64,000 nucleotides of DNA from Jiella avicenniae (GTDB taxonomy: Bacteria > Pseudomonadota > Alphaproteobacteria > Rhizobiales > Rhizobiaceae). The notes below the pieces were generated by a model. The model had not been told where the DNA came from. It saw only the letters and a list, made by a program, of their open reading frames with translations, and ran no database searches. This document shows, piece by piece, positions 1-64,000 of the stretch. The stretch spans positions 1 through 64,000 of the forward strand of contig NZ_JAJUWU010000001.1 of NCBI RefSeq assembly GCF_021390325.1, written 5' to 3'. Position numbers and translations under genes: made by a program. Every line of letters begins with the position of its first letter. The first letter of the stretch is position 1.

Positions 1-1
1 C

Positions 2-106
2 TACAACTTCCGCCGCATCCTCGCCTGGCTGAAGCTTTTTGTCGCCTTCATCCAGGCCGCGATCATCAGCCTATTCGGCACCCGCCAAACCGCCGCCGCC
101 GCTTAG
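2..106 (+). CDS. IS5-type transposase, C-terminal end only (partial)
   Basis: An open frame enters from the left edge and stops at TAG 104-106. The 34 residues end a protein with the signature YNFRRILAWLKLF followed by a hydrophobic stretch and an alanine tail. This matches what I know of the C-termini of IS5-family DDE transposases, which end in a YNxRxxLxWL helix. Everything upstream, including the catalytic triad, lies outside the window, so activity cannot be judged. An 8-bp inverted repeat (112-119 with 131-138) follows the stop and may belong to the end of the element. The family call rests on a short stretch and is moderate. Confidence 0.55.
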   Translation, partial: YNFRRILAWLKLFVAFIQAAIISLFGTRQTAAAA

Positions 107-291
107 GGAGCCTTCTTCACGGACAACGCCTGAAGAAGCGTTGAGTCGCGACCCTTGCCCATCGCCGCTGCGAGTTTGGGCGAAACCGGTTCAGACCTAC
201 CTGATTCCTTATCGGTGGCGTCCTTGTCTGGGCGCCTTGTGGTGAAACCCGCCCTATCTCCGGCAAACGGGGCCTTGAGGCGACGCATGCT

Positions 292-310
292 CCGTTGATC
301 AGCTCAACGG
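292..310 (-). terminator. 7-bp hairpin past the DUF1294 gene
   Basis: CCGTTGA (292-298) and TCAACGG (304-310) form a perfect stem with a 5-nt loop, 22 bp beyond the stop of the minus-strand DUF1294 gene. No T-run follows, so it is only a possible terminator. Confidence 0.25.
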
Positions 311-332
311 GAACCGTTGCTACCGACCCGCC

Positions 333-695
333 TCATGCTCCGCTCGAGATGGTTCTGAACCATTCGACGGCGAGGTGAGGTCCAGAGACGATGAGGGTTG
401 CGGCTATCGCCACGACGATGATGCCGTGGAGCACTGCAATCAGGAGCAACTGGGTTCGAAAGGGTTCCTTGTTGGTCTTGTGACGGAGCAGCTTTTGGCC
501 GGCAATCGCGCCGACACTGCCTCCCATTAGCGCCAGGCTAAGGAGCCGTTGTTCGGAAATTCGCCATCCGCCTTGACGCGCCCGTCTCTTGTCGAACAGG
601 AAGGCCAAATAGGCGGCGCAATTGATCGCGACGAGATAGGCCCCGATCGCGAGCATGATGATGCCATCCGTCAAAGTGCCGTCCATCGTGGTCAT
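333..695 (-). CDS. DUF1294 family membrane protein
   Basis: 120 residues. Three hydrophobic segments (about 12-34, 52-67 and 82-104) suggest a small inner-membrane protein. The DUF1294 signature is clear: FLFDKRRAR after the first helix, then WRISEQRLLSLALMGGS, a GA-x-GQKLLRHKTNKEPF block and a final helix. The family has no established function; some members carry an N-terminal cold-shock domain, absent here. I chose the ATG at 693-695 because AGGAG lies 4 nt upstream. The same frame stays open far upstream, but that part is antisense to radA and has no protein character. It is divergent from radA with about 105 bp between them. Confidence 0.85.
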   Translation of the reverse strand: MTTMDGTLTDGIIMLAIGAYLVAINCAAYLAFLFDKRRARQGGWRISEQRLLSLALMGGSVGAIAGQKLLRHKTNKEPFRTQLLLIAVLHGIIVVAIAATLIVSGPHLAVEWFRTISSGA

Positions 696-800
696 GCCGC
701 TCCTGATGAAGTCTATGTATCGTGGTCGCTCGTCGGCCCATGGTCGTGCCGACTCGGAGCGGTCTCGATCATGCCGCTTCGGAGCTGCCCAGGGAATTTC

Positions 801-2204
801 ATGCCCAAACCCAAGCTCACCTTCATCTGCCAGGCCTGCGGCGCGGTCTATACGCGCTGGCAGGGAAAGTGCGACGCCTGCGGCGAGTGGAACACCATCG
901 TCGAGGAGAACGCCTCGGGTGGCATCGGCGGCGGGCCGCAACGGGGGGCTAGGCGCAAGGGGCGCCCGTCGGCACTCTTGCCTCTTTCGGGTGAGATCGA
1001 GGAGGCGCCGCGGATCGTCTCCGGTATCGCCGAGCTCGACCGGGCGACGGGCGGAGGCATCGTGCGCGGCTCGGCGATCCTCATCGGCGGCGATCCCGGC
1101 ATCGGCAAGTCGACGCTTTTGATGCAGGCGGCGGCGGCGCTGGCGCGGCGGGGCAGTTCGGTCGTCTACGTCTCCGGCGAGGAGGCGGTGGCGCAGGTGC
1201 GGCTCAGGGCGCAGCGGCTGCAGGCGGCCGATACCGACGTCCAGTTGATGGCCGAGACCAATGTCGAAGACATCCTGGCGACGCTGGCCGAAGCCAAGCG
1301 TCCCGACCTCCTGATCATCGATTCGATCCAGACGCTGTGGTCCGACTTCGCCGAATCGGCGCCCGGCACGGTGACGCAGGTGCGAGCCGGCGTGCAGGCG
1401 CTGGTGAAATACGCCAAGTCCTCCGGTGCCGCCGTCATCCTCGTCGGCCACGTCACCAAGGACGGCCAGATCGCCGGCCCCCGCGTCGTCGAGCACATGG
1501 TCGATGCGGTGCTCTATTTCGAAGGCGAGGGCGGCCATCATTTCCGTATCCTCAGAACCGTGAAGAACCGCTTCGGCCCGACCGACGAGATCGGCGTCTT
1601 CGAGATGGGCGGAGAGGGCCTCAGGGAAGTCGCCAACCCGTCCGAACTGTTTCTCGGCGAGCGCAACGCCAAGTCGCCGGGCGCGGCGGTCTTCGCCGGC
1701 ATGGAGGGCACACGGCCCGTTCTGGTCGAGATCCAGGCCCTCGTCGCCCCCTCGGCGCTGGGCACGCCGCGCCGCGCCGTCGTCGGCTGGGACCAGCCGC
1801 GGCTCGCCATGGTGCTCGCCGTGCTCGACGCCCATTGCGGCGTCCGGCTCGGCCAGCACGACGTCTATCTCAACGTCGCCGGCGGATTCCGCATCTCCGA
1901 GCCGGCGGCCGATCTCGCCGTCGCGGCGGCGCTCGTCTCGTCGCTGTCCGGCGCGCCGCTGCCGTCCGACTGCGTCTATTTCGGCGAGGTCAGCCTGTCC
2001 GGCGCCGTGCGCCCCGTCGCCCATGCGGCGCAGCGGCTGAAGGAGGCCGAAAAGCTCGGCTTCTCCCGCTCCGTCCTGCCGGACTCGACCGCAGATCTGC
2101 CGAAATCCCACGGCATGCGGGTGGAGGCGGTGGAAGCGCTGCCAGATCTCGTCGCCAAGGTCGCGGCCGGAGGCTCGATTCACGGCTCCGGCGAAGAGGC
2201 TTGA
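801..2204 (+). CDS. radA: DNA repair protein RadA
   Basis: 467 residues, close to the usual 450-460. RadA is a RecA-like ATPase that drives branch migration of recombination intermediates. Visible parts in order: a C4 zinc finger (C10, C13, C24, C27), a Walker A motif GGDPGIGKST at about 96-105, the RadA-specific KNRFG motif at 255-259, and a C-terminal Lon-protease-like domain that lacks protease activity in this family. The ATG at 801 is preceded by AGGGA and gives the conserved N-terminus; the frame is open upstream but reads into the divergent DUF1294 gene. radA followed by cvpA and purF is a common alphaproteobacterial order. Confidence 0.97.
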   Translation: MPKPKLTFICQACGAVYTRWQGKCDACGEWNTIVEENASGGIGGGPQRGARRKGRPSALLPLSGEIEEAPRIVSGIAELDRATGGGIVRGSAILIGGDPGIGKSTLLMQAAAALARRGSSVVYVSGEEAVAQVRLRAQRLQAADTDVQLMAETNVEDILATLAEAKRPDLLIIDSIQTLWSDFAESAPGTVTQVRAGVQALVKYAKSSGAAVILVGHVTKDGQIAGPRVVEHMVDAVLYFEGEGGHHFRILRTVKNRFGPTDEIGVFEMGGEGLREVANPSELFLGERNAKSPGAAVFAGMEGTRPVLVEIQALVAPSALGTPRRAVVGWDQPRLAMVLAVLDAHCGVRLGQHDVYLNVAGGFRISEPAADLAVAAALVSSLSGAPLPSDCVYFGEVSLSGAVRPVAHAAQRLKEAEKLGFSRSVLPDSTADLPKSHGMRVEAVEALPDLVAKVAAGGSIHGSGEEA

Positions 2205-2306
2205 ACGCCCCGCGAATCTTTTAGTGAAAATCATGCCGTAAAACGGTAATGGGGTGTTCGGCCGCGACGGGCCGCCGCCGACCCCTCGACCCTGGAAGTC
2301 TCTACG

Positions 2307-2945
2307 ATGTCACTCACACTGCTCGACGCCAGTCTCGTTGCGATCATGCTGGTTTCGGCCCTGCTTGCGATGGTGCGCGGTTTCTCGCGCGAGGTTCTGT
2401 CGATCGTCGCCTGGGCGGTCGCGGCCGTCGTCGCCTTCCTGTTCTACGGCGAGCTGACGCCCTATGCCGAGCAGTACATCTCCTCGCGCACGGTGGCGAT
2501 GGCGGCCTCGGCGGCGGCGATCTTCATCGTCACGCTGATCATCGTCTCCTTCATCACGCTCAGAATCGCCGATTTCATCATCGACAGCCGCATCGGCGCG
2601 CTCGACCGGGTGCTCGGCTTTCTGTTCGGCGCGGTGCGGGGCCTGCTTCTGGTCGTCGTCGCCATGCTGTTCTTCAACTGGCTGGCGCCAGAGAACCAGC
2701 CGGAATGGATCGCCAACGCCGCCTCCAAGCCCTATCTCGACGACCTCGGAAAGCAGCTCGTCGCCGCGCTCCCGGAAAATCCGGAGGGCCTGATCATGGA
2801 TCAGATCGACAATCTGAAGGAAGGCGGCGAGCCGGCGGAGGGACAGGCGCCGGCGGGCGAGGAGCCGACGACGATCGACGGCGCCATCCAGGGCTCGGAG
2901 CCGGCCAGTCCCGCCCCGGACGTCGACGAGGGACCGACGAATTGA
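2307..2945 (+). CDS. cvpA: CvpA family inner-membrane protein
   Basis: 212 residues with four predicted membrane helices between about 5 and 130, then a hydrophilic tail rich in E, P and G. The N-terminal pattern LLDASLVAIMLVSALLAMVRG followed by SREVLSIVAW is the family hallmark. CvpA is known from colicin V production and from tolerance of envelope stress; its molecular role is unsettled. It sits between radA (102 bp upstream) and purF (130 bp downstream), the conserved place for this gene in Rhizobiales. The acidic tail from about residue 150 is low-complexity and probably cytoplasmic. Confidence 0.93.
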   Translation: MSLTLLDASLVAIMLVSALLAMVRGFSREVLSIVAWAVAAVVAFLFYGELTPYAEQYISSRTVAMAASAAAIFIVTLIIVSFITLRIADFIIDSRIGALDRVLGFLFGAVRGLLLVVVAMLFFNWLAPENQPEWIANAASKPYLDDLGKQLVAALPENPEGLIMDQIDNLKEGGEPAEGQAPAGEEPTTIDGAIQGSEPASPAPDVDEGPTN

Positions 2946-3075
2946 CGCGCTTTCGCGTCGGTGCCGGCGGCAAGAGGGGTGCGGCGAACGCTGCGCCCCC
3001 GACGCACGACTCGCGCTCTGCGACGAGAGTCCCTATATCTCTCCCATCACACCAGCCAGCGGAACGCGGATAGAC

Positions 3076-4527
3076 ATGGACGAGACGCCGTTCGGCGACG
3101 ACACGCTGCATGAAGAATGCGGCGTTTTCGGCATTTTCGAGCGGGCGGACGCCGCCGCCGTGGTGACGCTCGGGCTGCATGCCCTCCAACATCGAGGCCA
3201 GGAAGCGGCCGGCATCGTTTCCCACGACGGCGCCCAGTTCCACGTCGAGCGCCACGCGGGACTGATCGGCGACACCTTCACCAAGCCGCAGGTGCTGGAA
3301 CGTTTGCCCGGCACCTCGGCGATCGGCCACACCCGCTACGCCACCACCGGCGGCGGCGGCCTCAGAAACGTCCAGCCGTTCTTCGCCGAGCTGTCGGCCG
3401 GCGGCTTCGCCGTCGCCCACAACGGCAACATCACCAACGCCATGACGGTGCAGCGCGAGTTGCAGCGGCGCGGCTCGATCTTCTCCTCGACCTCGGACAC
3501 CGAGACGATCCTGCATCTCGTCGCGACCAGCGGGGCGCGGGCCTTCGTCGACAAGCTGATCGACGCGCTGTCGCGGCTCGAAGGCGCCTTTTCGCTGGTG
3601 GGCCTCTCGGCCAGTTCGATGATCGGCGTGCGCGATCCCCTCGGCATCCGGCCGCTCGTCCTCGGCGAGCTCGAGGGCTCGGTCATCCTCGCCTCGGAAA
3701 CCTGCGCGCTCGACATCATAGGGGCGGAGTTCGTCCGCGACGTCGAGCCCGGCGAGATGGTCGTCGTCACCGAGAGCGGCGTCGAGAGCGTCTTTCCGTT
3801 CCAGTCGCGCCGGCCACGCTTCTGCATTTTCGAATACGTCTATTTCGCCCGGCCGGACTCCAACGTCGAGGGCCGCAACGTCTACGACATCCGCAAGAAG
3901 ATCGGGATGGAGCTCGCCCGCGAGAGCCATGTCGATGCCGACGTCGTCGTGCCGGTGCCCGATTCCGGCGTGCCGGCGGCGATCGGCTACGCCCAGGAGG
4001 CGGTGCTTCCCTTCGAACTCGGCATCATCCGCAACCACTATGTCGGGCGCACCTTCATCCAGCCGACGGATTCGATCCGCCACATGGGCGTGAAGCTGAA
4101 GCACAACGCCAACCGGATGATGATCGAGGGCAAGCGCGTCGTCCTCGTCGACGACTCGATCGTGCGCGGCACCACCAGCCAGAAGATCGTGCAGATGGTT
4201 CGCGAGGCCGGCGCCCGGGAGGTGCACATGCGGATCGCCTCGCCGCCGACCTCGGCCTCGTGCTTCTACGGCGTCGACACGCCGGAAAAGGCCAAGCTCC
4301 TCGCCTCGCGCATGACCATCGACGAGATGGCGGAATTCATCCAGGTGGATTCGCTCGCCTTCCTGTCGATCGACGGGCTCTACCGGGCCTGCGGCGAGAC
4401 GGAGCGCTCGAAGATCTCGCCGCAGTTCTGCGATGCCTGCTTCACCGGCGACTATCCGACCTCGCTGACCGATCAGGACGGGGCGGACAACGTCCGTCAG
4501 CTGTCGCTGCTCGGCGGGGCCGGCTGA
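3076..4527 (+). CDS. purF: amidophosphoribosyltransferase
   Basis: 483 residues. PurF makes 5-phosphoribosylamine from PRPP and glutamine, the first committed step of purine synthesis. After a 14-residue propeptide the catalytic C15 begins the class II glutamine amidotransferase domain (CGVFGIF). The PRPP-binding loop VVLVDDSIVRGTT lies at about 355-367 in the phosphoribosyltransferase domain. Cysteines near residue 436 and 455-458 could bind the Fe-S cluster seen in the Bacillus-type enzyme, which also has a propeptide. CTATAT at 3033-3038 could be the -10 of its own promoter; no clear -35 was found. Confidence 0.97.
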   Translation: MDETPFGDDTLHEECGVFGIFERADAAAVVTLGLHALQHRGQEAAGIVSHDGAQFHVERHAGLIGDTFTKPQVLERLPGTSAIGHTRYATTGGGGLRNVQPFFAELSAGGFAVAHNGNITNAMTVQRELQRRGSIFSSTSDTETILHLVATSGARAFVDKLIDALSRLEGAFSLVGLSASSMIGVRDPLGIRPLVLGELEGSVILASETCALDIIGAEFVRDVEPGEMVVVTESGVESVFPFQSRRPRFCIFEYVYFARPDSNVEGRNVYDIRKKIGMELARESHVDADVVVPVPDSGVPAAIGYAQEAVLPFELGIIRNHYVGRTFIQPTDSIRHMGVKLKHNANRMMIEGKRVVLVDDSIVRGTTSQKIVQMVREAGAREVHMRIASPPTSASCFYGVDTPEKAKLLASRMTIDEMAEFIQVDSLAFLSIDGLYRACGETERSKISPQFCDACFTGDYPTSLTDQDGADNVRQLSLLGGAG

Positions 4528-4559
4528 AGGCAAAGAGGACGAAAGGGGAGGAGATGCCG

Positions 4560-5300
4560 ATGGCCGGACGGCTCGAAGGCAAGACTGCGCTGGTGACCGG
4601 CGCTTCGCGCGGCATCGGCTATCAGATCGCCAAGCAGATGGCGGCCGAAGGCGCCCATGTGATCGCGCTGGCGCGCACCGTCGGCGGGCTGGAGGAACTC
4701 GACGACGAGATCAAGTCGGCGGGCGGCTCGGCCACCCTCGTTCCCCTCGACCTCACCGACATGGGCGGCATCGACCGTCTCGGCGGGGCAATCAAGCAGC
4801 GCTGGGGCAAGCTCGACGTCCTGGTGGCGAATGCCGGTCTTCTCGGCGTCCTCTCGCCGATCGGCCACATCGAGGCGAAGGTCTTCGAAAAGACCATGAC
4901 CGTCAACGTCACCTCGACCTGGCGGCTGATCCGCTCGGTCGATCCGCTGCTCAAGGCCGCTGACGCCGGCAGGGCGATCGTCATGTCCTCGGGCGCGGCC
5001 CATTCGGCCAAGGCCTACTGGTCGCTCTATGCGGCGACGAAGGCGGCCTGCGAGGCGATGGTCCGCTCCTGGGCCAACGAGACGATGAACACGCCCTTGC
5101 GCGTCAACGCCGTCAATCCGGGCGCCACCCGCACCCGCATGCGCGCCGAGGCGATGCCCGGCGAAGACCCCAAGAACCTGCCGACGGCCCGCGAAGTGGC
5201 CGCGAAGATCCTGCCGCTCGCTTTTGACGACGTCACCGAGACCGGGAAGATCTTCGACGTACGGGAGGGGCGGTTTCTGAGCTATCGGGACCCGGCCTGA
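4560..5300 (+). CDS. SDR family NAD(P)-dependent oxidoreductase
   Basis: 246 residues, classical short-chain dehydrogenase length. The Rossmann motif TGASRGIG is at about 13-20, the NAG motif in the middle (VANAG), and the active site is S near 143 with Y157 and K161 (YAATK). The substrate cannot be read from the sequence; many Rhizobiales carry this gene directly after purF. A second ATG six bases earlier (4554) is possible. I prefer 4560 because GGAGG then has a spacing of about 8 nt. It begins 32 bp after purF and is probably co-transcribed with it. Confidence 0.92.
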   Translation: MAGRLEGKTALVTGASRGIGYQIAKQMAAEGAHVIALARTVGGLEELDDEIKSAGGSATLVPLDLTDMGGIDRLGGAIKQRWGKLDVLVANAGLLGVLSPIGHIEAKVFEKTMTVNVTSTWRLIRSVDPLLKAADAGRAIVMSSGAAHSAKAYWSLYAATKAACEAMVRSWANETMNTPLRVNAVNPGATRTRMRAEAMPGEDPKNLPTAREVAAKILPLAFDDVTETGKIFDVREGRFLSYRDPA

Positions 5301-5340
5301 CGCAATCCGGCTGCTGCCGCCCAAACCATACAGCGGCCGT

Positions 5341-6480
5341 TCACCCCACCCGCCGTCCTTGCCGCCATACGGCGCGGACCACCGGTGGCTCACCGGGCGC
5401 ATGCGCCACCCGGATCAGATCGGCCCGCATGCCCGCGGCGACGATGCCGCGGTCGGTCAGGCCGACGGCCGCAGCGGGATTGGCGGTGGCAAGCCTCACG
5501 GCAGCCGGCAGCGGCACCTTTCCGCCTTCGGCCAAGGCGAACACCGCCTGGATCAGGCTGAACGGCACGTAGTCCGAGGAAAGCACGTCGAGCAGCCCGG
5601 CGCGCATGAGGTCGATCGCCGAGATGTTGCCCGAATGCGAACGGCCGCGTACGACGTTCGGCGCGCCCATCAGAACCTTCATGCCGGCGGCGCGCGAGGC
5701 TTCGGCCGCGGCGATCGTGGTCGGAAACTCCGAGATCTTCGTGCCGAGCGCGATCGATTCCTCGACATGGGCGATCGTCGCGTCGTCATGCGATGCGAGC
5801 GCGATGCCGCGCGCCAAGCATTCGGCCGCGATCGCCCGGCGGTGTGGGCCGGCGTTTTTCTCCGACTGGGCGATGCGGGTGCGGGCGAAGGCCTCGAAAT
5901 CGGCCTCGCTCATCTTGAACTTGTCCGTCAGATAGGCCCTGAGGGCAGCCAGATCGTGGAACTGGCGCTGGCCGGGCGCATGATCCATCAGCGAGACGAG
6001 CTTCAGCCGCGGATGATCCTTCAGGAGATCGAAACCCTCGACCACGTCGTCGGCCGAAACCTCGCAGCGCAGGTGGACGAAGTGCTCGGCACGCAAGCGC
6101 CCTTCGGCCGTCGCCCGTTCAATCGTCGCGACGAGAGTTGCGACGTCTTCGGCACCCGTGCGGGTGTTTTCGTCGGAGCCGACGCGCGCCGCGTCGAAGA
6201 CCGTGGTGATACCCGACGTCGCCACCTGGCCGTCATGGGCCTGCACAGCCGCCATCGCGTTCCAGACGACGCCGGAGCGCGGGTTGAGGTGCCCCTCGAT
6301 CTGGTCGGTGTGGAGTTCGACGAGCCCGGGCATGAGATAGTCGCCGCCCATGTCCTCGCCGCCGGTCGATCGCGATGGAAGGATCTCGGCGATGCGGCCG
6401 TCCTCGACCGCGACGGCCCCTTCGACGATCGTGTCGTCGAGGACGATGCGGGCGTTGGCGAAGATCGACGGGTCGGTCAT
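5341..6480 (-). CDS. phnM: alpha-D-ribose 1-methylphosphonate 5-triphosphate diphosphatase
   Basis: 379 residues, amidohydrolase superfamily. PhnM removes pyrophosphate from the 5-triphosphate intermediate of the C-P lyase pathway. Metal-site motifs are visible: ELHTDQIEGHLNPR near residue 60, SLMDHAPGQRQF in the middle and LASHDDAT near 230, with GRSHSGN further on; these match PhnM. GAGGGA stands 7 nt before the ATG at 6478-6480, favouring it over the in-frame ATG at 6495. No other phn gene is nearby, so either it serves a cluster elsewhere or it is an isolated paralogue. It converges with the SDR gene 40 bp away. Confidence 0.93.
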   Translation of the reverse strand: MTDPSIFANARIVLDDTIVEGAVAVEDGRIAEILPSRSTGGEDMGGDYLMPGLVELHTDQIEGHLNPRSGVVWNAMAAVQAHDGQVATSGITTVFDAARVGSDENTRTGAEDVATLVATIERATAEGRLRAEHFVHLRCEVSADDVVEGFDLLKDHPRLKLVSLMDHAPGQRQFHDLAALRAYLTDKFKMSEADFEAFARTRIAQSEKNAGPHRRAIAAECLARGIALASHDDATIAHVEESIALGTKISEFPTTIAAAEASRAAGMKVLMGAPNVVRGRSHSGNISAIDLMRAGLLDVLSSDYVPFSLIQAVFALAEGGKVPLPAAVRLATANPAAAVGLTDRGIVAAGMRADLIRVAHAPGEPPVVRAVWRQGRRVG

Positions 6481-6547
6481 GGCGTGTTCCCTCATGGCGG
6501 AGCTCGCCGGCCTGCCGGCGACGACCATGCCGTCGGACGAACAAACG

Positions 6548-6579
6548 AAAAGCCCGTGGCATCGTCTGCCCCGGGCTTT
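6548..6579 (-). terminator. intrinsic terminator of gcrA
   Basis: An 8-bp perfect stem (AAAGCCCG 6549-6556 with CGGGCTTT 6572-6579) is followed on the minus strand by TTTTCGTTTGTT. It lies 33 bp past the gcrA stop and would separate gcrA from phnM. Confidence 0.75.
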
Positions 6580-6611
6580 CGGTGGAAGCCGCAAAAATTC
6601 GGCAGCTCGCC

Positions 6612-7160
6612 TCAGCGGACGCGCCGCCGCTCCGTCACCGCCTGAAAGGCGAGCTTGGCGTGGAAGGAGCAGTAGGGCGTACCCTCGCCGGAATGATCGC
6701 CGCAGAAGTGGAAGTCCGGCGACAGCGGATCGCCGATCGGCCACTTGCAGGTCCGCTCGGTGAGCTGCACCAGCGACAGCTTGCGCATCATCGGAACCAC
6801 TTCGGCGCCCTTGCGCGCGACCGGTTCGACCTTTTCCTCGATCTCGTCCTCGACCTCGACCTTCAGCGCCGTCGCGCCCATGGTCCGGGCGACGGGCCGG
6901 CTGGTCTGGATGACCTGGGCGGCCATGACCTGCGAGGCGACGACGCGCGGGGCCGCGGCGACTTGCGGCTCGGGAACCGCGGCGACGACGGGCTTTTCTT
7001 CCGGCGCCGACTTTGCACGGGATTCCAGCTTCAGGCGATGCACCTTGCCGATGACCGCATTGCGGCTGACGCCGCCGAGCTTCTCGGCGATCTGGCTGGC
7101 GCTGTGGCCTTCGGACCAGAGTCGGCGCAGCATCTCCACGCGTTCGTCCGTCCAACCCAT
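6612..7160 (-). CDS. gcrA: cell-cycle regulator GcrA
   Basis: 182 residues. GcrA is a sigma70-binding transcription factor that works with CcrM methylation at GANTC sites to time cell-cycle genes in alphaproteobacteria. The N-terminus MGWTDERVEMLRRLW and the helix-turn-helix that follows (SASQIAEKLGG, then NAVIGK) are the family DNA-binding domain. A variable Ala/Val/Glu-rich linker spans about 55-130. The conserved C-terminal sigma-binding part includes CKWPIGDP and a CGDHSGEGTPYC segment. Its promoter region contains GANTC sites (see the 7194-7326 entry). Confidence 0.96.
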   Translation of the reverse strand: MGWTDERVEMLRRLWSEGHSASQIAEKLGGVSRNAVIGKVHRLKLESRAKSAPEEKPVVAAVPEPQVAAAPRVVASQVMAAQVIQTSRPVARTMGATALKVEVEDEIEEKVEPVARKGAEVVPMMRKLSLVQLTERTCKWPIGDPLSPDFHFCGDHSGEGTPYCSFHAKLAFQAVTERRRVR

Positions 7161-7193
7161 TGGCTTGCTCCTTCTTCACGGAAGCGGCGCCCG

Positions 7194-7326
7194 GAATCCA
7201 ACACCCTCCCGCGCAAGCCAATGCGCGGATGGGGACACAAGATGTAGGGTGAAACTAGGTCCGCCGCTCGAAGTCTAGTATCTAAGCACGGAATTTACCG
7301 TATCGCCCGACTCGCTGACAAGAGTC
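7194..7326. promoter_or_regulatory. three GANTC (CcrM) sites upstream of gcrA
   Basis: GAATC at 7194-7198, GACTC at 7309-7313 and GAGTC at 7322-7326 lie between gcrA (minus) and argD (plus). The last two start 13 bp apart. CcrM methylates GANTC and GcrA acts at methylated sites in Caulobacter, so these may make gcrA expression methylation-sensitive. The sites are seen; the regulation is inferred. Confidence 0.5.
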
Positions 7327-7435
7327 GCATGGCAAGGAAACGACGCTTCCGATGTTTTTCCCCAGCCAATATGGGTATTGCGCGCGGTAAAACCAGCGTC
7401 CCGTGTGGGGCTGCGGGCCGTCCATGCCGCAAATT

Positions 7436-7595
7436 CGAGGCTCTTGCCTCGCAACGCGCCAGGGGGCATGTTATAGGAGCGCATCCGAGACATCGGAAAC
7501 GCATGCGAAGCCTGCCCTGTCGGCAGGCTTTGACGTTTTCAGGGGCATCGCCCGTCAGCCTCGCGGCACGGCGCTCCAAGAAGAGTTGACACACC
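7436..7595 (+). promoter_or_regulatory. argD promoter and structured leader
   Basis: The rest of the 435-bp gap between gcrA and argD. A hairpin CGAGGC/GCCTCG occupies 7436-7451. TTATAG at 7471-7476 is a good -10; no convincing -35 was found. The transcript would carry a small hairpin TCCGA/TCGGA (7484-7497) and then a 9-bp perfect stem AAGCCTGCC/GGCAGGCTT (7508-7530) followed by TGACGTTTTC, resembling an intrinsic terminator 65 bp before argD. An in-frame ATG at 7503 could start a short leader peptide of about 28 residues. Attenuation of argD is possible but unproven. Confidence 0.4.
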
Positions 7596-8810
7596 ATGGA
7601 CAAACAGCCGATCGATCCGTCTCCTCTCTACCAGACCTATCAGCGCGCGCCGCTCGCCTTCGAGCGCGGCGAGGGCGTTTGGGTGGAGACGCGAGACGGC
7701 CGACGCTTCATGGACCTGTCCGGCGGTGTCGCGGTCAACGTTCTCGGCCATGCCCATCCGCATCTCGTCGCGGCACTGAAGGACCAGGCCGAGAAGCTGT
7801 GGCACACTTCCAACCTCTTCGAGATCCCCGGCCAGCGCCGGCTGGCGGAGCGGTTGACCGCCAACAGCTTCGCCGACAAGGCGTTCTTCGCCAATTCCGG
7901 GGCAGAGGCCCTGGAATGCGCGATCAAGACCGCGCGGCGCTACCACTACGTCTCCGGCCAGCCGGAGCGCTACCGCATCCTCACCTTCGAGGGCGCCTTT
8001 CACGGGCGGACGCTGGCGACGATCGCGGCGGGCGGTCAGGCGAAATATCTGGAAGGCTTCGGTCCGAAGGTCGAAGGCTTCGATCAGCTCCCGTTCGGCG
8101 ACGAGGCGGCCCTGCGGAAGGCGGCGGCCGGTGCCGACGTCGCCGCGATCCTGATCGAGCCGATCCAGGGCGAGGGCGGCATCCGCAGCGTCCCGACGCC
8201 CTTCCTCAAGCTGATCCGCGAACTCTGCGACACCTACGGCCTGCTGCTGATCTATGACGAGGTGCAGACCGGCATCGGGCGCACCGGCCGCTTCTACGCC
8301 TACGAGAATTCCGGCGTGGCGCCGGACATCCTCGCCTCGGCGAAGGGGCTCGGCGGCGGCTTCCCGGTGGGCGTCTGCCTTGCCACGCAGGAAGCGGCCA
8401 AGGGCATGACTCCCGGCAGCCACGGCACCACCTATGGCGGCAATCCGCTGGCCATGGCGGTCGCCAATGCGGTGCTCGACGTGGTTCTCGAAGACGGCTT
8501 CCTCGAGGAGGTCCGCCGCAAGGCGCTGCTCTTCAAGCAGTCGCTCGCCTCGCTCGCCGACCGCTATCCCGAGGTGATCGAGGCGATCCGCGGCGAGGGC
8601 CTGCTGATCGGGCTGAAGATGCGCGTGCCGAACACCGAGATGGTCGCGGCGCTGCGCGAGGAAGCCCTGCTCGCCGCGCCGGCGGGCGACAACGTCGTCA
8701 GGCTGTTGCCGCCGCTGAACCTCACCGAGGAAGAGATCCGCACGGCCATGGAGCGGATCGAGAACGCGGCGGCGCGGCTGTCGCCGGCGCTGCAGCGCGC
8801 GAGTGCATGA
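7596..8810 (+). CDS. argD: acetylornithine aminotransferase
   Basis: 404 residues, class III PLP-dependent aminotransferase. ArgD converts N-acetylglutamate semialdehyde to N-acetylornithine in arginine synthesis, and often does the matching step in lysine synthesis. The PLP lysine is K250 in [19 protein letters not shown] supplies the aspartate that pairs with the pyridine ring, and [10 protein letters not shown] binds the cofactor phosphate. The start at 7596 gives the conserved N-terminus [10 protein letters not shown]. It is first in the argD-argF-hslO operon and its last codons overlap the argF start. Confidence 0.96.
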
Positions 8811-9762
8811 GATGACGATGACGACGAGCGAGAACCCGCGCCATTTCCTCGACCTTTCGCAAGTCTCGAAGGGCGACCTCCGGTCGATCATCGACGACGC
8901 CTGCCGACGCAAGCAGCGCCTGCCGGGCGGCGACAAGCCGCTCGCCGGCAAGATGCTGGCGATGATCTTCGACAAACCGTCGACGCGCACGCGCGTTTCC
9001 TTCGACGTCGCGATGCGCCAGCTCGGCGGCGAGACGCTGTTTCTGTCCGGCGCCGAGATGCAGCTCGGCCGCTCGGAGACGATCGCCGACACGGCCCGCG
9101 TCCTGTCGCGCTTCGTCGACGCCATCATGATCCGCACCACCGAGCACGAGCGGCTGATCGAGATGGCGGAGAATGCGACGGTGCCGGTGATCAACGGCCT
9201 GACCGACGACACCCATCCCTGCCAGATCATGGCGGACCTGATGACCTTCGAGGAAAAGCGCGGGCCAGTGAAGGGCAAGGTCTTCGCCTGGTCGGGCGAC
9301 GGCAACAACGTGCTCGCCTCCTTCGCCGAGGCCTCGGCGCGCTTCGATTTCGAGCTCCGGATCGCGACGCCGAGCGGCTCCGACCTCGACGGCCGTTTCA
9401 TCGACTGGGCCCGGGGCGAGGGGGCGAAGATCCTGACGACCGAAGATCCCGTCGAGGCGGTTTCCGGCGCCGATTGCGTCGTCACCGACACCTGGGTGTC
9501 GATGGGGCGCGAGGACCGGGCGCGCGGCCACAACGTCTTCATGCCCTATCAGGTCAACGAGCGGCTGATGGCCCATGCCAAGCCCGAGGCACTGTTCATG
9601 CATTGCCTGCCGGCCCATCGCGGCGAAGAGGTGACGGACGACGTCATCGACGGGCCGCAGTCGGTGGTCTTCGACGAGGCGGAGAACCGCCTGCATGCGC
9701 AGAAGTCGATCCTCGCCTGGTGCTTCGGCGAGGTGACGTCCGGAAGTGCCGCGCATGGCTGA
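8803..9762 (+). CDS. argF: ornithine carbamoyltransferase
   Basis: 319 residues. ArgF joins ornithine and carbamoyl phosphate to give citrulline. The carbamoyl phosphate motif STRTRVSF lies near 61-68, HPCQIMADL near 140 and the ornithine-site motif [11 protein letters not shown] near 267. ATG 8803 overlaps the argD end by 8 bp; ATG codons at 8812 and 8818 are in frame, so the exact start is uncertain by a few residues. The overlap suggests translational coupling with argD. Confidence 0.96.
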
Positions 9763-10756
9763 GAACGAACGCGTTCTTTCGGCGAGCGATCTCGTCGGCG
9801 ACGACGCCGTCGTGCCCTTCGCGGTCGAGGCGCTGGATGCGCGCGGCCGCGGCGTGCAACTCGGCTCGATGCTCGACCAGATCCTGGCGCGGCACGATTA
9901 TCCCGAGCCGGTGTCGCGGCTGCTCGCGGAAATGATCGTGCTGACGGTGCTGCTCGGCACCTCGTTGAAGTTCGAGGGCAAGTTCATCGTCCAGACCCAG
10001 ACCGACGGGCCGGTGGACCTCCTCGTCGTCGACTATGCGACGCCGTCGAGCGTGCGGGCCTATGCCCGCTTCGACGAGGATGCGCTTCAAGCCGCCGTCA
10101 CCGCGGGCGCAACGAGTTCGGAGGCGCTTCTGGGCAACGGCACCCTGGCTCTGACGGTCGATCAGGGCGCCTATACCCAGCGTTATCAGGGGATCGTCGA
10201 ACTCGCCGGCCAGGGCATCGAGGCCGTCGCCGAGACCTATTTCCGCCAGTCCGAGCAGATCCCGACCACGGTGAAGCTCGCCGTCGCCAAGATCGCCCGA
10301 CGCGGCGAGAACGGCTTCGTCGAAAGCTGGCGGGCGGGCGGGCTGATCGCCCAGTTCCTGCCGGAGTCGCCCGAGCGCATGCGCATGCCCGACCTTCCCG
10401 GCGGCGACCTGCCGGAAGGCGCGGAGGAATATGCCGAGGGCGACGAGTTCGACGACGCCTGGCTCGAGGTCCGGGCTCTGGTCGACACGGTCGATGCCTC
10501 GGAACTGACCGATCCCGAAGTCGGCGTCGAGCGCCTGCTCTTTCGCCTGTTCCACGAGCGCGGCGTCCGGGTGTTTCCCGCCGACAGGGTGATCGACGAC
10601 TGCTCCTGCTCGCGCGAGCGGATCGGCGAGGTGCTGTCGAATTTCTCCGCCGAGGAAATCGAGGAGAGCATCGAGGACGGCGCCATCAAGGTCACCTGCG
10701 AATTCTGCGGGACGAACTACGAGTTCGATCCGAAGGAATTCCTGCAGGAAGAATAG
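9755..10756 (+). CDS. hslO: redox-regulated chaperone Hsp33
   Basis: 333 residues. Hsp33 is an ATP-independent holdase activated when its zinc-binding cysteines are oxidised. The C-terminal redox switch is intact: CSC at 283-285 and CEFC at 315-318. The N-terminal substrate-binding domain includes [19 protein letters not shown]. The ATG at 9755 lies inside the last codons of argF; a GTG at 9746 is also in frame. Linkage behind argF is conserved in alphaproteobacteria although the roles are unrelated. Confidence 0.95.
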
Positions 10757-10840
10757 GCGTCGCCACCACGGCCTTGCCGATGTCCGCAGGCCGAGGACGC
10801 TTGCGATCTTTTATTGTGTGTCGGCGATGTCCGGCAGGAT

Positions 10841-10892
10841 GGCGGGGCGGCATTCGCTCCGTCCGAAGCACGGTCAGCACCGCCGCCCCGCC
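10841..10892. terminator. inverted repeat between convergent hslO and cysNC
   Basis: An 11-bp perfect inverted repeat (10841-10851 with 10882-10892, all G/C) lies between the two convergent stops. The 30-nt loop is long and no T-run follows, so a bidirectional terminator role is only suggested by position. Confidence 0.3.
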
Positions 10893-10897
10893 TTCGC

Positions 10898-12787
10898 TCA
10901 GATGTACCCCTGCTCGCGCAGATACTCGACGACCTGGTCGGCGAGTTCCTCCGGCGCGGCCATGCCGCCGGCCAGCGTGATCTCGGCCCGTTCGGGCGGC
11001 TCGTAGGGGCTGTCGATGCCGGTGAAGTTCTTGATCCGGCCCTCGCGCGCCTTTTTGTAGAGACCCTTCGGATCGCGCTTTTCGGCGACGTGCAGCGGCG
11101 TGTCGACGAAGACCTCGACGAATTCGCCCGGCTCCAGCAGATCACGCGCCAGCCGCCGCTCGGAGCGGAAGGGCGAGATGAAGGAGCACAGCACGATGAC
11201 GCCGGCGTCGACGAACAGCCGCGCTGCCTCGGCGACACGACGGATATTCTCCACACGGTCCACCTCGGTGAAGCCGAGATCGCGATTGAGCCCGTGGCGG
11301 ATGTTGTCGCCGTCGAGCAGATAGGTGTGCTTGCCGAGGGCGAAGAGGCGCTTCTCGACGAGGTTGGCGACGGTCGACTTGCCGGCGCCGGAAAGGCCGG
11401 TGAACCAGATCGCCGCCGGGCGCTGGCCCATCGCCTCGCCGCGGCGATGCTTGTCGAGATCGACCGCCTGCCAATGGATGTTCGACGCCCGCCGGAGCGC
11501 GAAGTCGATCATGCCGGCGCCGACGGTCAGATTGGTCAGCCGGTCGATGACGATGAAGCCGCCGGTCTCGGGATTGTCGGCATAGGCGTCGAAGGCGATC
11601 GGCTCGCGGAAGGACAGGTTGACGACCGAGACCTCGTTCAGATCGACCTTCTTGGCAGCCAGATGCTGGAACGTGTTGACGTCGACGTTGTACTTGATTT
11701 CGGTGACGGAGCCGGGCACCGTCTTGGTGCCGATCTTGAAGAGATAGGGGCGGCCCGGCACGAGCGCGTCGTCATGCATCCAGATGAGATGCGCCGAGAA
11801 CTGGTCGGCGACTTCCGGACGCTGGTTGGCGTCGCACAGCAGATCGCCGCGGGAGATGTCGATCTCGTCGGTGAGCGTGATGGTCACCGCCTCGCCGGCG
11901 ATGGCGTTCTCCTTCTCGCCGTCGTAGGTGACGATCGACTTCACCGTGCTCTTGCGCCCGGAAGCCGCGACCACGAGTTCTTCGCCGACGCTCACGGTGC
12001 CCGAGGCGAGCGTGCCGGAATAGCCGCGAAAATCGAGGTTGGGACGGTTCACCCATTGCACCGGGAAGCGCAGCGGCCGCTCGGTCTCGGCCCCGCGCAC
12101 GTCGACCGCCTCGATGTGTTCGAGCAGCGTCGGCCCGTCATACCAGTCGAGATTCGCGCCACGCTGGGTGACGTTGTCACCGAAGCGCGCCGACATCGGG
12201 ATCGGCTGGATGTTCTCGAAGGCGAGGACGTGGGCGAAGGAATTGTAGTCGGCGAGGATCTTCTCGAAGACGTCCTGCGAATAGCCGACGAGGTCGATCT
12301 TGTTGATCGCCAGGACGACGTTCTTGATGCCGAGCAGCGAGGCGATGTAGGAGTGCCGCCGCGTCTGGGTGAGGACGCCCTTCCTCGCGTCGATCAGGAT
12401 GACCGCGAGATCGGCGTTCGAGGCGCCGGTCGCCATGTTGCGGGTGTACTGCTCGTGGCCGGGGGTGTCGGCGACGATGAACTTGCGCTTTTCGGTGGCG
12501 AAGAAGCGGTATGCGACGTCGATGGTGATGCCCTGCTCGCGCTCGGCTTCCAGCCCGTCGACGAGAAGTGCGAAGTCGATGTCCTCGCCGACCGTGCCGT
12601 GCTTGGCGCTGTCCTTCTGCAGCGTCGCCAGCTGGTCCTCGAACAAGAGCTTGGTGTCGTAGAGCAGTCGCCCGATCAGCGTCGACTTGCCGTCGTCCAC
12701 CGAGCCGCAGGTGAGGAAGCGCAGGAGATCCTTGCGCTCCTGGCGCGAGAGATATTCGGCGAAGGCCGCGGGATCGAAATTGTCCAT
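10898..12787 (-). CDS. cysNC: bifunctional sulfate adenylyltransferase subunit 1 / adenylylsulfate kinase
   Basis: 629 residues. The N-terminal two thirds are the CysN GTPase, which powers ATP sulfurylase: [10 protein letters not shown]-loop near 28-36, [12 protein letters not shown] as G3, NKIDLV as G4. The C-terminal third (from about 440) is an APS kinase with its own P-loop GLSGAGKST and the [10 protein letters not shown] motif, making PAPS. This fused form is typical of Rhizobiales (also known as NodQ when tied to nodulation); nothing here points to nodulation. TGATG joins it to the upstream cysD stop, so the two are translationally coupled. Confidence 0.96.
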
Positions 12788-13713
12788 CAGAAATAGCCCT
12801 CGCGCTTCTTCTTCTCCATCGATCCGGCCTCGTCGTGGTCGATCAGGCGACCCGAGCGCTCCGAGGTCCGGGCGATCAGCATTTCATGGACGATTTCCGG
12901 CAGCGTGGCGGCCGGCGACTCCATCGCCGCGGTCAGCGGGTAGCAGCCGAGGGTGCGGAAGCGGATCAGCCGCATCTCCGGCGTCTCGCCGGGGGCGAGC
13001 GGCAGCCGCTCGTCATCGACCATGATCAGCATGCCGTCGCGCTCGACCACGGGGCGCTTGGCCGCGAAGTACAGGGGGACGATCGGGATGTTTTCCTTCA
13101 GGATGTACTGCCAGATGTCGAGTTCGGTCCAGTTCGACAGCGGGAAGGCGCGGATCGACTCGCCCTTGCGGACGCGGGCGTTGTAGATGCTCCACAGTTC
13201 CGGCCGCTGGTTCTTCGGGTCCCAGCCGTGATTTTCCGTCCGGAACGAGAAGATGCGCTCCTTCGCGCGGCTCTTCTCCTCGTCGCGGCGCGCGCCGCCG
13301 AAGGCCGCGTCGAAGCCGTATTTGGTCAGCGCTTCCTTCAAGGCGTCGGTCTTCATGATGTTGGTGTAGACCGAGGAGCCGTGGGTGAACGGCGTGACAC
13401 CCTGCTTCACGCCCTCCTGGTTGGTGTGGACGATGAGGTCCATCCGCGCGTCCTCGGCCGCCTGGTCGCGGAAGGCGATCATCTCGCGGAATTTCCAGGT
13501 CGTGTCGACATGCAGCAGCGGGAACGGGGGCGGCGAAGGATAGAAGGCCTTCTTCGCCAGATGCAGCATGACCGAGGAGTCCTTGCCGATCGAATAGAGC
13601 ATCACCGGATTGCGGAACTCGGCCGCAACCTCGCGCATGATGTGGATCGATTCGGCCTCGAGGCGCTGGAGATGGGTGAGTTGGTGTGCCTTGACGGGTA
13701 GCGATGCCGACAT
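12787..13713 (-). CDS. cysD: sulfate adenylyltransferase subunit 2
   Basis: 308 residues. CysD is the catalytic ATP sulfurylase subunit that makes APS from sulfate and ATP. The PP-loop of this ATP-pyrophosphatase family is seen as [13 protein letters not shown] near 40-52; [15 protein letters not shown] and the C-terminal [11 protein letters not shown] are CysD signatures. It shares one base with the cysNC start and follows cysQ by 79 bp on the same strand. Confidence 0.97.
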
Positions 13714-13792
13714 CGGTCGATCAGTCCTTCATTCCGGCGATAAGACGGCGGGTTCGAAATCGCCATGGCGCCACGGCGAATGATCGAAACTC

Positions 13793-14602
13793 TCAGAAAC
13801 CATCGTCCGCCAATTTCGTGGCGAGCAGAGGGTCGGCGAAGGCGACGAAGTGCGGATTGGCGAAGTCGACGTCGTCTTCCTGCCGGCGCTTGCCGTAGCG
13901 AAGCGGTGCGCCGTCGAGGGTGGTGACCATTCCGCCGGCGGCCCGAAGCACGGCGTCGCCGGCGGCCGTGTCCCATTCCATGGTCCGGCCGAGCCGGGGG
14001 TAGACGTCCGCCTCTCCCTCGGCGACGAGGCAGAATTTCAGCGACGACCCGCGGGAGACGAAGCGCTCGACGTCGTAGCGCTTCAGCCATTCTTCCGTCT
14101 CGGCAGAGCCGTGCGAGCGGCTGCCGACGGCGACGAGCCGCCGCGGCGCCTTGCGGGCGGCGATCGCCCGACGCTCACCGAGCGTGCCGTCGGCGACCTC
14201 CGCCGTGAAGGCACCTTCGCCGACGGAACCCGCCCACAGCTTGCTGAGGGCGGGGGCGTAGACGACGCCGGCGATCGGCACGCCGTCTTCGACGAGGGCG
14301 ATGTTGACCGTGAAGTCGCCGTTGCGGTTGACGAATTCCTTCGTCCCGTCGAGCGGATCGACCAGAAACAGGCGGTCGGCCTCTTGCGGCACATGGCCGG
14401 CCGAAACGGCTTCTTCCGCGACGACGACGATGTCCGGCGCCAGCTTCGCCAGCAGCGGCTTCAACGCCGCCTCGCATCGGATGTCGGCCTCGGTTACCGG
14501 CGAAGCGTCGGCTTTCGTCCGTGTGTCGAAGGCCGTTCCGTAGATCGCGAGTATCTCTTCGCCGCCCTTCAGGGCAATCGCGGTCAGCTCTGCAAGGGTC
14601 AA
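13793..14602 (-). CDS. cysQ: 3'(2'),5'-bisphosphate nucleotidase CysQ
   Basis: Inositol monophosphatase superfamily. CysQ removes the toxic PAP left after PAPS use, which fits its place ahead of cysD-cysNC. Metal-site motifs are PVTEADIRCE, VVAEEAVSAG, DPLDGTKEF and the late WDTAAGDAVLRAAGG. The start is uncertain. The frame is open to 14767, giving 324 residues, but the first 55 are basic and unlike the family. The TTG at 14602 gives 269 residues, the normal length, though its ribosome-binding site is poor. An ATG at 14722 is the other option. Confidence 0.88.
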   Translation of the reverse strand: MTLAELTAIALKGGEEILAIYGTAFDTRTKADASPVTEADIRCEAALKPLLAKLAPDIVVVAEEAVSAGHVPQEADRLFLVDPLDGTKEFVNRNGDFTVNIALVEDGVPIAGVVYAPALSKLWAGSVGEGAFTAEVADGTLGERRAIAARKAPRRLVAVGSRSHGSAETEEWLKRYDVERFVSRGSSLKFCLVAEGEADVYPRLGRTMEWDTAAGDAVLRAAGGMVTTLDGAPLRYGKRRQEDDVDFANPHFVAFADPLLATKLADDGF

Positions 14603-15030
14603 TGCGGGCTCGCTCGTTCTTACCGAAGAAGGCCGTTCCCTTACGGAAAATCGGCGGAACAGACAACGCCGGCCGTCGGCACGTGGAATTCGCGTCTGCC
14701 GATGTTGCTTTGCAGCACGCATAGCAGATGGTCGCGACCGTGCAAGTCTCGCCCGGCGGCGGAGCATTCAGGCGCGGCCGCGAAAGCTTTGGAGGCGGGC
14801 AGCGGTTGTGTCAAATCGCGCACAGCCGCGGACGAAAACGTCACTGCGCTGATTTGCGGCCTGTACCTGACGGGCCGTTGGGATACTCTTGCGCCCGGAA
14901 CTGCTGCGGGGGCAGCGATACGGCATGTCGAAGCGAGCGCGTCGGGGGACGAGGTCGCTTCGGACGTCGGGGTGAAGCGTGCGGCGCGGGAGCGCCGTCG
15001 CGGACACGTCGATGGAACCGGGGGACTTGA
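14603..15030. other. 428-bp gap between cysQ and the export gene
   Basis: It should hold the divergent promoters of the cysQ group and the Wza-like gene, and perhaps the true cysQ start. Open frames here look like shadows. I found no convincing -10/-35 pair, repeat or hairpin. Confidence 0.4.
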
Positions 15031-16290
15031 ATGACGGCCAGGACGATGGCGTTTGGCGGGATGGCCGGTCGGGCCGGTCCGCATCGGCGTGGCGGGGCCG
15101 GGCTGGTTCTGGCGGTGCTGGCGGCGGGGCTTCTGTCCGGCTGTGCGGCGCTGCCCTCGGCGGGGCCGACGGCCGGCGCCTTCGTCGGCAACGTCGACGA
15201 AAAGGCGGTGCAGTGGCGAGACGGCTATCTCCTCGTGCCGGTCGACGACGCCGTCCTCGCCTATCAGCATGAGGAGCCGCGGCCGAGCTTTCGCGGCATC
15301 GCCAGCCGGTCGCTGCCCTCCGACACCGGCATCGGCGTCGGCGACGTCGTCCAGGTGACGCTGTTCGAGGCCGGCGTCGGCGGGCTGTTCTCCTCGCTGA
15401 ACGCCGGCGGCCAGGGCTCGTCCTCGGTGCACCTGCCCGAGCAGCAGGTCGCCCGCGACGGCTCGATCACCATTCCCTATGCCGGCCGCGTCCGGGTCGC
15501 CGGCTCGACCGCTTCGGCCGTCGAGCAACGCATCGTCGCGGCTCTGAGAGACCGGGCGATCGAGCCGCAGGCCGTCGTCGCCGTTTCGCAGGGCAATTCG
15601 ACCGCGGTGACGGTGACCGGCGACGCGGTGCAGGGCGCCTCGGTGCCGATCCCGGCTTCGGGGCTGAAGATCCTCGACCTGATCGCCCGGGTGGGCGGGC
15701 CGAAGACGCCGATCTACGAGACCGCCGTGTCGCTGACCCGCGGCGGCCGGACGGTGCAGATGCCGTTCTCCGAACTCGTCAACGATCCGACCGAGGACGT
15801 CTATGTGCGGCCCGGCGACGTCGTTCTCCTGACCCGCCAGCCGCGCACCTACGTGGCGCTGGGCGCGACCGGCAAGAGCGACCAGCTGCCGCTGCAGGGC
15901 TACGAGATGTCGCTGGCCGAGGCGCTCGCCCAGGTCGGCGGGCTGAACCCCGCCCTCGCCAACCCGAAAGGCGTCTTCGTGCTGCGCCGCGAGCCGGGGG
16001 CGGAGATGGTCGCCCGCTACGAGGGCCAGGCCTTCACCCGCGCCGCCCCGGGCGAGGACGCCACCCGCCTCGCCGGCGAGATCCCGGTGATCTACCGCTT
16101 CGACCTGCGCCAGCCCTCCGGCCTGCTCCACGCCCAGGACTTCCGGATCCACGACGGCGACATGCTCTATGTCGCGACCGCCCCCTTTGTCCCCGTCAAG
16201 CAGGCCCTCGACGCGCTCAGCGGCGTCGTCACCCCGGCGCTGACGACCGTCAATACCGCCGCCGTCCTGTCGACGCGGCTGAGCAAATAG
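15031..16290 (+). CDS. polysaccharide export outer-membrane lipoprotein, Wza/KpsD family
   Basis: 419 residues. A lipoprotein signal ends in the lipobox LLSGC near residue 36, so the protein is probably anchored to the outer membrane. Poly_export content follows: GIGVGDVVQVTLFEA, DGSITIPYAGRVRVAG, then soluble-ligand-binding-beta-grasp type repeats (TVTGDAVQGASVPIP; YVALGATGKSDQLPLQGYE). These proteins form the outer-membrane channel for capsule or exopolysaccharide. No glycosyltransferase or Wzc gene is next to it, so the polymer is unknown. ATG codons at 15031, 15046 and 15061 are all in frame; 15031 is used. Confidence 0.88.
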   Translation: MTARTMAFGGMAGRAGPHRRGGAGLVLAVLAAGLLSGCAALPSAGPTAGAFVGNVDEKAVQWRDGYLLVPVDDAVLAYQHEEPRPSFRGIASRSLPSDTGIGVGDVVQVTLFEAGVGGLFSSLNAGGQGSSSVHLPEQQVARDGSITIPYAGRVRVAGSTASAVEQRIVAALRDRAIEPQAVVAVSQGNSTAVTVTGDAVQGASVPIPASGLKILDLIARVGGPKTPIYETAVSLTRGGRTVQMPFSELVNDPTEDVYVRPGDVVLLTRQPRTYVALGATGKSDQLPLQGYEMSLAEALAQVGGLNPALANPKGVFVLRREPGAEMVARYEGQAFTRAAPGEDATRLAGEIPVIYRFDLRQPSGLLHAQDFRIHDGDMLYVATAPFVPVKQALDALSGVVTPALTTVNTAAVLSTRLSK

Positions 16291-16392
16291 GACGCGGCGT
16301 CCGGCGCGGTCTCGAAGAACGACATCGAGAGGCCGCACGACAGCCCCGCCTCGGCTCATCATGCCGGGTTGACGGAAGACGACGGAGGCGGC

Positions 16393-16845
16393 TCAGCCCT
16401 TCGCCGGAACGATCGTCACCAGCGCGTCGGACGGATAGACGGATTCGTAGAGCACGCCGTCTCCCGGCATGAAACGCATCACCGTCTCGCCGTGGGTGTC
16501 GGCCATCTCCAGCGTACCGTCGCTTTCGGCCCGCCACTGCGACACGCGCGAAAGCTGCGAAGAGCTGCAGTCGGGCAGCAGCGGCGCGGGCTCGAACGCG
16601 CCCGAGTTCGGCCGGCTTCCGAGGATCTTGCAGCTCTCACCCGATCTGAGATCGATCAGCCGCATGGCGGAAGGCTTGGCGTCGCTCGCCCGGACGGATC
16701 CGACCATCGTCGGATCCACGGTGACGACGCCGGGTCCGACGAGGGGCGCACCGAGGCTGGCGCCCGGCTCCGGAGCTGCCTGGAGCTTGGCGACCAGGAC
16801 GAGAGCCGCGACGCCGGTGCCGAGAACGGTGGCCGTGAAATTCAT
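16393..16845 (-). CDS. AprI/Inh-like secreted protein
   Basis: 150 residues. A Sec signal peptide (about 1-23, LQA cleavage) indicates export. The C-terminal part MRLIDLRSGESCKILGS ... LPDCSSS ... LSRVSQWRAESDGTLEMAD resembles the Inh domain (PF02974), an eight-stranded barrel with one disulfide that inhibits metalloproteases. In Rhizobiales the same fold occurs in Omp19-type envelope proteins, so protease inhibition is not assured. The two cysteines expected for the disulfide are present. The call rests on pattern only. Confidence 0.6.
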   Translation of the reverse strand: MNFTATVLGTGVAALVLVAKLQAAPEPGASLGAPLVGPGVVTVDPTMVGSVRASDAKPSAMRLIDLRSGESCKILGSRPNSGAFEPAPLLPDCSSSQLSRVSQWRAESDGTLEMADTHGETVMRFMPGDGVLYESVYPSDALVTIVPAKG

Positions 16846-17057
16846 GGGCTCATTTCCGTTAAAATTGACTGAACCCGATTATCCACCCGAAAAGCTTAAC
16901 CGAACGTTGAGACTGCGCGGCGATCGTCATCTTTCGTTATGAATTTGGCGTGATCCTTTCCGGCAGAAGCCGCAGGTCGAGGCCATCTTCTGCGCTGGAA
17001 AGCCTTGTGGGAAGGCGTCCGCAAGCCAGGCGCGAAACCCGGGCTTCAAGCGCAGCT

Positions 17058-18077
17058 TCAGTCTTCGCCGGCGGCGCCGCAGGACCGGCGCACCTTCAGT
17101 TCCGGCCTGATCAGCGTCGTGTGCTCCATCGCCGGGGTTCCGCTCAGCCGTTCGAGCAGGGCGCTGGCGGCGCGCTCGCCGACCTCGCTCTGGCCGTTGG
17201 AGACGGTGGTCAGCGGCGGCGTCGCGATGGCCGCCTCCTCGATGTCGTCGTAACCGACGACGGCAATGTCGACGCCCGGCCTGACGCCGCCGCGGGCGAG
17301 GCCGTACATGAGGCCGAGGGCGACGAGATCGGAAAAGCAGACGATCGCCGTCGGGCGTTCGGCGAGAGCCAGGAAAGTCGCGGCGGAATCGAAGCCGGAG
17401 TGGCGGTCGCGCGGGCCCTCGATCCGCCACTCCGGCCGGAATGAGATCTCGGCGCGATGCAGGCCGTCCAGATAGCCCGTCTCCCGCTCCCGGCCGGTGG
17501 AAGTGGCTCTGGTGCCGCCGATCATCGCGATCGACCGGTGGCCGAGCGAGACCAGGTGATCGACGGCAAGGCCTATCCCATAGGCGTCGTCGCCGCGAAA
17601 TCCGTGGACGCCCGCGCCCTCGATCGTGCGGGCGATGAGGATCACCGGCAGGCCGTTCTCCTCGGCAAGGCCGATGTCGGCCGCCGGCGTGCCCAGCGCC
17701 GGCGACAGGATCAGCCCGTCGGCGCCGAGCTGCAGCAGCGTGTCGACGAAGGCGCGCTGCTTCGACAGGTCGTCATGGTGGTTGCACAGGATGAAGGTCT
17801 GGCGGTTCCGGTCGAGTTCGCTCTCGATCGAGCGAAGGATCTCGCCGTAGAAGGGATTCATCACGTCGTGGACGCAGACCCCGACGATTCCCGACCGCGA
17901 GGTTCGAAGCGAGGCGGCGCGGCGATTGTAGATGTAGCCGAGCTCGCGGGCGGCCTCCTTGATCCGCTCGCGGGTCACGTCCGCCACCAGCGGGCTGTCC
18001 CTCAGCGCCAGCGACACGGTCGCGGTCGACAGCCCGAGGGCCTCCGCGATGGTCGACAATTTCACCTTCTGCGCCAC
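17058..18077 (-). CDS. LacI family transcriptional regulator
   Basis: 339 residues. The LacI helix-turn-helix is at the N-terminus (KLSTIAEALGLSTATVSLAL), followed by the hinge helix region and a periplasmic-binding-like sugar domain starting SGIVGVCVHDVMNPFYGE. The C-terminal IAVVGYDDIEEAAIATPPLTTV is typical of the family. No sugar transporter or catabolic gene adjoins it, so the effector and targets are unknown; LacI proteins usually act on neighbouring or own promoters. Confidence 0.93.
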   Translation of the reverse strand: MAQKVKLSTIAEALGLSTATVSLALRDSPLVADVTRERIKEAARELGYIYNRRAASLRTSRSGIVGVCVHDVMNPFYGEILRSIESELDRNRQTFILCNHHDDLSKQRAFVDTLLQLGADGLILSPALGTPAADIGLAEENGLPVILIARTIEGAGVHGFRGDDAYGIGLAVDHLVSLGHRSIAMIGGTRATSTGRERETGYLDGLHRAEISFRPEWRIEGPRDRHSGFDSAATFLALAERPTAIVCFSDLVALGLMYGLARGGVRPGVDIAVVGYDDIEEAAIATPPLTTVSNGQSEVGERAASALLERLSGTPAMEHTTLIRPELKVRRSCGAAGED

Positions 18078-18196
18078 GAACGCCCGATGCTTTCCTTCAA
18101 ACCGATCGGCGATCTATTGCAAAAGCAGCGGGACGCGGGAAGCCCCGGATGTCGGTCGATCCGTCCGCCGCCGCAGATGGCCGGCCGAAACGGCGA

Positions 18197-18225
18197 AAAC
18201 CGCCCCGGGGAGGACGGGGCGGTTT
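18197..18225 (-). terminator. intrinsic terminator of the small Cys-containing gene
   Basis: A 10-bp perfect stem (AAACCGCCCC 18197-18206 with GGGGCGGTTT 18216-18225, 9-nt loop) reads on the minus strand into TTTTCG. It lies about 90 bp past the stop of the gene at 18314-18532. Confidence 0.75.
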
Positions 18226-18313
18226 CCGTGGGCTGGCCGGCCCCTCGTGAGCGGCGGGGAGGGGGACCGGTGACGGGGCATGGCCGGACAGCGGGAAGAC
18301 GGATCGGTTCGGC

Positions 18314-18532
18314 TCAGTGGCAGGACTTGACGCGCTTCCAGACCCAGAGCTTGTTGCCGCACTCGTCGTAGCCGGCGAAGACCTTCTGCTTTTCGACGTG
18401 GCAGACCTTCTCGTAGCGGACGGTGTCGTAGCCGTAGTGCGGCTTGTGCCAGCTCTTGGCACTGGCCGGGGCCGAAAGGGCGGTGCCGGCGACGACGACG
18501 GTGGCGAGGGCGATGAGGGTGTTGCGGATCAT
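18314..18532 (-). CDS. small exported protein with four cysteines
   Basis: 72 residues, not recognised as a named family. The first 25 form a clear Sec signal peptide (hydrophobic core LIALATVVVAGTAL, cleavage after APASA). The mature part of about 47 residues is rich in K, H, Y and W with cysteines in CHVEK, DECGN and a final CH. AGGAG lies 9 nt before the ATG, and the gene has its own terminator, so it is very likely expressed. Two disulfides or metal binding are both possible. Confidence 0.75.
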   Translation of the reverse strand: MIRNTLIALATVVVAGTALSAPASAKSWHKPHYGYDTVRYEKVCHVEKQKVFAGYDECGNKLWVWKRVKSCH

Positions 18533-18846
18533 TGTCGGGCTCTCCTGAGGGTTTGATCGGTGCCGGTCTGTCGACCTTGGCGTCTTGCGTGCCGGTCGTC
18601 TCGACCGATGCCCGACGAGTGAAAAGCCCAGAGCCGATTTTGCGCAGTACCGCCCGAAAAGCCCCTCGGCGGAAAATCGGGCAAGCGTCGGCGGCGCTTC
18701 GAAACCGCGCCTCCCGCGACCGCCGGATGGCCGTTTCGCCGGCCGCTCGTGCGATCACCGAATCTTTTGCCGGCATCGACTAGTCGCCGACCTTGCTTCG
18801 TCGTAATGAACGCTCGGGGCGAAACTGACGTTGGGAGAGTCGATCC
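18533..18846. other. 314-bp divergent gap before the macroglobulin gene
   Basis: It separates the small exported protein (minus) from the alpha-2-macroglobulin gene (plus) and must carry both promoters. Open frames across it have no family features. I see no repeats or strong hairpins. Confidence 0.4.
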
Positions 18847-21800
18847 GTGCAAGGGTTCGGCGGTTTTTGTCTCAAGGCTCTGGCCTTCACCGTCCTTTTC
18901 GGTGCCGGCCTTTCGGCCGCCTTCGCCCAGGCGAGCGGCGAGCGCAACGTGGTGGTCACGCGCGACGCGGACTATTTCGGCCGCGACTACGACATCCTGA
19001 AGAACACCGACCTCGACGGTTGCTCGGCGGCCTGCAAGGCGGACAGGCGCTGCAAGGCCTTCACCATCAACGAGCGCAGCCGGTGGTGCTTCCTGAAGGA
19101 CGGCGTGGGCGAGTTGCGCCGGGTCGCCGGCGCCGTCTCCGGCGAGATCGTCGAAGCTCCGGCCGTCGACGAGACGACGGTGGCTGCCCGCGCGAAGGAA
19201 CTCGACTTCATCCCCACCGCCGGCGTCGAGGCGGCGAATCGCTACCGGCTTGAGCTTGCCGGGGCCGAGCGCGACGAGGAACTCGCCGCCGTTCCCGCCG
19301 CCGGCCTCGCCAGCCGGGCGCAGTCGGCGCTGGCCTTTCCCGAGGCGATCCGCCTGTGGCGGGAGGTGCTGAAGCGCGAACCGCTCGACCGGGACGCCTG
19401 GCAGAGCCTCGCCTCCGCCGCGCTCGCCTACCAGCCCAGCGACTACGACGAGCAGCGGCAGAACGCGGCCTTGCGCAAGAACGCGGCCGTCAACGCCTAT
19501 CTCACCGCCGACGGCGACGGGGAAAAGGCCGCTGCGCTCGCGGCCATCGCCGGAAGCTTCGAGGCCGAGGAAAACTGGAAATCGGCGATCCGCGCCTATC
19601 GCCGGAGCATCGCCATGGCGAGCGATCCGGAGGTCGAGACCCGCCTTGCATCCGTCGTCGCCTCCCACGGATTCCGGATCGTCGAGCACACCGTCGACAA
19701 CAATGCCGCGAGCCCGCGCATCTGCCTGACCTTCTCCGACCAGCTCTCGCGCACGCTGACGAGTTCGGAAAATCCCGGCGACTATCTCGCCATCGAGGAC
19801 GGCGACGCCCTGCCCGTGACCGCCGACGGTTCGCAGATGTGCGTGGACGGGGTGAAGCACGGCGAGCGCTACCGCATCGTCGCCCGGCCCGGCATCACCT
19901 CCGTCGACGGCGAGACGCTGACGAAGGCGGCCGAGTTGTCGGTCTATGTCCGCGACCGCGACCCGGCGGTGCGCTTTGCCGTGAACGCCTATGTCCTGCC
20001 GTCCGGCGGCAACGCCACGATCCCCGTGGTCACGGTCAATGCCGACACGATCGAAGCGAAGGTCCAGCGGATCGGCGAACGCGGCCTCACCGGCGCTTTG
20101 TCGAGCGGCCAGTTCCTCAAGGCCCTGTCGCAATGGCAGATCGACGAGATCTCCGGCGAGAGCGGCGAGGACGTGTGGACCGGGACCGTCTCGGTGCAAC
20201 GCGAGACCAATGCGGAGACGACCACCGCGATCCCGGTCTCAGAGATCGCCGGAGAGATGAAGCCCGGCGTCTACGTGCTGTCGGCCAAGGCGAAGAACGG
20301 CCCGCAATATCCGGACCAGCTCGCCACCCAGTGGTTCGTCGTGTCCGATATCGGCCTGTCGACCTTCTCCGCCGTCGACGGCTTCTACGTCGTCGCCCGT
20401 TCGCTCGGCAGTGCCGCGCCGCTGCGCGACGTTTCGGTCGAGCTGATCGCCGCCAACAATCAGATCCTCGGAGAGGGAACCAGCGACGCCGACGGCCATC
20501 TGCGCCTGCCGGCGGGGCTGATGCGCGGCACCGGCGGCGACCGGCCGTCGCTGATCGTGGCGAAGAAGGGAGCCGATTTCGTCTTCCTCAATGTCGGCGA
20601 CACGCCTTTCGACCTCACCGACCGCGGCGTCGACGGCCGCGCCCCGGCAGGGCCGATCGACGTGTTCCTGACCGCCGATCGCGGCATCTACCGGGCCGGC
20701 GACACGGCACATTTCAATGCGCTCGCCCGCGATGCGGCGGGCAAGGCGATGGCCGGCCTCTCCCTCACCGAAATCGTTAAACGGCCGGACGGCGTCGAGT
20801 TCTCGCGCCGAAACGTCTCGGACTTCGCGGCCGGCGGTTACGCCTTCGATCTCGCCGTGCCGGGCGGGGCGATGCGCGGCCTTTGGAAGGTCGCGCTCCA
20901 CACCGATCCCAAGCAGCCGGCGCTGGCCGAGACGAGCTTCCTCGTCGAGGACTTCGAGCCCGAGAAGATCGACTTCGACATCGCGACCGCCGCCGAGGCT
21001 CTCGATCCGGCGTCGCCGCCGAGCGTCACGGTCGATGCGCGCTATCTTTTCGGCGCGCCCGCCGGCGATCTCGAGGTGAACGGCGAGGCGGTGCTGACGG
21101 CCTCCTCCGGTATCGCGGCCTATCCCGGCTATTCCTTCGGCCTTTCCAGCGACGCGGTGACGGCGACGCGCCAGCCCTTCGACGCGGCACGCACCGATGC
21201 GGACGGCAAGGCGGAGCTTTCGATGGCCGCCTTCGAGCCGCCGGCGACGACGCGGCCGCTCTCGGCCGAGCTGCAACTGCGCATCGTCGACGCCAGCGGC
21301 AAGCCGGTGGAGCGGGCGAGGAGCCTGCCGGTGGCTGGCTCGAGCCAGCGGATCGGCCTCAAGCCGCGCTTCGCCGGCTCGGTGCCGGAAGGCTCTGAGG
21401 CCGGATTCGACGTCATCGCCATCGACGCGGACGGCCAACGGGTCGCCGCGTCCGGGCTGACGTGGGAACTGAAGAAGGTTCGCGTCGACTTCCAGTGGTA
21501 TCAGACTTCCGGCTCGTGGAACTACGAGCCGGTGAAGTCCGCCTCGCGCGTCGCCAGCGGAACGCTCGACGCCGGAACGAACGAGCCCGCGGCGCTGTCG
21601 CTGCCGGTCGAATGGGGCGAATACGAGCTTTCCGTCGTCGATCCGTCGGGCGTCGCCGTCCCGGCGAGCCTCACCTTCGACGCCGGCTGGTACGTCTCGG
21701 CCACCTCGCTCGACACGCCGGACGTCGCGCAGGTTTCGCTGGACAAGCCGTCCTACAGTGTCGGCGAGACGGCCAGGGTGAAGATCGAGCCGCGCTTTGC

Positions 21801-24327
21801 CGGCAAGGCCGAGATCTTCGTCATGGACGAGCGGATCGTCGCGCGACAGACCGCCGACATTCCCGCAGACGGCGGCACCGTCGATCTGCCGGTCACCCGC
21901 GACTGGGGGCCCGGCGCCTATGTCGCGGCGGTGGTCTACCGGCCGATGGATCTTGCTGCCAAGCGCATGCCGGGCCGGGCGATCGGCATCGCCCACGTCA
22001 CCGTCGAGCCGGGTGATCTGGCCCTGTCCGTCGCGATCGACGCGCCGGAAAAGATCACGCCGCGGCGGACCGAGGAGATCGGCATCAAGATCGACGGCGT
22101 CGCCGCCGGCGAGACCGCCTACGTCACGCTGGCGGCCGTCGACGTCGGCATTCTGAACGTCACCGGTTTCGAGCCGCCGTCGCCGAAGGGCTATTATTTC
22201 GGCCAGCGGCGGCTCGGCGTCGAGATCCGCGATCTCTATTCCAAGCTGATCGACCGGATGGCCGGGGCGCCGGGCACGGTGCGCTCGGGCGGCGATGCCG
22301 GGGCGAGCTACGAGAGCCCGCCACCGATGGACGAGCTGGTCTCGCTCTATTCCGGCCCGGTCGCCGTGGATTCGGAGGGCCGCGCCACCGTTGCCCTCGA
22401 CATCCCCGACTTCAACGGCACGCTGAAGCTGATGGCCATCGCCTGGTCGCCCTCGGCCGTCGGCGAAGCCAGCCGCGACATGGTGGTCCGCGATCCGATC
22501 GTCGTCGCGGTGAGCCGTCCGGCGTTCCTCGCGCCCGGCGACACCTCGCGGCTGGCGGTCGACGTGACCCATGTCGAGGGACCGGCCGGCGAGGCGACGC
22601 TGTCGCTGCGCGGCGGCGGCTCGATCGTCTCGCTCGGCGCCGACGAGGAGACCAGGCTGACGCTCGCCGAGGGCGGCCGCGAGCGGGTGCTCGTGCCGGT
22701 GACGGGAGAATCGATCGGCGAGGCGACGATCGAGGTGGCGCTCGTGACGCCGTCGGGCGAAACGCTGCGCAAGACCCTCGTCCTGCCGGTCCGCTCCAAC
22801 GCTCCGAAGGAGGTCGACAAGTCGCGGCTCGCCATCGCGGCGAATGGCGGCCGGCTCGGCCTCGATCCGCAGCTCTTTTCCGGCTACGTACCCGGAACCG
22901 CGTCGGCGACCATCTCGATCACCGGCGCCGCCGAGTTCGACGTCGCCGGGGTGGTGCGCGGCCTCGACCGCTATCCCTATGGCTGCACCGAGCAGCTGAC
23001 CTCGCGGGCGATGCCGCTGGTCTATCTCGACCAGACGATCCTCTCGGCCGGTCTCGGAAACGGGGAGGACGTGAAGAAGCGGGTGAACGACGCGATCGCC
23101 GGCGTTCTCTCCAACCAGGCCTCGAACGGCTCCTTCGGCCTCTGGGGCCCCGGCTATGGCGACCTCTGGCTCGACGCCTACGTCACCGACTTCCTCACGC
23201 GGGCGCGCGAGGCCGGCTACGACGTGCCCGAAGAAGGCTCCACCCTCGCCGTCGACAATCTGCGCAACAGCCTTTCCTACCTGCCCGAAAAGCCCGACTG
23301 GGGGCCGGTGGCCTACGCCTATTACGTCCTCGCCCGCAACGGCAGGGCTTCGATCGGCGACCTGCGCTACTATGCCGACAACGAGTTGGCGGGCTTCCCG
23401 ACCCCCCTGTCGAAGGCGCAGATGGCCGCGGCTCTGGCGCTCTACGGCGATCGGATCCGCGCCGAGCGGGTGTTCCGGGATTCGATCGACGACACCATGA
23501 CGCCCCAGTCCAACGTCGCGCGCTCGGACTACGGCACGGCGCTGCGCGACGATGCGGCCGTTCTGACCCTCGGCCTCGAAACGGCGGTCGACGGCGTTTC
23601 CTTCGACGAACTGGTCACCAAGGTGAACGCCCAGCGCCGCAGCCAGCGCTACACCTCGACCCAGGAGGACGCGTGGTCGCTGCTCGCCGCCCATGCGCTG
23701 CTGGGCCGCAATCCGCCGAAGCTGACGGTGGCCGGAAAAGAGATCGAGGGTCCTTACTCCGCCTCGCTCGACGGGGACGACGTCGCGGCCGGAATCGACA
23801 TCGCCAACCGGGCCGCGACGCCGGTTTCGGCGGAAGTGACGATCCGCGGCGTGCCCGAGGTCGCGCCGCCCGCATCGAGCAACGGCTATGCCGTCGCGCG
23901 CAGCTACTACACGCTCGAAGGCGAGCCCGCGGATCCGTCCCGCATCGGTCAGAGCGACCGGCTGGTGGTCGTCGACGAGGTGACGCCGCTCGACGTCGGC
24001 CCGGCCCGGCTGATGCTCGACGACCCTCTGCCGGCCGGCTTTTCCATCGACAACCCGGCGATCCTGCGCGTCGGCGACGTCGCCACCCTCGACTGGCTGG
24101 AGCTTTCCGGCGAGGCGGCGCACACCGAGTTCCGCGCCGACCGGTTCCTGGCGGCGATCGACCAGGGCCCGAACGACACGGCGACGCGGCGCTTCGCCTA
24201 TATCGTCCGGGCCGTCGCGCCCGGCGAGTTCGAGCATCCGGCGGCGACGATCGAGAACATGTACGATCCGAGCCGCCGCGGTCGCACCGACGCCGGCCGG
24301 GTGACGGTCATCGGGCCGCTTCGGTGA
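18847..24327 (+). CDS. bacterial alpha-2-macroglobulin with N-terminal PAN/Apple domain
   Basis: 1826 residues. These periplasmic proteins trap proteases through a reactive thioester and are paired with PBP1C for envelope protection. A signal peptide (about 1-27, cleavage near FAQA) has no lipobox, unlike E. coli YfhM. Residues about 35-100 form a PAN/Apple-like module (DLDGCSAACKADRRCKAFTIN). Macroglobulin beta domains follow, and the thioester motif CTEQ at 1380-1383 (in PYGCTEQLTSRAMPL) begins the helical thioester domain. The start is GTG with GGGAGAG upstream. pbpC follows after 363 bp. Confidence 0.95.
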   Translation: MQGFGGFCLKALAFTVLFGAGLSAAFAQASGERNVVVTRDADYFGRDYDILKNTDLDGCSAACKADRRCKAFTINERSRWCFLKDGVGELRRVAGAVSGEIVEAPAVDETTVAARAKELDFIPTAGVEAANRYRLELAGAERDEELAAVPAAGLASRAQSALAFPEAIRLWREVLKREPLDRDAWQSLASAALAYQPSDYDEQRQNAALRKNAAVNAYLTADGDGEKAAALAAIAGSFEAEENWKSAIRAYRRSIAMASDPEVETRLASVVASHGFRIVEHTVDNNAASPRICLTFSDQLSRTLTSSENPGDYLAIEDGDALPVTADGSQMCVDGVKHGERYRIVARPGITSVDGETLTKAAELSVYVRDRDPAVRFAVNAYVLPSGGNATIPVVTVNADTIEAKVQRIGERGLTGALSSGQFLKALSQWQIDEISGESGEDVWTGTVSVQRETNAETTTAIPVSEIAGEMKPGVYVLSAKAKNGPQYPDQLATQWFVVSDIGLSTFSAVDGFYVVARSLGSAAPLRDVSVELIAANNQILGEGTSDADGHLRLPAGLMRGTGGDRPSLIVAKKGADFVFLNVGDTPFDLTDRGVDGRAPAGPIDVFLTADRGIYRAGDTAHFNALARDAAGKAMAGLSLTEIVKRPDGVEFSRRNVSDFAAGGYAFDLAVPGGAMRGLWKVALHTDPKQPALAETSFLVEDFEPEKIDFDIATAAEALDPASPPSVTVDARYLFGAPAGDLEVNGEAVLTASSGIAAYPGYSFGLSSDAVTATRQPFDAARTDADGKAELSMAAFEPPATTRPLSAELQLRIVDASGKPVERARSLPVAGSSQRIGLKPRFAGSVPEGSEAGFDVIAIDADGQRVAASGLTWELKKVRVDFQWYQTSGSWNYEPVKSASRVASGTLDAGTNEPAALSLPVEWGEYELSVVDPSGVAVPASLTFDAGWYVSATSLDTPDVAQVSLDKPSYSVGETARVKIEPRFAGKAEIFVMDERIVARQTADIPADGGTVDLPVTRDWGPGAYVAAVVYRPMDLAAKRMPGRAIGIAHVTVEPGDLALSVAIDAPEKITPRRTEEIGIKIDGVAAGETAYVTLAAVDVGILNVTGFEPPSPKGYYFGQRRLGVEIRDLYSKLIDRMAGAPGTVRSGGDAGASYESPPPMDELVSLYSGPVAVDSEGRATVALDIPDFNGTLKLMAIAWSPSAVGEASRDMVVRDPIVVAVSRPAFLAPGDTSRLAVDVTHVEGPAGEATLSLRGGGSIVSLGADEETRLTLAEGGRERVLVPVTGESIGEATIEVALVTPSGETLRKTLVLPVRSNAPKEVDKSRLAIAANGGRLGLDPQLFSGYVPGTASATISITGAAEFDVAGVVRGLDRYPYGCTEQLTSRAMPLVYLDQTILSAGLGNGEDVKKRVNDAIAGVLSNQASNGSFGLWGPGYGDLWLDAYVTDFLTRAREAGYDVPEEGSTLAVDNLRNSLSYLPEKPDWGPVAYAYYVLARNGRASIGDLRYYADNELAGFPTPLSKAQMAAALALYGDRIRAERVFRDSIDDTMTPQSNVARSDYGTALRDDAAVLTLGLETAVDGVSFDELVTKVNAQRRSQRYTSTQEDAWSLLAAHALLGRNPPKLTVAGKEIEGPYSASLDGDDVAAGIDIANRAATPVSAEVTIRGVPEVAPPASSNGYAVARSYYTLEGEPADPSRIGQSDRLVVVDEVTPLDVGPARLMLDDPLPAGFSIDNPAILRVGDVATLDWLELSGEAAHTEFRADRFLAAIDQGPNDTATRRFAYIVRAVAPGEFEHPAATIENMYDPSRRGRTDAGRVTVIGPLR

Positions 24328-24690
24328 GGAGGTTGGCGGGACAGGGCACGACCGGGGGCCCGGACTCGGCTTCCGGTCCATCGGCGCCGCGTGACGATAC
24401 GCGGTGTGCACCGGCGGGGCGGTTCGCGAATGCCGCCGTCATCCTCGGGCTCGTCCCGAAGATCGACTGCAATGTCCGCCACAAGATCCCGAAAAAGCCA
24501 TCTCTCGCCGACGGCCGTGCCACCTCGCCGGCGGCGATGGATCCCTGGGACAAGGCCGGGGAGGACGACTTGGAGACGTTAGCGCCTCTTGGTGGACGGT
24601 TCGTCGACCCGGGCAATGGCGTTCGAGCGGTGACGCCGACGCGGATATGTCCGGTTCTCGACGGCCCTCTCGCCGGCCGGATCGTCTGAC
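24328..24690. other. 363-bp gap between the macroglobulin and pbpC genes
   Basis: The gap holds a palindromic intergenic element at 24435-24569 (separate entry). The remaining sequence shows no gene. A promoter for pbpC was not identified. Confidence 0.5.
24435..24569. repeat. 135-bp palindromic intergenic repeat, RIME-like
   Basis: The 30-bp ends (24435-24464 and 24540-24569) are inverted copies matching at 22 of 30 positions. The left end reads GTCATCCTCGGGCTCGTCCC, a form common in dispersed palindromic elements of Rhizobiales (RIME type). It lies wholly between genes and appears degenerate. Confidence 0.55.
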
Positions 24691-26760
24691 ATGTCCGCCC
24701 TGCGCCGCACGGCCCAGGCCGGTCTCGTCGGCCTGCTCCTCCTTCTCGTCGCCGGCCTGTGGTCCTACTCCGCCTTCGAACGGGCGGTGTCCCGCCGCGT
24801 CGCGGCGATCGCGGCGCCGGCGGTGGGCGTCGAGGTGGTCGGCCGCGAGGGCATGCTGCTCCGGGCGTTTCCCGTCCATGACGGCCGCTGGCGGCTCGCC
24901 GCCTCCGGCGGCGACGTCGATCCGCGCTTTTTGAAGATGCTGCTCGCCTGGGAAGACCGCCGCTTCCTCGACCACGGCGGCATCGACCCGCTGGCGCTGC
25001 TGCGTGCCGTCTGGCAGTCGGCCCGCCACGGCCGCATCGTCTCCGGCGGCTCGACGCTGACCATGCAGGTGGCGCGGATGCTGGAGAATCTGCCGACCGG
25101 CAGCTTTTCGGCCAAGTTCGAGCAGATGCTGACGGCGATCGCCTTGGAACGGCGTTACGACAAGGCGGAGATCCTGTCGCTCTACTTTCGGCTGGCGCCC
25201 TATGGCGGCAACGTCGAGGGCATCCGCGCGGCCTCGCTGTCGCTGTTCGGAAAGGAGCCGAGGCGGCTGACCGCGGCCGAAGCCGCGCTTCTCGTCGCTT
25301 TGCCGCAATCGCCCGAGCGCTACCGGCCGGATCGCTTTTCCGAACGCGCAAGACTTGCGCGCGACCGCGTGTTGGCGCGCATGGCCGAACTCGGCATTCT
25401 CAGCGAGCGGGAAGCCGGCAGGGCCGAGCGCGAGCCGGTCCCGTCCGTCCGGCGCGACATGCCGGTGCTGGCGGCGCATCTCGCCGATCGGCTGCACGCC
25501 GAAACTCCGGAGCGCAGCCCGATCAATCTGACGATCGACGAGCGGCTGCAGGAACGGCTGGAAGCCTATGCACGGGACAAGGCCCGCGGCCTGAAGAGCC
25601 CGGTGTCGCTGGCTCTCGTCGTTGCCGACCATGCGACGGGGGAAATCCTCGCCGAGGTCGGCTCGCCCGACTATTTCGATCGCTCCCGCCAGGGCTTCGT
25701 CGATCTGACGCAGGCGCTGCGCTCGCCGGGCTCGACCCTGAAACCGCTGATCTACGGCCTTGCCTTTGAGCGCGGGGTGGCGCATCCCGAAAGCCTCGTC
25801 GACGATTCTCCCGGCGGGTTTTCCGGCTATACGCCGCAGAATTTCGACCACGAGTTCGAGGGCGTCATCACCGCCCGGCGGGCACTGCAGCTGTCGCGCA
25901 ACCTGCCGGCGGTGGAGCTCCTGTCGGCCGTCGGCCCGAGCCGGCTCGTCCAGCGCATCCGGCGCACTGGCGCGACGCCCGAACTCGGCGACCGGTCGTT
26001 GCCGGGGCTCGCCATCGGCCTCGGCGGGCTCGGCTTGACGCTGGAGGATCTGGTCCGGCTCTATGCCGGCATCGCCAATGGCGGCGTTTCGGTGCCGCTG
26101 CATGTCCAGGCGGGCGCGGAGCCGGGCCGGCAGAGACGCATCCTCTCCGAACAGGCGGCTTGGTACGTCACCTCGATCATCGCCGGCGCCACCTCCACCA
26201 CCAAGGGCTCGCCGGGCGAGATCGCGCACAAGACCGGCACGTCCTACGGTTATCGCGATGCCTGGACCATCGGCTACGACGGCCGACACGTCGTCGGCGT
26301 CTGGCTCGGTCGGCCCGACGGGGCGCCGGTGCCGGGGCTCGTCGGCCAGGACTCCGCCGTGCCGGTGATGCACGACGTCTTCGCGCGGATCGGCCCGGCG
26401 ACGCGGCTCGCCGGGCCGCCGCCCGGCATTCTCGCCTCGGCCGGTGCCGGCCTGCCGCCGCCCCTGAAGCGCGTCGGCCGGGCGGCCGAGCGCCGCCAGG
26501 CGGGGCTGAAGCCGGAAATCGTCTATCCGCCGGCGGGAAGCCGCATCGAACTCGGCGACGGTGCGGGAAGCGCCACACCGCTCTATCTCAAGGTCCGCAA
26601 CGGTCGCCCGCCCTTCACCTGGTATGTCGACGGCCTGCCGGTGGATCGGGGCCAGCTCCTGCGCCAGTCGGCCTTCCGGCCGAAGGAGCCGGGCTTTCTG
26701 GCGATCTCGGTGGTCGATGCCACGGGCGCCGCGGCGAGCGCCGAGGTCTTCGTGAAGTAG
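24691..26760 (+). CDS. pbpC: penicillin-binding protein 1C
   Basis: 689 residues, class A PBP. After one membrane anchor (about 8-28) comes the GT51 glycosyltransferase domain with WEDRRFLDHGG, GGSTLTMQVARM and KFEQMLTAIALERRY. The transpeptidase has SxxK at S348-K351, then the KTGTS motif from K514. The last 90 residues form the C-terminal BiPBP domain of PBP1C. Pairing with an alpha-2-macroglobulin gene is the known yfhM-pbpC arrangement. Confidence 0.95.
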   Translation: MSALRRTAQAGLVGLLLLLVAGLWSYSAFERAVSRRVAAIAAPAVGVEVVGREGMLLRAFPVHDGRWRLAASGGDVDPRFLKMLLAWEDRRFLDHGGIDPLALLRAVWQSARHGRIVSGGSTLTMQVARMLENLPTGSFSAKFEQMLTAIALERRYDKAEILSLYFRLAPYGGNVEGIRAASLSLFGKEPRRLTAAEAALLVALPQSPERYRPDRFSERARLARDRVLARMAELGILSEREAGRAEREPVPSVRRDMPVLAAHLADRLHAETPERSPINLTIDERLQERLEAYARDKARGLKSPVSLALVVADHATGEILAEVGSPDYFDRSRQGFVDLTQALRSPGSTLKPLIYGLAFERGVAHPESLVDDSPGGFSGYTPQNFDHEFEGVITARRALQLSRNLPAVELLSAVGPSRLVQRIRRTGATPELGDRSLPGLAIGLGGLGLTLEDLVRLYAGIANGGVSVPLHVQAGAEPGRQRRILSEQAAWYVTSIIAGATSTTKGSPGEIAHKTGTSYGYRDAWTIGYDGRHVVGVWLGRPDGAPVPGLVGQDSAVPVMHDVFARIGPATRLAGPPPGILASAGAGLPPPLKRVGRAAERRQAGLKPEIVYPPAGSRIELGDGAGSATPLYLKVRNGRPPFTWYVDGLPVDRGQLLRQSAFRPKEPGFLAISVVDATGAAASAEVFVK

Positions 26761-26939
26761 ATGGCGGCGACCGTCCCGGCGTTTCCGGCCACAACCCCGT
26801 CTCTCGGGCTTGAGTGACGGCATGGACTTGGATAGGTAGCGTCTCACGCCATGTTCGTCTCCTTTGAAAACGTAGACTCAAGCGACCGTTCCCGCGCCGT
26901 TTCGGCGGGAACGCGCCACCGAATGGGCCAGCCGACCCG

Positions 26940-28427
26940 ATGATGACACGTCAACGGCGCGCCAATCGCGTCATATTCCTCGCCGTCGCCGCCGGGTTCG
27001 TCATGCTCGCCGTGGCCGCGGTCGCCGTCGTCTGGAGCTTCATGCGAAGCCAGGACTACAGCGACCTGGTCTCGCATACGATCGAGGTCGAGGCGGCCGT
27101 CGGCGATCTCAACCGCTTGAACGAGCGGGTCGAGGTGGCGCGGCGCGGCTACCTCCTCGAAGGCGATCCGCGGTTTCTCCAGACTTTCGAGAGGACCGCC
27201 GCGGAGATCCCGTTGCAGATCGAGCGCATCGCCGGTCTGACCGCCGACAATCGCAGTCAGGTCGAGCGGCTGATCCGGTTTCGCAACGTGACGCAGCAAT
27301 ATCTGACGCTGGTGCGCAATTCCATCGCCGACAAGCAGGCCGGCGGAACCGGCATCAGCGGCGCCAGTCTACTGGACGAGGAAGACATTGCCGTCGTTCA
27401 GGAACTGCGCGACATTTCCGACGCGATGGCCATCGAGGAGCGCCGGCTTCTGGTGGTGCGCGAAGCCGCGGCCAGTCGCAGCGTCTATCTGTCGACGGTC
27501 GTCGCGATCGCTGCGGCAATCCTTCTGGTCGTCGTCGCCGCCGGAACCATCTGGGCGACCCGGCGCACGCTCCGCGCCCTCACCACGACGGGCGTCCAGC
27601 TCCAGGATCTAAACGACGATCTGGAGTCCGCCGTCGCCGAGCGCACGAGTGAACTGCAGCGCGCCAACGCCGAGATCCAGCGTTTCGCCTACATCGTCTC
27701 CCACGATCTGCGATCGCCGCTCGTCAATGTCATGGGATTCACCGCCGAGCTGGACGCGGCGATCAAGCCGCTGAACGCATTGATCGACAAGGTCGAGGAA
27801 GTGGCGCCGGAAATCGTCTCGGACGAGACGAAGTACGCCGTGCGCGAGGACTTGCCGGAGGCGATCGGCTTCATCCGCACCTCCACGGAGAAGATGGACC
27901 GGTTGATCAACGCCATCCTGCGGCTGTCGCGGGAAGGGCGGCGGGTGCTGGCGCCGGAGGCGGTCGACATGAACGCCCTGGTCTCCGGCATCGTCGACAG
28001 TCTTCAGCATCGCGTCGACGAGCTCGGCGTGACGGTCGAGACCGAGCCGGTGCCGACCGTGGTGAGCGACCGGCTGGCGGTCGAGCAGATCGTCTCCAAT
28101 CTCGTCGAAAACGCCATCAAATACCTCAAACGCGACCGGCCGGGCCGCATCACCATCCGGGGCAAGAAGGCCAACGGCCGTGTCCTGGTCGAGGTCGAGG
28201 ACAACGGCCGTGGCATCGATCCGAAGGATCACGAGCGGATTTTCGATCTCTTCCGCCGGTCCGGGAGCCAGGATCAGCCGGGCGAGGGGATCGGGCTTGC
28301 CCATGTGCGGGCCTTGGCATACCGATTGGGTGGAACGATTACTTGCGAGTCCGTGCTCGATCAGGGCGCCATCTTCCGGCTTTCCCTGCCGACGGCACTC
28401 GCACCGCAACAGGGGTCGAACACGTGA
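26940..28427 (+). CDS. CHASE3-domain sensor histidine kinase
   Basis: 495 residues. Two membrane helices (about 12-32 and 182-206) bracket a CHASE3 sensor domain that senses an unknown periplasmic cue. A short coiled region leads to the HisKA domain with H255 in YIVSHDLRSPL. The HATPase domain has N (VENAIKYL), DNGRGI and GEGIGLAHV boxes. Its stop overlaps the GTG start of the receiver gene downstream, so kinase and receiver are a likely cognate pair. This arrangement resembles kinases that signal to single-domain receivers. Confidence 0.92.
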   Translation: MMTRQRRANRVIFLAVAAGFVMLAVAAVAVVWSFMRSQDYSDLVSHTIEVEAAVGDLNRLNERVEVARRGYLLEGDPRFLQTFERTAAEIPLQIERIAGLTADNRSQVERLIRFRNVTQQYLTLVRNSIADKQAGGTGISGASLLDEEDIAVVQELRDISDAMAIEERRLLVVREAAASRSVYLSTVVAIAAAILLVVVAAGTIWATRRTLRALTTTGVQLQDLNDDLESAVAERTSELQRANAEIQRFAYIVSHDLRSPLVNVMGFTAELDAAIKPLNALIDKVEEVAPEIVSDETKYAVREDLPEAIGFIRTSTEKMDRLINAILRLSREGRRVLAPEAVDMNALVSGIVDSLQHRVDELGVTVETEPVPTVVSDRLAVEQIVSNLVENAIKYLKRDRPGRITIRGKKANGRVLVEVEDNGRGIDPKDHERIFDLFRRSGSQDQPGEGIGLAHVRALAYRLGGTITCESVLDQGAIFRLSLPTALAPQQGSNT

Positions 28428-28870
28428 GCTCACATCAGACCGTCAACATCGTCATGATCGAGGATGACGAGGGCCATGCCCGACTGATCGAGAAGAACAT
28501 TCGCCGCGCGGGCGTCAACAACCCGATCCGCCACTTCCTCGAAGGCACGGCGGCGCTGCACTACCTCTTCGACGCGCCGGATGGGCCTGCCAGGAACGGG
28601 CCCGCCCTGGTGCTGCTCGACCTCAACCTTCCGGATATGAGCGGCATCGACATCCTGCAAAGGATGAAGGCGTCGGACAGCCCTTTGAAGCGCACGCCCG
28701 TCGTCGTTTTGACGACCACCGACGACAAGGTGGAGATCGAGCGCTGCTACGATCTCGGCGCAAACGTCTACATCACCAAGCCGGTGAACTACGAGACCTT
28801 CGCCCAGGCGATCCGTCAACTCGGCCTGTTCCTGTCGGTGATCCAGGTGCCGGAGCCCGAGGTGGATTGA
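28424..28870 (+). CDS. single-domain response regulator
   Basis: 148 residues, receiver domain only. Acid pocket EDDEG near residues 11-15, phosphoacceptor D66 (LLDLNLPDM), T near 97 (VLTTTDD) and the conserved KP (YITKPVNYE). It lacks an output domain and so acts through protein contacts or as a phosphorelay intermediate. The GTG at 28424 overlaps the kinase stop as GTGA, with AGGGG 8 nt upstream; the frame is open further upstream but inside the kinase gene. Confidence 0.92.
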   Translation: MSSHQTVNIVMIEDDEGHARLIEKNIRRAGVNNPIRHFLEGTAALHYLFDAPDGPARNGPALVLLDLNLPDMSGIDILQRMKASDSPLKRTPVVVLTTTDDKVEIERCYDLGANVYITKPVNYETFAQAIRQLGLFLSVIQVPEPEVD

Positions 28871-28882
28871 GGCGCGGGGCTT

Positions 28883-28909
28883 TGATTTATCTGCAACAGT
28901 CTGATTTAT
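28883..28909. repeat. TGATTTAT direct repeat in an AT-rich patch
   Basis: TGATTTAT occurs at 28883-28890 and 28902-28909, 19 bp apart start to start, in a locally AT-rich part of the gap before the hybrid kinase gene. It could be a regulator site or promoter core; nothing else supports a role. Confidence 0.3.
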
Positions 28910-29002
28910 AACACCATTCCTCGAGGCGCGCCGCTGGCGGGCCAATCGCTGACGACATCGGTCGAGCCACTCGGGGGCTCCGCTGGGGGAAAATCGGGCA
29001 AG

Positions 29003-30022
29003 ATGCCGCGTGTTCTCTACATCGACGACGACGAAGGCCTTCGGCTGCTGACGAGCCGCAGGCTTTCGCGCCGCGGCTTCGAAGTGGAGACGGCCGCCGA
29101 TGCCGACAGTGGTGTCGCCCGGCTTTGCGAAGGCGGCTTCGATCTCGTCGCGATCGATCACTACATGCCCGGCAAGACGGGGCTCGATGCCCTGGCGATG
29201 ATCGGGGCGCTGCCGTCGCCTCCGCCGGTCGTCTACGTCACCGGCTCCGAGGAGACGAGCGTCGCGGTCGCGGCGCTGAAGGCGGGCGCCACGGACTACG
29301 TGGTGAAGACCGTCGGCGAGGACTTCTTCGATCTTCTCGCCTCGAGCTTTCGCCAGTCGCTCGAACGCCAGGCGCTGGTGGCTGCGAAGGACGAGGCGGA
29401 GCAGGCGCTGCGGGCCTCGAACGAACGCCTGGCGGCGATGGTGAAGGAGGCGAACCACCGGGTCGCCAACAGCCTGCAGATCCTGTCGGCCTTCGTCAAC
29501 ATCCAGGCTTCCGCGGTCGGCAGCGAGGAGGCGAAGTCCGCCCTCAGGGACACCCAGCAGCGCATCGCCGCGATCGCCCAGGTGCATCGCCGGCTGTACA
29601 ATTCCGACGACATCGCCACCATCGACATGGCCGAGTATCTGCTGCCGCTCGCTGAGGAACTCCAGGCCACCTGGTCGACCCCGTCTTCGCCCCGCAAGGT
29701 GAGCTTTCTGGCGGAGTCCGTGCGGTTGAAGACGGACCGGGCGATTTCCGTCGGCATCATCGTCACCGAACTCGTCGGCAATGCCTGCAAATACGCCTAT
29801 CGCCCGGACGAGGCCGGCGAGGTGCGCATCCGGCTCCTGCACGAGGCGTCGAACTTCCGGCTGTCCGTCGAGGACGACGGGCCGGGCGTCGACCTCAGCG
29901 CCAAGCCGCAGGGAACCGGCGTCGGAACCCGTCTGATCCGGGCGATGGCCCAGAGTCTCGGCGCCGATCTCGACTACGGGCAGGGGCCCGGTGCGCGGAT
30001 CTGCGTCACCGCGGCTCTCTGA
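29003..30022 (+). CDS. receiver - HisKA_2 histidine kinase hybrid
   Basis: 339 residues, no membrane segment, so cytoplasmic. An N-terminal receiver (IDDDEG, phosphoacceptor D52, K in VVKTVGED) is joined by a helical linker to a HisKA_2 dimerisation domain with H152 in EANHRVANSLQIL, then a HATPase domain (IVTELVGNACKYAY, DDGPGV, GTGVGTRLI). Kinases of this type in alphaproteobacteria often feed the general stress response or light sensing. The receiver suggests that it is itself controlled by another kinase, possibly the one just upstream. Confidence 0.9.
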   Translation: MPRVLYIDDDEGLRLLTSRRLSRRGFEVETAADADSGVARLCEGGFDLVAIDHYMPGKTGLDALAMIGALPSPPPVVYVTGSEETSVAVAALKAGATDYVVKTVGEDFFDLLASSFRQSLERQALVAAKDEAEQALRASNERLAAMVKEANHRVANSLQILSAFVNIQASAVGSEEAKSALRDTQQRIAAIAQVHRRLYNSDDIATIDMAEYLLPLAEELQATWSTPSSPRKVSFLAESVRLKTDRAISVGIIVTELVGNACKYAYRPDEAGEVRIRLLHEASNFRLSVEDDGPGVDLSAKPQGTGVGTRLIRAMAQSLGADLDYGQGPGARICVTAAL

Positions 30023-30094
30023 CGCCGCCGGCCGATCGACCTCGCCGGACGGCAGGTCTCCCGGGCGCGCTACGGCGGGAAGCTGCGCGCGGCG

Positions 30095-31012
30095 TCATTG
30101 CGCGGCATCAGCATCCGGTTCCCCGCCCGACTGCAACTCTTCCAGAAACCAGTCGCGAAACGCCCTGATCTTCGGGACGTTTCGGCGCGCGGTCGGATAG
30201 GTCAGGAAGTAGTACTGTCCGGGCTCGGAGATGGCCGGGAACGGCTGGACGAGCAGGCCCGCCGCGATCTCTTCGCGGTAGAAGGCCGGGGTGAGGATCG
30301 CCACGCCGTAGCCGCCGATCGCCGCTCTCGCTTCGAGGTGCTGGTCGCCCATGCGCGCGTCGGGATGACCGCGCGGTTCGAAGCCGGCAACGCCCATCGC
30401 GTCGAACCACAGCTTCCACCACCGATCGCCCGGATCGATCAGAAGGACGCGCAACAGATCGGCCGGGTCGTCGATCGGCCCCGAGCGCCCGATCAGCTTC
30501 GGACTGTACATCGGCGAAAAATCCACCGGAAACAGCGGATGAACATCGAGGCCGGGCCAGTCTCCCCGGCCGCTGCGAATGGCGACGTCGACGTCGTCGC
30601 GGGAGAAATTCGCGACGTCCCGGGTCGCCTTCGTGCGCACGGCGATGTCGGGATGCTTCATCTGGAACCGGCCGATGCGCGGTGCCAGCCAATGGGCGGC
30701 GAAGGTCGGCAGGACGCTGATCGACAGAACGCCGCCTGCGTCGGCTCGCGCGGCGGAAAATGCGGCGGCGAGCTGATCGAGCGCCTCGCTCGTCGCCGGG
30801 GCCAGCAGCCGCCCCGGAGCCGTCAGTTCGACCGCGCGGGTGCGCCGCAGAAACAGCGGCGCGCCGAGGCGCTCCTCCAGGAGCTTGATCTGGTAGCTCA
30901 CCGCCGCCTGGGTCATGCCGAGCTCGTCCGCCGCCTTCGTGAAGCTGAGATGGCGGGCAGCCGCCTCGAACACCCGGATGGCCGCGAGTGGGGGCAGGTC
31001 GCGATGGCGCAT
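30095..31012 (-). CDS. LysR family regulator, GcvA-like
   Basis: 305 residues. The N-terminal winged helix (LAAIRVFEAAARHLSFTKAA then ELGMTQAAVSYQIKLLEERLG) is the GcvA subgroup form; the rest is the LysR substrate-binding domain (LSISVLPTFAAHWLAPR, RSGRGDWPGLDVHPLF). The ATG at 31010-31012 has AAGGAG 9 nt upstream; an upstream in-frame ATG at 31033 lies before that site and is less likely. A perfect dyad covers the start region (next entry). It is divergent from a DUF1127-type gene, a common rhizobial pairing. Confidence 0.92.
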   Translation of the reverse strand: MRHRDLPPLAAIRVFEAAARHLSFTKAADELGMTQAAVSYQIKLLEERLGAPLFLRRTRAVELTAPGRLLAPATSEALDQLAAAFSAARADAGGVLSISVLPTFAAHWLAPRIGRFQMKHPDIAVRTKATRDVANFSRDDVDVAIRSGRGDWPGLDVHPLFPVDFSPMYSPKLIGRSGPIDDPADLLRVLLIDPGDRWWKLWFDAMGVAGFEPRGHPDARMGDQHLEARAAIGGYGVAILTPAFYREEIAAGLLVQPFPAISEPGQYYFLTYPTARRNVPKIRAFRDWFLEELQSGGEPDADAAQ

Positions 31013-31033
31013 GCATAAGTTCTCCTTATGCAT
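31011..31033. promoter_or_regulatory. 9-bp perfect dyad over the LysR ribosome-binding site
   Basis: ATGCATAAG (31011-31019), 5 nt TTCTC, CTTATGCAT (31025-31033). The dyad spans the LysR start codon and its AAGGAG sequence and lies beside the divergent DUF1127-type gene. It could be an operator for self-control or an RNA hairpin that hides the ribosome-binding site. Confidence 0.55.
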
Positions 31034-31135
31034 GCTGCCCGAAGTTTCGTTGGTCCGCAAGCCGTCGCCGCACCAGAATGGCTCCATCGCAACAGAAAGT
31101 TGGCGCCGCTGCCCGTGGCGCGGATCGGATCCTTC

Positions 31136-31327
31136 ATGACCAGGCTTGCAAGGGCCGGGCGCAGGATGCTGCGCGCCCTCGCCAGACCAATCGCGGCATT
31201 CTCGATGCGCCGTCGAAAGCGGATCGTCATCACCGAAGAGACGGCGCCAGAGAGTCTTCTCCGGGACATCGGCCTCCTCGACGGTCGTGGCCGCCGCGGC
31301 GGCACCGGCAGTCGCGACCGCTTTTGA
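31136..31327 (+). CDS. DUF1127-like small protein
   Basis: 63 residues, basic. The core RRKRIVITEETAPE followed by SLLRDIGLLDGR resembles the C-terminal half of DUF1127 proteins, whose hallmark is LxDIGL. Small DUF1127 proteins in Agrobacterium affect phosphate and carbon metabolism and RNA turnover. It is divergent from a GcvA-like LysR gene, as in other Rhizobiales. The ATG at 31136 is used; the frame opens at 31028, so a longer 99-residue form is possible. The ribosome-binding site is weak. Confidence 0.5.
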   Translation: MTRLARAGRRMLRALARPIAAFSMRRRKRIVITEETAPESLLRDIGLLDGRGRRGGTGSRDRF

Positions 31328-31571
31328 GCGGCCATCCGGCGTGCGACCGATCGGAGCTTGCGGCAACGCCCCGCCTCGTCGGCTCTCGCGATGACGTTGC
31401 CATCACGTCTTCGCCAGCGCGCGCCATACGGGTTTCCGCGCGCTTGAACGGCCGCCGGCCTGCCACCACCTCGCCTCCGAGTCCTGATCCGGGCCCCTCT
31501 GGCGAGAGCTGCCGGCGCTCTTGCGATGTCGGATCTTCATTCGGCATTGCGGCCGGCGGGAGATTTCGTCC

Positions 31572-32558
31572 GTGGACATCGCCTTTCTCGCGGCGCCGTG
31601 GCTCGGCACGCCGCTCTGGATGTGGCTGGGCTTCTTTACCCTCGTCCTCCTGCTTCTCGCTTTCGACCTCGGCGTTCTTCACAAGGAGAACCACGAGATC
31701 GGGGTGGCCGAGAGCCTGAAGCTGTCGGCCCTCTACGTCACCCTCGGCCTCCTCTTCGGCGTCGGCGTCTGGTGGCTGAAGGGCCCGGAGCCCGCCATCG
31801 ACTACGTCACCGGCTTCGTCGTCGAGAAGGCGCTGGCGATGGACAACGTCTTCGTCATCGCGACGATCTTCGCCTTCTTCGCCGTCCCGCGACTCTACCA
31901 GCACCGGGTGCTGTTCTGGGGCATCCTCGGCGTCATCGTCCTTCGGGCGATCATGATCGGCTTCGGCGCGGCGCTGGTGAACCAGTTCTCCTGGGTTCTC
32001 TATGTCTTCGCGGCCTTCCTGATCGTCACCGGCGTCAAGATGCTCGTCGTCGGCGACAAGGAGCGCCCGCTCGGCGAGAACCCGCTGGTGAAGTTCCTGC
32101 GCCGGCATCTCAACGTCACCGACGAGCATCACGGCGAGCGCTTCTTCGTCCAAAAGCCCGACCCGAAGACCGGCAGGATGACCCGCTACGTCACGCCGCT
32201 GTTCATGGCGCTCGTGATGATCGAGATCGCCGACGTGATCTTCGCGGTCGATTCCGTGCCGGCGATCTTCGCCATCACCACCGACCCCTTCATCGTCTAC
32301 ACCTCGAACATCTTCGCCATCCTCGGCCTCAGGGCGCTCTATTTCGCCCTCGCGGCGATGGTCCACCGCTTCCAATATCTGAAGGTGGCTCTCTCCTTCG
32401 TGCTGATCTTCATCGGCGCCAAGGTTTTCGCCGCCGACCTCCTCGGCATCGACAAGATCCCGCCGGCGATCTCCCTCGGCGCGACCTTCGCGATCCTTGG
32501 CGCGGGCGTCGCCTGGAGCCTGTGGAAGACGCGCGGCCGAAAAGCCGAGGCCGGCTGA
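31572..32558 (+). CDS. TerC/Alx family membrane protein
   Basis: 328 residues with about nine membrane helices. TerC signatures are FDLGVLHKENHE, EKALAMDNVFVIA and MIEIADVIFAVDSVPAIFAIT; the acidic residues in these helices are thought to bind metal. Related proteins (Alx, MntP-like) export manganese or load it onto secreted proteins. I use the GTG at 31572, which has GGGAG upstream and gives the usual E. coli Alx length; an ATG at 31521 is in frame. No manganese riboswitch was recognised in the 244 bp upstream. Confidence 0.9.
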   Translation: MDIAFLAAPWLGTPLWMWLGFFTLVLLLLAFDLGVLHKENHEIGVAESLKLSALYVTLGLLFGVGVWWLKGPEPAIDYVTGFVVEKALAMDNVFVIATIFAFFAVPRLYQHRVLFWGILGVIVLRAIMIGFGAALVNQFSWVLYVFAAFLIVTGVKMLVVGDKERPLGENPLVKFLRRHLNVTDEHHGERFFVQKPDPKTGRMTRYVTPLFMALVMIEIADVIFAVDSVPAIFAITTDPFIVYTSNIFAILGLRALYFALAAMVHRFQYLKVALSFVLIFIGAKVFAADLLGIDKIPPAISLGATFAILGAGVAWSLWKTRGRKAEAG

Positions 32559-32636
32559 GAAAGCCCGGGAGAGGTCGCGACGGGCGGTCTCTCCAAAAAG
32601 TAGAAATGACTCGACTCATGTACAACCAAAGGTAAT

Positions 32637-33005
32637 ATGGTTCGCATGACCGATCATCGATCCACCCCCACGCAGACCCACGGCTCCGACCTGCCGTGGC
32701 GGGGCCGACCGGCTCTCGCTTTGGCAGTCTGCCTACTCCTCGGCGCGCCGTGGCCGACCACCGCCTGGGCTGCCGGCGATCCGCCCGGCGCCCAAAGCGG
32801 GGCAGGGCAGATCCCGTCCCCTCTCGGCGAACTCCTCCTCGCCCAACGCCGGACCTGCAAGTCGGTGTCGAGCTGCGAAGAGGCGGTGCGCCTGTGGTGC
32901 GGCGGATATTCCCGCGCCGACGGCGACAATGACGGCATCCCGTGCGAGAACGTCTGCCACTCCAAGCGGGAGGTGGACGCGATTCGGGCGCAAATCGGCT
33001 GTTAG
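32637..33005 (+). CDS. secreted excalibur-domain protein
   Basis: 122 residues. A signal peptide spans about 1-46 (cleavage near AWAA). The C-terminal 50 residues are an excalibur calcium-binding domain: CKSVSSCEEAVRLWC followed by RADGDNDGIPCENVC, with the EF-hand-like DxDxDGIPCE loop intact and paired cysteines. In other bacteria such domains sit on extracellular nucleases or surface proteins; here the domain stands alone. The start may be ATG 32637 or 32646. Confidence 0.8.
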   Translation: MVRMTDHRSTPTQTHGSDLPWRGRPALALAVCLLLGAPWPTTAWAAGDPPGAQSGAGQIPSPLGELLLAQRRTCKSVSSCEEAVRLWCGGYSRADGDNDGIPCENVCHSKREVDAIRAQIGC

Positions 33006-33031
33006 GCGCGCCGGCGGCCGCTTTGTGCCGC

Positions 33032-33778
33032 TCACGCCTCGATCAGCGCGAACGTCCCGAAGGCCGGCACCTTGATGCCGAGACGTCTGAAATCCAGCCC
33101 AGCGACGAGGCCGAGGAAATTGATCTCGAAGCCGCTCTTCCAGCCGGCGGACAGCCCGGCATAACCGAACAGCGACAGATGCAGATCCCGCCCGTCGGGA
33201 TCGAGAAAGGCGAGGCGCCCGCCCGTCGGGTAGTCGCGGCCGACCGAGACCGGCGGCAGTGAGACGTCGATCTCCGGCACCTGCCGCATGACATGGGCGA
33301 CGAAGGAGTTCGAATTCGGGCCGGGAAAGATGTGATAGCCGCCGCGCATGGCGAAGGGATAGCTCTCGATCGCCGCCCGCACTTTCGGGATCAGCGTCGC
33401 GGCCCGCTCGCCCGCTGCCGCGAAGACGACGCGCGGCTCGTTGGAGTACCAGCGGCCGTCGGCAGGATAGCCGTTGTGACGGACGGGCATGCCCCAGCCG
33501 ACCTTGTCCCAGCGCTCGTACTGCGCCCCACCCTCTTCCTTGACGACGATCCAGCTGTGCTCGGACACCGCGCCCTTCAGGCCGCCGGTGCGGGCCGAGA
33601 GGATGTAGACGCGCGCCTCCGGCACCGTGGCCGCCGGCGGCAGCAGCGCGGAGGAGGACCAGTCGGCGGTTCGCCACGAGGTCGCATGGTCGCCGAAATA
33701 CCAGATCGCGGCCGACGCCGCGGCCGGCAGGACGAAGACGACGAGGAAGCCGAGAAGCATCAGTTTCAGTGTCCGCAT
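33032..33778 (-). CDS. DUF3750 family protein
   Basis: 248 residues with one N-terminal membrane helix or uncleaved signal (about 5-27). The DUF3750 pattern is visible: VYILSARTGGLKGAVSEHSWIV type segment, then GWGMPVRHNGYPADGRWY, and FPGPNSNSFVAHVMRQVPE. The conserved H and the GPNSNSF block suggest an enzyme fold, but no function is known. It converges with the excalibur gene 26 bp away. Confidence 0.8.
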   Translation of the reverse strand: MRTLKLMLLGFLVVFVLPAAASAAIWYFGDHATSWRTADWSSSALLPPAATVPEARVYILSARTGGLKGAVSEHSWIVVKEEGGAQYERWDKVGWGMPVRHNGYPADGRWYSNEPRVVFAAAGERAATLIPKVRAAIESYPFAMRGGYHIFPGPNSNSFVAHVMRQVPEIDVSLPPVSVGRDYPTGGRLAFLDPDGRDLHLSLFGYAGLSAGWKSGFEINFLGLVAGLDFRRLGIKVPAFGTFALIEA

Positions 33779-33874
33779 CTTTCCTCGTCAAGACGATCGC
33801 TCGAAGCGCTCGCAGGTCGGCCCGGTCGCGCTAGTTCTGCCGCTTGTCATCAACCCGGCAGGCAGGTCGAAATT

Positions 33875-34882
33875 ATGGAAAACCCCGTCCTCGTGGAAGT
33901 GACCCGCGGCGAACTCGTCGAAAGCATGCATCGCGGCGCCTTCGCGCTGGTCGACGGCGACGGCAGGCTGGTCGCCGGGGCCGGCGATGTCGATCGTCCG
34001 GTCTTTCCCCGTTCGGCGGTGAAGCTCCTGCAGGCGATCCCGCTGGTCGAGACCGGCGCGGCAGCCCGCTTCGGCCTGTCCGAAAAGGACCTCTCGCTCG
34101 CCTGCGCCTCCCATTCCGGGGAGCCGGAGCACGTGCGCCGCGCCGCCGCGATGCTCGACAAGGCGGGGCTCGACGAGACCGCCCTCGAATGCGGCAGCCA
34201 CTGGCCCGGCGAGGCCGAGGTTTCGCGCGACATGGCGCGCCGCGGCGAGACCCCGTGCCAGCTCCACAACAATTGCTCCGGCAAGCATGCCGGCTTCCTG
34301 TTGACGGCGGCCCATCGCGGCGAGGAGATCGCCGGCTATGTCGGGCCGAACCATCCGGTCCAGGTCCGGGCCAAGGCGGTGATCGAGGATCTGATCGGCC
34401 GCAGCCTCAACGTCGACGTCTGCGGCACCGACGGCTGCTCGATCCCCACCTATGCCGCCCCCTTGCGCGACTTCGCCGTCGCCTTCGCCAGGATCGCCTC
34501 GGGAAACGGCCTCGAGCCGCAGCGGGCCGAGGCGGCGCGCTCGCTCGTCGCAGCCTGCATGGCCGAACCGTTCGAAATGTCCGGCACCGGCCGCGCCTGC
34601 CTGAAGCTCATGCAGGCCGCTCCCGGCAAGGTCTTCGCCAAGACCGGGGCCGAGGGCGTCTATTGCGGCCTCCTGCCGGAACTCGGCCTCGGCTTCGCGC
34701 TCAAGATCGACGACGGCGCGCGGCGGGCGAGCGAGGCGCTGGCGGCGGCGCTGATCGCGCGCGCGATGGGCGACGGCGAGCCCGCGCTGGCGGAGACCTT
34801 CGCCGCCATGGCGAACGAGGACCTGACCAACTGGCGCGGCACGCGCACCGGTGCGCTGCGGGCGACACTGCCGAGGAGTTGA
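33875..34882 (+). CDS. L-asparaginase, Rhizobium (ReAV-like) class 3 type
   Basis: 335 residues, PF06089 asparaginase II family, which is unrelated to the E. coli enzymes. It hydrolyses L-asparagine to aspartate and ammonia. The serine-lysine pair is S47 and K50 in PRSAVKLLQ, one position from the S48/K51 of the Rhizobium etli enzyme. Cysteines in HNNCSGKHAGF and DVCGTDGCSIP include the expected zinc ligands. The ATG at 33875 is used; the frame is open upstream into the DUF3750 promoter region. It starts 97 bp from that divergent gene. Confidence 0.92.
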   Translation: MENPVLVEVTRGELVESMHRGAFALVDGDGRLVAGAGDVDRPVFPRSAVKLLQAIPLVETGAAARFGLSEKDLSLACASHSGEPEHVRRAAAMLDKAGLDETALECGSHWPGEAEVSRDMARRGETPCQLHNNCSGKHAGFLLTAAHRGEEIAGYVGPNHPVQVRAKAVIEDLIGRSLNVDVCGTDGCSIPTYAAPLRDFAVAFARIASGNGLEPQRAEAARSLVAACMAEPFEMSGTGRACLKLMQAAPGKVFAKTGAEGVYCGLLPELGLGFALKIDDGARRASEALAAALIARAMGDGEPALAETFAAMANEDLTNWRGTRTGALRATLPRS

Positions 34883-35089
34883 GGCCGTCCCTGCCGCTGC
34901 AGTCCCGCCGGGGCCTGTGCCGGATGGTAGCGTCGCGGCGGCCGGACCCTCGGCCGCAGGCGCCGCGACGGCCGGTCTTTCGAGCCTGCCGGCGGCCGCT
35001 CTTCCAGTCGGCGTGTGGACGTCCGATAGTCAGTCTGTCGGACGGCTACAGTTGCAACGGCTTTTTTCGAGTATGAATGTCGAAGTTGC

Positions 35090-35117
35090 TTGACCTTTTT
35101 CAGAAGGCGCGTAGTCT
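35090..35117 (+). promoter_or_regulatory. sigma70-type promoter
   Basis: TTGACC (35090-35095), 16-nt spacer, TAGTCT (35112-35117). CTTGAC at the -35 matches the rhizobial consensus. Transcription would start near 35124 and run into the short ORF at 35153. Confidence 0.45.
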
Positions 35118-35152
35118 TCGAACTGTCATGATCGTCGACGAGGGAGGTAGCG

Positions 35153-35182
35153 ATGGAGCCACCCCAGCAGGTCGCCGCCTAG
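35153..35182 (+). CDS. possible 9-residue leader peptide
   Basis: ATG followed by eight sense codons (peptide MEPPQQVAA) and TAG. A strong AGGGAGG stands 5 nt upstream and a promoter lies about 60 bp upstream. The proline and glutamine pairs may stall ribosomes. An overlapping ATG at 35128 gives another frame of 22 residues. Too short to prove by sequence. Confidence 0.35.
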   Translation: MEPPQQVAA

Positions 35183-35238
35183 ACGCCAGGGCTTGACGAA
35201 CGGGGCTCTGGCCAGCGGCATCGGACTGTCGGATTTCG

Positions 35239-35325
35239 GGAGGCGGCCTACGAGCCGCCGGAGCCGTGGAACAGGCTCGACCTTCGCCGCCTCCTGATTT
35301 ACCTTGATCTGCCGATCCGCGGCAG
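35239..35325 (+). ncRNA. switchable hairpin set in a candidate leader or small RNA
   Basis: GGCGGC (35242-35247) can pair with GCCGCC at 35254-35259, or, as the longer GGAGGCGGC (35239-35247), with GCCGCCTCC at 35286-35294. GAGCC/GGCTC (35261-35265, 35274-35278) fits in either form. A last hairpin CTGCCG/CGGCAG (35309-35325) follows. Such alternative pairing is typical of attenuators and riboswitches, but the next plus-strand gene is 1.3 kb away, so a small RNA is equally likely. Confidence 0.35.
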
Positions 35326-35563
35326 GTGGATACTTGCAAATACTTTGAGTCGTCCGAAGCGTTTTGCGGGTGGCAATCGCCTTTGGGCTTTGCCGCCATG
35401 TCTTCGTTTGTGCGGGTGGTCGTCTTTCGCGGCGTGCTTCCTGTCTCCTCGTCACGCCGCGTGGCGGCGAGCAAAGGAGGCGTGCAAGGGGAGCGGGTGT
35501 CGTCCCGCCGGGAGCGGCATCCCGCCGATGGTGACCGGGCGTTGCCTTCGAGTTTCCCCGATA

Positions 35564-36391
35564 TCAGCCGGTCTTTTCCGCGGGCTTCTTCGGCTCCGCC
35601 GCCTTCCTGGGCGTTCGCGATCTGCCGCGGCGGGCAGCCGGCTTCTTCGTCGGCTCCTTCGGCGCCTCGCGGATCTCGATGCCGCCGCCTCCGTCCCGCT
35701 CGCGCACCTCGAACTCCTCGGTGGCCCGCACCAGGTCGCTCAGCTTCTTGAAGCCGTAGGTTCGCGGATCGAAGTCCGGCGCCAGGTTGAGGATCTGCTT
35801 GCCGAAGGTTCCGAGATTGGCCCAGCCGTCCTCGGTATCCATCTGGGCGATGACCCGCAGCATCAGCCGCGTCGCCTCCTCCTGGCCGGCAAGCGGCTCG
35901 GCCACCTTGGTGGCGCTCGCCGCATCGGTGCCGCTGCGTTCCGGCAGGAGGTTTTCCGTATAGATGAAGCGGCGGCAGGCCTGACGGAAGCTTTCCGGCG
36001 TCTTCTGCTCGCCGAAGCCGAAGACGTCGACCCCCTGTTCGCGGATGCGGGCGGCGAGGCGCGTGAAGTCGCTGTCGGAGGACACCAGACAGAAGCCGTC
36101 GAAGCGGCCGGAATGGAGAAGGTCCATCGCGTCGATGACGAGGGTGATGTCGGAGGCGTTCTTGCCGATCGTATAGGCGAACTGCTGCTGCGGGACGATC
36201 GCATGGCGTGCGAGGATGTCCACCCAGCCCTTCGAGCGCGGGCTGGAAAAGTCGCCATAGACCCGCCTGACGCTGGCCTCCCCGATCTTGGCGATTTCCT
36301 CGAACAGCCCGTCGGCGATCTTCGCGGACGCATTGTCGGCGTCGATCAGCACCGCGAGGCGGCGGGTCGTGTCACTGCGGATGGCGGCCAT
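35564..36391 (-). CDS. NYN-domain (LabA/DUF88) protein with OST-HTH domain
   Basis: 275 residues. An N-terminal NYN PIN-like nuclease domain shows LAVLIDADNAS, SDITLVIDAMDLLHSG and LVSSDSDFTRLAARIRE, supplying the acidic metal-binding residues. After it, ATRLMLRVIAQMDTEDGWANLGTFGK and later FDPRTYGFKKLSDLV form an OST-HTH/LOTUS domain, thought to bind RNA. The tail is Lys/Arg/Pro-rich. The family is thought to act in RNA turnover. The ATG at 36391 has GAGGAA about 6 nt upstream. Confidence 0.9.
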   Translation of the reverse strand: MAAIRSDTTRRLAVLIDADNASAKIADGLFEEIAKIGEASVRRVYGDFSSPRSKGWVDILARHAIVPQQQFAYTIGKNASDITLVIDAMDLLHSGRFDGFCLVSSDSDFTRLAARIREQGVDVFGFGEQKTPESFRQACRRFIYTENLLPERSGTDAASATKVAEPLAGQEEATRLMLRVIAQMDTEDGWANLGTFGKQILNLAPDFDPRTYGFKKLSDLVRATEEFEVRERDGGGGIEIREAPKEPTKKPAARRGRSRTPRKAAEPKKPAEKTG

Positions 36392-36426
36392 GCATGTTTC
36401 CTCGCTTCTTCCCCCGGCAATCATAG

Positions 36427-38391
<1,965 letters not shown>

Positions 38392-38513
38392 CGGCGCAAG
38401 CCGCGCTCTCCGCCGATCCGCGGCGCCCTCTCCCTGCGCGTCCTCGCAGCCTGAAGGCGGAGGGCGGGCCGGGAGTGGGTCCAATGCCCTGGTCAATGCG
38501 ACGGGCGATCATG

Positions 38514-38555
38514 ACGCCCGCAGGCGTGGTTTCCTTCCGCGCGTGCGGGCGTTTT
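38514..38555 (+). terminator. intrinsic terminator after ilvC
   Basis: ACGCCCGCA (38514-38522) pairs with TGCGGGCGT (38544-38552), then TTT. It lies about 120 bp past the ilvC stop. The 21-nt loop is long but G/C-rich. Confidence 0.5.
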
Positions 38556-38649
38556 GCCGATTCCGCTCGATTTGGCTTGCCGAACTTCACGGAATGGAAA
38601 CCGTGGCTGCGACATTATGGCTCCCGTGAAGGTTCCGGAGGGCCCAAGC

Positions 38650-39102
38650 ATGACCGCGACAGTGCCTGAATTCGACGGGGCAGAGCGCCGAAGCGCGCCG
38701 CGCATGCGCGTCCTCAAGCGCGCGAAGCTGATCTTCAACGGCGGCTTTTCCACCTTCGACTGCATCGTGCGCAACGTCTCGGCGACCGGTGCGCTGCTGA
38801 CCATCGACGACAGCGTCCAACTGCCGAAGGAATTCCGGATCCGCATCGGCGACGAACAGGCGATGCGGCCGGCGGAACTGATCTATCGCCGTTCGCTCTT
38901 CGCCGGCATCCGGTTTCTCGATCTCGGCGAGCACGGGGGCGGCGCGTTCCCCCTGTCGCGCGAACACCCCCACCCGCACGAAGGCAATGACGCCGCCGGC
39001 GGCGAACGGCCGCAAGGCATCCGCCGGCTCGTTCCCGAGCGGCTTCCCGAGGCCGTCACCTGTCGGTTCGCCTGGCACCGCGGCGAACTCCGGCGCGACT
39101 GA
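38650..39102 (+). CDS. PilZ-domain protein
   Basis: 150 residues. The c-di-GMP motif RRSAPR (about 12-17) and the NVSATGALL motif (about 44-52) match PilZ domains, usually RxxxR and [DN]xSxxG. Single PilZ proteins relay c-di-GMP levels to motility or polysaccharide systems. The C-terminal 50 residues are unusual in composition (His, Pro, Arg) and may be disordered. GGAGGG lies 7 nt before the ATG at 38650. Confidence 0.88.
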   Translation: MTATVPEFDGAERRSAPRMRVLKRAKLIFNGGFSTFDCIVRNVSATGALLTIDDSVQLPKEFRIRIGDEQAMRPAELIYRRSLFAGIRFLDLGEHGGGAFPLSREHPHPHEGNDAAGGERPQGIRRLVPERLPEAVTCRFAWHRGELRRD

Positions 39103-39262
39103 TTCCGGCCTTCCGGGCCGAAAGACGACGCGACGGGTTTTGAACGAGAGCGTCGGGCCCCACGAAGGCGAAAAAATCCGCCGATCTTCGCCTCCGGTGA
39201 GTGCCCCTCCGGCCTGGGTCCGGCCAAGACCGCCCCAAATCGCGAAAGGGTGAAAACGAGGG

Positions 39263-39290
39263 TAGACAGGCCGGGAGACGGCCTTTATAC
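39263..39290 (+). promoter_or_regulatory. promoter of tRNA-Lys
   Basis: TAGACA (39263-39268), 16-nt spacer, TTATAC (39285-39290). The start would be near 39297, about 20 bp before the tRNA. Confidence 0.5.
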
Positions 39291-39317
39291 AGCCGCCATC
39301 CGCGAAGGCGGCCCGGC

Positions 39318-39393
<76 letters not shown>

Positions 39394-39430
39394 TTCTTTT
39401 CAACGGCTTAGGCGGCATAGACCCGGAACA

Positions 39431-39474
39431 TGTGAGGAACGTGTGAGGGCTTTGTGAGGTTTGCGAGCCTCACA
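39431..39474. repeat. integrase arm-site-like repeats in attL
   Basis: TGTGAGG at 39431, 39442 and 39453 (exact 11-bp period) and the inverted CCTCACA at 39468-39474. They lie between the tRNA and the integrase group. Arm-type integrase or excisionase sites are the best fit. Confidence 0.55.
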
Positions 39475-39500
39475 CGGTCGCCGTAGTTCACACGACGTTC

Positions 39501-39761
39501 TCAGTCGAAGTCCCTGAGGCCGTAGCCCGACGGCACCGCCTGGACGATCATCCTCATGCGACGGCAGCCGCATTCGCGGCAGAAGATGGCTGGCCGGCTC
39601 GGCGTCCAGTCGATGTAGATCTGGTCGGCGCCGTAGATCTCGATCGCACGATCGAGCGTCAGTCCGAGTTCGCGGCCGCACTTGGAGCCGGTGCAGAAGA
39701 AGGCCAGCGACATGCGGTGATCGCGAAGATCACCCAGCGTCTCGATGACGGTGCGCGTCAT
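39501..39761 (-). CDS. small phage protein with paired cysteines
   Basis: 86 residues, family not recognised. Cysteines in FFCTGSKCGR and IFCRECGCRR could bind one zinc. The central DRAIEIYG segment followed by YIDWTP is well formed and coding bias is good. ATG 39761 overlaps the stop of the gene upstream as ATGA. It is last in the integrase operon, beside the attachment site, so a role in excision is conceivable. Confidence 0.65.
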   Translation of the reverse strand: MTRTVIETLGDLRDHRMSLAFFCTGSKCGRELGLTLDRAIEIYGADQIYIDWTPSRPAIFCRECGCRRMRMIVQAVPSGYGLRDFD

Positions 39762-39928
39762 GCCCACTCAGGATCGAGGGCGCGAAAGGCCTCGACGACG
39801 TCGGCAAAGCCGTGAGTCAAAAGAACTTCTTCAAGGATCGCCACGGCTTCGGACAGCTTCGCTTCGCGCGGCGTCGCATCCTTGAGTTGGCGCAGCGCTT
39901 CGATCGCCTCGGATCGTTTCATGGTCAT
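39758..39928 (-). CDS. small phage protein, 56 residues
   Basis: Acidic, helical-looking (KRSEAIEALRQLKDATPREA, then AVAILEEVLLTHGFADVVEAF). No family recognised. Its ATG shares a base with the integrase stop (TGATG) and its stop overlaps the next gene as ATGA, which supports translation. It could be an excisionase or an accessory factor, but no helix-turn-helix is obvious. Confidence 0.6.
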   Translation of the reverse strand: MTMKRSEAIEALRQLKDATPREAKLSEAVAILEEVLLTHGFADVVEAFRALDPEWA

Positions 39929-41136
39929 CACAACGCCTCGTCTTCTTTGCCGGCCTGGTCCCAGCGGGCGACCATCTTGCCGATGGCGCTATCGGACATT
40001 TCCGGGTGGATCGCCAGATAATGCTTCATGATCGAATGCACGGTCTCGAAACTGTGACCGGTCACCGAGGCGATCTCGTAGGGCTCGGCGCGGCCGAGGG
40101 CCATCCAGGTGACGGCCGTGTCGCGCAGGTCCTGGTCGCGCAGGTCGGCGACGGACGGCAGCACCTTGGCGGCGCTCGCGCGGACCTCGGCGAAGACGTG
40201 GCGATACCAGTCCGGCTTGAACGGCTTCCAGGTCGCCTCGTCGAGGATGACGTGCGGGTCGACGATGCCCTTCGCCCGCCGGCGGGCGCTGGCGGCCGTG
40301 AGGCGGCGCTCCAGCTCGGGGGCGTCGAGGACCGAGACGATGGCGCCGGTCTTCTGCTGGCGGAAGACGCGGCGGCCGGACATGAGGGCGGAGCGGTGGA
40401 CGACGAGGGCGAGGCGATCGTTCTGGCGCTGGCCCGTCCAAAGGCCGAGGGTGACGGCGTCGCCGATCTCGGGCCGGCCCATGGCGTCGGCCGCCGCCAC
40501 CAGCGCCTCGATCTCGGCGCGCTCGGCAAAGCGCACGCGCGGCGCCGGCGTCTGCATGCCGAGGCGCATGGCGGGGTTGGTGGCGAGCTTCACCTTGCCG
40601 CGCCTGCGGCCCCAGGAGATCGCCGCGGACAGGGTGCGGATCACGCCGTTGGCCGTGTGCAGGCCGCGGGTCTCCCACAGATCTTCGTACAGGCCGAACA
40701 GGATCTGTTCGGACAGGGCCTCGACCGCGGCGTTGTAAAGGTCCTGGTCGTGATCCTCGACGACGCGCATCTTCTGGCGGTAGTCGCGGCGGGTGTTGGC
40801 CGAATAGACCTTCTCGACGCGCTTGCCTCTCGCCTCGCCGGCGCCCCATCGGGGCGAGCGCTGCCAGTCGCGGAAGAGATCGGCGAGGCTGTAGGGCATC
40901 GGACCGCGCATCTGGCGCTCGCCGGGCTTTGCCGCGGCCGCGGCACCGCCCCGCACCGCGGCGATCTCGGCGGCCTTGGCGAGCGCCCAGTCCAGCGCCT
41001 CGCCGGCGCTCATCCAGGCGCCGTCGGCGCGCTTGAGATCGGCGGCCTTGTAACCCAGCTTGCGGATCGGCTCGCCGGGGGTGAAGCGCGGCCTGCCGCC
41101 GCGCCACGAGACGTTGGGGATCTTCGGATCTGCCAT
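39928..41136 (-). CDS. int: prophage tyrosine recombinase (integrase)
   Basis: 402 residues. The catalytic domain starts near 200. Candidate catalytic residues are R237 (TGQRQND), K262 (QQKTG), R338 (QDLRDT), H361 (GHSFETV) and nucleophile Y373 (KHYLA). The usual histidine of HxLR is a glutamine (Q335), a known variation. A SAM-like core-binding domain covers about 80-180. It points toward the tRNA-Lys attachment site, the normal arrangement for such phages. Confidence 0.93.
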   Translation of the reverse strand: MADPKIPNVSWRGGRPRFTPGEPIRKLGYKAADLKRADGAWMSAGEALDWALAKAAEIAAVRGGAAAAAKPGERQMRGPMPYSLADLFRDWQRSPRWGAGEARGKRVEKVYSANTRRDYRQKMRVVEDHDQDLYNAAVEALSEQILFGLYEDLWETRGLHTANGVIRTLSAAISWGRRRGKVKLATNPAMRLGMQTPAPRVRFAERAEIEALVAAADAMGRPEIGDAVTLGLWTGQRQNDRLALVVHRSALMSGRRVFRQQKTGAIVSVLDAPELERRLTAASARRRAKGIVDPHVILDEATWKPFKPDWYRHVFAEVRASAAKVLPSVADLRDQDLRDTAVTWMALGRAEPYEIASVTGHSFETVHSIMKHYLAIHPEMSDSAIGKMVARWDQAGKEDEAL

Positions 41137-41200
41137 GGTCCTGCCTTCTCTGCCTGCCGTCAGCGTCGCCTAGACAGGCGGTTTCGGCAAGTCGGGCTGC

Positions 41201-41605
41201 TCACTCGGCCGCTTCGAGAGCGCCGCCCTCGATCGGCCTGGGATGCTCCAGCGCCTCACAGAGCTTGGCGGCGACGGTGACGACATGGGCGCGGTGAACC
41301 GGCGGCAGCCCGCCGATGCGGTGGGCGATCTGGATGACGGGAACCGGCAGGACGACGAAAGTGGTGGCCTGCGCAGCTCCCGCCTCCGGCAGAAGGTCGG
41401 TCGGCTGACATTTCAGGGCGGCGGCCAGCTCGACCAGGCGGCAGGCGCTGATGCGGTTGAGGCCCTTTTCGTATTTCTGCACCTGCTGGAAGGTGATGCC
41501 GAGTGCTTCGGCCAGCGTCTCCTGGCTGATGCCGACACCGATGCGGCGGGCGCGGATCTTGGCGGCGATTGCGGCGGTCGTGTCGTTGGTGGACTTGGCG
41601 TTCAT
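41201..41605 (-). CDS. XRE-family helix-turn-helix regulator
   Basis: 134 residues. The helix-turn-helix (IRARRIGVGISQETLAEALG, then ITFQQVQKYEKGLNRISA) is typical of XRE proteins found in Rhizobiales phages and chromosomes. The C-terminal half is without known domain. It lies in the leftward early operon between small genes and the integrase; control of integrase is possible. GAGGA stands about 9 nt before the ATG at 41605. Confidence 0.85.
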   Translation of the reverse strand: MNAKSTNDTTAAIAAKIRARRIGVGISQETLAEALGITFQQVQKYEKGLNRISACRLVELAAALKCQPTDLLPEAGAAQATTFVVLPVPVIQIAHRIGGLPPVHRAHVVTVAAKLCEALEHPRPIEGGALEAAE

Positions 41606-41811
41606 GACTGATGGTCCTCGGTTGCGTTGATGGCGGTGCCGGGCCAGCCGGGGTTGAAGGCGGTTTCTTCGCGGACGTTGAGGGCGCTCGCGATGATCGC
41701 TGCCCAATCATGCGAGACGGCAAAGCAGATGCCGACGGGCGGGGCCTCGCCGACCTGCATGGTGACGGCCGGGGCCTTGTCCGGCTTGGTGGCTTCGAAG
41801 CGACGGCTCAT
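41602..41811 (-). CDS. small phage protein, 69 residues
   Basis: No family recognised. A short acidic and hydrophobic protein (MQVGEAPPVGICFAVSHDWAA). Its start overlaps the 46-residue gene upstream and its stop overlaps the XRE gene, both as ATGA, which supports translation as part of the leftward operon. Confidence 0.6.
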   Translation of the reverse strand: MSRRFEATKPDKAPAVTMQVGEAPPVGICFAVSHDWAAIIASALNVREETAFNPGWPGTAINATEDHQS

Positions 41812-41948
41812 TGCGAGATCCCCCGATAGGAGACGAAGGTTTCCTGGTGGATGCGGGCGAGCCGCGCGTCCTCGGCGCGGCCCGCCATGACGGCGGCGAC
41901 GAGGACGACGACGGCCGCCGGCAGGGCGACGAGGCAGGCGGTGCGCAT
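41808..41948 (-). CDS. small membrane protein, 46 residues
   Basis: One hydrophobic helix (LVALPAAVVVLVAAVMAG, about 6-23) followed by a charged tail. It is joined by ATGA overlap to the gene downstream and by one shared base to the gene upstream. Single-helix phage proteins can act in exclusion or lysis control; no specific role can be assigned. Confidence 0.55.
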   Translation of the reverse strand: MRTACLVALPAAVVVLVAAVMAGRAEDARLARIHQETFVSYRGISQ

Positions 41949-42280
41949 CAGCCCCGCCCCCCGTAGCGCGCGGCAAGGGCGGCGCGTTGTTGGGCGACGA
42001 TCGACAGGGGCCGGATCTCGGCCGTGCCGGCGTCAGCGTCGTCGTCTTTCGGTCCTTCGCCGCTGGCGACCAGCATCCAGCGGCGGATGGCGGCGCGGCT
42101 CCAGAACCAGCCGAAGGGCCGGAGCCGGCGGGGGAAGCCGTATTTGCGGCTCCACTCGGCGGCGTCGCGCCGCACCAGGGCCTCGTCGATGCCGAGGGTT
42201 TCGGCGATCTCGGCCGCGTCGACGACGTCGGCCGAGAAGTGGTTGGCGGGGGCCAGCCCGCGTTCGAGGGCGGCGGTCAT
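41948..42280 (-). CDS. phage protein with winged-helix-like segment
   Basis: 110 residues. The middle (DAAEIAETLGIDEALVRRD then WSRKYGFPRRLRPFGWFWSR) looks like a helix-turn-helix used by AlpA/excisionase-type proteins. That fits a gene in the leftward early operon with the integrase. ATG 42280 overlaps the upstream gene end. Confidence 0.55.
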   Translation of the reverse strand: MTAALERGLAPANHFSADVVDAAEIAETLGIDEALVRRDAAEWSRKYGFPRRLRPFGWFWSRAAIRRWMLVASGEGPKDDDADAGTAEIRPLSIVAQQRAALAARYGGRG

Positions 42281-42669
42281 GCGGTGCCTCCCTCGGTCGC
42301 GCGGATGGTTTCGGCCGCGATCGCGGAGCGACCGTCGCCGCTGCCGAGATCCATCTCCGCGACATCGCCGATCGCCTGAAACATGATCTCCGAAAAGCGC
42401 GGATCGACCGTATCGACGATCGAGCGCAACATCGAACCGATGGTCGTTCCGAAGGCCTCGGCCGCCGGCGCGTTGACCATCCCGTCGTTGCGCAGGCGGC
42501 AGAGCTCTATGGTGGCGACGAAGCCGATCTCCGAAAGTCGCTTCTGCAAGGCAATGTAAGGCAAAGCCTCGGGCTGGGCCTTGGATCGAGCCTCGGCAAA
42601 GGCCGTATCGGCAGACCTGCGGATCTGCCGCTCCACCGCCTCAAGGTCAAAATGGACGGGCGCGGTCAT
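42277..42669 (-). CDS. phage protein of unknown function, 130 residues
   Basis: No family recognised. Largely helical and acidic (DLEAVERQIRRSADTAFAEA at the start). ATG 42669 overlaps the upstream gene stop as ATGA. Confidence 0.6.
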   Translation of the reverse strand: MTAPVHFDLEAVERQIRRSADTAFAEARSKAQPEALPYIALQKRLSEIGFVATIELCRLRNDGMVNAPAAEAFGTTIGSMLRSIVDTVDPRFSEIMFQAIGDVAEMDLGSGDGRSAIAAETIRATEGGTA

Positions 42670-42959
42670 CGGCCGCCCCCGGTCTTCTTGCGCCGGTCCT
42701 GCTGCCAGCCGGCGATCTTTCGGCCGAGGTCGGTGGCGACGAGGCGCGGGTGGCCGGGGGTGGTCCTGATCTCGGCGGCGCCGGCGGTGCGCAAGGCGAG
42801 GCCGGTGCCGAGGCTGATCGCCGGCTGGCCCGGCGCCGTGAAGCCGCGCCGCGACCGCGTGTAGGTGGCGGCGCAGAGCCGCCCGAGCGCGTCGCGCTGC
42901 GCCCGGCTCAGGAGATTCGTGGGCGCGGCCGTGCCGCACGCCACATCGCGATTGTCCAT
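42666..42959 (-). CDS. phage protein of unknown function, first of the leftward operon
   Basis: 97 residues from the ATG at 42959, which has GGAG about 6 nt upstream. The frame opens earlier (43007), but that start would lie inside the operator. C-terminal basic tail. It is the first gene after the leftward operator-promoter, a place often held by antirepressor or recombination-control genes. Confidence 0.6.
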   Translation of the reverse strand: MDNRDVACGTAAPTNLLSRAQRDALGRLCAATYTRSRRGFTAPGQPAISLGTGLALRTAGAAEIRTTPGHPRLVATDLGRKIAGWQQDRRKKTGGGR

Positions 42960-42997
42960 GATGGTCTCCGCTTCGGCAGGATTGCCGAGGAGGAGAA

Positions 42998-43023
42998 AGT
43001 TGCGCAACTTGCAACTTTTGTCA
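42998..43023 (-). promoter_or_regulatory. leftward early promoter and operator
   Basis: On the minus strand: TTGAC (43023-43019), 4 nt, then the 17-bp operator GTTGCAAGTTGCGCAAC (43014-42998). The identical arrangement faces the other way at 43476-43501. The -10 region is weak. Confidence 0.75.
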
Positions 43024-43085
43024 ACGACGCCGAGTGCGTCAGGTTGGTTTGCCTGACGTAGCAGGTCGCTATCGCGTCAGTTGAG

Positions 43086-43424
43086 TTAAGCCCGCTTCCG
43101 AGGGAACGCCGCTTCCAGCGTCCGCTTCATGCGTTCGATCTCGTCGCGGCTGCGATCGGCGAAAAACTTCGCCATCCAGTCGTCGTCAGGGTGGCGAAAA
43201 AGAGCGTCGCGATCGCAGTTGAAAAGCGCAGCCAGCCGGTTTTGATAGTCTTCGCTGGGAGTCGAGCCCTTGTACCAGCGTGAAACGACACTCTTGTCGG
43301 CATCGAGTTCGCGCGCCAGGTCCGCCTGCGTCATCCCCCGAGCCTCGGCCCAGTCCGGGATATGATGAGGGCGTCGTGGCTGCTTCATGTGATGGATGCG
43401 CACGATCTCGGTCATAGCCATCAT
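43086..43424 (-). CDS. phage repressor, XRE family
   Basis: 112 residues from ATG 43424. An XRE helix-turn-helix covers PDWAEARGMTQADLARELDA then DKSVVSRWYKGSTPSEDYQ. No C-terminal self-cleavage domain is present, so it would not be cut by RecA; another way of induction is implied. Flanking identical operators mark it as the switch repressor. Other in-frame ATGs at 43421, 43415 and 43388 are possible. Confidence 0.75.
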   Translation of the reverse strand: MMAMTEIVRIHHMKQPRRPHHIPDWAEARGMTQADLARELDADKSVVSRWYKGSTPSEDYQNRLAALFNCDRDALFRHPDDDWMAKFFADRSRDEIERMKRTLEAAFPRKRA

Positions 43425-43475
43425 GTGCGACAAATTCTCCGCCGACGTCGTTAGCGAGTTGCGCAGGGAAACGGG

Positions 43476-43501
43476 TTGACGAATGTTGCAAGTTGCGCAA
43501 C
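43476..43501 (+). promoter_or_regulatory. rightward early promoter and operator
   Basis: TTGAC (43476-43480), 4 nt, then the 17-bp operator (43485-43501), a perfect copy of the leftward one. A partial copy AGTTGCGCA lies at 43457-43465 in the repressor promoter, and a 9-bp half copy ACTTGCAAC at 44189-44197. Confidence 0.75.
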
Positions 43502-43511
43502 ATGTCGCTCC

Positions 43512-43751
43512 ATGCGAACCAAATCGTCCCCCATCGCCGAACACCGCGAGAAGCATCGGCTGACGCTCGAAGCGTTTGGTCGGCTTTTCGGCGTTCACAA
43601 AACCACGGTCAGGCGATGGGAGTTGGATCGTGCCCCCGCTGATCGTGTCATCGAGATCGAGCGTCTGACCGGCCTTTCGCGCCAGGTGCTTCGTCCGGAC
43701 ATCTTCGGGGAAGCGGCCGCGCCGGTATCGTCCGAAAGGACGGCGGCATGA
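43512..43751 (+). CDS. Cro-type DNA-binding protein
   Basis: 79 residues. A compact helix-turn-helix (EHREKHRLTLEAFGRLFGV then HKTTVRRWELDRAPADRVIEI) like Cro/YdaS proteins. It begins 11 bp after the rightward operator and is divergent from the repressor, the classic cro place. The ATG at 43512 is used. Confidence 0.8.
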   Translation: MRTKSSPIAEHREKHRLTLEAFGRLFGVHKTTVRRWELDRAPADRVIEIERLTGLSRQVLRPDIFGEAAAPVSSERTAA

Positions 43752-43810
43752 CCGGCGCCGCAGACATGTATCGCAAACTGCCGCGCGTCCCCCGGCTGGG
43801 CGAATTGACG

Positions 43811-44095
43811 CTAGCGCTCACGCGGCTCCCCGAGGCGAAGGCGGCGCGCTTCGTCGAAGAGTTTCTTGATCTTATCGAGCGCGATGGCGCGAGCGCGCCG
43901 GCGGATGGCGTTTTCAGTCTCGCCAGCGGCACCGACCATTTTCTTAAAGTCATCGAGCGCCAGTACCTCGAAGCGGGTCAGAGCCCCCTCGGAGACGGGA
44001 CCGTCGCGCGCAGCGCGGCCGAGCTGGGCATAGGCGCGGGTGAAGACGGCGTTGATCAGGCTGCCGGCCATCTCTTCGGCCGAGGTAAACTTCAT
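43811..44095 (-). CDS. phage protein in the early region, opposite strand
   Basis: 94 residues, no family recognised. GGAGGAA lies 4 nt before the ATG at 44095, and codon use is strongly GC3-biased like the host genes. The sequence is helical (MKFTSAEEMAGSLINAVF; then LDDFKKMVGAAGETENAIRR). It lies opposite to the flanking rightward genes. The opposing plus ORF (43748-44152) fits less well. Confidence 0.6.
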   Translation of the reverse strand: MKFTSAEEMAGSLINAVFTRAYAQLGRAARDGPVSEGALTRFEVLALDDFKKMVGAAGETENAIRRRARAIALDKIKKLFDEARRLRLGEPRER

Positions 44096-44291
44096 CGGTT
44101 CCTCCAGGCTGTCGCTAGCCGTTCCCGCAAGCGAGACGGGGCCGGTCGATGACTTCCCAATCCGCCGGCCCCGATCGTCTGATGATGACTTGCAACCACA
44201 TACTGTATTCACGCCTGTCTCCTTGGCGGAGTCAACCGCCGGCGTGCGCCGTCCCCCTTTCCGATCCTCAAGATAGATCGGGAAACTTACC

Positions 44292-44756
44292 ATGTCCGAC
44301 ACGAATGGTGTCGCGGACGGCACTTTTGGTGTCGCCTGCGACACGCGTGACGCCGTGAGCTTCGCGGCGCTGGAGCCGGCGGTGGCCGAGGCGGTGCGCG
44401 ACATGCGCCGGCTGCACCGGGCGCTCGACGACGGCCTGAGCGACAATCACGAATCGACGCGGGCGAAGATCGCGCGGCAGACCGGGGTTCCGGTCAGCTA
44501 TCTGAAGCGGCTGCATCAGCGGGCGTCGGAGATGCCCGACGTCTCCGGCAAATGGGCGCGGGCGCTGCGGCTGGCCTGCGAAAGGCTCGACGCCCGCACG
44601 GCGCGGCTGAAGCACCAGACGGGAAAGATCGAGCATGAGCTTTCGACGATCCGTGGCGCGCGCGCTCGCCGCCGAGGCGAAGCGCGCGGCGGCGCGGATC
44701 AAGTGGCTGTTCTGGAAAAGCCTGGAGGCGACCGAACGATGGGTCGCGAGGCATAG
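44292..44756 (+). CDS. phage protein, possible DNA-binding
   Basis: 154 residues. No family recognised; LRRLHRALDDG-type helices and the segment STRAKIARQTGVPVSYLKRL look like a helix-turn-helix. The last 40 residues are Arg/Gly-rich and overlap another frame (44635-44775) that has better codon bias, so the true C-terminus is unclear. Confidence 0.6.
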   Translation: MSDTNGVADGTFGVACDTRDAVSFAALEPAVAEAVRDMRRLHRALDDGLSDNHESTRAKIARQTGVPVSYLKRLHQRASEMPDVSGKWARALRLACERLDARTARLKHQTGKIEHELSTIRGARARRRGEARGGADQVAVLEKPGGDRTMGREA

Positions 44757-44775
44757 GCGAAAGGGGAAGCGGTGA
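44635..44775 (+). CDS. small basic protein, 46 residues, overlapping ORF
   Basis: The frame begins inside the preceding gene. Strong GC3 bias and a stop that shares one base with the next ATG (TGATG) support translation. Very basic and amphipathic (SFRRSVARALAAEAKRAA, then KWLFWKSLEATERW). Function unknown. Confidence 0.4.
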   Translation: MSFRRSVARALAAEAKRAAARIKWLFWKSLEATERWVARHRRKGKR

Positions 44776-45095
44776 TGGCAGGAATTCGCACAAAAGGCAC
44801 CGAATTCGAGGGCTTCCAAGTGCCGACGATCGGACCAATCGCGCACGAAGCACCGGCATGGTGGTCGTCCATTTTCGCCGCGCCGCCAATGCTGCTGCGC
44901 CCCAATGGCAAGCTCGTCGAAATCGAGCTGCCGCAAGGCAAGGTGATCGAGGGGCTCGACGGCGGCGCACTGATCGGCGCGTTCGGCAGAACGCTCTATG
45001 CCGGACCCGGTCACTGGATTTTCCGCCATCGGCGCTCGGGTGATCTGACGCGCGTGACGCCGGAAGACTTCGCCGCCAACTACGAGGCGGTGTGA
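44775..45095 (+). CDS. phage protein of unknown function, 106 residues
   Basis: No family recognised. The protein has a beta-rich look (LLRPNGKLVEIELPQGKVIE). The start ATG shares a base with the 46-residue ORF and its stop with the next gene. Confidence 0.6.
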   Translation: MAGIRTKGTEFEGFQVPTIGPIAHEAPAWWSSIFAAPPMLLRPNGKLVEIELPQGKVIEGLDGGALIGAFGRTLYAGPGHWIFRHRRSGDLTRVTPEDFAANYEAV

Positions 45096-45367
45096 TGGCT
45101 GAGGCGATCACCGATGTTTTCGAGATCGCGCGCTGGCCGCTGGCTTCCGGCCACGGCCACCGCGTCCTCGCCGAGCGTTGCGGCCTGTTGAAGATCGGCA
45201 CCATCGGCCCGATCGCGGACGGCGTCGCCTTCGCGGTCGAGGCCGAGTTTTCTCGGGAAACCGCCGGCACGCTGGCCGCGCGCGTCATGGCCGGCGACGA
45301 GACGGCGATGACGCATCCGCAGGCGCTGCGCATCCTCGCCGCCGCCTATCTCGACGAGGTGGGATGA
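45095..45367 (+). CDS. phage protein of unknown function, 90 residues
   Basis: No family recognised. ATG 45095 joins the gene upstream through TGATG; the stop overlaps the next start as ATGA. Composition is like a small soluble alpha/beta protein. Confidence 0.6.
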   Translation: MAEAITDVFEIARWPLASGHGHRVLAERCGLLKIGTIGPIADGVAFAVEAEFSRETAGTLAARVMAGDETAMTHPQALRILAAAYLDEVG

Positions 45368-45744
45368 TGACCGCGCTCGGCGCCGTGACGCCAGCAGACG
45401 GCCGTGAGGCGATGCGTCTAGACGGGTGTCTCGAATGCGGCGCGGGGTTTCAGCGGCGGCGCGAGCACGGGGCGTTCTGCTCGCCGCGATGCCGCGGAAC
45501 CTTCAACAACCGCCGCGCCCGGCGCGGGGCGGAACTCTACGACCTCTACATGGCGCATCGCTACGAGCGGCCGCTGGCGCGGGCGCTCGGCCTGTTCCAG
45601 GCGATCAACCGGCTGGCCTCGGTCTATCGGGCCGAGGACCTGTCGCAGCGCGACGGCCGGGCGAGCTGGCGGCGGCCGCAGGAGGTGATGGCCGAGCGGC
45701 CGTTCCTCAAGGCGATCGCCACGGCGACGCGGGCGGGCCGATGA
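45364..45744 (+). CDS. zinc-ribbon phage protein
   Basis: 126 residues. A likely zinc site is CLECG followed after 13 residues by CSPRC near residues 21-43, then RGTFNNRRARRG. This pattern is common in small regulators or nuclease accessory proteins of alphaproteobacterial phages. The rest is helical. It is in the ATGA-linked early operon. Confidence 0.65.
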   Translation: MMTALGAVTPADGREAMRLDGCLECGAGFQRRREHGAFCSPRCRGTFNNRRARRGAELYDLYMAHRYERPLARALGLFQAINRLASVYRAEDLSQRDGRASWRRPQEVMAERPFLKAIATATRAGR

Positions 45745-46085
45745 ACGCCGAACCCCTTTTCCCGGAGATTTCCATGGCCGACCGCCTGCATCTCGAACGC
45801 CTGTCGAAGCGCCTTACCGCCGAGGGTCAATTGATCGAGGCCGGCTGGATCGGCCTCCGGCTGGCGGCGATCCCGCACGACGCGCCGCCGATCCAGCTGA
45901 CGGAAATGCGCAACGCCTTCTTCGCCGGGGCGCATCACCTCTTGGCCAGCATCATGACCATCCTCGATCCGGGCGAGGAGCCGACGGCGGCGGACCTCGA
46001 ACGCCTGTCGCAGATCCGGCGCGAGCTGGACGCCTTCATCGCCGACTACGCGGCCAAGGCGATGCCGACGGACGGCAGCGCATGA
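45741..46085 (+). CDS. phage protein of unknown function, 114 residues
   Basis: Helical protein (RLHLERLSKRLTAEGQLIEAG near residues 14-34). No family recognised. ATGA overlaps on both sides. Confidence 0.65.
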   Translation: MNAEPLFPEISMADRLHLERLSKRLTAEGQLIEAGWIGLRLAAIPHDAPPIQLTEMRNAFFAGAHHLLASIMTILDPGEEPTAADLERLSQIRRELDAFIADYAAKAMPTDGSA

Positions 46086-46354
46086 CGCCGCCGCTGCGGG
46101 TGGCGGCGATCGACCGCTTCGACCCGAGCTACGGCACGCAGGCGCGCTTCGTCGACGCGCTGATCGGCGAGGTGGCGCTGACCTGGCGCGAAGCGGGGGT
46201 GAAGGGCGAGCGGCTGATCGAGGCGGACTGGACGGACGGGGTGCTGTTCCTCCTCACCGGCGCCGACGCCAGGCCGCTGACGCGCGCGGCGGTGCGGCAG
46301 TTTCTGAAGGCCAGCCAGGACGCGAAGAGAAGAGGGGGACGGAAGGCGGCATGA
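46082..46354 (+). CDS. phage protein of unknown function, 90 residues
   Basis: Small protein with FVDALIGEVALTWREAGV and a basic tail. No family recognised. ATGA overlaps on both sides. Confidence 0.65.
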   Translation: MTPPLRVAAIDRFDPSYGTQARFVDALIGEVALTWREAGVKGERLIEADWTDGVLFLLTGADARPLTRAAVRQFLKASQDAKRRGGRKAA

Positions 46355-46635
46355 CGACGAGCATCATCACCCAGCAGCTCGACGAGGCGCGGGACGATCC
46401 CAGGGCACGGGCGCGGCTGATCGCGTCCATGCCGTGGTGGTCGCTGATGGGCAACGAAACGCGGCAGTGGATCGGCGCGCACGGGACCATGGCCGAGCGC
46501 CAGTATCTCGCGAGCGTCAATTCGCTGCTCAGTTCCACCTGGCAGGTTCGACAGGCGTCGCTCGACGTCGTCGCCGCCAGCCTGCGGCAGCTTGCGGAGC
46601 AAGCCAATCCCATCATGACGGTGACGCCGTCATGA
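46351..46635 (+). CDS. phage protein of unknown function, 94 residues
   Basis: Helical protein with the segment MPWWSLMGNETRQWIGAHG. No family recognised. ATGA overlaps on both sides. Confidence 0.65.
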   Translation: MTTSIITQQLDEARDDPRARARLIASMPWWSLMGNETRQWIGAHGTMAERQYLASVNSLLSSTWQVRQASLDVVAASLRQLAEQANPIMTVTPS

Positions 46636-47066
46636 TCCGTCGGCGCGCGCCTCACGACCGGGACCGGCTGGCCTATCTCGTCGCCGCGGGCATCGCGGCG
46701 GAACTCTGCCGCGTCGAGGTCGACGACGTGATCGCCCGCGGCACGCCCGGCACGTTCCGCCGGCGGCGGGTGCGCACGGCGCGGGCGCTCGCCCTCTATC
46801 TCGCCCATACCGGCGCAAATCTTTCGATCGCCCGCGTGTCACGGGCGAGCGGGCGAACGAAACAGCGGGTGTCGTTTCTTTGCCACCTCATCGAGGACCG
46901 GCGCGACGAGCCGGCCTTCGAGGTGCTGGTCTCGCGGGCCGAGGGCTGGTTCCTGCTGCGCTTCGGCGCCGCGCCGATCGCGATGGTGGCGGCGATCGCC
47001 GGCGCCAGCCGCGACGCGGCGCTGGCGCGCTCGGCAGCCGTGTATCTGGCGGAAAGGGCGGCGTGA
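46632..47066 (+). CDS. phage protein with DnaA-domain-IV-like helix-turn-helix
   Basis: 144 residues. The segment RRVRTARALALYLAHTGANL followed by SIARVSRASGRTKQRVSFL resembles the DNA-binding domain IV of DnaA (RQIAMYLARELT-like helix, then a helix-turn-helix). Small proteins of this type are frequent in alphaproteobacterial phages and chromosomes and may bind DnaA boxes. It precedes the primase genes, which fits a replication or regulatory role. Confidence 0.65.
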   Translation: MIRRRAPHDRDRLAYLVAAGIAAELCRVEVDDVIARGTPGTFRRRRVRTARALALYLAHTGANLSIARVSRASGRTKQRVSFLCHLIEDRRDEPAFEVLVSRAEGWFLLRFGAAPIAMVAAIAGASRDAALARSAAVYLAERAA

Positions 47067-47362
47067 TGCTGGAGGAAACCTTCAGAGAGTTCGATGCCCG
47101 CACTCGCCCGCTTCATCCGGAAGAGCGGATGGCGAAGCTACGTGCGCGCAACGCGGTTGCTGAAAAGTTCTTGCGAACAAACCTGAAAGCAGGCGATCGC
47201 CTTCGAGCCACCAAAGCCGAGTGTTCTTCGCGCGAAGCCAGTTTCACCTTTTCCGGATGGGACGGCGGCTGGATCATGTCCAAAAGCGGCTGCTCGATCG
47301 CGCCGCTTTCCGTCTACAGCGTGAACGGCAAAGTCCTGCGTTTTCCGGTCGAGATCGCCTGA
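47066..47362 (+). CDS. phage protein of unknown function, 98 residues
   Basis: No family recognised. Charged N-terminal half, then FTFSGWDGGWIMSKSGC-type beta segment. It shares a base with both neighbours. Confidence 0.6.
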   Translation: MLEETFREFDARTRPLHPEERMAKLRARNAVAEKFLRTNLKAGDRLRATKAECSSREASFTFSGWDGGWIMSKSGCSIAPLSVYSVNGKVLRFPVEIA

Positions 47363-48474
47363 TGACCTCCGGCCCGACCTTCGAGGACATCCGCGCCGCG
47401 CTGGAAATGCGCATCGTCGAATTGTGCGAGCGGCTGGCGCCGGCGGAGGCCTACCGGGCGAATGGCGGGGCCTACTGGTTCGCGCTCAATCCGACGCGGG
47501 CGGACCGGCGGCCGGGCTCGTTCTGGATCAGGCTGAAGCCGCCGATCGGCGTCTGGTGCGACCATGCGACCGGCGAAGGCGGCGATCTCTTCAAGCTGAT
47601 CCAGTACATCGAGCGCCTGCCGGACTATGCGGCCGTGCGCGCCTGGTCGCTGGCCTTTCTCGGCTGGTCGAAAGACATGCCGAAGCCGACGGCGGCGAAG
47701 ATCGCCGCCGATCGGCGGCGGGCCGAAGCGCTGACGCAAAAGCGGGCGGCGCTGGGGGAGGCGAGCCTTGCCGACAACCGCCGGCGGGCGCTCGGCCTGT
47801 GGCTGACCGGCGAGCCGATGGGCGCCGAGATCCCGACGCTCGTCCGGCGCTATCTCGCCGGGCGCGGCATCGCCATCGACCGGCTGCCGAACGCGCTGCG
47901 GTTTCTGCCGTCGCACGACTACCGCCTCGCCGACGGCAGCCGGATCGCGCGGCCGTGCATCCCCGCGCTGATGACCGGGCCGGACGGCAAGCCGTGGGCG
48001 GTGCACCGGACCTGGCTCGAGCCGGACGGCTCGGCCAAGGCGGTGTTCCCCGACCCGGAGCGCAACAAGCCGCGCAAGATCTGGCCCGCCGGCTGGCAGG
48101 GCGCCGTCATCCGCCTGTCGAAGGGCGACAGCGGCGTCTCGCCGGAGGAGGCCGGACGCACCGGCGAGATCGGGCCGCTCGGCATCGTCGAGGGCTGGGA
48201 AGACGGGCTGCCGATCGTCATCGCCCGGCCGGACTTTCGCGTGTGGGCGGCGGGAACGCTCGGGAACATCGGGCACGTGCCGATGCTCGGCTGCATCGAG
48301 AGCGCGATCGTCTTCGCCGACAACGACTGGAACAACCCGCAGGCCGAGCGCTCGCTCGCCGACGGGCTTTCGAGACTGCGGGCGCCGCAATTCGGCATGG
48401 CGTCCCGCAGGGTGAGCGTCGCGCGGTCCTGGCGCGGCAAGGACGTCAACGATCTGCATAGAGGTGCAGCATGA
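47362..48474 (+). CDS. phage primase with Toprim-like domain
   Basis: 370 residues. The N-terminal part has the zinc-free primase look of DUF7146-type proteins (WFALNPTRADRRPGSFWIRL, then GVWCDHATGEGGDLFKLIQY). A Toprim-like core follows: GIVEGWEDGLPIVIA with the conserved E, and IVFADNDWNN with the DxD site near 316. It would make primers for phage replication together with the helicase gene downstream. ATGA joins it to both neighbours. Confidence 0.8.
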   Translation: MTSGPTFEDIRAALEMRIVELCERLAPAEAYRANGGAYWFALNPTRADRRPGSFWIRLKPPIGVWCDHATGEGGDLFKLIQYIERLPDYAAVRAWSLAFLGWSKDMPKPTAAKIAADRRRAEALTQKRAALGEASLADNRRRALGLWLTGEPMGAEIPTLVRRYLAGRGIAIDRLPNALRFLPSHDYRLADGSRIARPCIPALMTGPDGKPWAVHRTWLEPDGSAKAVFPDPERNKPRKIWPAGWQGAVIRLSKGDSGVSPEEAGRTGEIGPLGIVEGWEDGLPIVIARPDFRVWAAGTLGNIGHVPMLGCIESAIVFADNDWNNPQAERSLADGLSRLRAPQFGMASRRVSVARSWRGKDVNDLHRGAA

Positions 48475-49079
48475 AACACACTCAGATCGCCACCGTGGCG
48501 CTGGCGGCCGCCGGCCATGCCTATGCGGCGCTCGCCGTGGAGGACGGGCGGGTGACCGAGGCGAGCTTCGCCGCCTTCCTGGCGAGGAACGGCGACGACG
48601 CGCGGCGGCTCTACGGCTATTGCCGCGAGCGCGGCTTTCCGAAGCCGGAGATCCTGTGGCGCAAGTCGCACGAGTTCGAGGGCGAGCCGGTCAGCCGCGA
48701 CTGGACGGCGATCGCCGAGGCCGAGCGCGCCTTCTTCACCGCGTTTCGTGCCGTGGCCGAGGCGATGGAGGCGTTTCACGAGGAGGACGCGGCCGACGCC
48801 CCGTTTCCCGCCTCCGGCTGGCAGGCGCTGTTCCGCGCGGCCGAGGACCAGACGGTTGCGGCGGAACCCGCAGCAACTCGATCTGACGACGTGGATCAGG
48901 CGGCAGACGGCGCGGCAGGAGAAGGCCCGAGCGCTGACGGCGTTCCTGCCGCTGAAGCCGTGAGCGCGCCGCCGGCGGCCGAGACCGGCGAGGCGGCGGC
49001 CGAGGCAACGACGGAGACCGGGACGGAAAAGCCGGCGGCGCCGGCGAAGGCCAGGCGCGGGGCTCCCAACCCCGCGTGA
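48471..49079 (+). CDS. phage protein with acidic Ala/Glu-rich tail
   Basis: 202 residues. The first 120 residues are ordered (RNGDDARRLYGYCRERGFPK); the last 70 are low-complexity A/E/P/T and probably disordered. No family recognised. It lies between the primase and helicase genes. Confidence 0.6.
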   Translation: MKHTQIATVALAAAGHAYAALAVEDGRVTEASFAAFLARNGDDARRLYGYCRERGFPKPEILWRKSHEFEGEPVSRDWTAIAEAERAFFTAFRAVAEAMEAFHEEDAADAPFPASGWQALFRAAEDQTVAAEPAATRSDDVDQAADGAAGEGPSADGVPAAEAVSAPPAAETGEAAAEATTETGTEKPAAPAKARRGAPNPA

Positions 49080-49157
49080 GCGACCGGCGGCGCGGGGCGG
49101 TTCGATGTGAGCGCGCCGCCGGTCCATTCATTCCACTGCCAGACATGAAAGCCTGCC

Positions 49158-51041
49158 GTGCCATCTCGCGGAGACGACGACTTTTTGCCCTCGGCCAATG
49201 CCGGTCTGGCCGACGTCAAGGCGATGATCGCCGACGCCGAGGACGAAGACGCGGCCTATGCGCTGGAGCTCGGCCGCGGCGACCCGTTGCCGGGGCAGAA
49301 GTTCGAAGGCGTCACGCCGGGCGAATGGGAGCCCGGCGACGACGGCCTGCCGGACAGTTGCCCGGTGCTGCCGCTCGGCACCGAGGAGGGCGTATTCCAT
49401 TTCATCGACGTCATCGGGCAGCTCAGGAGCTTCAAGGGCTCCGAACTCGGCCAGAGCGGCATCAACGAACTGTTCATGGGCCGGCATCTGTGGCTGCAAT
49501 GGGCCTGGCCGCAATACAACAAGGACAAAGCCATCGTCGGCTGGCGGGCGAACAAGGCCCGCGAGGACCTGATGGGCGCCTGCGGCCGGAAAGGCTCGTG
49601 GAACGCCATCGACCGGGTGCGCGGCCGCGGCGGCTGGACCGGCCGGGACGGGCGGCTGATGTTCCACGCCGGCAACCGGCTCGTCTCGCTCGGCCTCGCC
49701 GGCCAGGGCCGGGCGTCGTCGGGGCTGAAGAAGGAGGCGATCGGCGAACTCGACGGCATGGTCTATCCGACGCGGCCGCCGCTGCCGAAGCCCTGGCCGG
49801 TCAGCCTGATCGACCAGGACGGGCCGGCAACGGCGCTCTTGCCGCATTTCCAGACCTGGCACTGGATGCGCCCCGACCTCGATCCGGTGCTTCTGATCGG
49901 CTGGCTGGGCGCCGCCTATCTCGGCGCGGCGCTCCGGTGGCGCCCGGCGATCGTCATCATGGGCGACAAGGCGACCGGCAAGTCGAGCCTGCAGGAAGAC
50001 GTCAAGGCGATGTTCGGGCCGGCGCTGCTGCAGAGCGCGGACGCGACGGCCGCCGGCATCTATCAGCAGCTGAAGTTCGACTGCCTTCCGGTCGCCGTCG
50101 ACGAGTTCGAGGCGAAGGCCGACACGCGCAAGGCCAAGGCCGTGCTGGAGCTGATGCGGCTTTCGGCCTCGGGCGCGCCGATGCACCGCGGCGGCGACAA
50201 CCACAAGGGAACGCAGTTCCAGGGGCGCTCGGCCTTCGCCTTTTCGGCCATCAACATTCCGCCGCTCGACCCGCAGGACCTGTCACGCCTGGCGCTGCTT
50301 CGCCTGAAGCGGCTGCGCGAGGGCGAGGAGAAGCCGATCATCCCCGTCGAGGAGCTGGCGGTGCTCGGCCGCAAGATCATGCGCCGGCTGCTCGACAACT
50401 GGCACCGCTGGCCGGCCACCTATCAGGCCTGGCGGCGGTTCCTCGCCTCGTGCGGCCACGACGGCCGCGGCCAGGACACTTTCGGCACGCTGATGGCGCT
50501 CGCCGACATGATCGTCGACCGCGACGCCGGCAAGCTCAATCTCTGCCTCGCCGAGAACGCCGAAGACTACGAGCCCTGGCGCGAGGTGCTGTCGAGCCGC
50601 AACCTCATCGAATACGAGGGCATGTTCGAGAACTGGCAGAACTGCCTCAACCACGTCATGTCGAAGCGCATCGAGGCCTGGCGGGGCGGCACGCGCCACA
50701 CGGTCGGCGAGGTGCTGACCGAGTTCTTCGAGGCGGACGTCAACAATCAGGACGCCATCGGCTATCAGGGTGCGCGCAAGCTCCTGGAGCAGACGGGCCT
50801 GACCCTCCTCAGGCCGGGCGACGGCCGCGACGACTACGCGCTGTTCATCCCCAACCAGCACCCGGCGCTGTTCGAGCTGTTCGCCGGCTCGAAATGGCAG
50901 GGCGAGATGAACGCCGGCACGTGGATCGGCGCTCTCGACCAGGCACCGATGGCGCTCGTCGCCAGCGGCCGCATCGACGGGCGCAAGCATCGCGGCCGGG
51001 CGTTTCTGCTCAAGGACATCATCGCGGAGGTGGAGGGGTGA
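49158..51041 (+). CDS. phage P-loop replication protein (helicase/primase type)
   Basis: 627 residues. A P-loop NTPase core has GDKATGKSS (about 268-276) and a Walker B VDEFE. The arrangement resembles phage DUF5906/D5-like replication helicases. The N-terminal 200 residues carry LWLQWAWPQYNKDKAIVGW-like segments without known domain. The GTG at 49158 has no good ribosome-binding site; ATG 49224 is the next option. It is followed by the candidate origin after a short opposite-strand gene. Confidence 0.8.
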   Translation: MPSRGDDDFLPSANAGLADVKAMIADAEDEDAAYALELGRGDPLPGQKFEGVTPGEWEPGDDGLPDSCPVLPLGTEEGVFHFIDVIGQLRSFKGSELGQSGINELFMGRHLWLQWAWPQYNKDKAIVGWRANKAREDLMGACGRKGSWNAIDRVRGRGGWTGRDGRLMFHAGNRLVSLGLAGQGRASSGLKKEAIGELDGMVYPTRPPLPKPWPVSLIDQDGPATALLPHFQTWHWMRPDLDPVLLIGWLGAAYLGAALRWRPAIVIMGDKATGKSSLQEDVKAMFGPALLQSADATAAGIYQQLKFDCLPVAVDEFEAKADTRKAKAVLELMRLSASGAPMHRGGDNHKGTQFQGRSAFAFSAINIPPLDPQDLSRLALLRLKRLREGEEKPIIPVEELAVLGRKIMRRLLDNWHRWPATYQAWRRFLASCGHDGRGQDTFGTLMALADMIVDRDAGKLNLCLAENAEDYEPWREVLSSRNLIEYEGMFENWQNCLNHVMSKRIEAWRGGTRHTVGEVLTEFFEADVNNQDAIGYQGARKLLEQTGLTLLRPGDGRDDYALFIPNQHPALFELFAGSKWQGEMNAGTWIGALDQAPMALVASGRIDGRKHRGRAFLLKDIIAEVEG

Positions 51042-51052
51042 CGGCGCAATCT

Positions 51053-51370
51053 TCAGAACGGGGCGACACGCCGCAGCACGGCCGCGATCGCGTCGCTGGC
51101 GTTGAACATGGTGCCGGCAAATGGCGCGCTGGCAATGAAGACGGCCAAGCCGATCGCCCAGCGCTTGGCTCGCTCCGTTTTCGACCGCGGTTCATGCGGC
51201 AGGCGATGTTCGATTTGGAAGCGCATCCGCTCACGATCCGCACGCTCCCATCGCGTGACGACCCATACGAGAGGTCCCCAGGCGACGACGATCGCGGCGA
51301 GGTTCCAGATCGTGATCAGGATCTCTGCAATCATGCCCGTCTCGATCTTCTTTGCCCGTACCCTTGCCAT
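51053..51370 (-). CDS. phage membrane protein with two helices
   Basis: 105 residues from ATG 51370 (ATG 51334 is also possible). Helices at about 15-37 (ITIWNLAAIVVAWGPLVWVV) and 72-95. Codon bias is normal. It lies on the strand opposite to all nearby genes, like lysogenic-conversion or exclusion genes, but a holin cannot be excluded. It converges with the helicase gene, 11 bp apart. Confidence 0.6.
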   Translation of the reverse strand: MARVRAKKIETGMIAEILITIWNLAAIVVAWGPLVWVVTRWERADRERMRFQIEHRLPHEPRSKTERAKRWAIGLAVFIASAPFAGTMFNASDAIAAVLRRVAPF

Positions 51371-51608
51371 GCTAGCCGCAACGCGAGCCGGCGGCGAGAG
51401 CGCCGGTCCGGCGCGACGCCGGCGGCGGCGATGACGGGTATCAGATCGAGAAATCTTGCCGCGCGGTAGCGCGGCGCCGCTTGATCCCACGAGCCTCACG
51501 GATGACGATCACCCACACCCCGCAGCGCCGGAAACATGACGCCCGCACCCGCACCCATAGGTTTGCAGGGAAAGACCGCGGGCGTTTTGGCGGCGGTTTG
51601 GGGCAGGG

Positions 51609-51843
51609 TGGAACGGCTGGAACGCTCTGGAACGCGCGACCGTTCCAGCCAAGTGACTGAAACATAAGGCAGATTTCGAAAGTGGAACGCTGGAACGCCA
51701 GAATGCACATGGTCTCGCACGCGCGCGCGCGTACACGGGAAGTATGTATATATGCGTTCCAGCGTTCCAAGGGTAAGTTTTCATATAGAAAGCAAAGACT
51801 TAGCTGGAACACTCGCCGGTTCCACGGCGTTCCAGCCGTTCCA
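51609..51843. other. candidate phage replication origin with TGGAAC iterons
   Basis: TGGAAC occurs at 51609, 51618, 51628, 51683, 51691 and 51805; its complement GTTCCA at 51642, 51756, 51764, 51819, 51829 and 51838. Between them are an alternating purine-pyrimidine GC run (51717-51736) and a TA-rich alternating run (51742-51756). It sits in the 541-bp gap after the replication genes. The ORFs here look like by-products of the repeats. The rest of the gap (51371-51608 and 51844-51911) holds nothing recognised. Confidence 0.6.
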
Positions 51844-51911
51844 CTTTCGAGATTTTCCATCGCAATCAACGGCTTGGCCGTTCGCGGCAATAAAGAAAGG
51901 GGTGTCTAAGG

Positions 51912-52508
51912 ATGGCGACCGATCCAAAGCACGGTTTGAGCGGCGCGGTGGGACTGGATCTGGCTGCGCGGGGGCTGTCTGAAAAGGACGAGGCCGGCGA
52001 GGCGGTGCAGGACGACCTCTTCGCCGGGTCGAGCGTCTTCGGGACGCTGCAGGTCGGCGGCAAGCCGGTGACGCGGAGCGGGCCGGGGCGCCCGAAGGGA
52101 TCGCGCAACCGCTCGACGGCCGAGCTGGCGAAGCTGATCTCGACGACGGGCAGGCATCCGGTGCTGGCGATGGCCGAGATCGTCTCGACGCCGATCGACG
52201 TCATCGCCGCGACGCTCGGCTGCAAGCGGATCGAGGCGGCCGAGTATCACCGCAAGGTCATGGCGGACCTCGCGCCCTACGTGGCGCAGAAGATGCCGAC
52301 GGCCGTCCAGGTCGAGGGCGCGACGGCCGGGATGCTGACGATCGTCCAGCTCGGCCAGGCGACGGGTGGCGGAGGCCTCAGCGAGCACGGGCTGGCACTG
52401 ACGCTGGCCGGTGGCACCGGCGACGACGAGAGCGAGGAAAATCAGACACTTAGCGATGATGAGGCCGAGGTCTCACACGATGACGCCTCACACGGTGGCG
52501 ACAAGTGA
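51912..52508 (+). CDS. terminase small subunit candidate
   Basis: 198 residues, directly upstream of the terminase genes. A basic GRPKGSRNRST segment (about 57-67) is like the AT-hook-type tails or DNA-binding parts of small terminase subunits; then a helical core (AEIVSTPIDVIAATLGCKRI). The C-terminal tail is acidic. Assignment is by place and composition. Confidence 0.55.
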   Translation: MATDPKHGLSGAVGLDLAARGLSEKDEAGEAVQDDLFAGSSVFGTLQVGGKPVTRSGPGRPKGSRNRSTAELAKLISTTGRHPVLAMAEIVSTPIDVIAATLGCKRIEAAEYHRKVMADLAPYVAQKMPTAVQVEGATAGMLTIVQLGQATGGGGLSEHGLALTLAGGTGDDESEENQTLSDDEAEVSHDDASHGGDK

Positions 52509-53035
52509 CTGACGGCATTGACGAAACGGCCCTAGACCAGCTGATTGAGGATCATCGGGACGGCGCGGCGGCGGCGACCAGGCCGGCGCCCGGATCGGTC
52601 CGGAGGGGGGTGGTCTCGCCGGCGGCGGGCGGCGGCCGGGGGGTGCCCCCGAAACGCGGTTCCCTTCCCGGATCGGTGGACCGCTGTGCGGTTTTAGGCC
52701 GTCAAATCGGCCTGATTGGACAGACTGAAAAATCGAAAACGAGCGCTAGCGAGGAGGGGTCGGGGGTGAGGCCTGCCGCCAGCCGCCACAATGCCGGCGG
52801 CAAATTCGGCGCAAAGCATGTCGATGCCGACATGCGCGCGGAGATGACGATTTTCGATAGCCTGCCTGGCTCCTGCCGCGCGATCCTGGCGGACGCGCCG
52901 TTCAACTATGTGCCAAGTGCCATCGCAGCGCAACTGGCCAAGGGGCGGTCTGTGGAGGGCGTCTGCGCGACCATGCGCGCCAGCATCCGCGCCCATCTCG
53001 ACGCCGCTTATAAGAGCCGGGGGATCGCTCGATGA
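52505..53035 (+). CDS. phage protein, DUF6525-like C-terminus; start uncertain
   Basis: 176 residues from GTG 52505 (GTGA overlap with the gene upstream). Only the last 65 residues look like a folded domain (MRAEMTIFDSLPGSCRAIL; then SVEGVCATMRASIRAHLDA), similar to DUF6525. The first half is odd in composition and its DNA holds two hairpins, ACCGC/GCGGT then TTTT near 52679-52695 and AGGCCG/CGGCCT (52696-52713). A GTG at 52766 with GAGGAGG 8 nt upstream would give 89 residues and may be the true start. Confidence 0.5.
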   Translation: MTDGIDETALDQLIEDHRDGAAAATRPAPGSVRRGVVSPAAGGGRGVPPKRGSLPGSVDRCAVLGRQIGLIGQTEKSKTSASEEGSGVRPAASRHNAGGKFGAKHVDADMRAEMTIFDSLPGSCRAILADAPFNYVPSAIAAQLAKGRSVEGVCATMRASIRAHLDAAYKSRGIAR

Positions 53036-54555
53036 CGGCGGGGCTCGACGTCCGTACTTATACGCCGCCGGGTGACGTAGCCTCGCAGTTCCTGGCGAGC
53101 CGAGAAGCGGTCCGCTTCATCAAAGGTCCGATCGGATCGGGCAAGACGAACCTCGTCTTCTTCGACATGATCACCTGCGCGTCGCAAATGCCGAAATGCA
53201 GCTATGGCAGCAACGCCGGAAACCGCCTCTTCCGTGGCCTGATCCTGCGCGAAAACTACACCGACCTGTGGCGAACGACCATTCCATCGTGGTGGCAGTG
53301 GTTCCCGGAAGGCGTCGGCGACTGGAAAGGCTCACCGGGCCGCCAGGCCATCCACAAGCTGCGCTTCGAGATGCCCGACGGCGGGTTCCTGGTCTTCGAG
53401 ATCTGGTTCATGGCGATCGAGGACCACAAGGTCGAGGACGTGCTTCGCGGCATCGAGTTCACCATGGCCAACATGAACGAGGCCGACCGCCTGGCAGAGG
53501 ACGTGTTGACCTATCTCGTCGGCCGCGTCGTCCAGCGCCGTTTTCCGCCGAAGCGCTTCTTCGCCGAACGCGATCGCAACTACTTCGTCGGCGTCACGGG
53601 CGACCTCAACCCGCCGGACACGGATAGCTGGATCTACCAGACGTTCGAGGAGTTGCAGCCGTCCGGCCACAAGATGTTTCACCAACCGTCCGGCCTGTCG
53701 CCGCGCGGCGAAAACCGATCCGGCGTGACGCTGGCGGAATATCAGGAGATCGCGCGGCTCAATCAGCACCGGCCGTGGTGGGTCAAGCGCATGGTCGAGG
53801 GACGCTACGGGCCGTCCCGGGACGGAACGCCGTGCTTTCCCGAATATGACGACGACCGGCATTTCGCCGGCGACGAGCTGAAACCGCTTCCGGGCCTCGG
53901 CCTGCGGCTCGGCTTCGATCAGGGCGTCCGCGGTCCGGCGATGATCGTGGCGCAATGGACGCCGTCCGGCCAGCTTCGTGTCCTCGACGAACTCTATGTC
54001 GGCCGGATGGGGCCGACGCGTTTCGGCCATGAATGCCGGCTCCTCCTCGAAAGCCGCTACCAGGGTTTTTCCGTCGATTGGGCAACTTGCGACCCGGCTG
54101 GCCTGGCGGGGGCGGACACGGAAGGCGGGGACTATTCCTGGCATCAGATCATGGAGCGCGAGATGGGCATGCCGATCGCGGCCGCGCCCAGCCAGGAAAT
54201 CAAGCTTCGCCATGACGGCGTGTCGCAGCTGCTGCGCTATTCGATCGACGGTCGTCAACCGGCTCTGATCGTCTCGTCGCGGTGCAAGATGCTGCGCAAG
54301 GGGTTCAACTCGCATTACCGTTTCAAAGTGCGCAAGAACGGCGTCGAGACCAGCCTCGATCCGAAGCCGGAAAAGAACGAGTTTGCCGACGTCCACGACG
54401 CGCTGCAGTACCTGATCGAAGATCTGATGGGCATCGAAGGCATCACGCAGGGACTGCTGACGGGCATGGGGCACAATGGCGGTCCGCCGCTCGACGACGA
54501 CGAGGAGCGATCGAGCGTCACGCCGTCGACGGATTTCAACGTCTATGCCGTCTGA
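53032..54555 (+). CDS. terminase large subunit
   Basis: 507 residues. The ATPase domain has Walker A GPIGSGKT (32-39) and a Walker B-type region with acidic residues near MANMNEADR. The nuclease domain shows LGFDQGVRGPAMIV, ATCDPAG and FADVHDALQYL, supplying the acidic metal-binding residues. It translocates DNA into the prohead. The C-terminus carries GMGHNGGPPLDDD (about 478-490), a short motif seen in other alphaproteobacterial mobile-element proteins. Confidence 0.93.
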   Translation: MTAGLDVRTYTPPGDVASQFLASREAVRFIKGPIGSGKTNLVFFDMITCASQMPKCSYGSNAGNRLFRGLILRENYTDLWRTTIPSWWQWFPEGVGDWKGSPGRQAIHKLRFEMPDGGFLVFEIWFMAIEDHKVEDVLRGIEFTMANMNEADRLAEDVLTYLVGRVVQRRFPPKRFFAERDRNYFVGVTGDLNPPDTDSWIYQTFEELQPSGHKMFHQPSGLSPRGENRSGVTLAEYQEIARLNQHRPWWVKRMVEGRYGPSRDGTPCFPEYDDDRHFAGDELKPLPGLGLRLGFDQGVRGPAMIVAQWTPSGQLRVLDELYVGRMGPTRFGHECRLLLESRYQGFSVDWATCDPAGLAGADTEGGDYSWHQIMEREMGMPIAAAPSQEIKLRHDGVSQLLRYSIDGRQPALIVSSRCKMLRKGFNSHYRFKVRKNGVETSLDPKPEKNEFADVHDALQYLIEDLMGIEGITQGLLTGMGHNGGPPLDDDEERSSVTPSTDFNVYAV

Positions 54556-55048
54556 CGGCCTGACGATCGTCGCAGCGACGCCGGCGATCGCCGCCCTGAT
54601 GCGGCCGAGCCTGCCGCTCCGCGTGTGGCGGCGGCTGGCGGCGCAGACGGCGATGGGGCCGAGCTTCGCCGTTCTCGGCGCCGACCGCCCGCTGGCGATC
54701 GTCGGCTTCGTGCCGATCGAGGCCGGCATGCTCGAACTGTGGATGACGGTTCCACCCGGCTTCCGGCGCCTGGCGGAGGCGGCCGCGGTGCTGCGGCTTC
54801 TGACGCGCCGCATCCGGTCCGTCTTTCCCGATCGCGTCATCCTCGCCCGGATAGACGACCGCAACCTGCCGGGCCAGCGGCTCGCCTTCTGCGGCGGCTT
54901 CCTGCCGACGGACCAGATGCTCGGCGTCACGTCGCGCCGCAGCTGGGTCCGCCCTCCATTCGCCGCCATCGAGTTGCTGCCGACGGCCGAGCGCCGGGCG
55001 ATCGCCGCCGTCCTGGCGGGAAACATGACGGTTCGTTCCGGCCCGTAG
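54545..55048 (+). CDS. GNAT-like phage protein
   Basis: 167 residues from ATG 54545, overlapping the terminase end. The pattern AIVGFVPIEAGMLELWMTVPPG, then RLAEAAAVLRLLTRR, is like the acetyltransferase-fold proteins that follow terminase or portal genes in short-tailed phages. The acetyl-CoA loop is not clear, so it may be structural. Confidence 0.6.
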   Translation: MPSDGLTIVAATPAIAALMRPSLPLRVWRRLAAQTAMGPSFAVLGADRPLAIVGFVPIEAGMLELWMTVPPGFRRLAEAAAVLRLLTRRIRSVFPDRVILARIDDRNLPGQRLAFCGGFLPTDQMLGVTSRRSWVRPPFAAIELLPTAERRAIAAVLAGNMTVRSGP

Positions 55049-55085
55049 GCTGCGCGCCCATCGAGATCGGGCGAGGATCAGACCC

Positions 55086-55292
55086 ATGGGTGACGCGATC
55101 GGCAAACTTTTCGGTGCCAAGAAGCCGGAAGGTCCGACCGAGGCCGAAAAGGCCATGCAGCGCGATCGCGAGACCCGCGCCAATCGCGACGAGGCCGAGG
55201 AGGACAAGAAGCTCGCGCTGGTCTCGCGCGCGCAGTCGCTGCGGCGATCCCTGTCCTACCAGGGCGACGGCAAACAAACGACCGGGGGTTGA
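55086..55292 (+). CDS. small charged phage protein
   Basis: 68 residues, strongly helical and charged (EAEKAMQRDRETRANRDEAE). Often found next to the portal gene in such phages. Function unknown. Confidence 0.6.
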   Translation: MGDAIGKLFGAKKPEGPTEAEKAMQRDRETRANRDEAEEDKKLALVSRAQSLRRSLSYQGDGKQTTGG

Positions 55293-55295
55293 TGC

Positions 55296-56894
55296 TTGGC
55301 CGACCCGGAAGCCATCGAAAAGCGCAGCTCCAGAGCCTATGAGAAGTGCCGGCCAGCCAAGGAAATGCTGGACGAGCTGTACGACTACGTCCTGCCCTAT
55401 CGGAAGCCAGCCACGCAGCCCGTCCATGGCTCGGAAAAGCGCGTCGAGAAGATCTACGACGCCACCGCGACCAAGGCGGCCTTCCGCTTCGCCGGTCGGA
55501 TGCAGCAGGACGTCACGCCGTCGTTCCAGAAATTCTTCGAGCTGAAGACCGGCCCCTATCTGGAAAAGACCGGCGACGAGAAAAAGGAAATCGAAGAGCA
55601 GCTGGAGACGGTCTCGAAAAAGATCGCGGCCGTCCTGGAAGGTGCGAATTTCGCGGTGGCCTCGGGCGAGATGTATCTCGACCTCTTCGGCGGTACGGCG
55701 GCGCTCCTCATGCTGCCGGACAAACAGGACATCGTTTCGTTCACCGCCGTGCCGGTCGCCGAAATCGCACTTTCCGAGGACGGTCGCGGCAAGGTCAACG
55801 CCGTCTACTGGGAAAAGCAGTTCGACGCGTCGGACGTCGAGGGGCTGTGGCCCGAGACGAAGATGTCGCCCGAGCTGAAGAAACTCGTCGAGGACAGCCC
55901 GGCCGAACCGGTCACGATCGTCCAGGCGAGCGAATTCAACCGCACGACCGGGCAGTGGAACTTCACGGCCTGGCGGAAGGGCAAGCTGAAAGACGAGGGG
56001 CCGCTCTACGAGATCGCCGAAAAGACCTGCCCCTGGTTGACGCCGCGCTTCTACAAGGTGCCGGGCGAGCCGATGGGCCGTGGCCCCGGCTCGATGGGGC
56101 TGCCGACGGCGAAGACGCTCAACAAGGTCACCGAACTGACGCTGAAGGCCGCCGCCTTCGCGATCCTCGGCCTGTGGATGGTGAAGAACGACCGCGTCTT
56201 CAACCCGAAGACGGCGCGCATGGTCCCCGGCGCGATGTGGAAGGTGGCATCGACCGGCGGCACCATGGGCGCCTCGATCGCCAAATTGGAAGTGCCGGGC
56301 CGCTTCGACATCTCCAACATCATCCTGCAGGACCTGCGGGAAGCGCTGAAACAGATGATGCTCGACGATACGCTGCCGCCCGACAGCGGCGCGGTGCGCT
56401 CGGCCACGGAGATCGTCGAGCGGATGAAGCGCCTTTCGGCCGACCTCTCCGGCGCCTATGCGCGACTGGTCCTCGAAATCATCCGCCCGCTGATCCAGCG
56501 GGTGATCGACATTCTCGATCGGTTCAAGCTGATCGAAAGCCCGCTGACGATCGACCAGCTGCTGTTCAAGGTCGAGGTGACGTCACCGATCGCCAAGATG
56601 CAGCAGGCGCAGGACGTCTCGTCCCTGGTCGAATGGCTGCAGATGATCCTGTCGCTCGGCGGCCCGCAGATGATGATGATGAGCGCCAAGATCGAGGACA
56701 TCTTCGGCGACATGGGCCGCAAGCTCGGCATCTCGGAAAAATACATCCGGTCCGAGGCCGACAAGAAGAAAATCCAGCAGATGGTCGCAGCGCTGATCGC
56801 CCAGGCCCAGCAGCCCGCCCAGGCGGCCGCCGGTCTCGGCGCCGGCGCCGGCGATCCATCGCAACAGCAGAGCGCGCCGGCGATGGCGGGCTGA
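55296..56894 (+). CDS. portal (head-tail connector) protein
   Basis: 532 residues, PF12236-type connector of T7-like podoviruses. Recognisable parts: YEKCRPAKEMLDELYDYVLP near the start, IYDATATKAAFRFAGRMQQD and later GTAALLMLPDKQ, TATEIVERM-type RSATEIVERMKRLSADLSG and IRPLIQRVIDIL. The C-terminal tail is Q/A-rich. The TTG start at 55296 gives the normal N-terminus. Twelve copies would form the DNA entry ring. Confidence 0.9.
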   Translation: MADPEAIEKRSSRAYEKCRPAKEMLDELYDYVLPYRKPATQPVHGSEKRVEKIYDATATKAAFRFAGRMQQDVTPSFQKFFELKTGPYLEKTGDEKKEIEEQLETVSKKIAAVLEGANFAVASGEMYLDLFGGTAALLMLPDKQDIVSFTAVPVAEIALSEDGRGKVNAVYWEKQFDASDVEGLWPETKMSPELKKLVEDSPAEPVTIVQASEFNRTTGQWNFTAWRKGKLKDEGPLYEIAEKTCPWLTPRFYKVPGEPMGRGPGSMGLPTAKTLNKVTELTLKAAAFAILGLWMVKNDRVFNPKTARMVPGAMWKVASTGGTMGASIAKLEVPGRFDISNIILQDLREALKQMMLDDTLPPDSGAVRSATEIVERMKRLSADLSGAYARLVLEIIRPLIQRVIDILDRFKLIESPLTIDQLLFKVEVTSPIAKMQQAQDVSSLVEWLQMILSLGGPQMMMMSAKIEDIFGDMGRKLGISEKYIRSEADKKKIQQMVAALIAQAQQPAQAAAGLGAGAGDPSQQQSAPAMAG

Positions 56895-56917
56895 ACGAAG
56901 GAGGCAGGAGGCAGGAC

Positions 56918-57340
56918 ATGACCGAAGACGGCCAGGACAGGCACGGCGTGGAACCCGAGGAGGAGGCCGGCGGACCGGAACCCTCGACGGCGGACTTTCT
57001 CGAAATGGCGTCGCGCATGCTCGGCGGCGGCTTTGCCGGAATGGAGGCTTCGCCCGCCGATCTCAGGGGCCAGATCGACGCGCACCGGACGGCGATGAAG
57101 AAAGAGGCGGACATCTTCCGCGACACCTTCTCGACGCCGCAGGGACGCAAGTGCCTCGACATCCTGATCGACCGGACGCTCAGACGGCGCATCTACGGCG
57201 CCGCTTTCGAAACGTCCCACCTCGAGACGCTGACGGTCGCGACCATCGTCCGTGAGACCGAAAACAACTTCGTCGCCGGGATCCTCGAGGCGATCGCCTT
57301 CGCGGACAACAAGGACACCATCGTGAGGCAGGACGCATGA
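56918..57340 (+). CDS. Bbp19-like phage protein
   Basis: 140 residues. The C-terminal part FRDTFSTPQGRKCLDILID, then ETSHLETLTVATIVRETENN, resembles Bbp19 of Bordetella phage BPP-1 and similar proteins next to portal genes. GGAGG lies 6 nt before the ATG at 56918. Confidence 0.7.
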   Translation: MTEDGQDRHGVEPEEEAGGPEPSTADFLEMASRMLGGGFAGMEASPADLRGQIDAHRTAMKKEADIFRDTFSTPQGRKCLDILIDRTLRRRIYGAAFETSHLETLTVATIVRETENNFVAGILEAIAFADNKDTIVRQDA

Positions 57341-58323
57341 CCAGAAAACGAGACATCATCACATGCGCGGGCTCGCTCGCATTTCTCGCCGCCATGCCCT
57401 TCGGCCCGCGCATCGTCTTCGCACCGGACGACGGCAACGGCCAAAGCGGTGGCGGTGGCGGTGGCGACGACGGCGGCTACGGCCTCGATCCGTCGCCAGC
57501 CCAGCCTGGCGACGGCGACGGTCAATCCGGTCAACAGGGGCAGCCCGGCGGTGCGCCGTCGAACGCCGGCAATCCGTCGGAGCCGATCGGCGGCGCGGAC
57601 GGGGCGCAACCTTCGCTGCACAAGCCGGAAGGCGTCCCGGATCATCTCTTCGGTCAGAACGACCAGGAGACGATCGACAAAATCTGGAACGCCTACAAGG
57701 GCGCGCGGGAAGCGCTCGGCAAACAGTCGAAGGCGCCGGACAAGCCCGAGGCCTATCAGCCGTTCGCCTGGAGCGACAAGGTCAAGGCAAATCTGTCCAT
57801 CGCCGAAGACGACGAGGCGGCGACGCTGTTCCGCTCGATCGCGCACAAGCACGGCATGAACGACGAGAACATGAAGGCGGTGCCGGAGTTCTTCGAGGCG
57901 CTGATCGAGAAAGGCGTGATCGAGCCGCCGCACGACACGCGGGCGGAGATGCGGGCGCTGGCGCCGCAGGGTTTCGCCGGGTCCGACGAGGCGAAGGAAG
58001 CCAAGGGCGCCGAGCGCGTCGCCGCGGCGGATCGCTGGATCGCGCAGCTTTCCAGCCAGCGCGGCTTCGACGACGGCATGAAGACGGAAATGCGCCTCCT
58101 GACGACGACGGCCGCCGGCGTCAAGGTGATCGAGAGCTTCATGACCTCGGGCATGGGCGGCTCGGTCAATCCGGGTGGCCAGACCGGCGGCGAGCCAACG
58201 ATCACGAAGGCCGTGCTGGACGCGCGCATCGCCGATCCGCGCAACGACATCATGGGCGACAAATACGATCCGGCCTTCGCCCAGGAGACGGACGCGATGT
58301 TCAAGAAGTTCTATCCGGACTGA
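57337..58323 (+). CDS. capsid scaffolding protein candidate
   Basis: 328 residues, acidic and Gly/Gln-rich in the first 100, then helical (DHLFGQNDQETIDKIWNAYKG). Length and place just before the capsid gene match T7-type scaffolds that help prohead assembly. The first residues are hydrophobic (AGSLAFLAAMPFG), unusual for a scaffold. ATGA overlap with the upstream gene. Confidence 0.75.
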   Translation: MTRKRDIITCAGSLAFLAAMPFGPRIVFAPDDGNGQSGGGGGGDDGGYGLDPSPAQPGDGDGQSGQQGQPGGAPSNAGNPSEPIGGADGAQPSLHKPEGVPDHLFGQNDQETIDKIWNAYKGAREALGKQSKAPDKPEAYQPFAWSDKVKANLSIAEDDEAATLFRSIAHKHGMNDENMKAVPEFFEALIEKGVIEPPHDTRAEMRALAPQGFAGSDEAKEAKGAERVAAADRWIAQLSSQRGFDDGMKTEMRLLTTTAAGVKVIESFMTSGMGGSVNPGGQTGGEPTITKAVLDARIADPRNDIMGDKYDPAFAQETDAMFKKFYPD

Positions 58324-58488
58324 ACGCCCGGAAACATGACGCCACAGCCGCCGCCTTACCGTCCCTCGCCAATCGGTAGATGGACCCGAAACGGCGGCGG
58401 CACCCGGCTTTTCTGAGACAGGCCCGCATCAAGCCCGACGGCACTCGGCTCCCGAGGACACGACCCCTCAACCCTTCGGGAAGCCAAG

Positions 58489-59352
58489 ATGTCTCAGACC
58501 GCACCCAACCATTATGTCCAACAGTGGAAATCCACGGCGCTGCACCGCTACCAGGCGGGCGGCTTCGCCCTGCGCAACACCACGACGCCGCCGGAAAAGA
58601 TCACCGGCGAGAAGATGCATTTCCCGATCTTCGGCATCATCGAAGCCGAAGAAGACGTGAAGCGTGGCGACGAGGCGCGCCCGCAGAACGCCAACGACAC
58701 GACCGTCGCCGTCGACACCAAGAAGTCGCGGGCGTTCGAGGAAGTCTTCGAAGACGATCTCGACCAGATGACCGTCGACCGCAAGCAGGCGGTCGCGATG
58801 CGCTCCTCCAAGGCGCTCGGCCGCGTCCACGACAAGACGATCATCCGGGCGCTCAACGCCTCGACGCAGACCGTCGGCGACCCGGCGGAGTTCTTCTCCG
58901 TCAACCTCGCCCTCAAGGCACGCCAGGTGCTGATGGTGAACGAAGTCGACGTCCAGGACGGCAACACCTTCTGTGCCATGGACAGCGTTTCCTGGACGAT
59001 CTTCTCGGCCGACAAGCGCGTCTCGGCGTCGGAATATACCGGGCCGATGCTGCCCTTCACCAAGGGCAAGCTGGCGCTTACCTGGAACGGCGTTCACTAC
59101 TTCCAGCTCTCCGACAAGATCCTGCGGGAGAACGACGCGGCGGGCGAGGCCACGTGCCTGATGTGGCACCGCACGTCGATGGGCTTCGGCTACGTCCGCC
59201 AGCTCACCGGCTCGGTCGTCTGGGACAACCGCAAGGACTGCTGGACCCACAACATGCGCATGCGCATCGGCTCCAAGCTGCTGCTGCCGGAAGGCGCGGT
59301 GAAGATCGCGGCGAAATACGACGCCGACACGATGGTCCTGCCGAACCCCTGA
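58489..59352 (+). CDS. major capsid protein
   Basis: 287 residues, HK97-like capsid of the short-tailed phage type (BPP-1/T7-like). Conserved content: FEEVFEDDLDQMTVDRKQAVAMRSSKALGR-type middle and a C-terminal MRMRIGSKLLLPEGAVKI beta segment. Its place between scaffold and head-completion genes supports the call. It is preceded by a 165-bp gap that may hold a late promoter. Confidence 0.85.
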   Translation: MSQTAPNHYVQQWKSTALHRYQAGGFALRNTTTPPEKITGEKMHFPIFGIIEAEEDVKRGDEARPQNANDTTVAVDTKKSRAFEEVFEDDLDQMTVDRKQAVAMRSSKALGRVHDKTIIRALNASTQTVGDPAEFFSVNLALKARQVLMVNEVDVQDGNTFCAMDSVSWTIFSADKRVSASEYTGPMLPFTKGKLALTWNGVHYFQLSDKILRENDAAGEATCLMWHRTSMGFGYVRQLTGSVVWDNRKDCWTHNMRMRIGSKLLLPEGAVKIAAKYDADTMVLPNP

Positions 59353-59411
59353 TCGCCATCGCCGCCGGCGAGACCGCCGGCGCCATTCAAACCGTTTGAG
59401 AGGACAGAACC

Positions 59412-59693
59412 ATGAGGGAAATCGGAGGCGGTCACATCCGCCGTCAGGGCGCCGGCGTCAGCTACGGCAGCGGCACCAACATCATCCAGCCCAGCAACTG
59501 GGAACTGGCGACCAGCGCCGACGCGGCGACCGTCGAGGCGGCGGGCTATTTCAATGCGCTCGCCTACGACATGAAGAAGGGCGACATCATCACCGCCCGC
59601 ATCGACATGGAGGGCACGCCGAAACTGAAGATGTACATCGTCACGGCGCGCACCTCGACCACCGTGACGGTCGCCAAGCAGACCGTCGCCTGA
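59412..59693 (+). CDS. small capsid-associated (decoration-like) protein
   Basis: 93 residues, beta-rich (GDIITARIDMEGTPKLKMYIV then TARTSTTVTVAK). Directly after the capsid gene, as head decoration proteins usually are. No specific family recognised. Confidence 0.65.
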   Translation: MREIGGGHIRRQGAGVSYGSGTNIIQPSNWELATSADAATVEAAGYFNALAYDMKKGDIITARIDMEGTPKLKMYIVTARTSTTVTVAKQTVA

Positions 59694-59733
59694 GGAGGAG
59701 GGCGCCCGCGGCCGACGCGGGCGCCCTGTCGCC
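59694..59733 (+). promoter_or_regulatory. Shine-Dalgarno sequence and start codon separated by an 11-bp hairpin
   Basis: GGAGGAG (59694-59700) touches an 11-bp perfect G/C hairpin (59700-59710 with 59716-59726, 5-nt loop); 7 nt further on is the ATG of the next gene (59734). Folding the hairpin would put the sequence at normal distance from the start. No other ribosome-binding site is visible. No T-run follows, so a terminator is less likely. Confidence 0.5.
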
Positions 59734-60378
59734 ATGAACCGGGTCACCATCATCAACCGCGCGCTGTCGCGCATCGGATGTCTCGCCGTCCAGTCGGAAG
59801 CCGAGCCCGGCCCGGCTGGCGTCGGCGTTCTGCACACCTATGACAGCGTTCTCGAAGATCTCCTGTCGAAATACCCCTGGCATTTCGCCAAGCGCTTCGC
59901 CGCGCTGACCCGCCTCGGCAAGACTCCACCGAAGGGGTGGAAATCGGCCTTCATGCTGCCGCCCGACCGCCTCGATCCGCCGCGCGCCTATTACGAGAGC
60001 GCCGGCGACGACCGCCCGACGTCACGCTTCGAACTCGCGCTCGACGAGGTCTACGCCGACAGCGACGTCCTGTTCGCCGAATATCGCTTCCGAGCCGATC
60101 CGCGCTATTGGCCGGGCTATTTCCGCGAGCTGGTCGTTCTCGCGCTGGCGGCGGAATATGCGCTGGAGATCCGCGAGGAGGTGACGCTTCGCGACCGGCT
60201 GCGGCGCGACTGCTACGGCCCGCCTGAATATCAGGGGGAGGGCGGACAGTTCGCGGTCGCGGCAGCTCTCGATGCCCAGTCGCAGCCGGGAGACCAACCG
60301 GCGGGCGGCTTCGATCCCCTCACCAGCACCCGACACGGCTATGACGCCGACGACGCTCGAGCGGGCTGGACATGGTGA
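59734..60378 (+). CDS. head-completion / tail tubular protein A-like
   Basis: 214 residues. Opening MNRVTIINRALSRIGC, then DLLSKYPWHFAKRFAAL and FRELVVLALAAEYAL are the pattern of T7 gp11-like tail tube (adaptor) proteins. It would link the portal ring to the nozzle. The last 9 bases overlap the next gene. Confidence 0.8.
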   Translation: MNRVTIINRALSRIGCLAVQSEAEPGPAGVGVLHTYDSVLEDLLSKYPWHFAKRFAALTRLGKTPPKGWKSAFMLPPDRLDPPRAYYESAGDDRPTSRFELALDEVYADSDVLFAEYRFRADPRYWPGYFRELVVLALAAEYALEIREEVTLRDRLRRDCYGPPEYQGEGGQFAVAAALDAQSQPGDQPAGGFDPLTSTRHGYDADDARAGWTW

Positions 60379-62825
60379 AAATCACGACCGTCCAGGCGTC
60401 GCACACCTATGGCGTCCTCGACCCGTACATGACCGAGCGCCGGGACACGAAGTTCGTTCCCGGTTCGCTGTCCGCCGGCGAGAACATCGTGATCCTGCCC
60501 CAAGGCGGCTATACCGATCGCGGGGGGACCGACGATTTCGGCCGGGTGCGCCGGCGGCTGGACAAGATCGCGCTGACGGCCGCGATGGTCGCGATGCCGA
60601 ACGGCGGATCGGCGGCCACTCTGGTCGCTTCGCAGAAGACGGTCACCGACGAGGCCGCCGGCAATCGCTTCGTCATCGCCGACGTCACCTTGCCGACGGC
60701 GCGATCCCTGACGTTCCTCGACGTCGAAGACGTCTCCGTATCGGACAGCGGGGGCGCCGGCGCGCTGATCGTGGAATATCTCGACGGCGCGACCTGGCGC
60801 ACCTTCGGCCGCGCTCTCAGCGCGCAGATCGAGCGCAATCGCGGCAGCCGACGATTTTCCGTCGGCGCGCCGGGAAACGCGATCGGCGCCTTCAGCCGCT
60901 ATCGCGTCTGCCTGGACGCGACAAAGGCCAGCGGGACGGTGTCGCTCTCCGGTATTTCCCTGTGGTCGGAACGGGCGGACAATTCGAAGGCCGTCGTCAG
61001 GGCGGCACGCGACGCCGAGGGCACGTCCTTCCAGCTCGTCGTCACGGATCAGACGATCGACATCTTCGTCGCCGGCATCTGGCAGGCGTCCATACCGTCC
61101 TATCTCGGTTCGCCCGAGGTGCGCAGCGTGCAGATGGAGGCGAGCTACGACAGCATCTTGTTGTTTCACCCGGATCTCGCTCCGCGCAAGATGCTCCGCC
61201 TCGGCGACGACCGAGAGTGGAATATCGCCCGAGCGCCGTTCACCAACATCCCGAACGTCGATTACGGGGCGCAGTACACGAACGGCGTCAATGAGATCCA
61301 GGAGATAAAGGGCTACAGCACCAATACCTACGATCTGACGTTCGAAGGCGAAATCACCACACTCATCAGCACGGCCTCGAACGAAGCCGTCAAGGCAGCC
61401 CTCGAAGGGCTTACAAACGTCGGACCGGGACTGATCGTCACGGGCGACGACAATGACACTTTCCAGGTCGAGTTCGCGTCAGAAAAGACCAAGGAACGCA
61501 ATGTCCTCACGATGATCGGCACCAACCAGGAGGCGGAGGGCTTCGTTTCGATCCGGACGCTCCGCGAAGGCAAGCCCGGCGGCGAGCCGATCATTTCGTC
61601 CGCACGCGGCTTTCCCGCCGTCGGACGCTTCGCGATGGGCCGGCTCAACATGTTCGGGCTTCGGTCGCGACCGGCGACACAGCTCTCCTCGGTGACCTCG
61701 CAGCCCTTCGACCTGTCCTCGGAAATCAAGACGGCAGTCTCGGCGCTGGTCTACGACATCGCCGACAGCGAGGGCGCGGCGATCGTCGACGCGCTGTTCG
61801 GCCGGACGCTGATCATGTTCTCGACCGATGCGGTCTATTTCTACGGCAACCGCAAGCTCAGCGCCGAGGAAACTCCCGACATCGTCCGTTCGCCGTCGCC
61901 CGGCATCGAGCCCGGCGTCCCGCCCGTCCAGACGGACGACGCCATCCTCTACGTCGAGAAGGGCGGCGAGGTGCTGCGGCTCCTCTCCTATTCGGAGATC
62001 GACCAGAACTATACCGCCGGCAACGCCTCGGTCCTGTCGGCCTTCCTGGTCGACGGCGTCGTCGACATGGCGAAGCGCCGGTCCGCCAACGGCATCGATG
62101 CCGACCTCGCCGTAATGGCGAATGCCGACGGCACGGCCACGGCGCTGACCATCCTGCGGACGCAGGACGTGTCCGGCTTCGCGCCGTGGCGGACCGACGG
62201 CAAGTTCGTCTCCACCGTCGTCGATCGCAGTAACGATCTGTGGTTTCTCTGCGAGCGGGAGAGACCGGGCGGCACGGATATCCGGCTGGAGCGCTTCGCA
62301 CCGATCAAGCTTCTCGACGAGGGCACGGAATTCGAGGTCGTCACGCCGTCGGCGACGCTCACGGTCGCCGCCCGCTTCGAGGGCCGCTCCGTCTGGATCG
62401 TCGCCGAGGGACAGGTCATCGGCCCGGTGACCGTCACCGCCGGCCAGGTGACGCTGCCGGTTCCGGTCAGCGGCATGGTGCGCGTCGGGACCTGGCTGCC
62501 AGCGACGGCGACGGATCAGCCGGTGCGCCGAGAGCAGGAAACCAACCAGCGCGAAGCGCGGCTGAAGCGCGTCGTCCGCGCCAAGCTCTCCGTCGTCGAG
62601 ACGACGAGCCTGGCGATCGCCTGCAACGGGTCGGCGCCCTTCGACATGCCGCTTGCCGCCAACGACGAGACGATCCTCGATCGCGCTCCGCTCGACGCGC
62701 CCTTCACCGGCTTTTGCGAAGCCGAAGGCATGCATGGTTTCACCGACGCCGCGACCGTCACGGTCACGCAGCTGCGGCCGGGCTTTCTCACCGTCCGATC
62801 CGTGACCAAAGACGTGGTGATGTAA
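60372..62825 (+). CDS. tail nozzle / tail tubular protein B-like
   Basis: 817 residues, starting MVKITTVQASHTYGVLDPYM and then LPQGGYTDRGGTDDFG, a pattern shared by T7 gp12-type nozzle proteins of short-tailed phages. A large beta-rich body follows. It would form the tail tip that receives fibres. Assignment by pattern and gene order. Confidence 0.8.
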   Translation: MVKITTVQASHTYGVLDPYMTERRDTKFVPGSLSAGENIVILPQGGYTDRGGTDDFGRVRRRLDKIALTAAMVAMPNGGSAATLVASQKTVTDEAAGNRFVIADVTLPTARSLTFLDVEDVSVSDSGGAGALIVEYLDGATWRTFGRALSAQIERNRGSRRFSVGAPGNAIGAFSRYRVCLDATKASGTVSLSGISLWSERADNSKAVVRAARDAEGTSFQLVVTDQTIDIFVAGIWQASIPSYLGSPEVRSVQMEASYDSILLFHPDLAPRKMLRLGDDREWNIARAPFTNIPNVDYGAQYTNGVNEIQEIKGYSTNTYDLTFEGEITTLISTASNEAVKAALEGLTNVGPGLIVTGDDNDTFQVEFASEKTKERNVLTMIGTNQEAEGFVSIRTLREGKPGGEPIISSARGFPAVGRFAMGRLNMFGLRSRPATQLSSVTSQPFDLSSEIKTAVSALVYDIADSEGAAIVDALFGRTLIMFSTDAVYFYGNRKLSAEETPDIVRSPSPGIEPGVPPVQTDDAILYVEKGGEVLRLLSYSEIDQNYTAGNASVLSAFLVDGVVDMAKRRSANGIDADLAVMANADGTATALTILRTQDVSGFAPWRTDGKFVSTVVDRSNDLWFLCERERPGGTDIRLERFAPIKLLDEGTEFEVVTPSATLTVAARFEGRSVWIVAEGQVIGPVTVTAGQVTLPVPVSGMVRVGTWLPATATDQPVRREQETNQREARLKRVVRAKLSVVETTSLAIACNGSAPFDMPLAANDETILDRAPLDAPFTGFCEAEGMHGFTDAATVTVTQLRPGFLTVRSVTKDVVM

Positions 62826-63355
62826 TGGAATTCGTCGGAGCCCTCTTTGCGTCTGCCGCATCGGGTGCCGGGACGGCGGCTGGCGCGGTCGGAACGGCCG
62901 TTTCCGGCGCCAGCACGCTGTCGCTGCTGTCGGGCGCCGGCACGGTGTTTTCCGCCGTCGCCTCGATCGGTGCCGGCCAGGCCGCCAAACGGGAGGCCGA
63001 GGCACAGGCGCAGGAGGCCGAGTTCAGCGCCCGCAACGAGTATATCGAGGGCAAGGAAACCTCGGCGGCGATCCGCGCCGAACTCGCCTCGACGATCGCC
63101 AACCAGACCGTGGCCTTCGCATCGAGCGGCGTCGATCTCGGCTCGGTCTCGGCGCAGGCGGCGCGCGACCAGGCGACGCGGGACGCGGAAAACGAGCTGT
63201 CGATCAATTCGTCGACCGCCGGCGCCAACACGCTCGCCGGACGCCGCCGCGCGCGCAACCTCCGCTCGCGCGGCGCCAATGCGGCTGCTCAAGGATATAT
63301 CGGCGCCGCCGGATCGCTCGCCGACGGCGCCATCGACATTCACAGGCGGGGCTGA
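62825..63355 (+). CDS. internal virion protein (T7 gp14-like)
   Basis: 176 residues. A Gly/Ala/Ser-rich start (about 1-55) then a helical core (AEAQAQEAEFSARNEYIEGK). This length and make-up, between nozzle and lysozyme-type genes, fit the small internal core protein ejected into the cell wall with the DNA. It shares one base with the upstream stop. Confidence 0.65.
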   Translation: MEFVGALFASAASGAGTAAGAVGTAVSGASTLSLLSGAGTVFSAVASIGAGQAAKREAEAQAQEAEFSARNEYIEGKETSAAIRAELASTIANQTVAFASSGVDLGSVSAQAARDQATRDAENELSINSSTAGANTLAGRRRARNLRSRGANAAAQGYIGAAGSLADGAIDIHRRG

Positions 63356-63358
63356 CCC

Positions 63359-64000
63359 ATGGCGCGCATTCCCGAGTTCGCCGCCCAGGCACCGCGTCGC
63401 GGGGCGGTGTCCGGCTTCGTCGATACCGGCGCGGCCGACGTCTGGTCATCGCTGGCATCCGCATCGGGGCGGATCGCCGACCGGCTCGGCCGCATGGCCG
63501 ATCAGCAGGCGGCGCGGGAAGGCCAGGAAGCGGGCTTTGCGGCGGCGGCCAGCGTCCGGATGCCGGGCGTCGACTTCGCCTTCAAGGAAGGCACGCCGGG
63601 AACGGCCGGAACGCCGGGCCGCTACACCGCGGCATCGGCCGGATCGACGGCGCCGCTGACAGGCGATCTCGTCTCGCGCGCCGCCTTCGCGAAAAAGTAT
63701 CTGGAAACCCGCTTCGGCCTGAAGCCGCATCAATCGGCGGCGATCGTCGGCCACGGCATTCAGGAAAGCAATCTCAGGCCCGTCGGCGCCGTCGGCGACC
63801 AGGGCACCGCGTTCGGCATGTTCCAATGGCGCGGCGCGCGCTATGCCGGCCTGAAGCGCTTCGCGGCGTCGACCGGCCGCAGCCCCGACATGGTCGAGAC
63901 GCAGCTCGACTACGTGATGCACGAGCTGCGCACGAGCGAGCGATCGGCGGGCAAGGCGCTGGCGTCCGCCGCCGACGTCGAACAGGCGACGGCGGCCTTC
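63359..64000 (+). CDS. virion-associated lysozyme protein, N-terminal part (runs off the edge)
   Basis: 214 codons to the edge, no stop. Residues about 105-200 form a Phage_lysozyme2 (PF18013)-type domain: FAKKYLETRFGLKPHQSAAI, HGIQESNLRPVG with the catalytic glutamate, and GDQGTAFGMFQWRGARYAG. This is typical of large ejection proteins that open the peptidoglycan during DNA entry (T7 gp16-like). ATG 63359 follows the upstream stop by 3 bp. Confidence 0.85.
   Translation, partial: MARIPEFAAQAPRRGAVSGFVDTGAADVWSSLASASGRIADRLGRMADQQAAREGQEAGFAAAASVRMPGVDFAFKEGTPGTAGTPGRYTAASAGSTAPLTGDLVSRAAFAKKYLETRFGLKPHQSAAIVGHGIQESNLRPVGAVGDQGTAFGMFQWRGARYAGLKRFAASTGRSPDMVETQLDYVMHELRTSERSAGKALASAADVEQATAAF

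Follow-up and report, generated by a model that had tools for sequence, protein, structure and literature searches.

A twelve-hexamer dyad with an alternating core as a candidate phage replication origin downstream of an MCM-like helicase gene

What is the role of a 237-bp segment in which one hexamer recurs twelve times, lying between the helicase gene and the terminase genes of a prophage? We address this question for a window of 64,000 nucleotides of Jiella avicenniae DNA (contig NZ_JAJUWU010000001.1), in which this segment (51608..51844, no strand assigned) is a proposed replication origin. Positions 51609–51843 hold six copies of TGGAAC and six of GTTCCA by exact count, as in the preliminary description (six direct and six inverted copies in 235 bp), out of a window total of 41. 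This is the densest cluster per 235 bp that any hexamer forms in the window; the mean for TGGAAC/GTTCCA is 0.151 copies per 235 bp, and the Poisson −log10 P for at least 12 is 18.6. The copies form one nested dyad with six sites per half—the outer arms (51608..51654 on the plus strand and 51798..51844 on the minus strand, four sites each) are 85% complementary and the inner arms (51683..51698 on the plus strand and 51754..51769 on the minus strand, two sites 8 bp apart in each) are 100% complementary, both pairs being centred on 51726. The 15-mer TGGAACGCTGGAACG is found in the host genome at this locus alone, once per strand, and among 398 genomes of the phylum none besides the window's own showed the TGGAAC layout, which is thus rare in chromosomes. 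A minus-strand open frame of 149 aa (51441–51890) spans the array, and the words WN and FQ recur in it; it is most likely a side effect of the hexamer repeats.

The dyad centre is also the middle of an alternating purine–pyrimidine run of 22 nt (51716..51737, no strand assigned), the longest such run in the window, which contains a pure (CG)6 at 51720–51731. A second alternating run, TA-rich and 16 nt long, follows at 51742..51757 (no strand assigned), and just one other alternating run in the window reaches 15 nt. Both had been noted before, as 20 bp of alternating GC and 15 bp of TA-rich sequence; the runs themselves stand, and their lengths and the composition of the first are corrected here.

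The first hexamer site lies 567 bp past the stop codon of an initiator-type helicase gene (49158..51041, plus strand; 627 aa), with Walker A at about residues 269–276 and Walker B at about 310–316, as read off an alignment. Upstream in the replication module is a Toprim primase-like protein (47299..48474, plus strand; PF13362 and PF23639 over cut-offs; phrog_510), which is separate from the helicase, unlike the fusion in P4 alpha. The first gene after the array is small-terminase-like (51912..52508, plus strand), a role assigned from its position; its product is without a Pfam match and resembles phrog_15261 (E 2.5e-4), a family without an assigned function. The large terminase subunit follows (53032..54555, plus strand; phrog_979, E 3.1e-7). 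A DnaA-like protein (46632–47066, 144 aa) had been put forward as a possible binder of the array. Its Pfam match to DnaA-C is weak (20.3 bits versus a cut-off of 31.5) and tblastn at E 1e-3 revealed no homologue in the other loci examined, some of which end short of that upstream distance; given this lack of homologues, the protein was dropped as a hexamer binder. The GC-skew switch proposed as a check was likewise absent at 51.7 kb in the 39.9–64 kb examined, where cumulative skew reached its maximum near 57.3 kb.

Conservation was assessed in a hexamer-blind set drawn from the helicase alignment, in which the best 79 of 165 relatives were kept and 78 were scanned for exact hexamers within 1.3 kb 3′ of the helicase gene, and a locus was counted if its 3′ sequence was 600 bp or longer (L007, which ends inside the gene, was not scanned, and L256 had less than 600 bp of 3′ sequence). 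Among these best relatives, a significant hexamer array was present 3′ of the gene in 56 of 77 loci, compared with 0 of 75 in the 5′ control. The exact-hexamer scan detected no array within 1.3 kb 3′ in the other 21 of the 77; the distance limit may account for some of these, because the arrays of L251 and L252 lie more than 1 kb from the helicase, and one candidate miss (L261) shares a contig with the array-bearing L140. An initial scan for TGGAAC, biased to that word, had found the same array 3′ of the helicase in close relatives among the matches listed. The layout pattern occurred in viral loci with TGGAAC (19) and with two other words (3 and 2), and in four of the five viral loci with these two words the array is 3′ of a helicase gene of the window's family and the matched stretch contains an alternating run. 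Twenty-one words scored best among the 56 arrays, some of them being the same site read with an offset; after alignment to one register, 44 arrays (L324 left out) show 14 different five-base cores, all starting with GT. TGGAAC as the conserved element was therefore ruled out by the hexamer-blind set and the two other words: of the conservation expected of the hexamers in related phages, the layout is kept, and the word itself changes in distant relatives.

The arrays of this set (45 distinct arrays from the best 79 of 165 relatives) have hexamer spacings that peak at 8–9, 11–12 and 40–57 bp. Together with the window, and counting exact sites only, the 46 arrays have six sites in 37 of 92 halves, more in 5 and fewer in 50; 10 of the 46 have six sites in both halves, and in 16 the site orientations of the two halves mirror each other over the length of the shorter one. 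Nine of 15 arrays from other phages, chosen for comparison and mostly from one phage group, are also six plus six. With the centre set at the array midpoint, 41 of the 45 distinct arrays from these best relatives had an alternating run of at least 12 nt within their central 120 bp, compared with 53 of 3,276 background windows. A fixed midpoint rule recovered an alternating core in 14 of 15 TGGAAC-type loci of the window's helicase family, the miss being L015, in which the array is lopsided. Choosing the dyad centre through strand symmetry instead was rejected; this placed it in the wrong gap in some loci (p < 0.05 in 25 of 45 mixed-kind loci). AT content is 42% at the window centre, and 42% in the central 60 bp across the family versus 35% for the loci; the feature conserved in the arrays of this helicase family is alternation, with central AT modestly raised.

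Arrays also accompany a different helicase. When loci were found by the VapE domain alone, 13 of 26 carried a hexamer array (score of at least 7.5) between 3 bp before and 88 bp after the stop codon, and none had an array of this score within the gene or in the available 5′ sequence. The genes concerned (L222, L226–L228, L231, L234, L236, L237, L241, L243–L245 and L247) encode VapE-like helicases from the same bacterial order, and the arrays that follow them use many words, including CTCTGA, AGGTGG and GCTACA. Ten of the 13 arrays have a centre richer in AT than their own locus, and 2 of the 13 have an alternating core (background, 11 of 335); the idea that such a core is common to all such origins was rejected on this VapE set.

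The position of the arrays admits another function. A terminase-like homologue lies 3′ of the array in 43 of the 45 (its profile match starts a median of 98 bp away, interquartile range 54–144.5), closer and with less variation than the helicase (median 282 bp, interquartile range 116–739), and two unrelated phage types have an array directly before a recognised TerS gene (the L016 group with phrog_4044, and L103 with phrog_57). The array could accordingly be a pac or cos packaging site that is bound by the small terminase, with the central tract cut to start packaging. We regard this as improbable: arrays also follow VapE helicases in a search that used only helicase domain and array, the Emticicia array in L203 is flanked by a DUF5906 protein and a DnaG-like protein, the mirror symmetry would suit a two-headed initiator better than one-way packaging, and the known origins of this type argue against packaging as the main role. 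A segment with two roles, serving as the origin and also in late-DNA packaging or late-operon control, seems unlikely, if less so; in those same 43 of 45 the array separates the replication genes from the late genes, and some contigs of a further group pair an array in front of TerS with another in front of an AEP primase (for example, L197 and L030, on one contig), but an origin, too, would be expected at a boundary between modules, and the second role has no direct support.

This further group, here group B, comprises IMG/VR contigs, several near 58 kb (L016, L028, L030, L076, L152, L155, L160, L162, L197 and others), with TGGAAC dyad arrays oriented --++-- in one half and ++--++ in the other. 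Several of them carry two arrays, of which one precedes TerS (phrog_4044) and the other an AEP-type primase (phrog_21866). Beside group B arrays, no helicase of the window's type was recognised.

Of the two proteins put forward as binders of the segment, the helicase upstream is the remaining candidate. Its sequence is isolated—the phage collection contained no close relative (20 records, every one below 60% identity), solved structures gave no significant match by sequence, and no Pfam family matched at E 0.01, hence not DUF927 either, so that the protein is described as working like the SaPI/Cch type and is not filed as DUF927. Profile comparison by hhalign gave a weak link to VapE/SF3 helicases around Walker A (probability 68%, 55 columns). 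The AF2 model (pLDDT 80.8) had SCCmec Cch as its best VIA match (5dgk; Z 16.4, rmsd 6.8, 428 residues aligned), followed by MCM proteins (Z up to 13.9), the SaPI5 primase-helicase (7om0; Z 13.8) and SaPIbov1 Rep (8tch; Z 12.9, rmsd 6.6 over 292 residues); in Foldseek alone, the helicases of NrS-1, ASFV and poxvirus came out on top. The model thus points to an MCM-like AAA+ protein of the Cch/SaPIbov1 Rep fold, its place inside the MCM-like fold being less certain (Z 13–14 for MCM proteins). The C-terminal domain (residues ~490–627; 50625..51038, plus strand) is read as a winged helix and is the proposed reader of the hexamers. Modelled separately, this part gave weak VIA matches to 2ipq (Z 5.0), residues 452–556 of 8tch, that is, the C terminus of SaPIbov1 Rep (Z 4.5), and 5vfy (Z 4.4); we take 2ipq and 5vfy to be winged helices. 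In another genome, a 169-aa open frame (L339) matches the helicase profile in the C-terminal domain alone (positions 500–616).

Co-variation between the proteins and the array points to one residue of this domain. Among 1,197 columns of helicase, TerS and TerL, helicase column 610 had the highest mutual-information z-score (14.3; 1.64 bits with base 4 of the hexamer); its codon is at 50985..50987 (plus strand), and the AF2 model places the residue at the turn of a predicted β-hairpin (600–617) with strands 600–606 and 609–617. Since the nearest rival, a TerL column, reached 13.3 (0.70 bits), these z-scores alone were indecisive and tree-aware counts were used. All 16 taxa with C at base 4 have lysine at 610, and none of the 29 with another base does (L324 was dropped, as its register could not be set). 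Across the 43 taxa with all three proteins, which leave out L278 and L312 (no TerS match), K610 agreed with C at base 4 in 43 of 43, the best TerL column came next with 41 of 43, and no TerS column was among the 12 best followers of the hexamer. The residue and the base changed on shared branches in 3 of 3 cases on the helicase-core tree and 4 of 4 on the TerL tree. Eight further taxa had been held out; seven of the eight on the tree obey the rule, all in the negative direction only (no C, no K), and the exception is L146, a very distant member that has C without K. Including these eight, the table holds 16 taxa with C and K, 36 with neither, 1 with C without K and 0 with K without C. Off the tree, L171 (K with C) obeys, and L336 (Q with C), whose array scores 6.1 and is below threshold, would be a second exception. 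Because independent base changes are few (three or four), the link is strong, not conclusive; it supports the helicase as the candidate binder named in the preliminary description, with its C-terminal domain as the proposed reader of the hexamers. That the column following the hexamer is in the helicase, and in neither TerS nor TerL, also speaks against the packaging reading.

A protein with a related C terminus is encoded on the same contig. The Bro-N protein at contig positions 71625–72533 (L341:934-1842), outside the window and about 20 kb downstream, has a Bro-N domain (PF02498, 2.2e-24) and a C-terminal part that matches the helicase C-terminal domain, so the array might be an operator for a phage regulator such as this one. 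By eye, however, the protein has S and not K at the position of residue 610, and by the K610 rule it should therefore read another hexamer; we consider the operator reading very improbable, and a role for the Bro-N protein as a competitor or regulator of the origin possible.

Taken as a phage replication origin, which we think it very probably is, the segment would have its hexamers read by the upstream helicase through K610, load two helicase hexamers and open at its core. The helicase C-terminal domain would recognize the hexamers, base pair 4 of GTTCCA being read through its wing residue K610, and the six sites of each half-array would gather one helicase hexamer. Six sites are the most frequent number per half and Cch-like helicases act as hexamers, from which we infer one hexamer per half. 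Two hexamers would then be built face to face, one on each half of the dyad, the alternating tract between them would be the first site of strand deformation and opening, and the separate Toprim primase, together with host factors, would start synthesis. The origin reading, for which the preliminary description had proposed an iteron-type origin, is well supported by position, architecture, conservation across relatives and helicase co-variation. Counting against it are the missing skew switch, the 21 of 77 relatives without an array, a helicase distance that varies while the terminase-like gene stays close, the group B arrays without a recognised helicase of the window's type beside them, the scarcity of alternating cores in VapE arrays, the exception L146 with few independent base changes, and the weak structural matches of the isolated C-terminal domain in a helicase with no significant solved relative by sequence. 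If it is true, a group of little-studied phages gains a predicted origin, a predicted initiator and a rule for base reading. The alternating core raises the question of whether left-handed or deformed DNA, and not AT-richness, can act as the opening element of an origin, and the six-plus-six layout would be a small bacterial model of two-headed loading of an MCM-like helicase, a central question of eukaryotic replication. Far more tentatively, and with somewhat less than even confidence, we suggest a large family of phage origins in which a Z-DNA-prone alternating tract replaces the AT-rich unwinding element, six plus six sites bring two MCM-like hexamers face to face, and specificity is rewritten through wing residues such as K610.

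Several known systems share parts of this arrangement. In Streptococcus phage O1205, the non-coding segment after ORF13, presumably an origin, has AGTAAC repeats around an AT-rich stretch right after a VapE-like gene; unlike in the window, the centre is AT-rich and both the hexamer and the helicase family are different. The P4 record annotates crr iterons, spaced by 9 and 43 bp, next to the 3′ end of the alpha gene; the ori/crr type I repeats resemble the window in having short iterons in both orientations, 9-bp pairs and a 43-bp spacing beside the 3′ end of a helicase gene; P4 differs in that alpha is annotated as a primase, the iteron is TGTTCACC and the crr sequence, by eye, has no long CG run. 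In plasmid pRN1 the origin is downstream of orf904, whose product is an SF3 helicase that ends in a C-terminal winged helix (PMC4234260), the same placement 3′ of a helicase gene as here, although with a stem-loop and no iterons. For SaPI Rep, a further paper describes a C-terminal domain that reads iterons directly downstream of its own gene, the same for SCCmec Cch2 with the iteron AAGTG, and proposes that the SaPI-type initiator binds as two hexamers (PMC7581432). The window resembles SaPIbov1 Rep and SCCmec Cch, which are self-loading initiators with origins downstream of their genes, in the fold of its helicase model (VIA Z 12.9 and 16.4, respectively), in the short repeats downstream, in the proposed C-terminal reader and in the proposed binding as two hexamers. 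It differs in its six-plus-six dyad, conserved alternating core and lack of a DUF927 match, and in belonging to a phage and not to a satellite or cassette. Given the resemblance of the model, we read the segment as working like a SaPI-type origin, in a variant with an alternating core. An earlier statement that no initiator was described for such a segment does not hold, as systems of the same kind appear in these sources (SaPI Rep and SCCmec Cch2 in PMC7581432, and the P4 type I repeats beside alpha); from the placement shared by SaPI Rep, Cch2, pRN1, P4 and O1205, as far as these sources go, the class of mechanism is already known. A literature search of mainly open-access work did not find the six-plus-six dyad, the alternating core or the reading residue, nor did this search return a paper on a phage origin with an alternating core or on the origin of the window's helicase family. 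Four seemingly chromosomal Gemmatimonadota contigs (L202, L207, L212 and L214) also carry TGGAAC arrays with 8-bp spacing and facing groups, the array of L202 beside a DMSO-reductase-like gene and that of L214 beside a phosphoglycerate-mutase-like gene.
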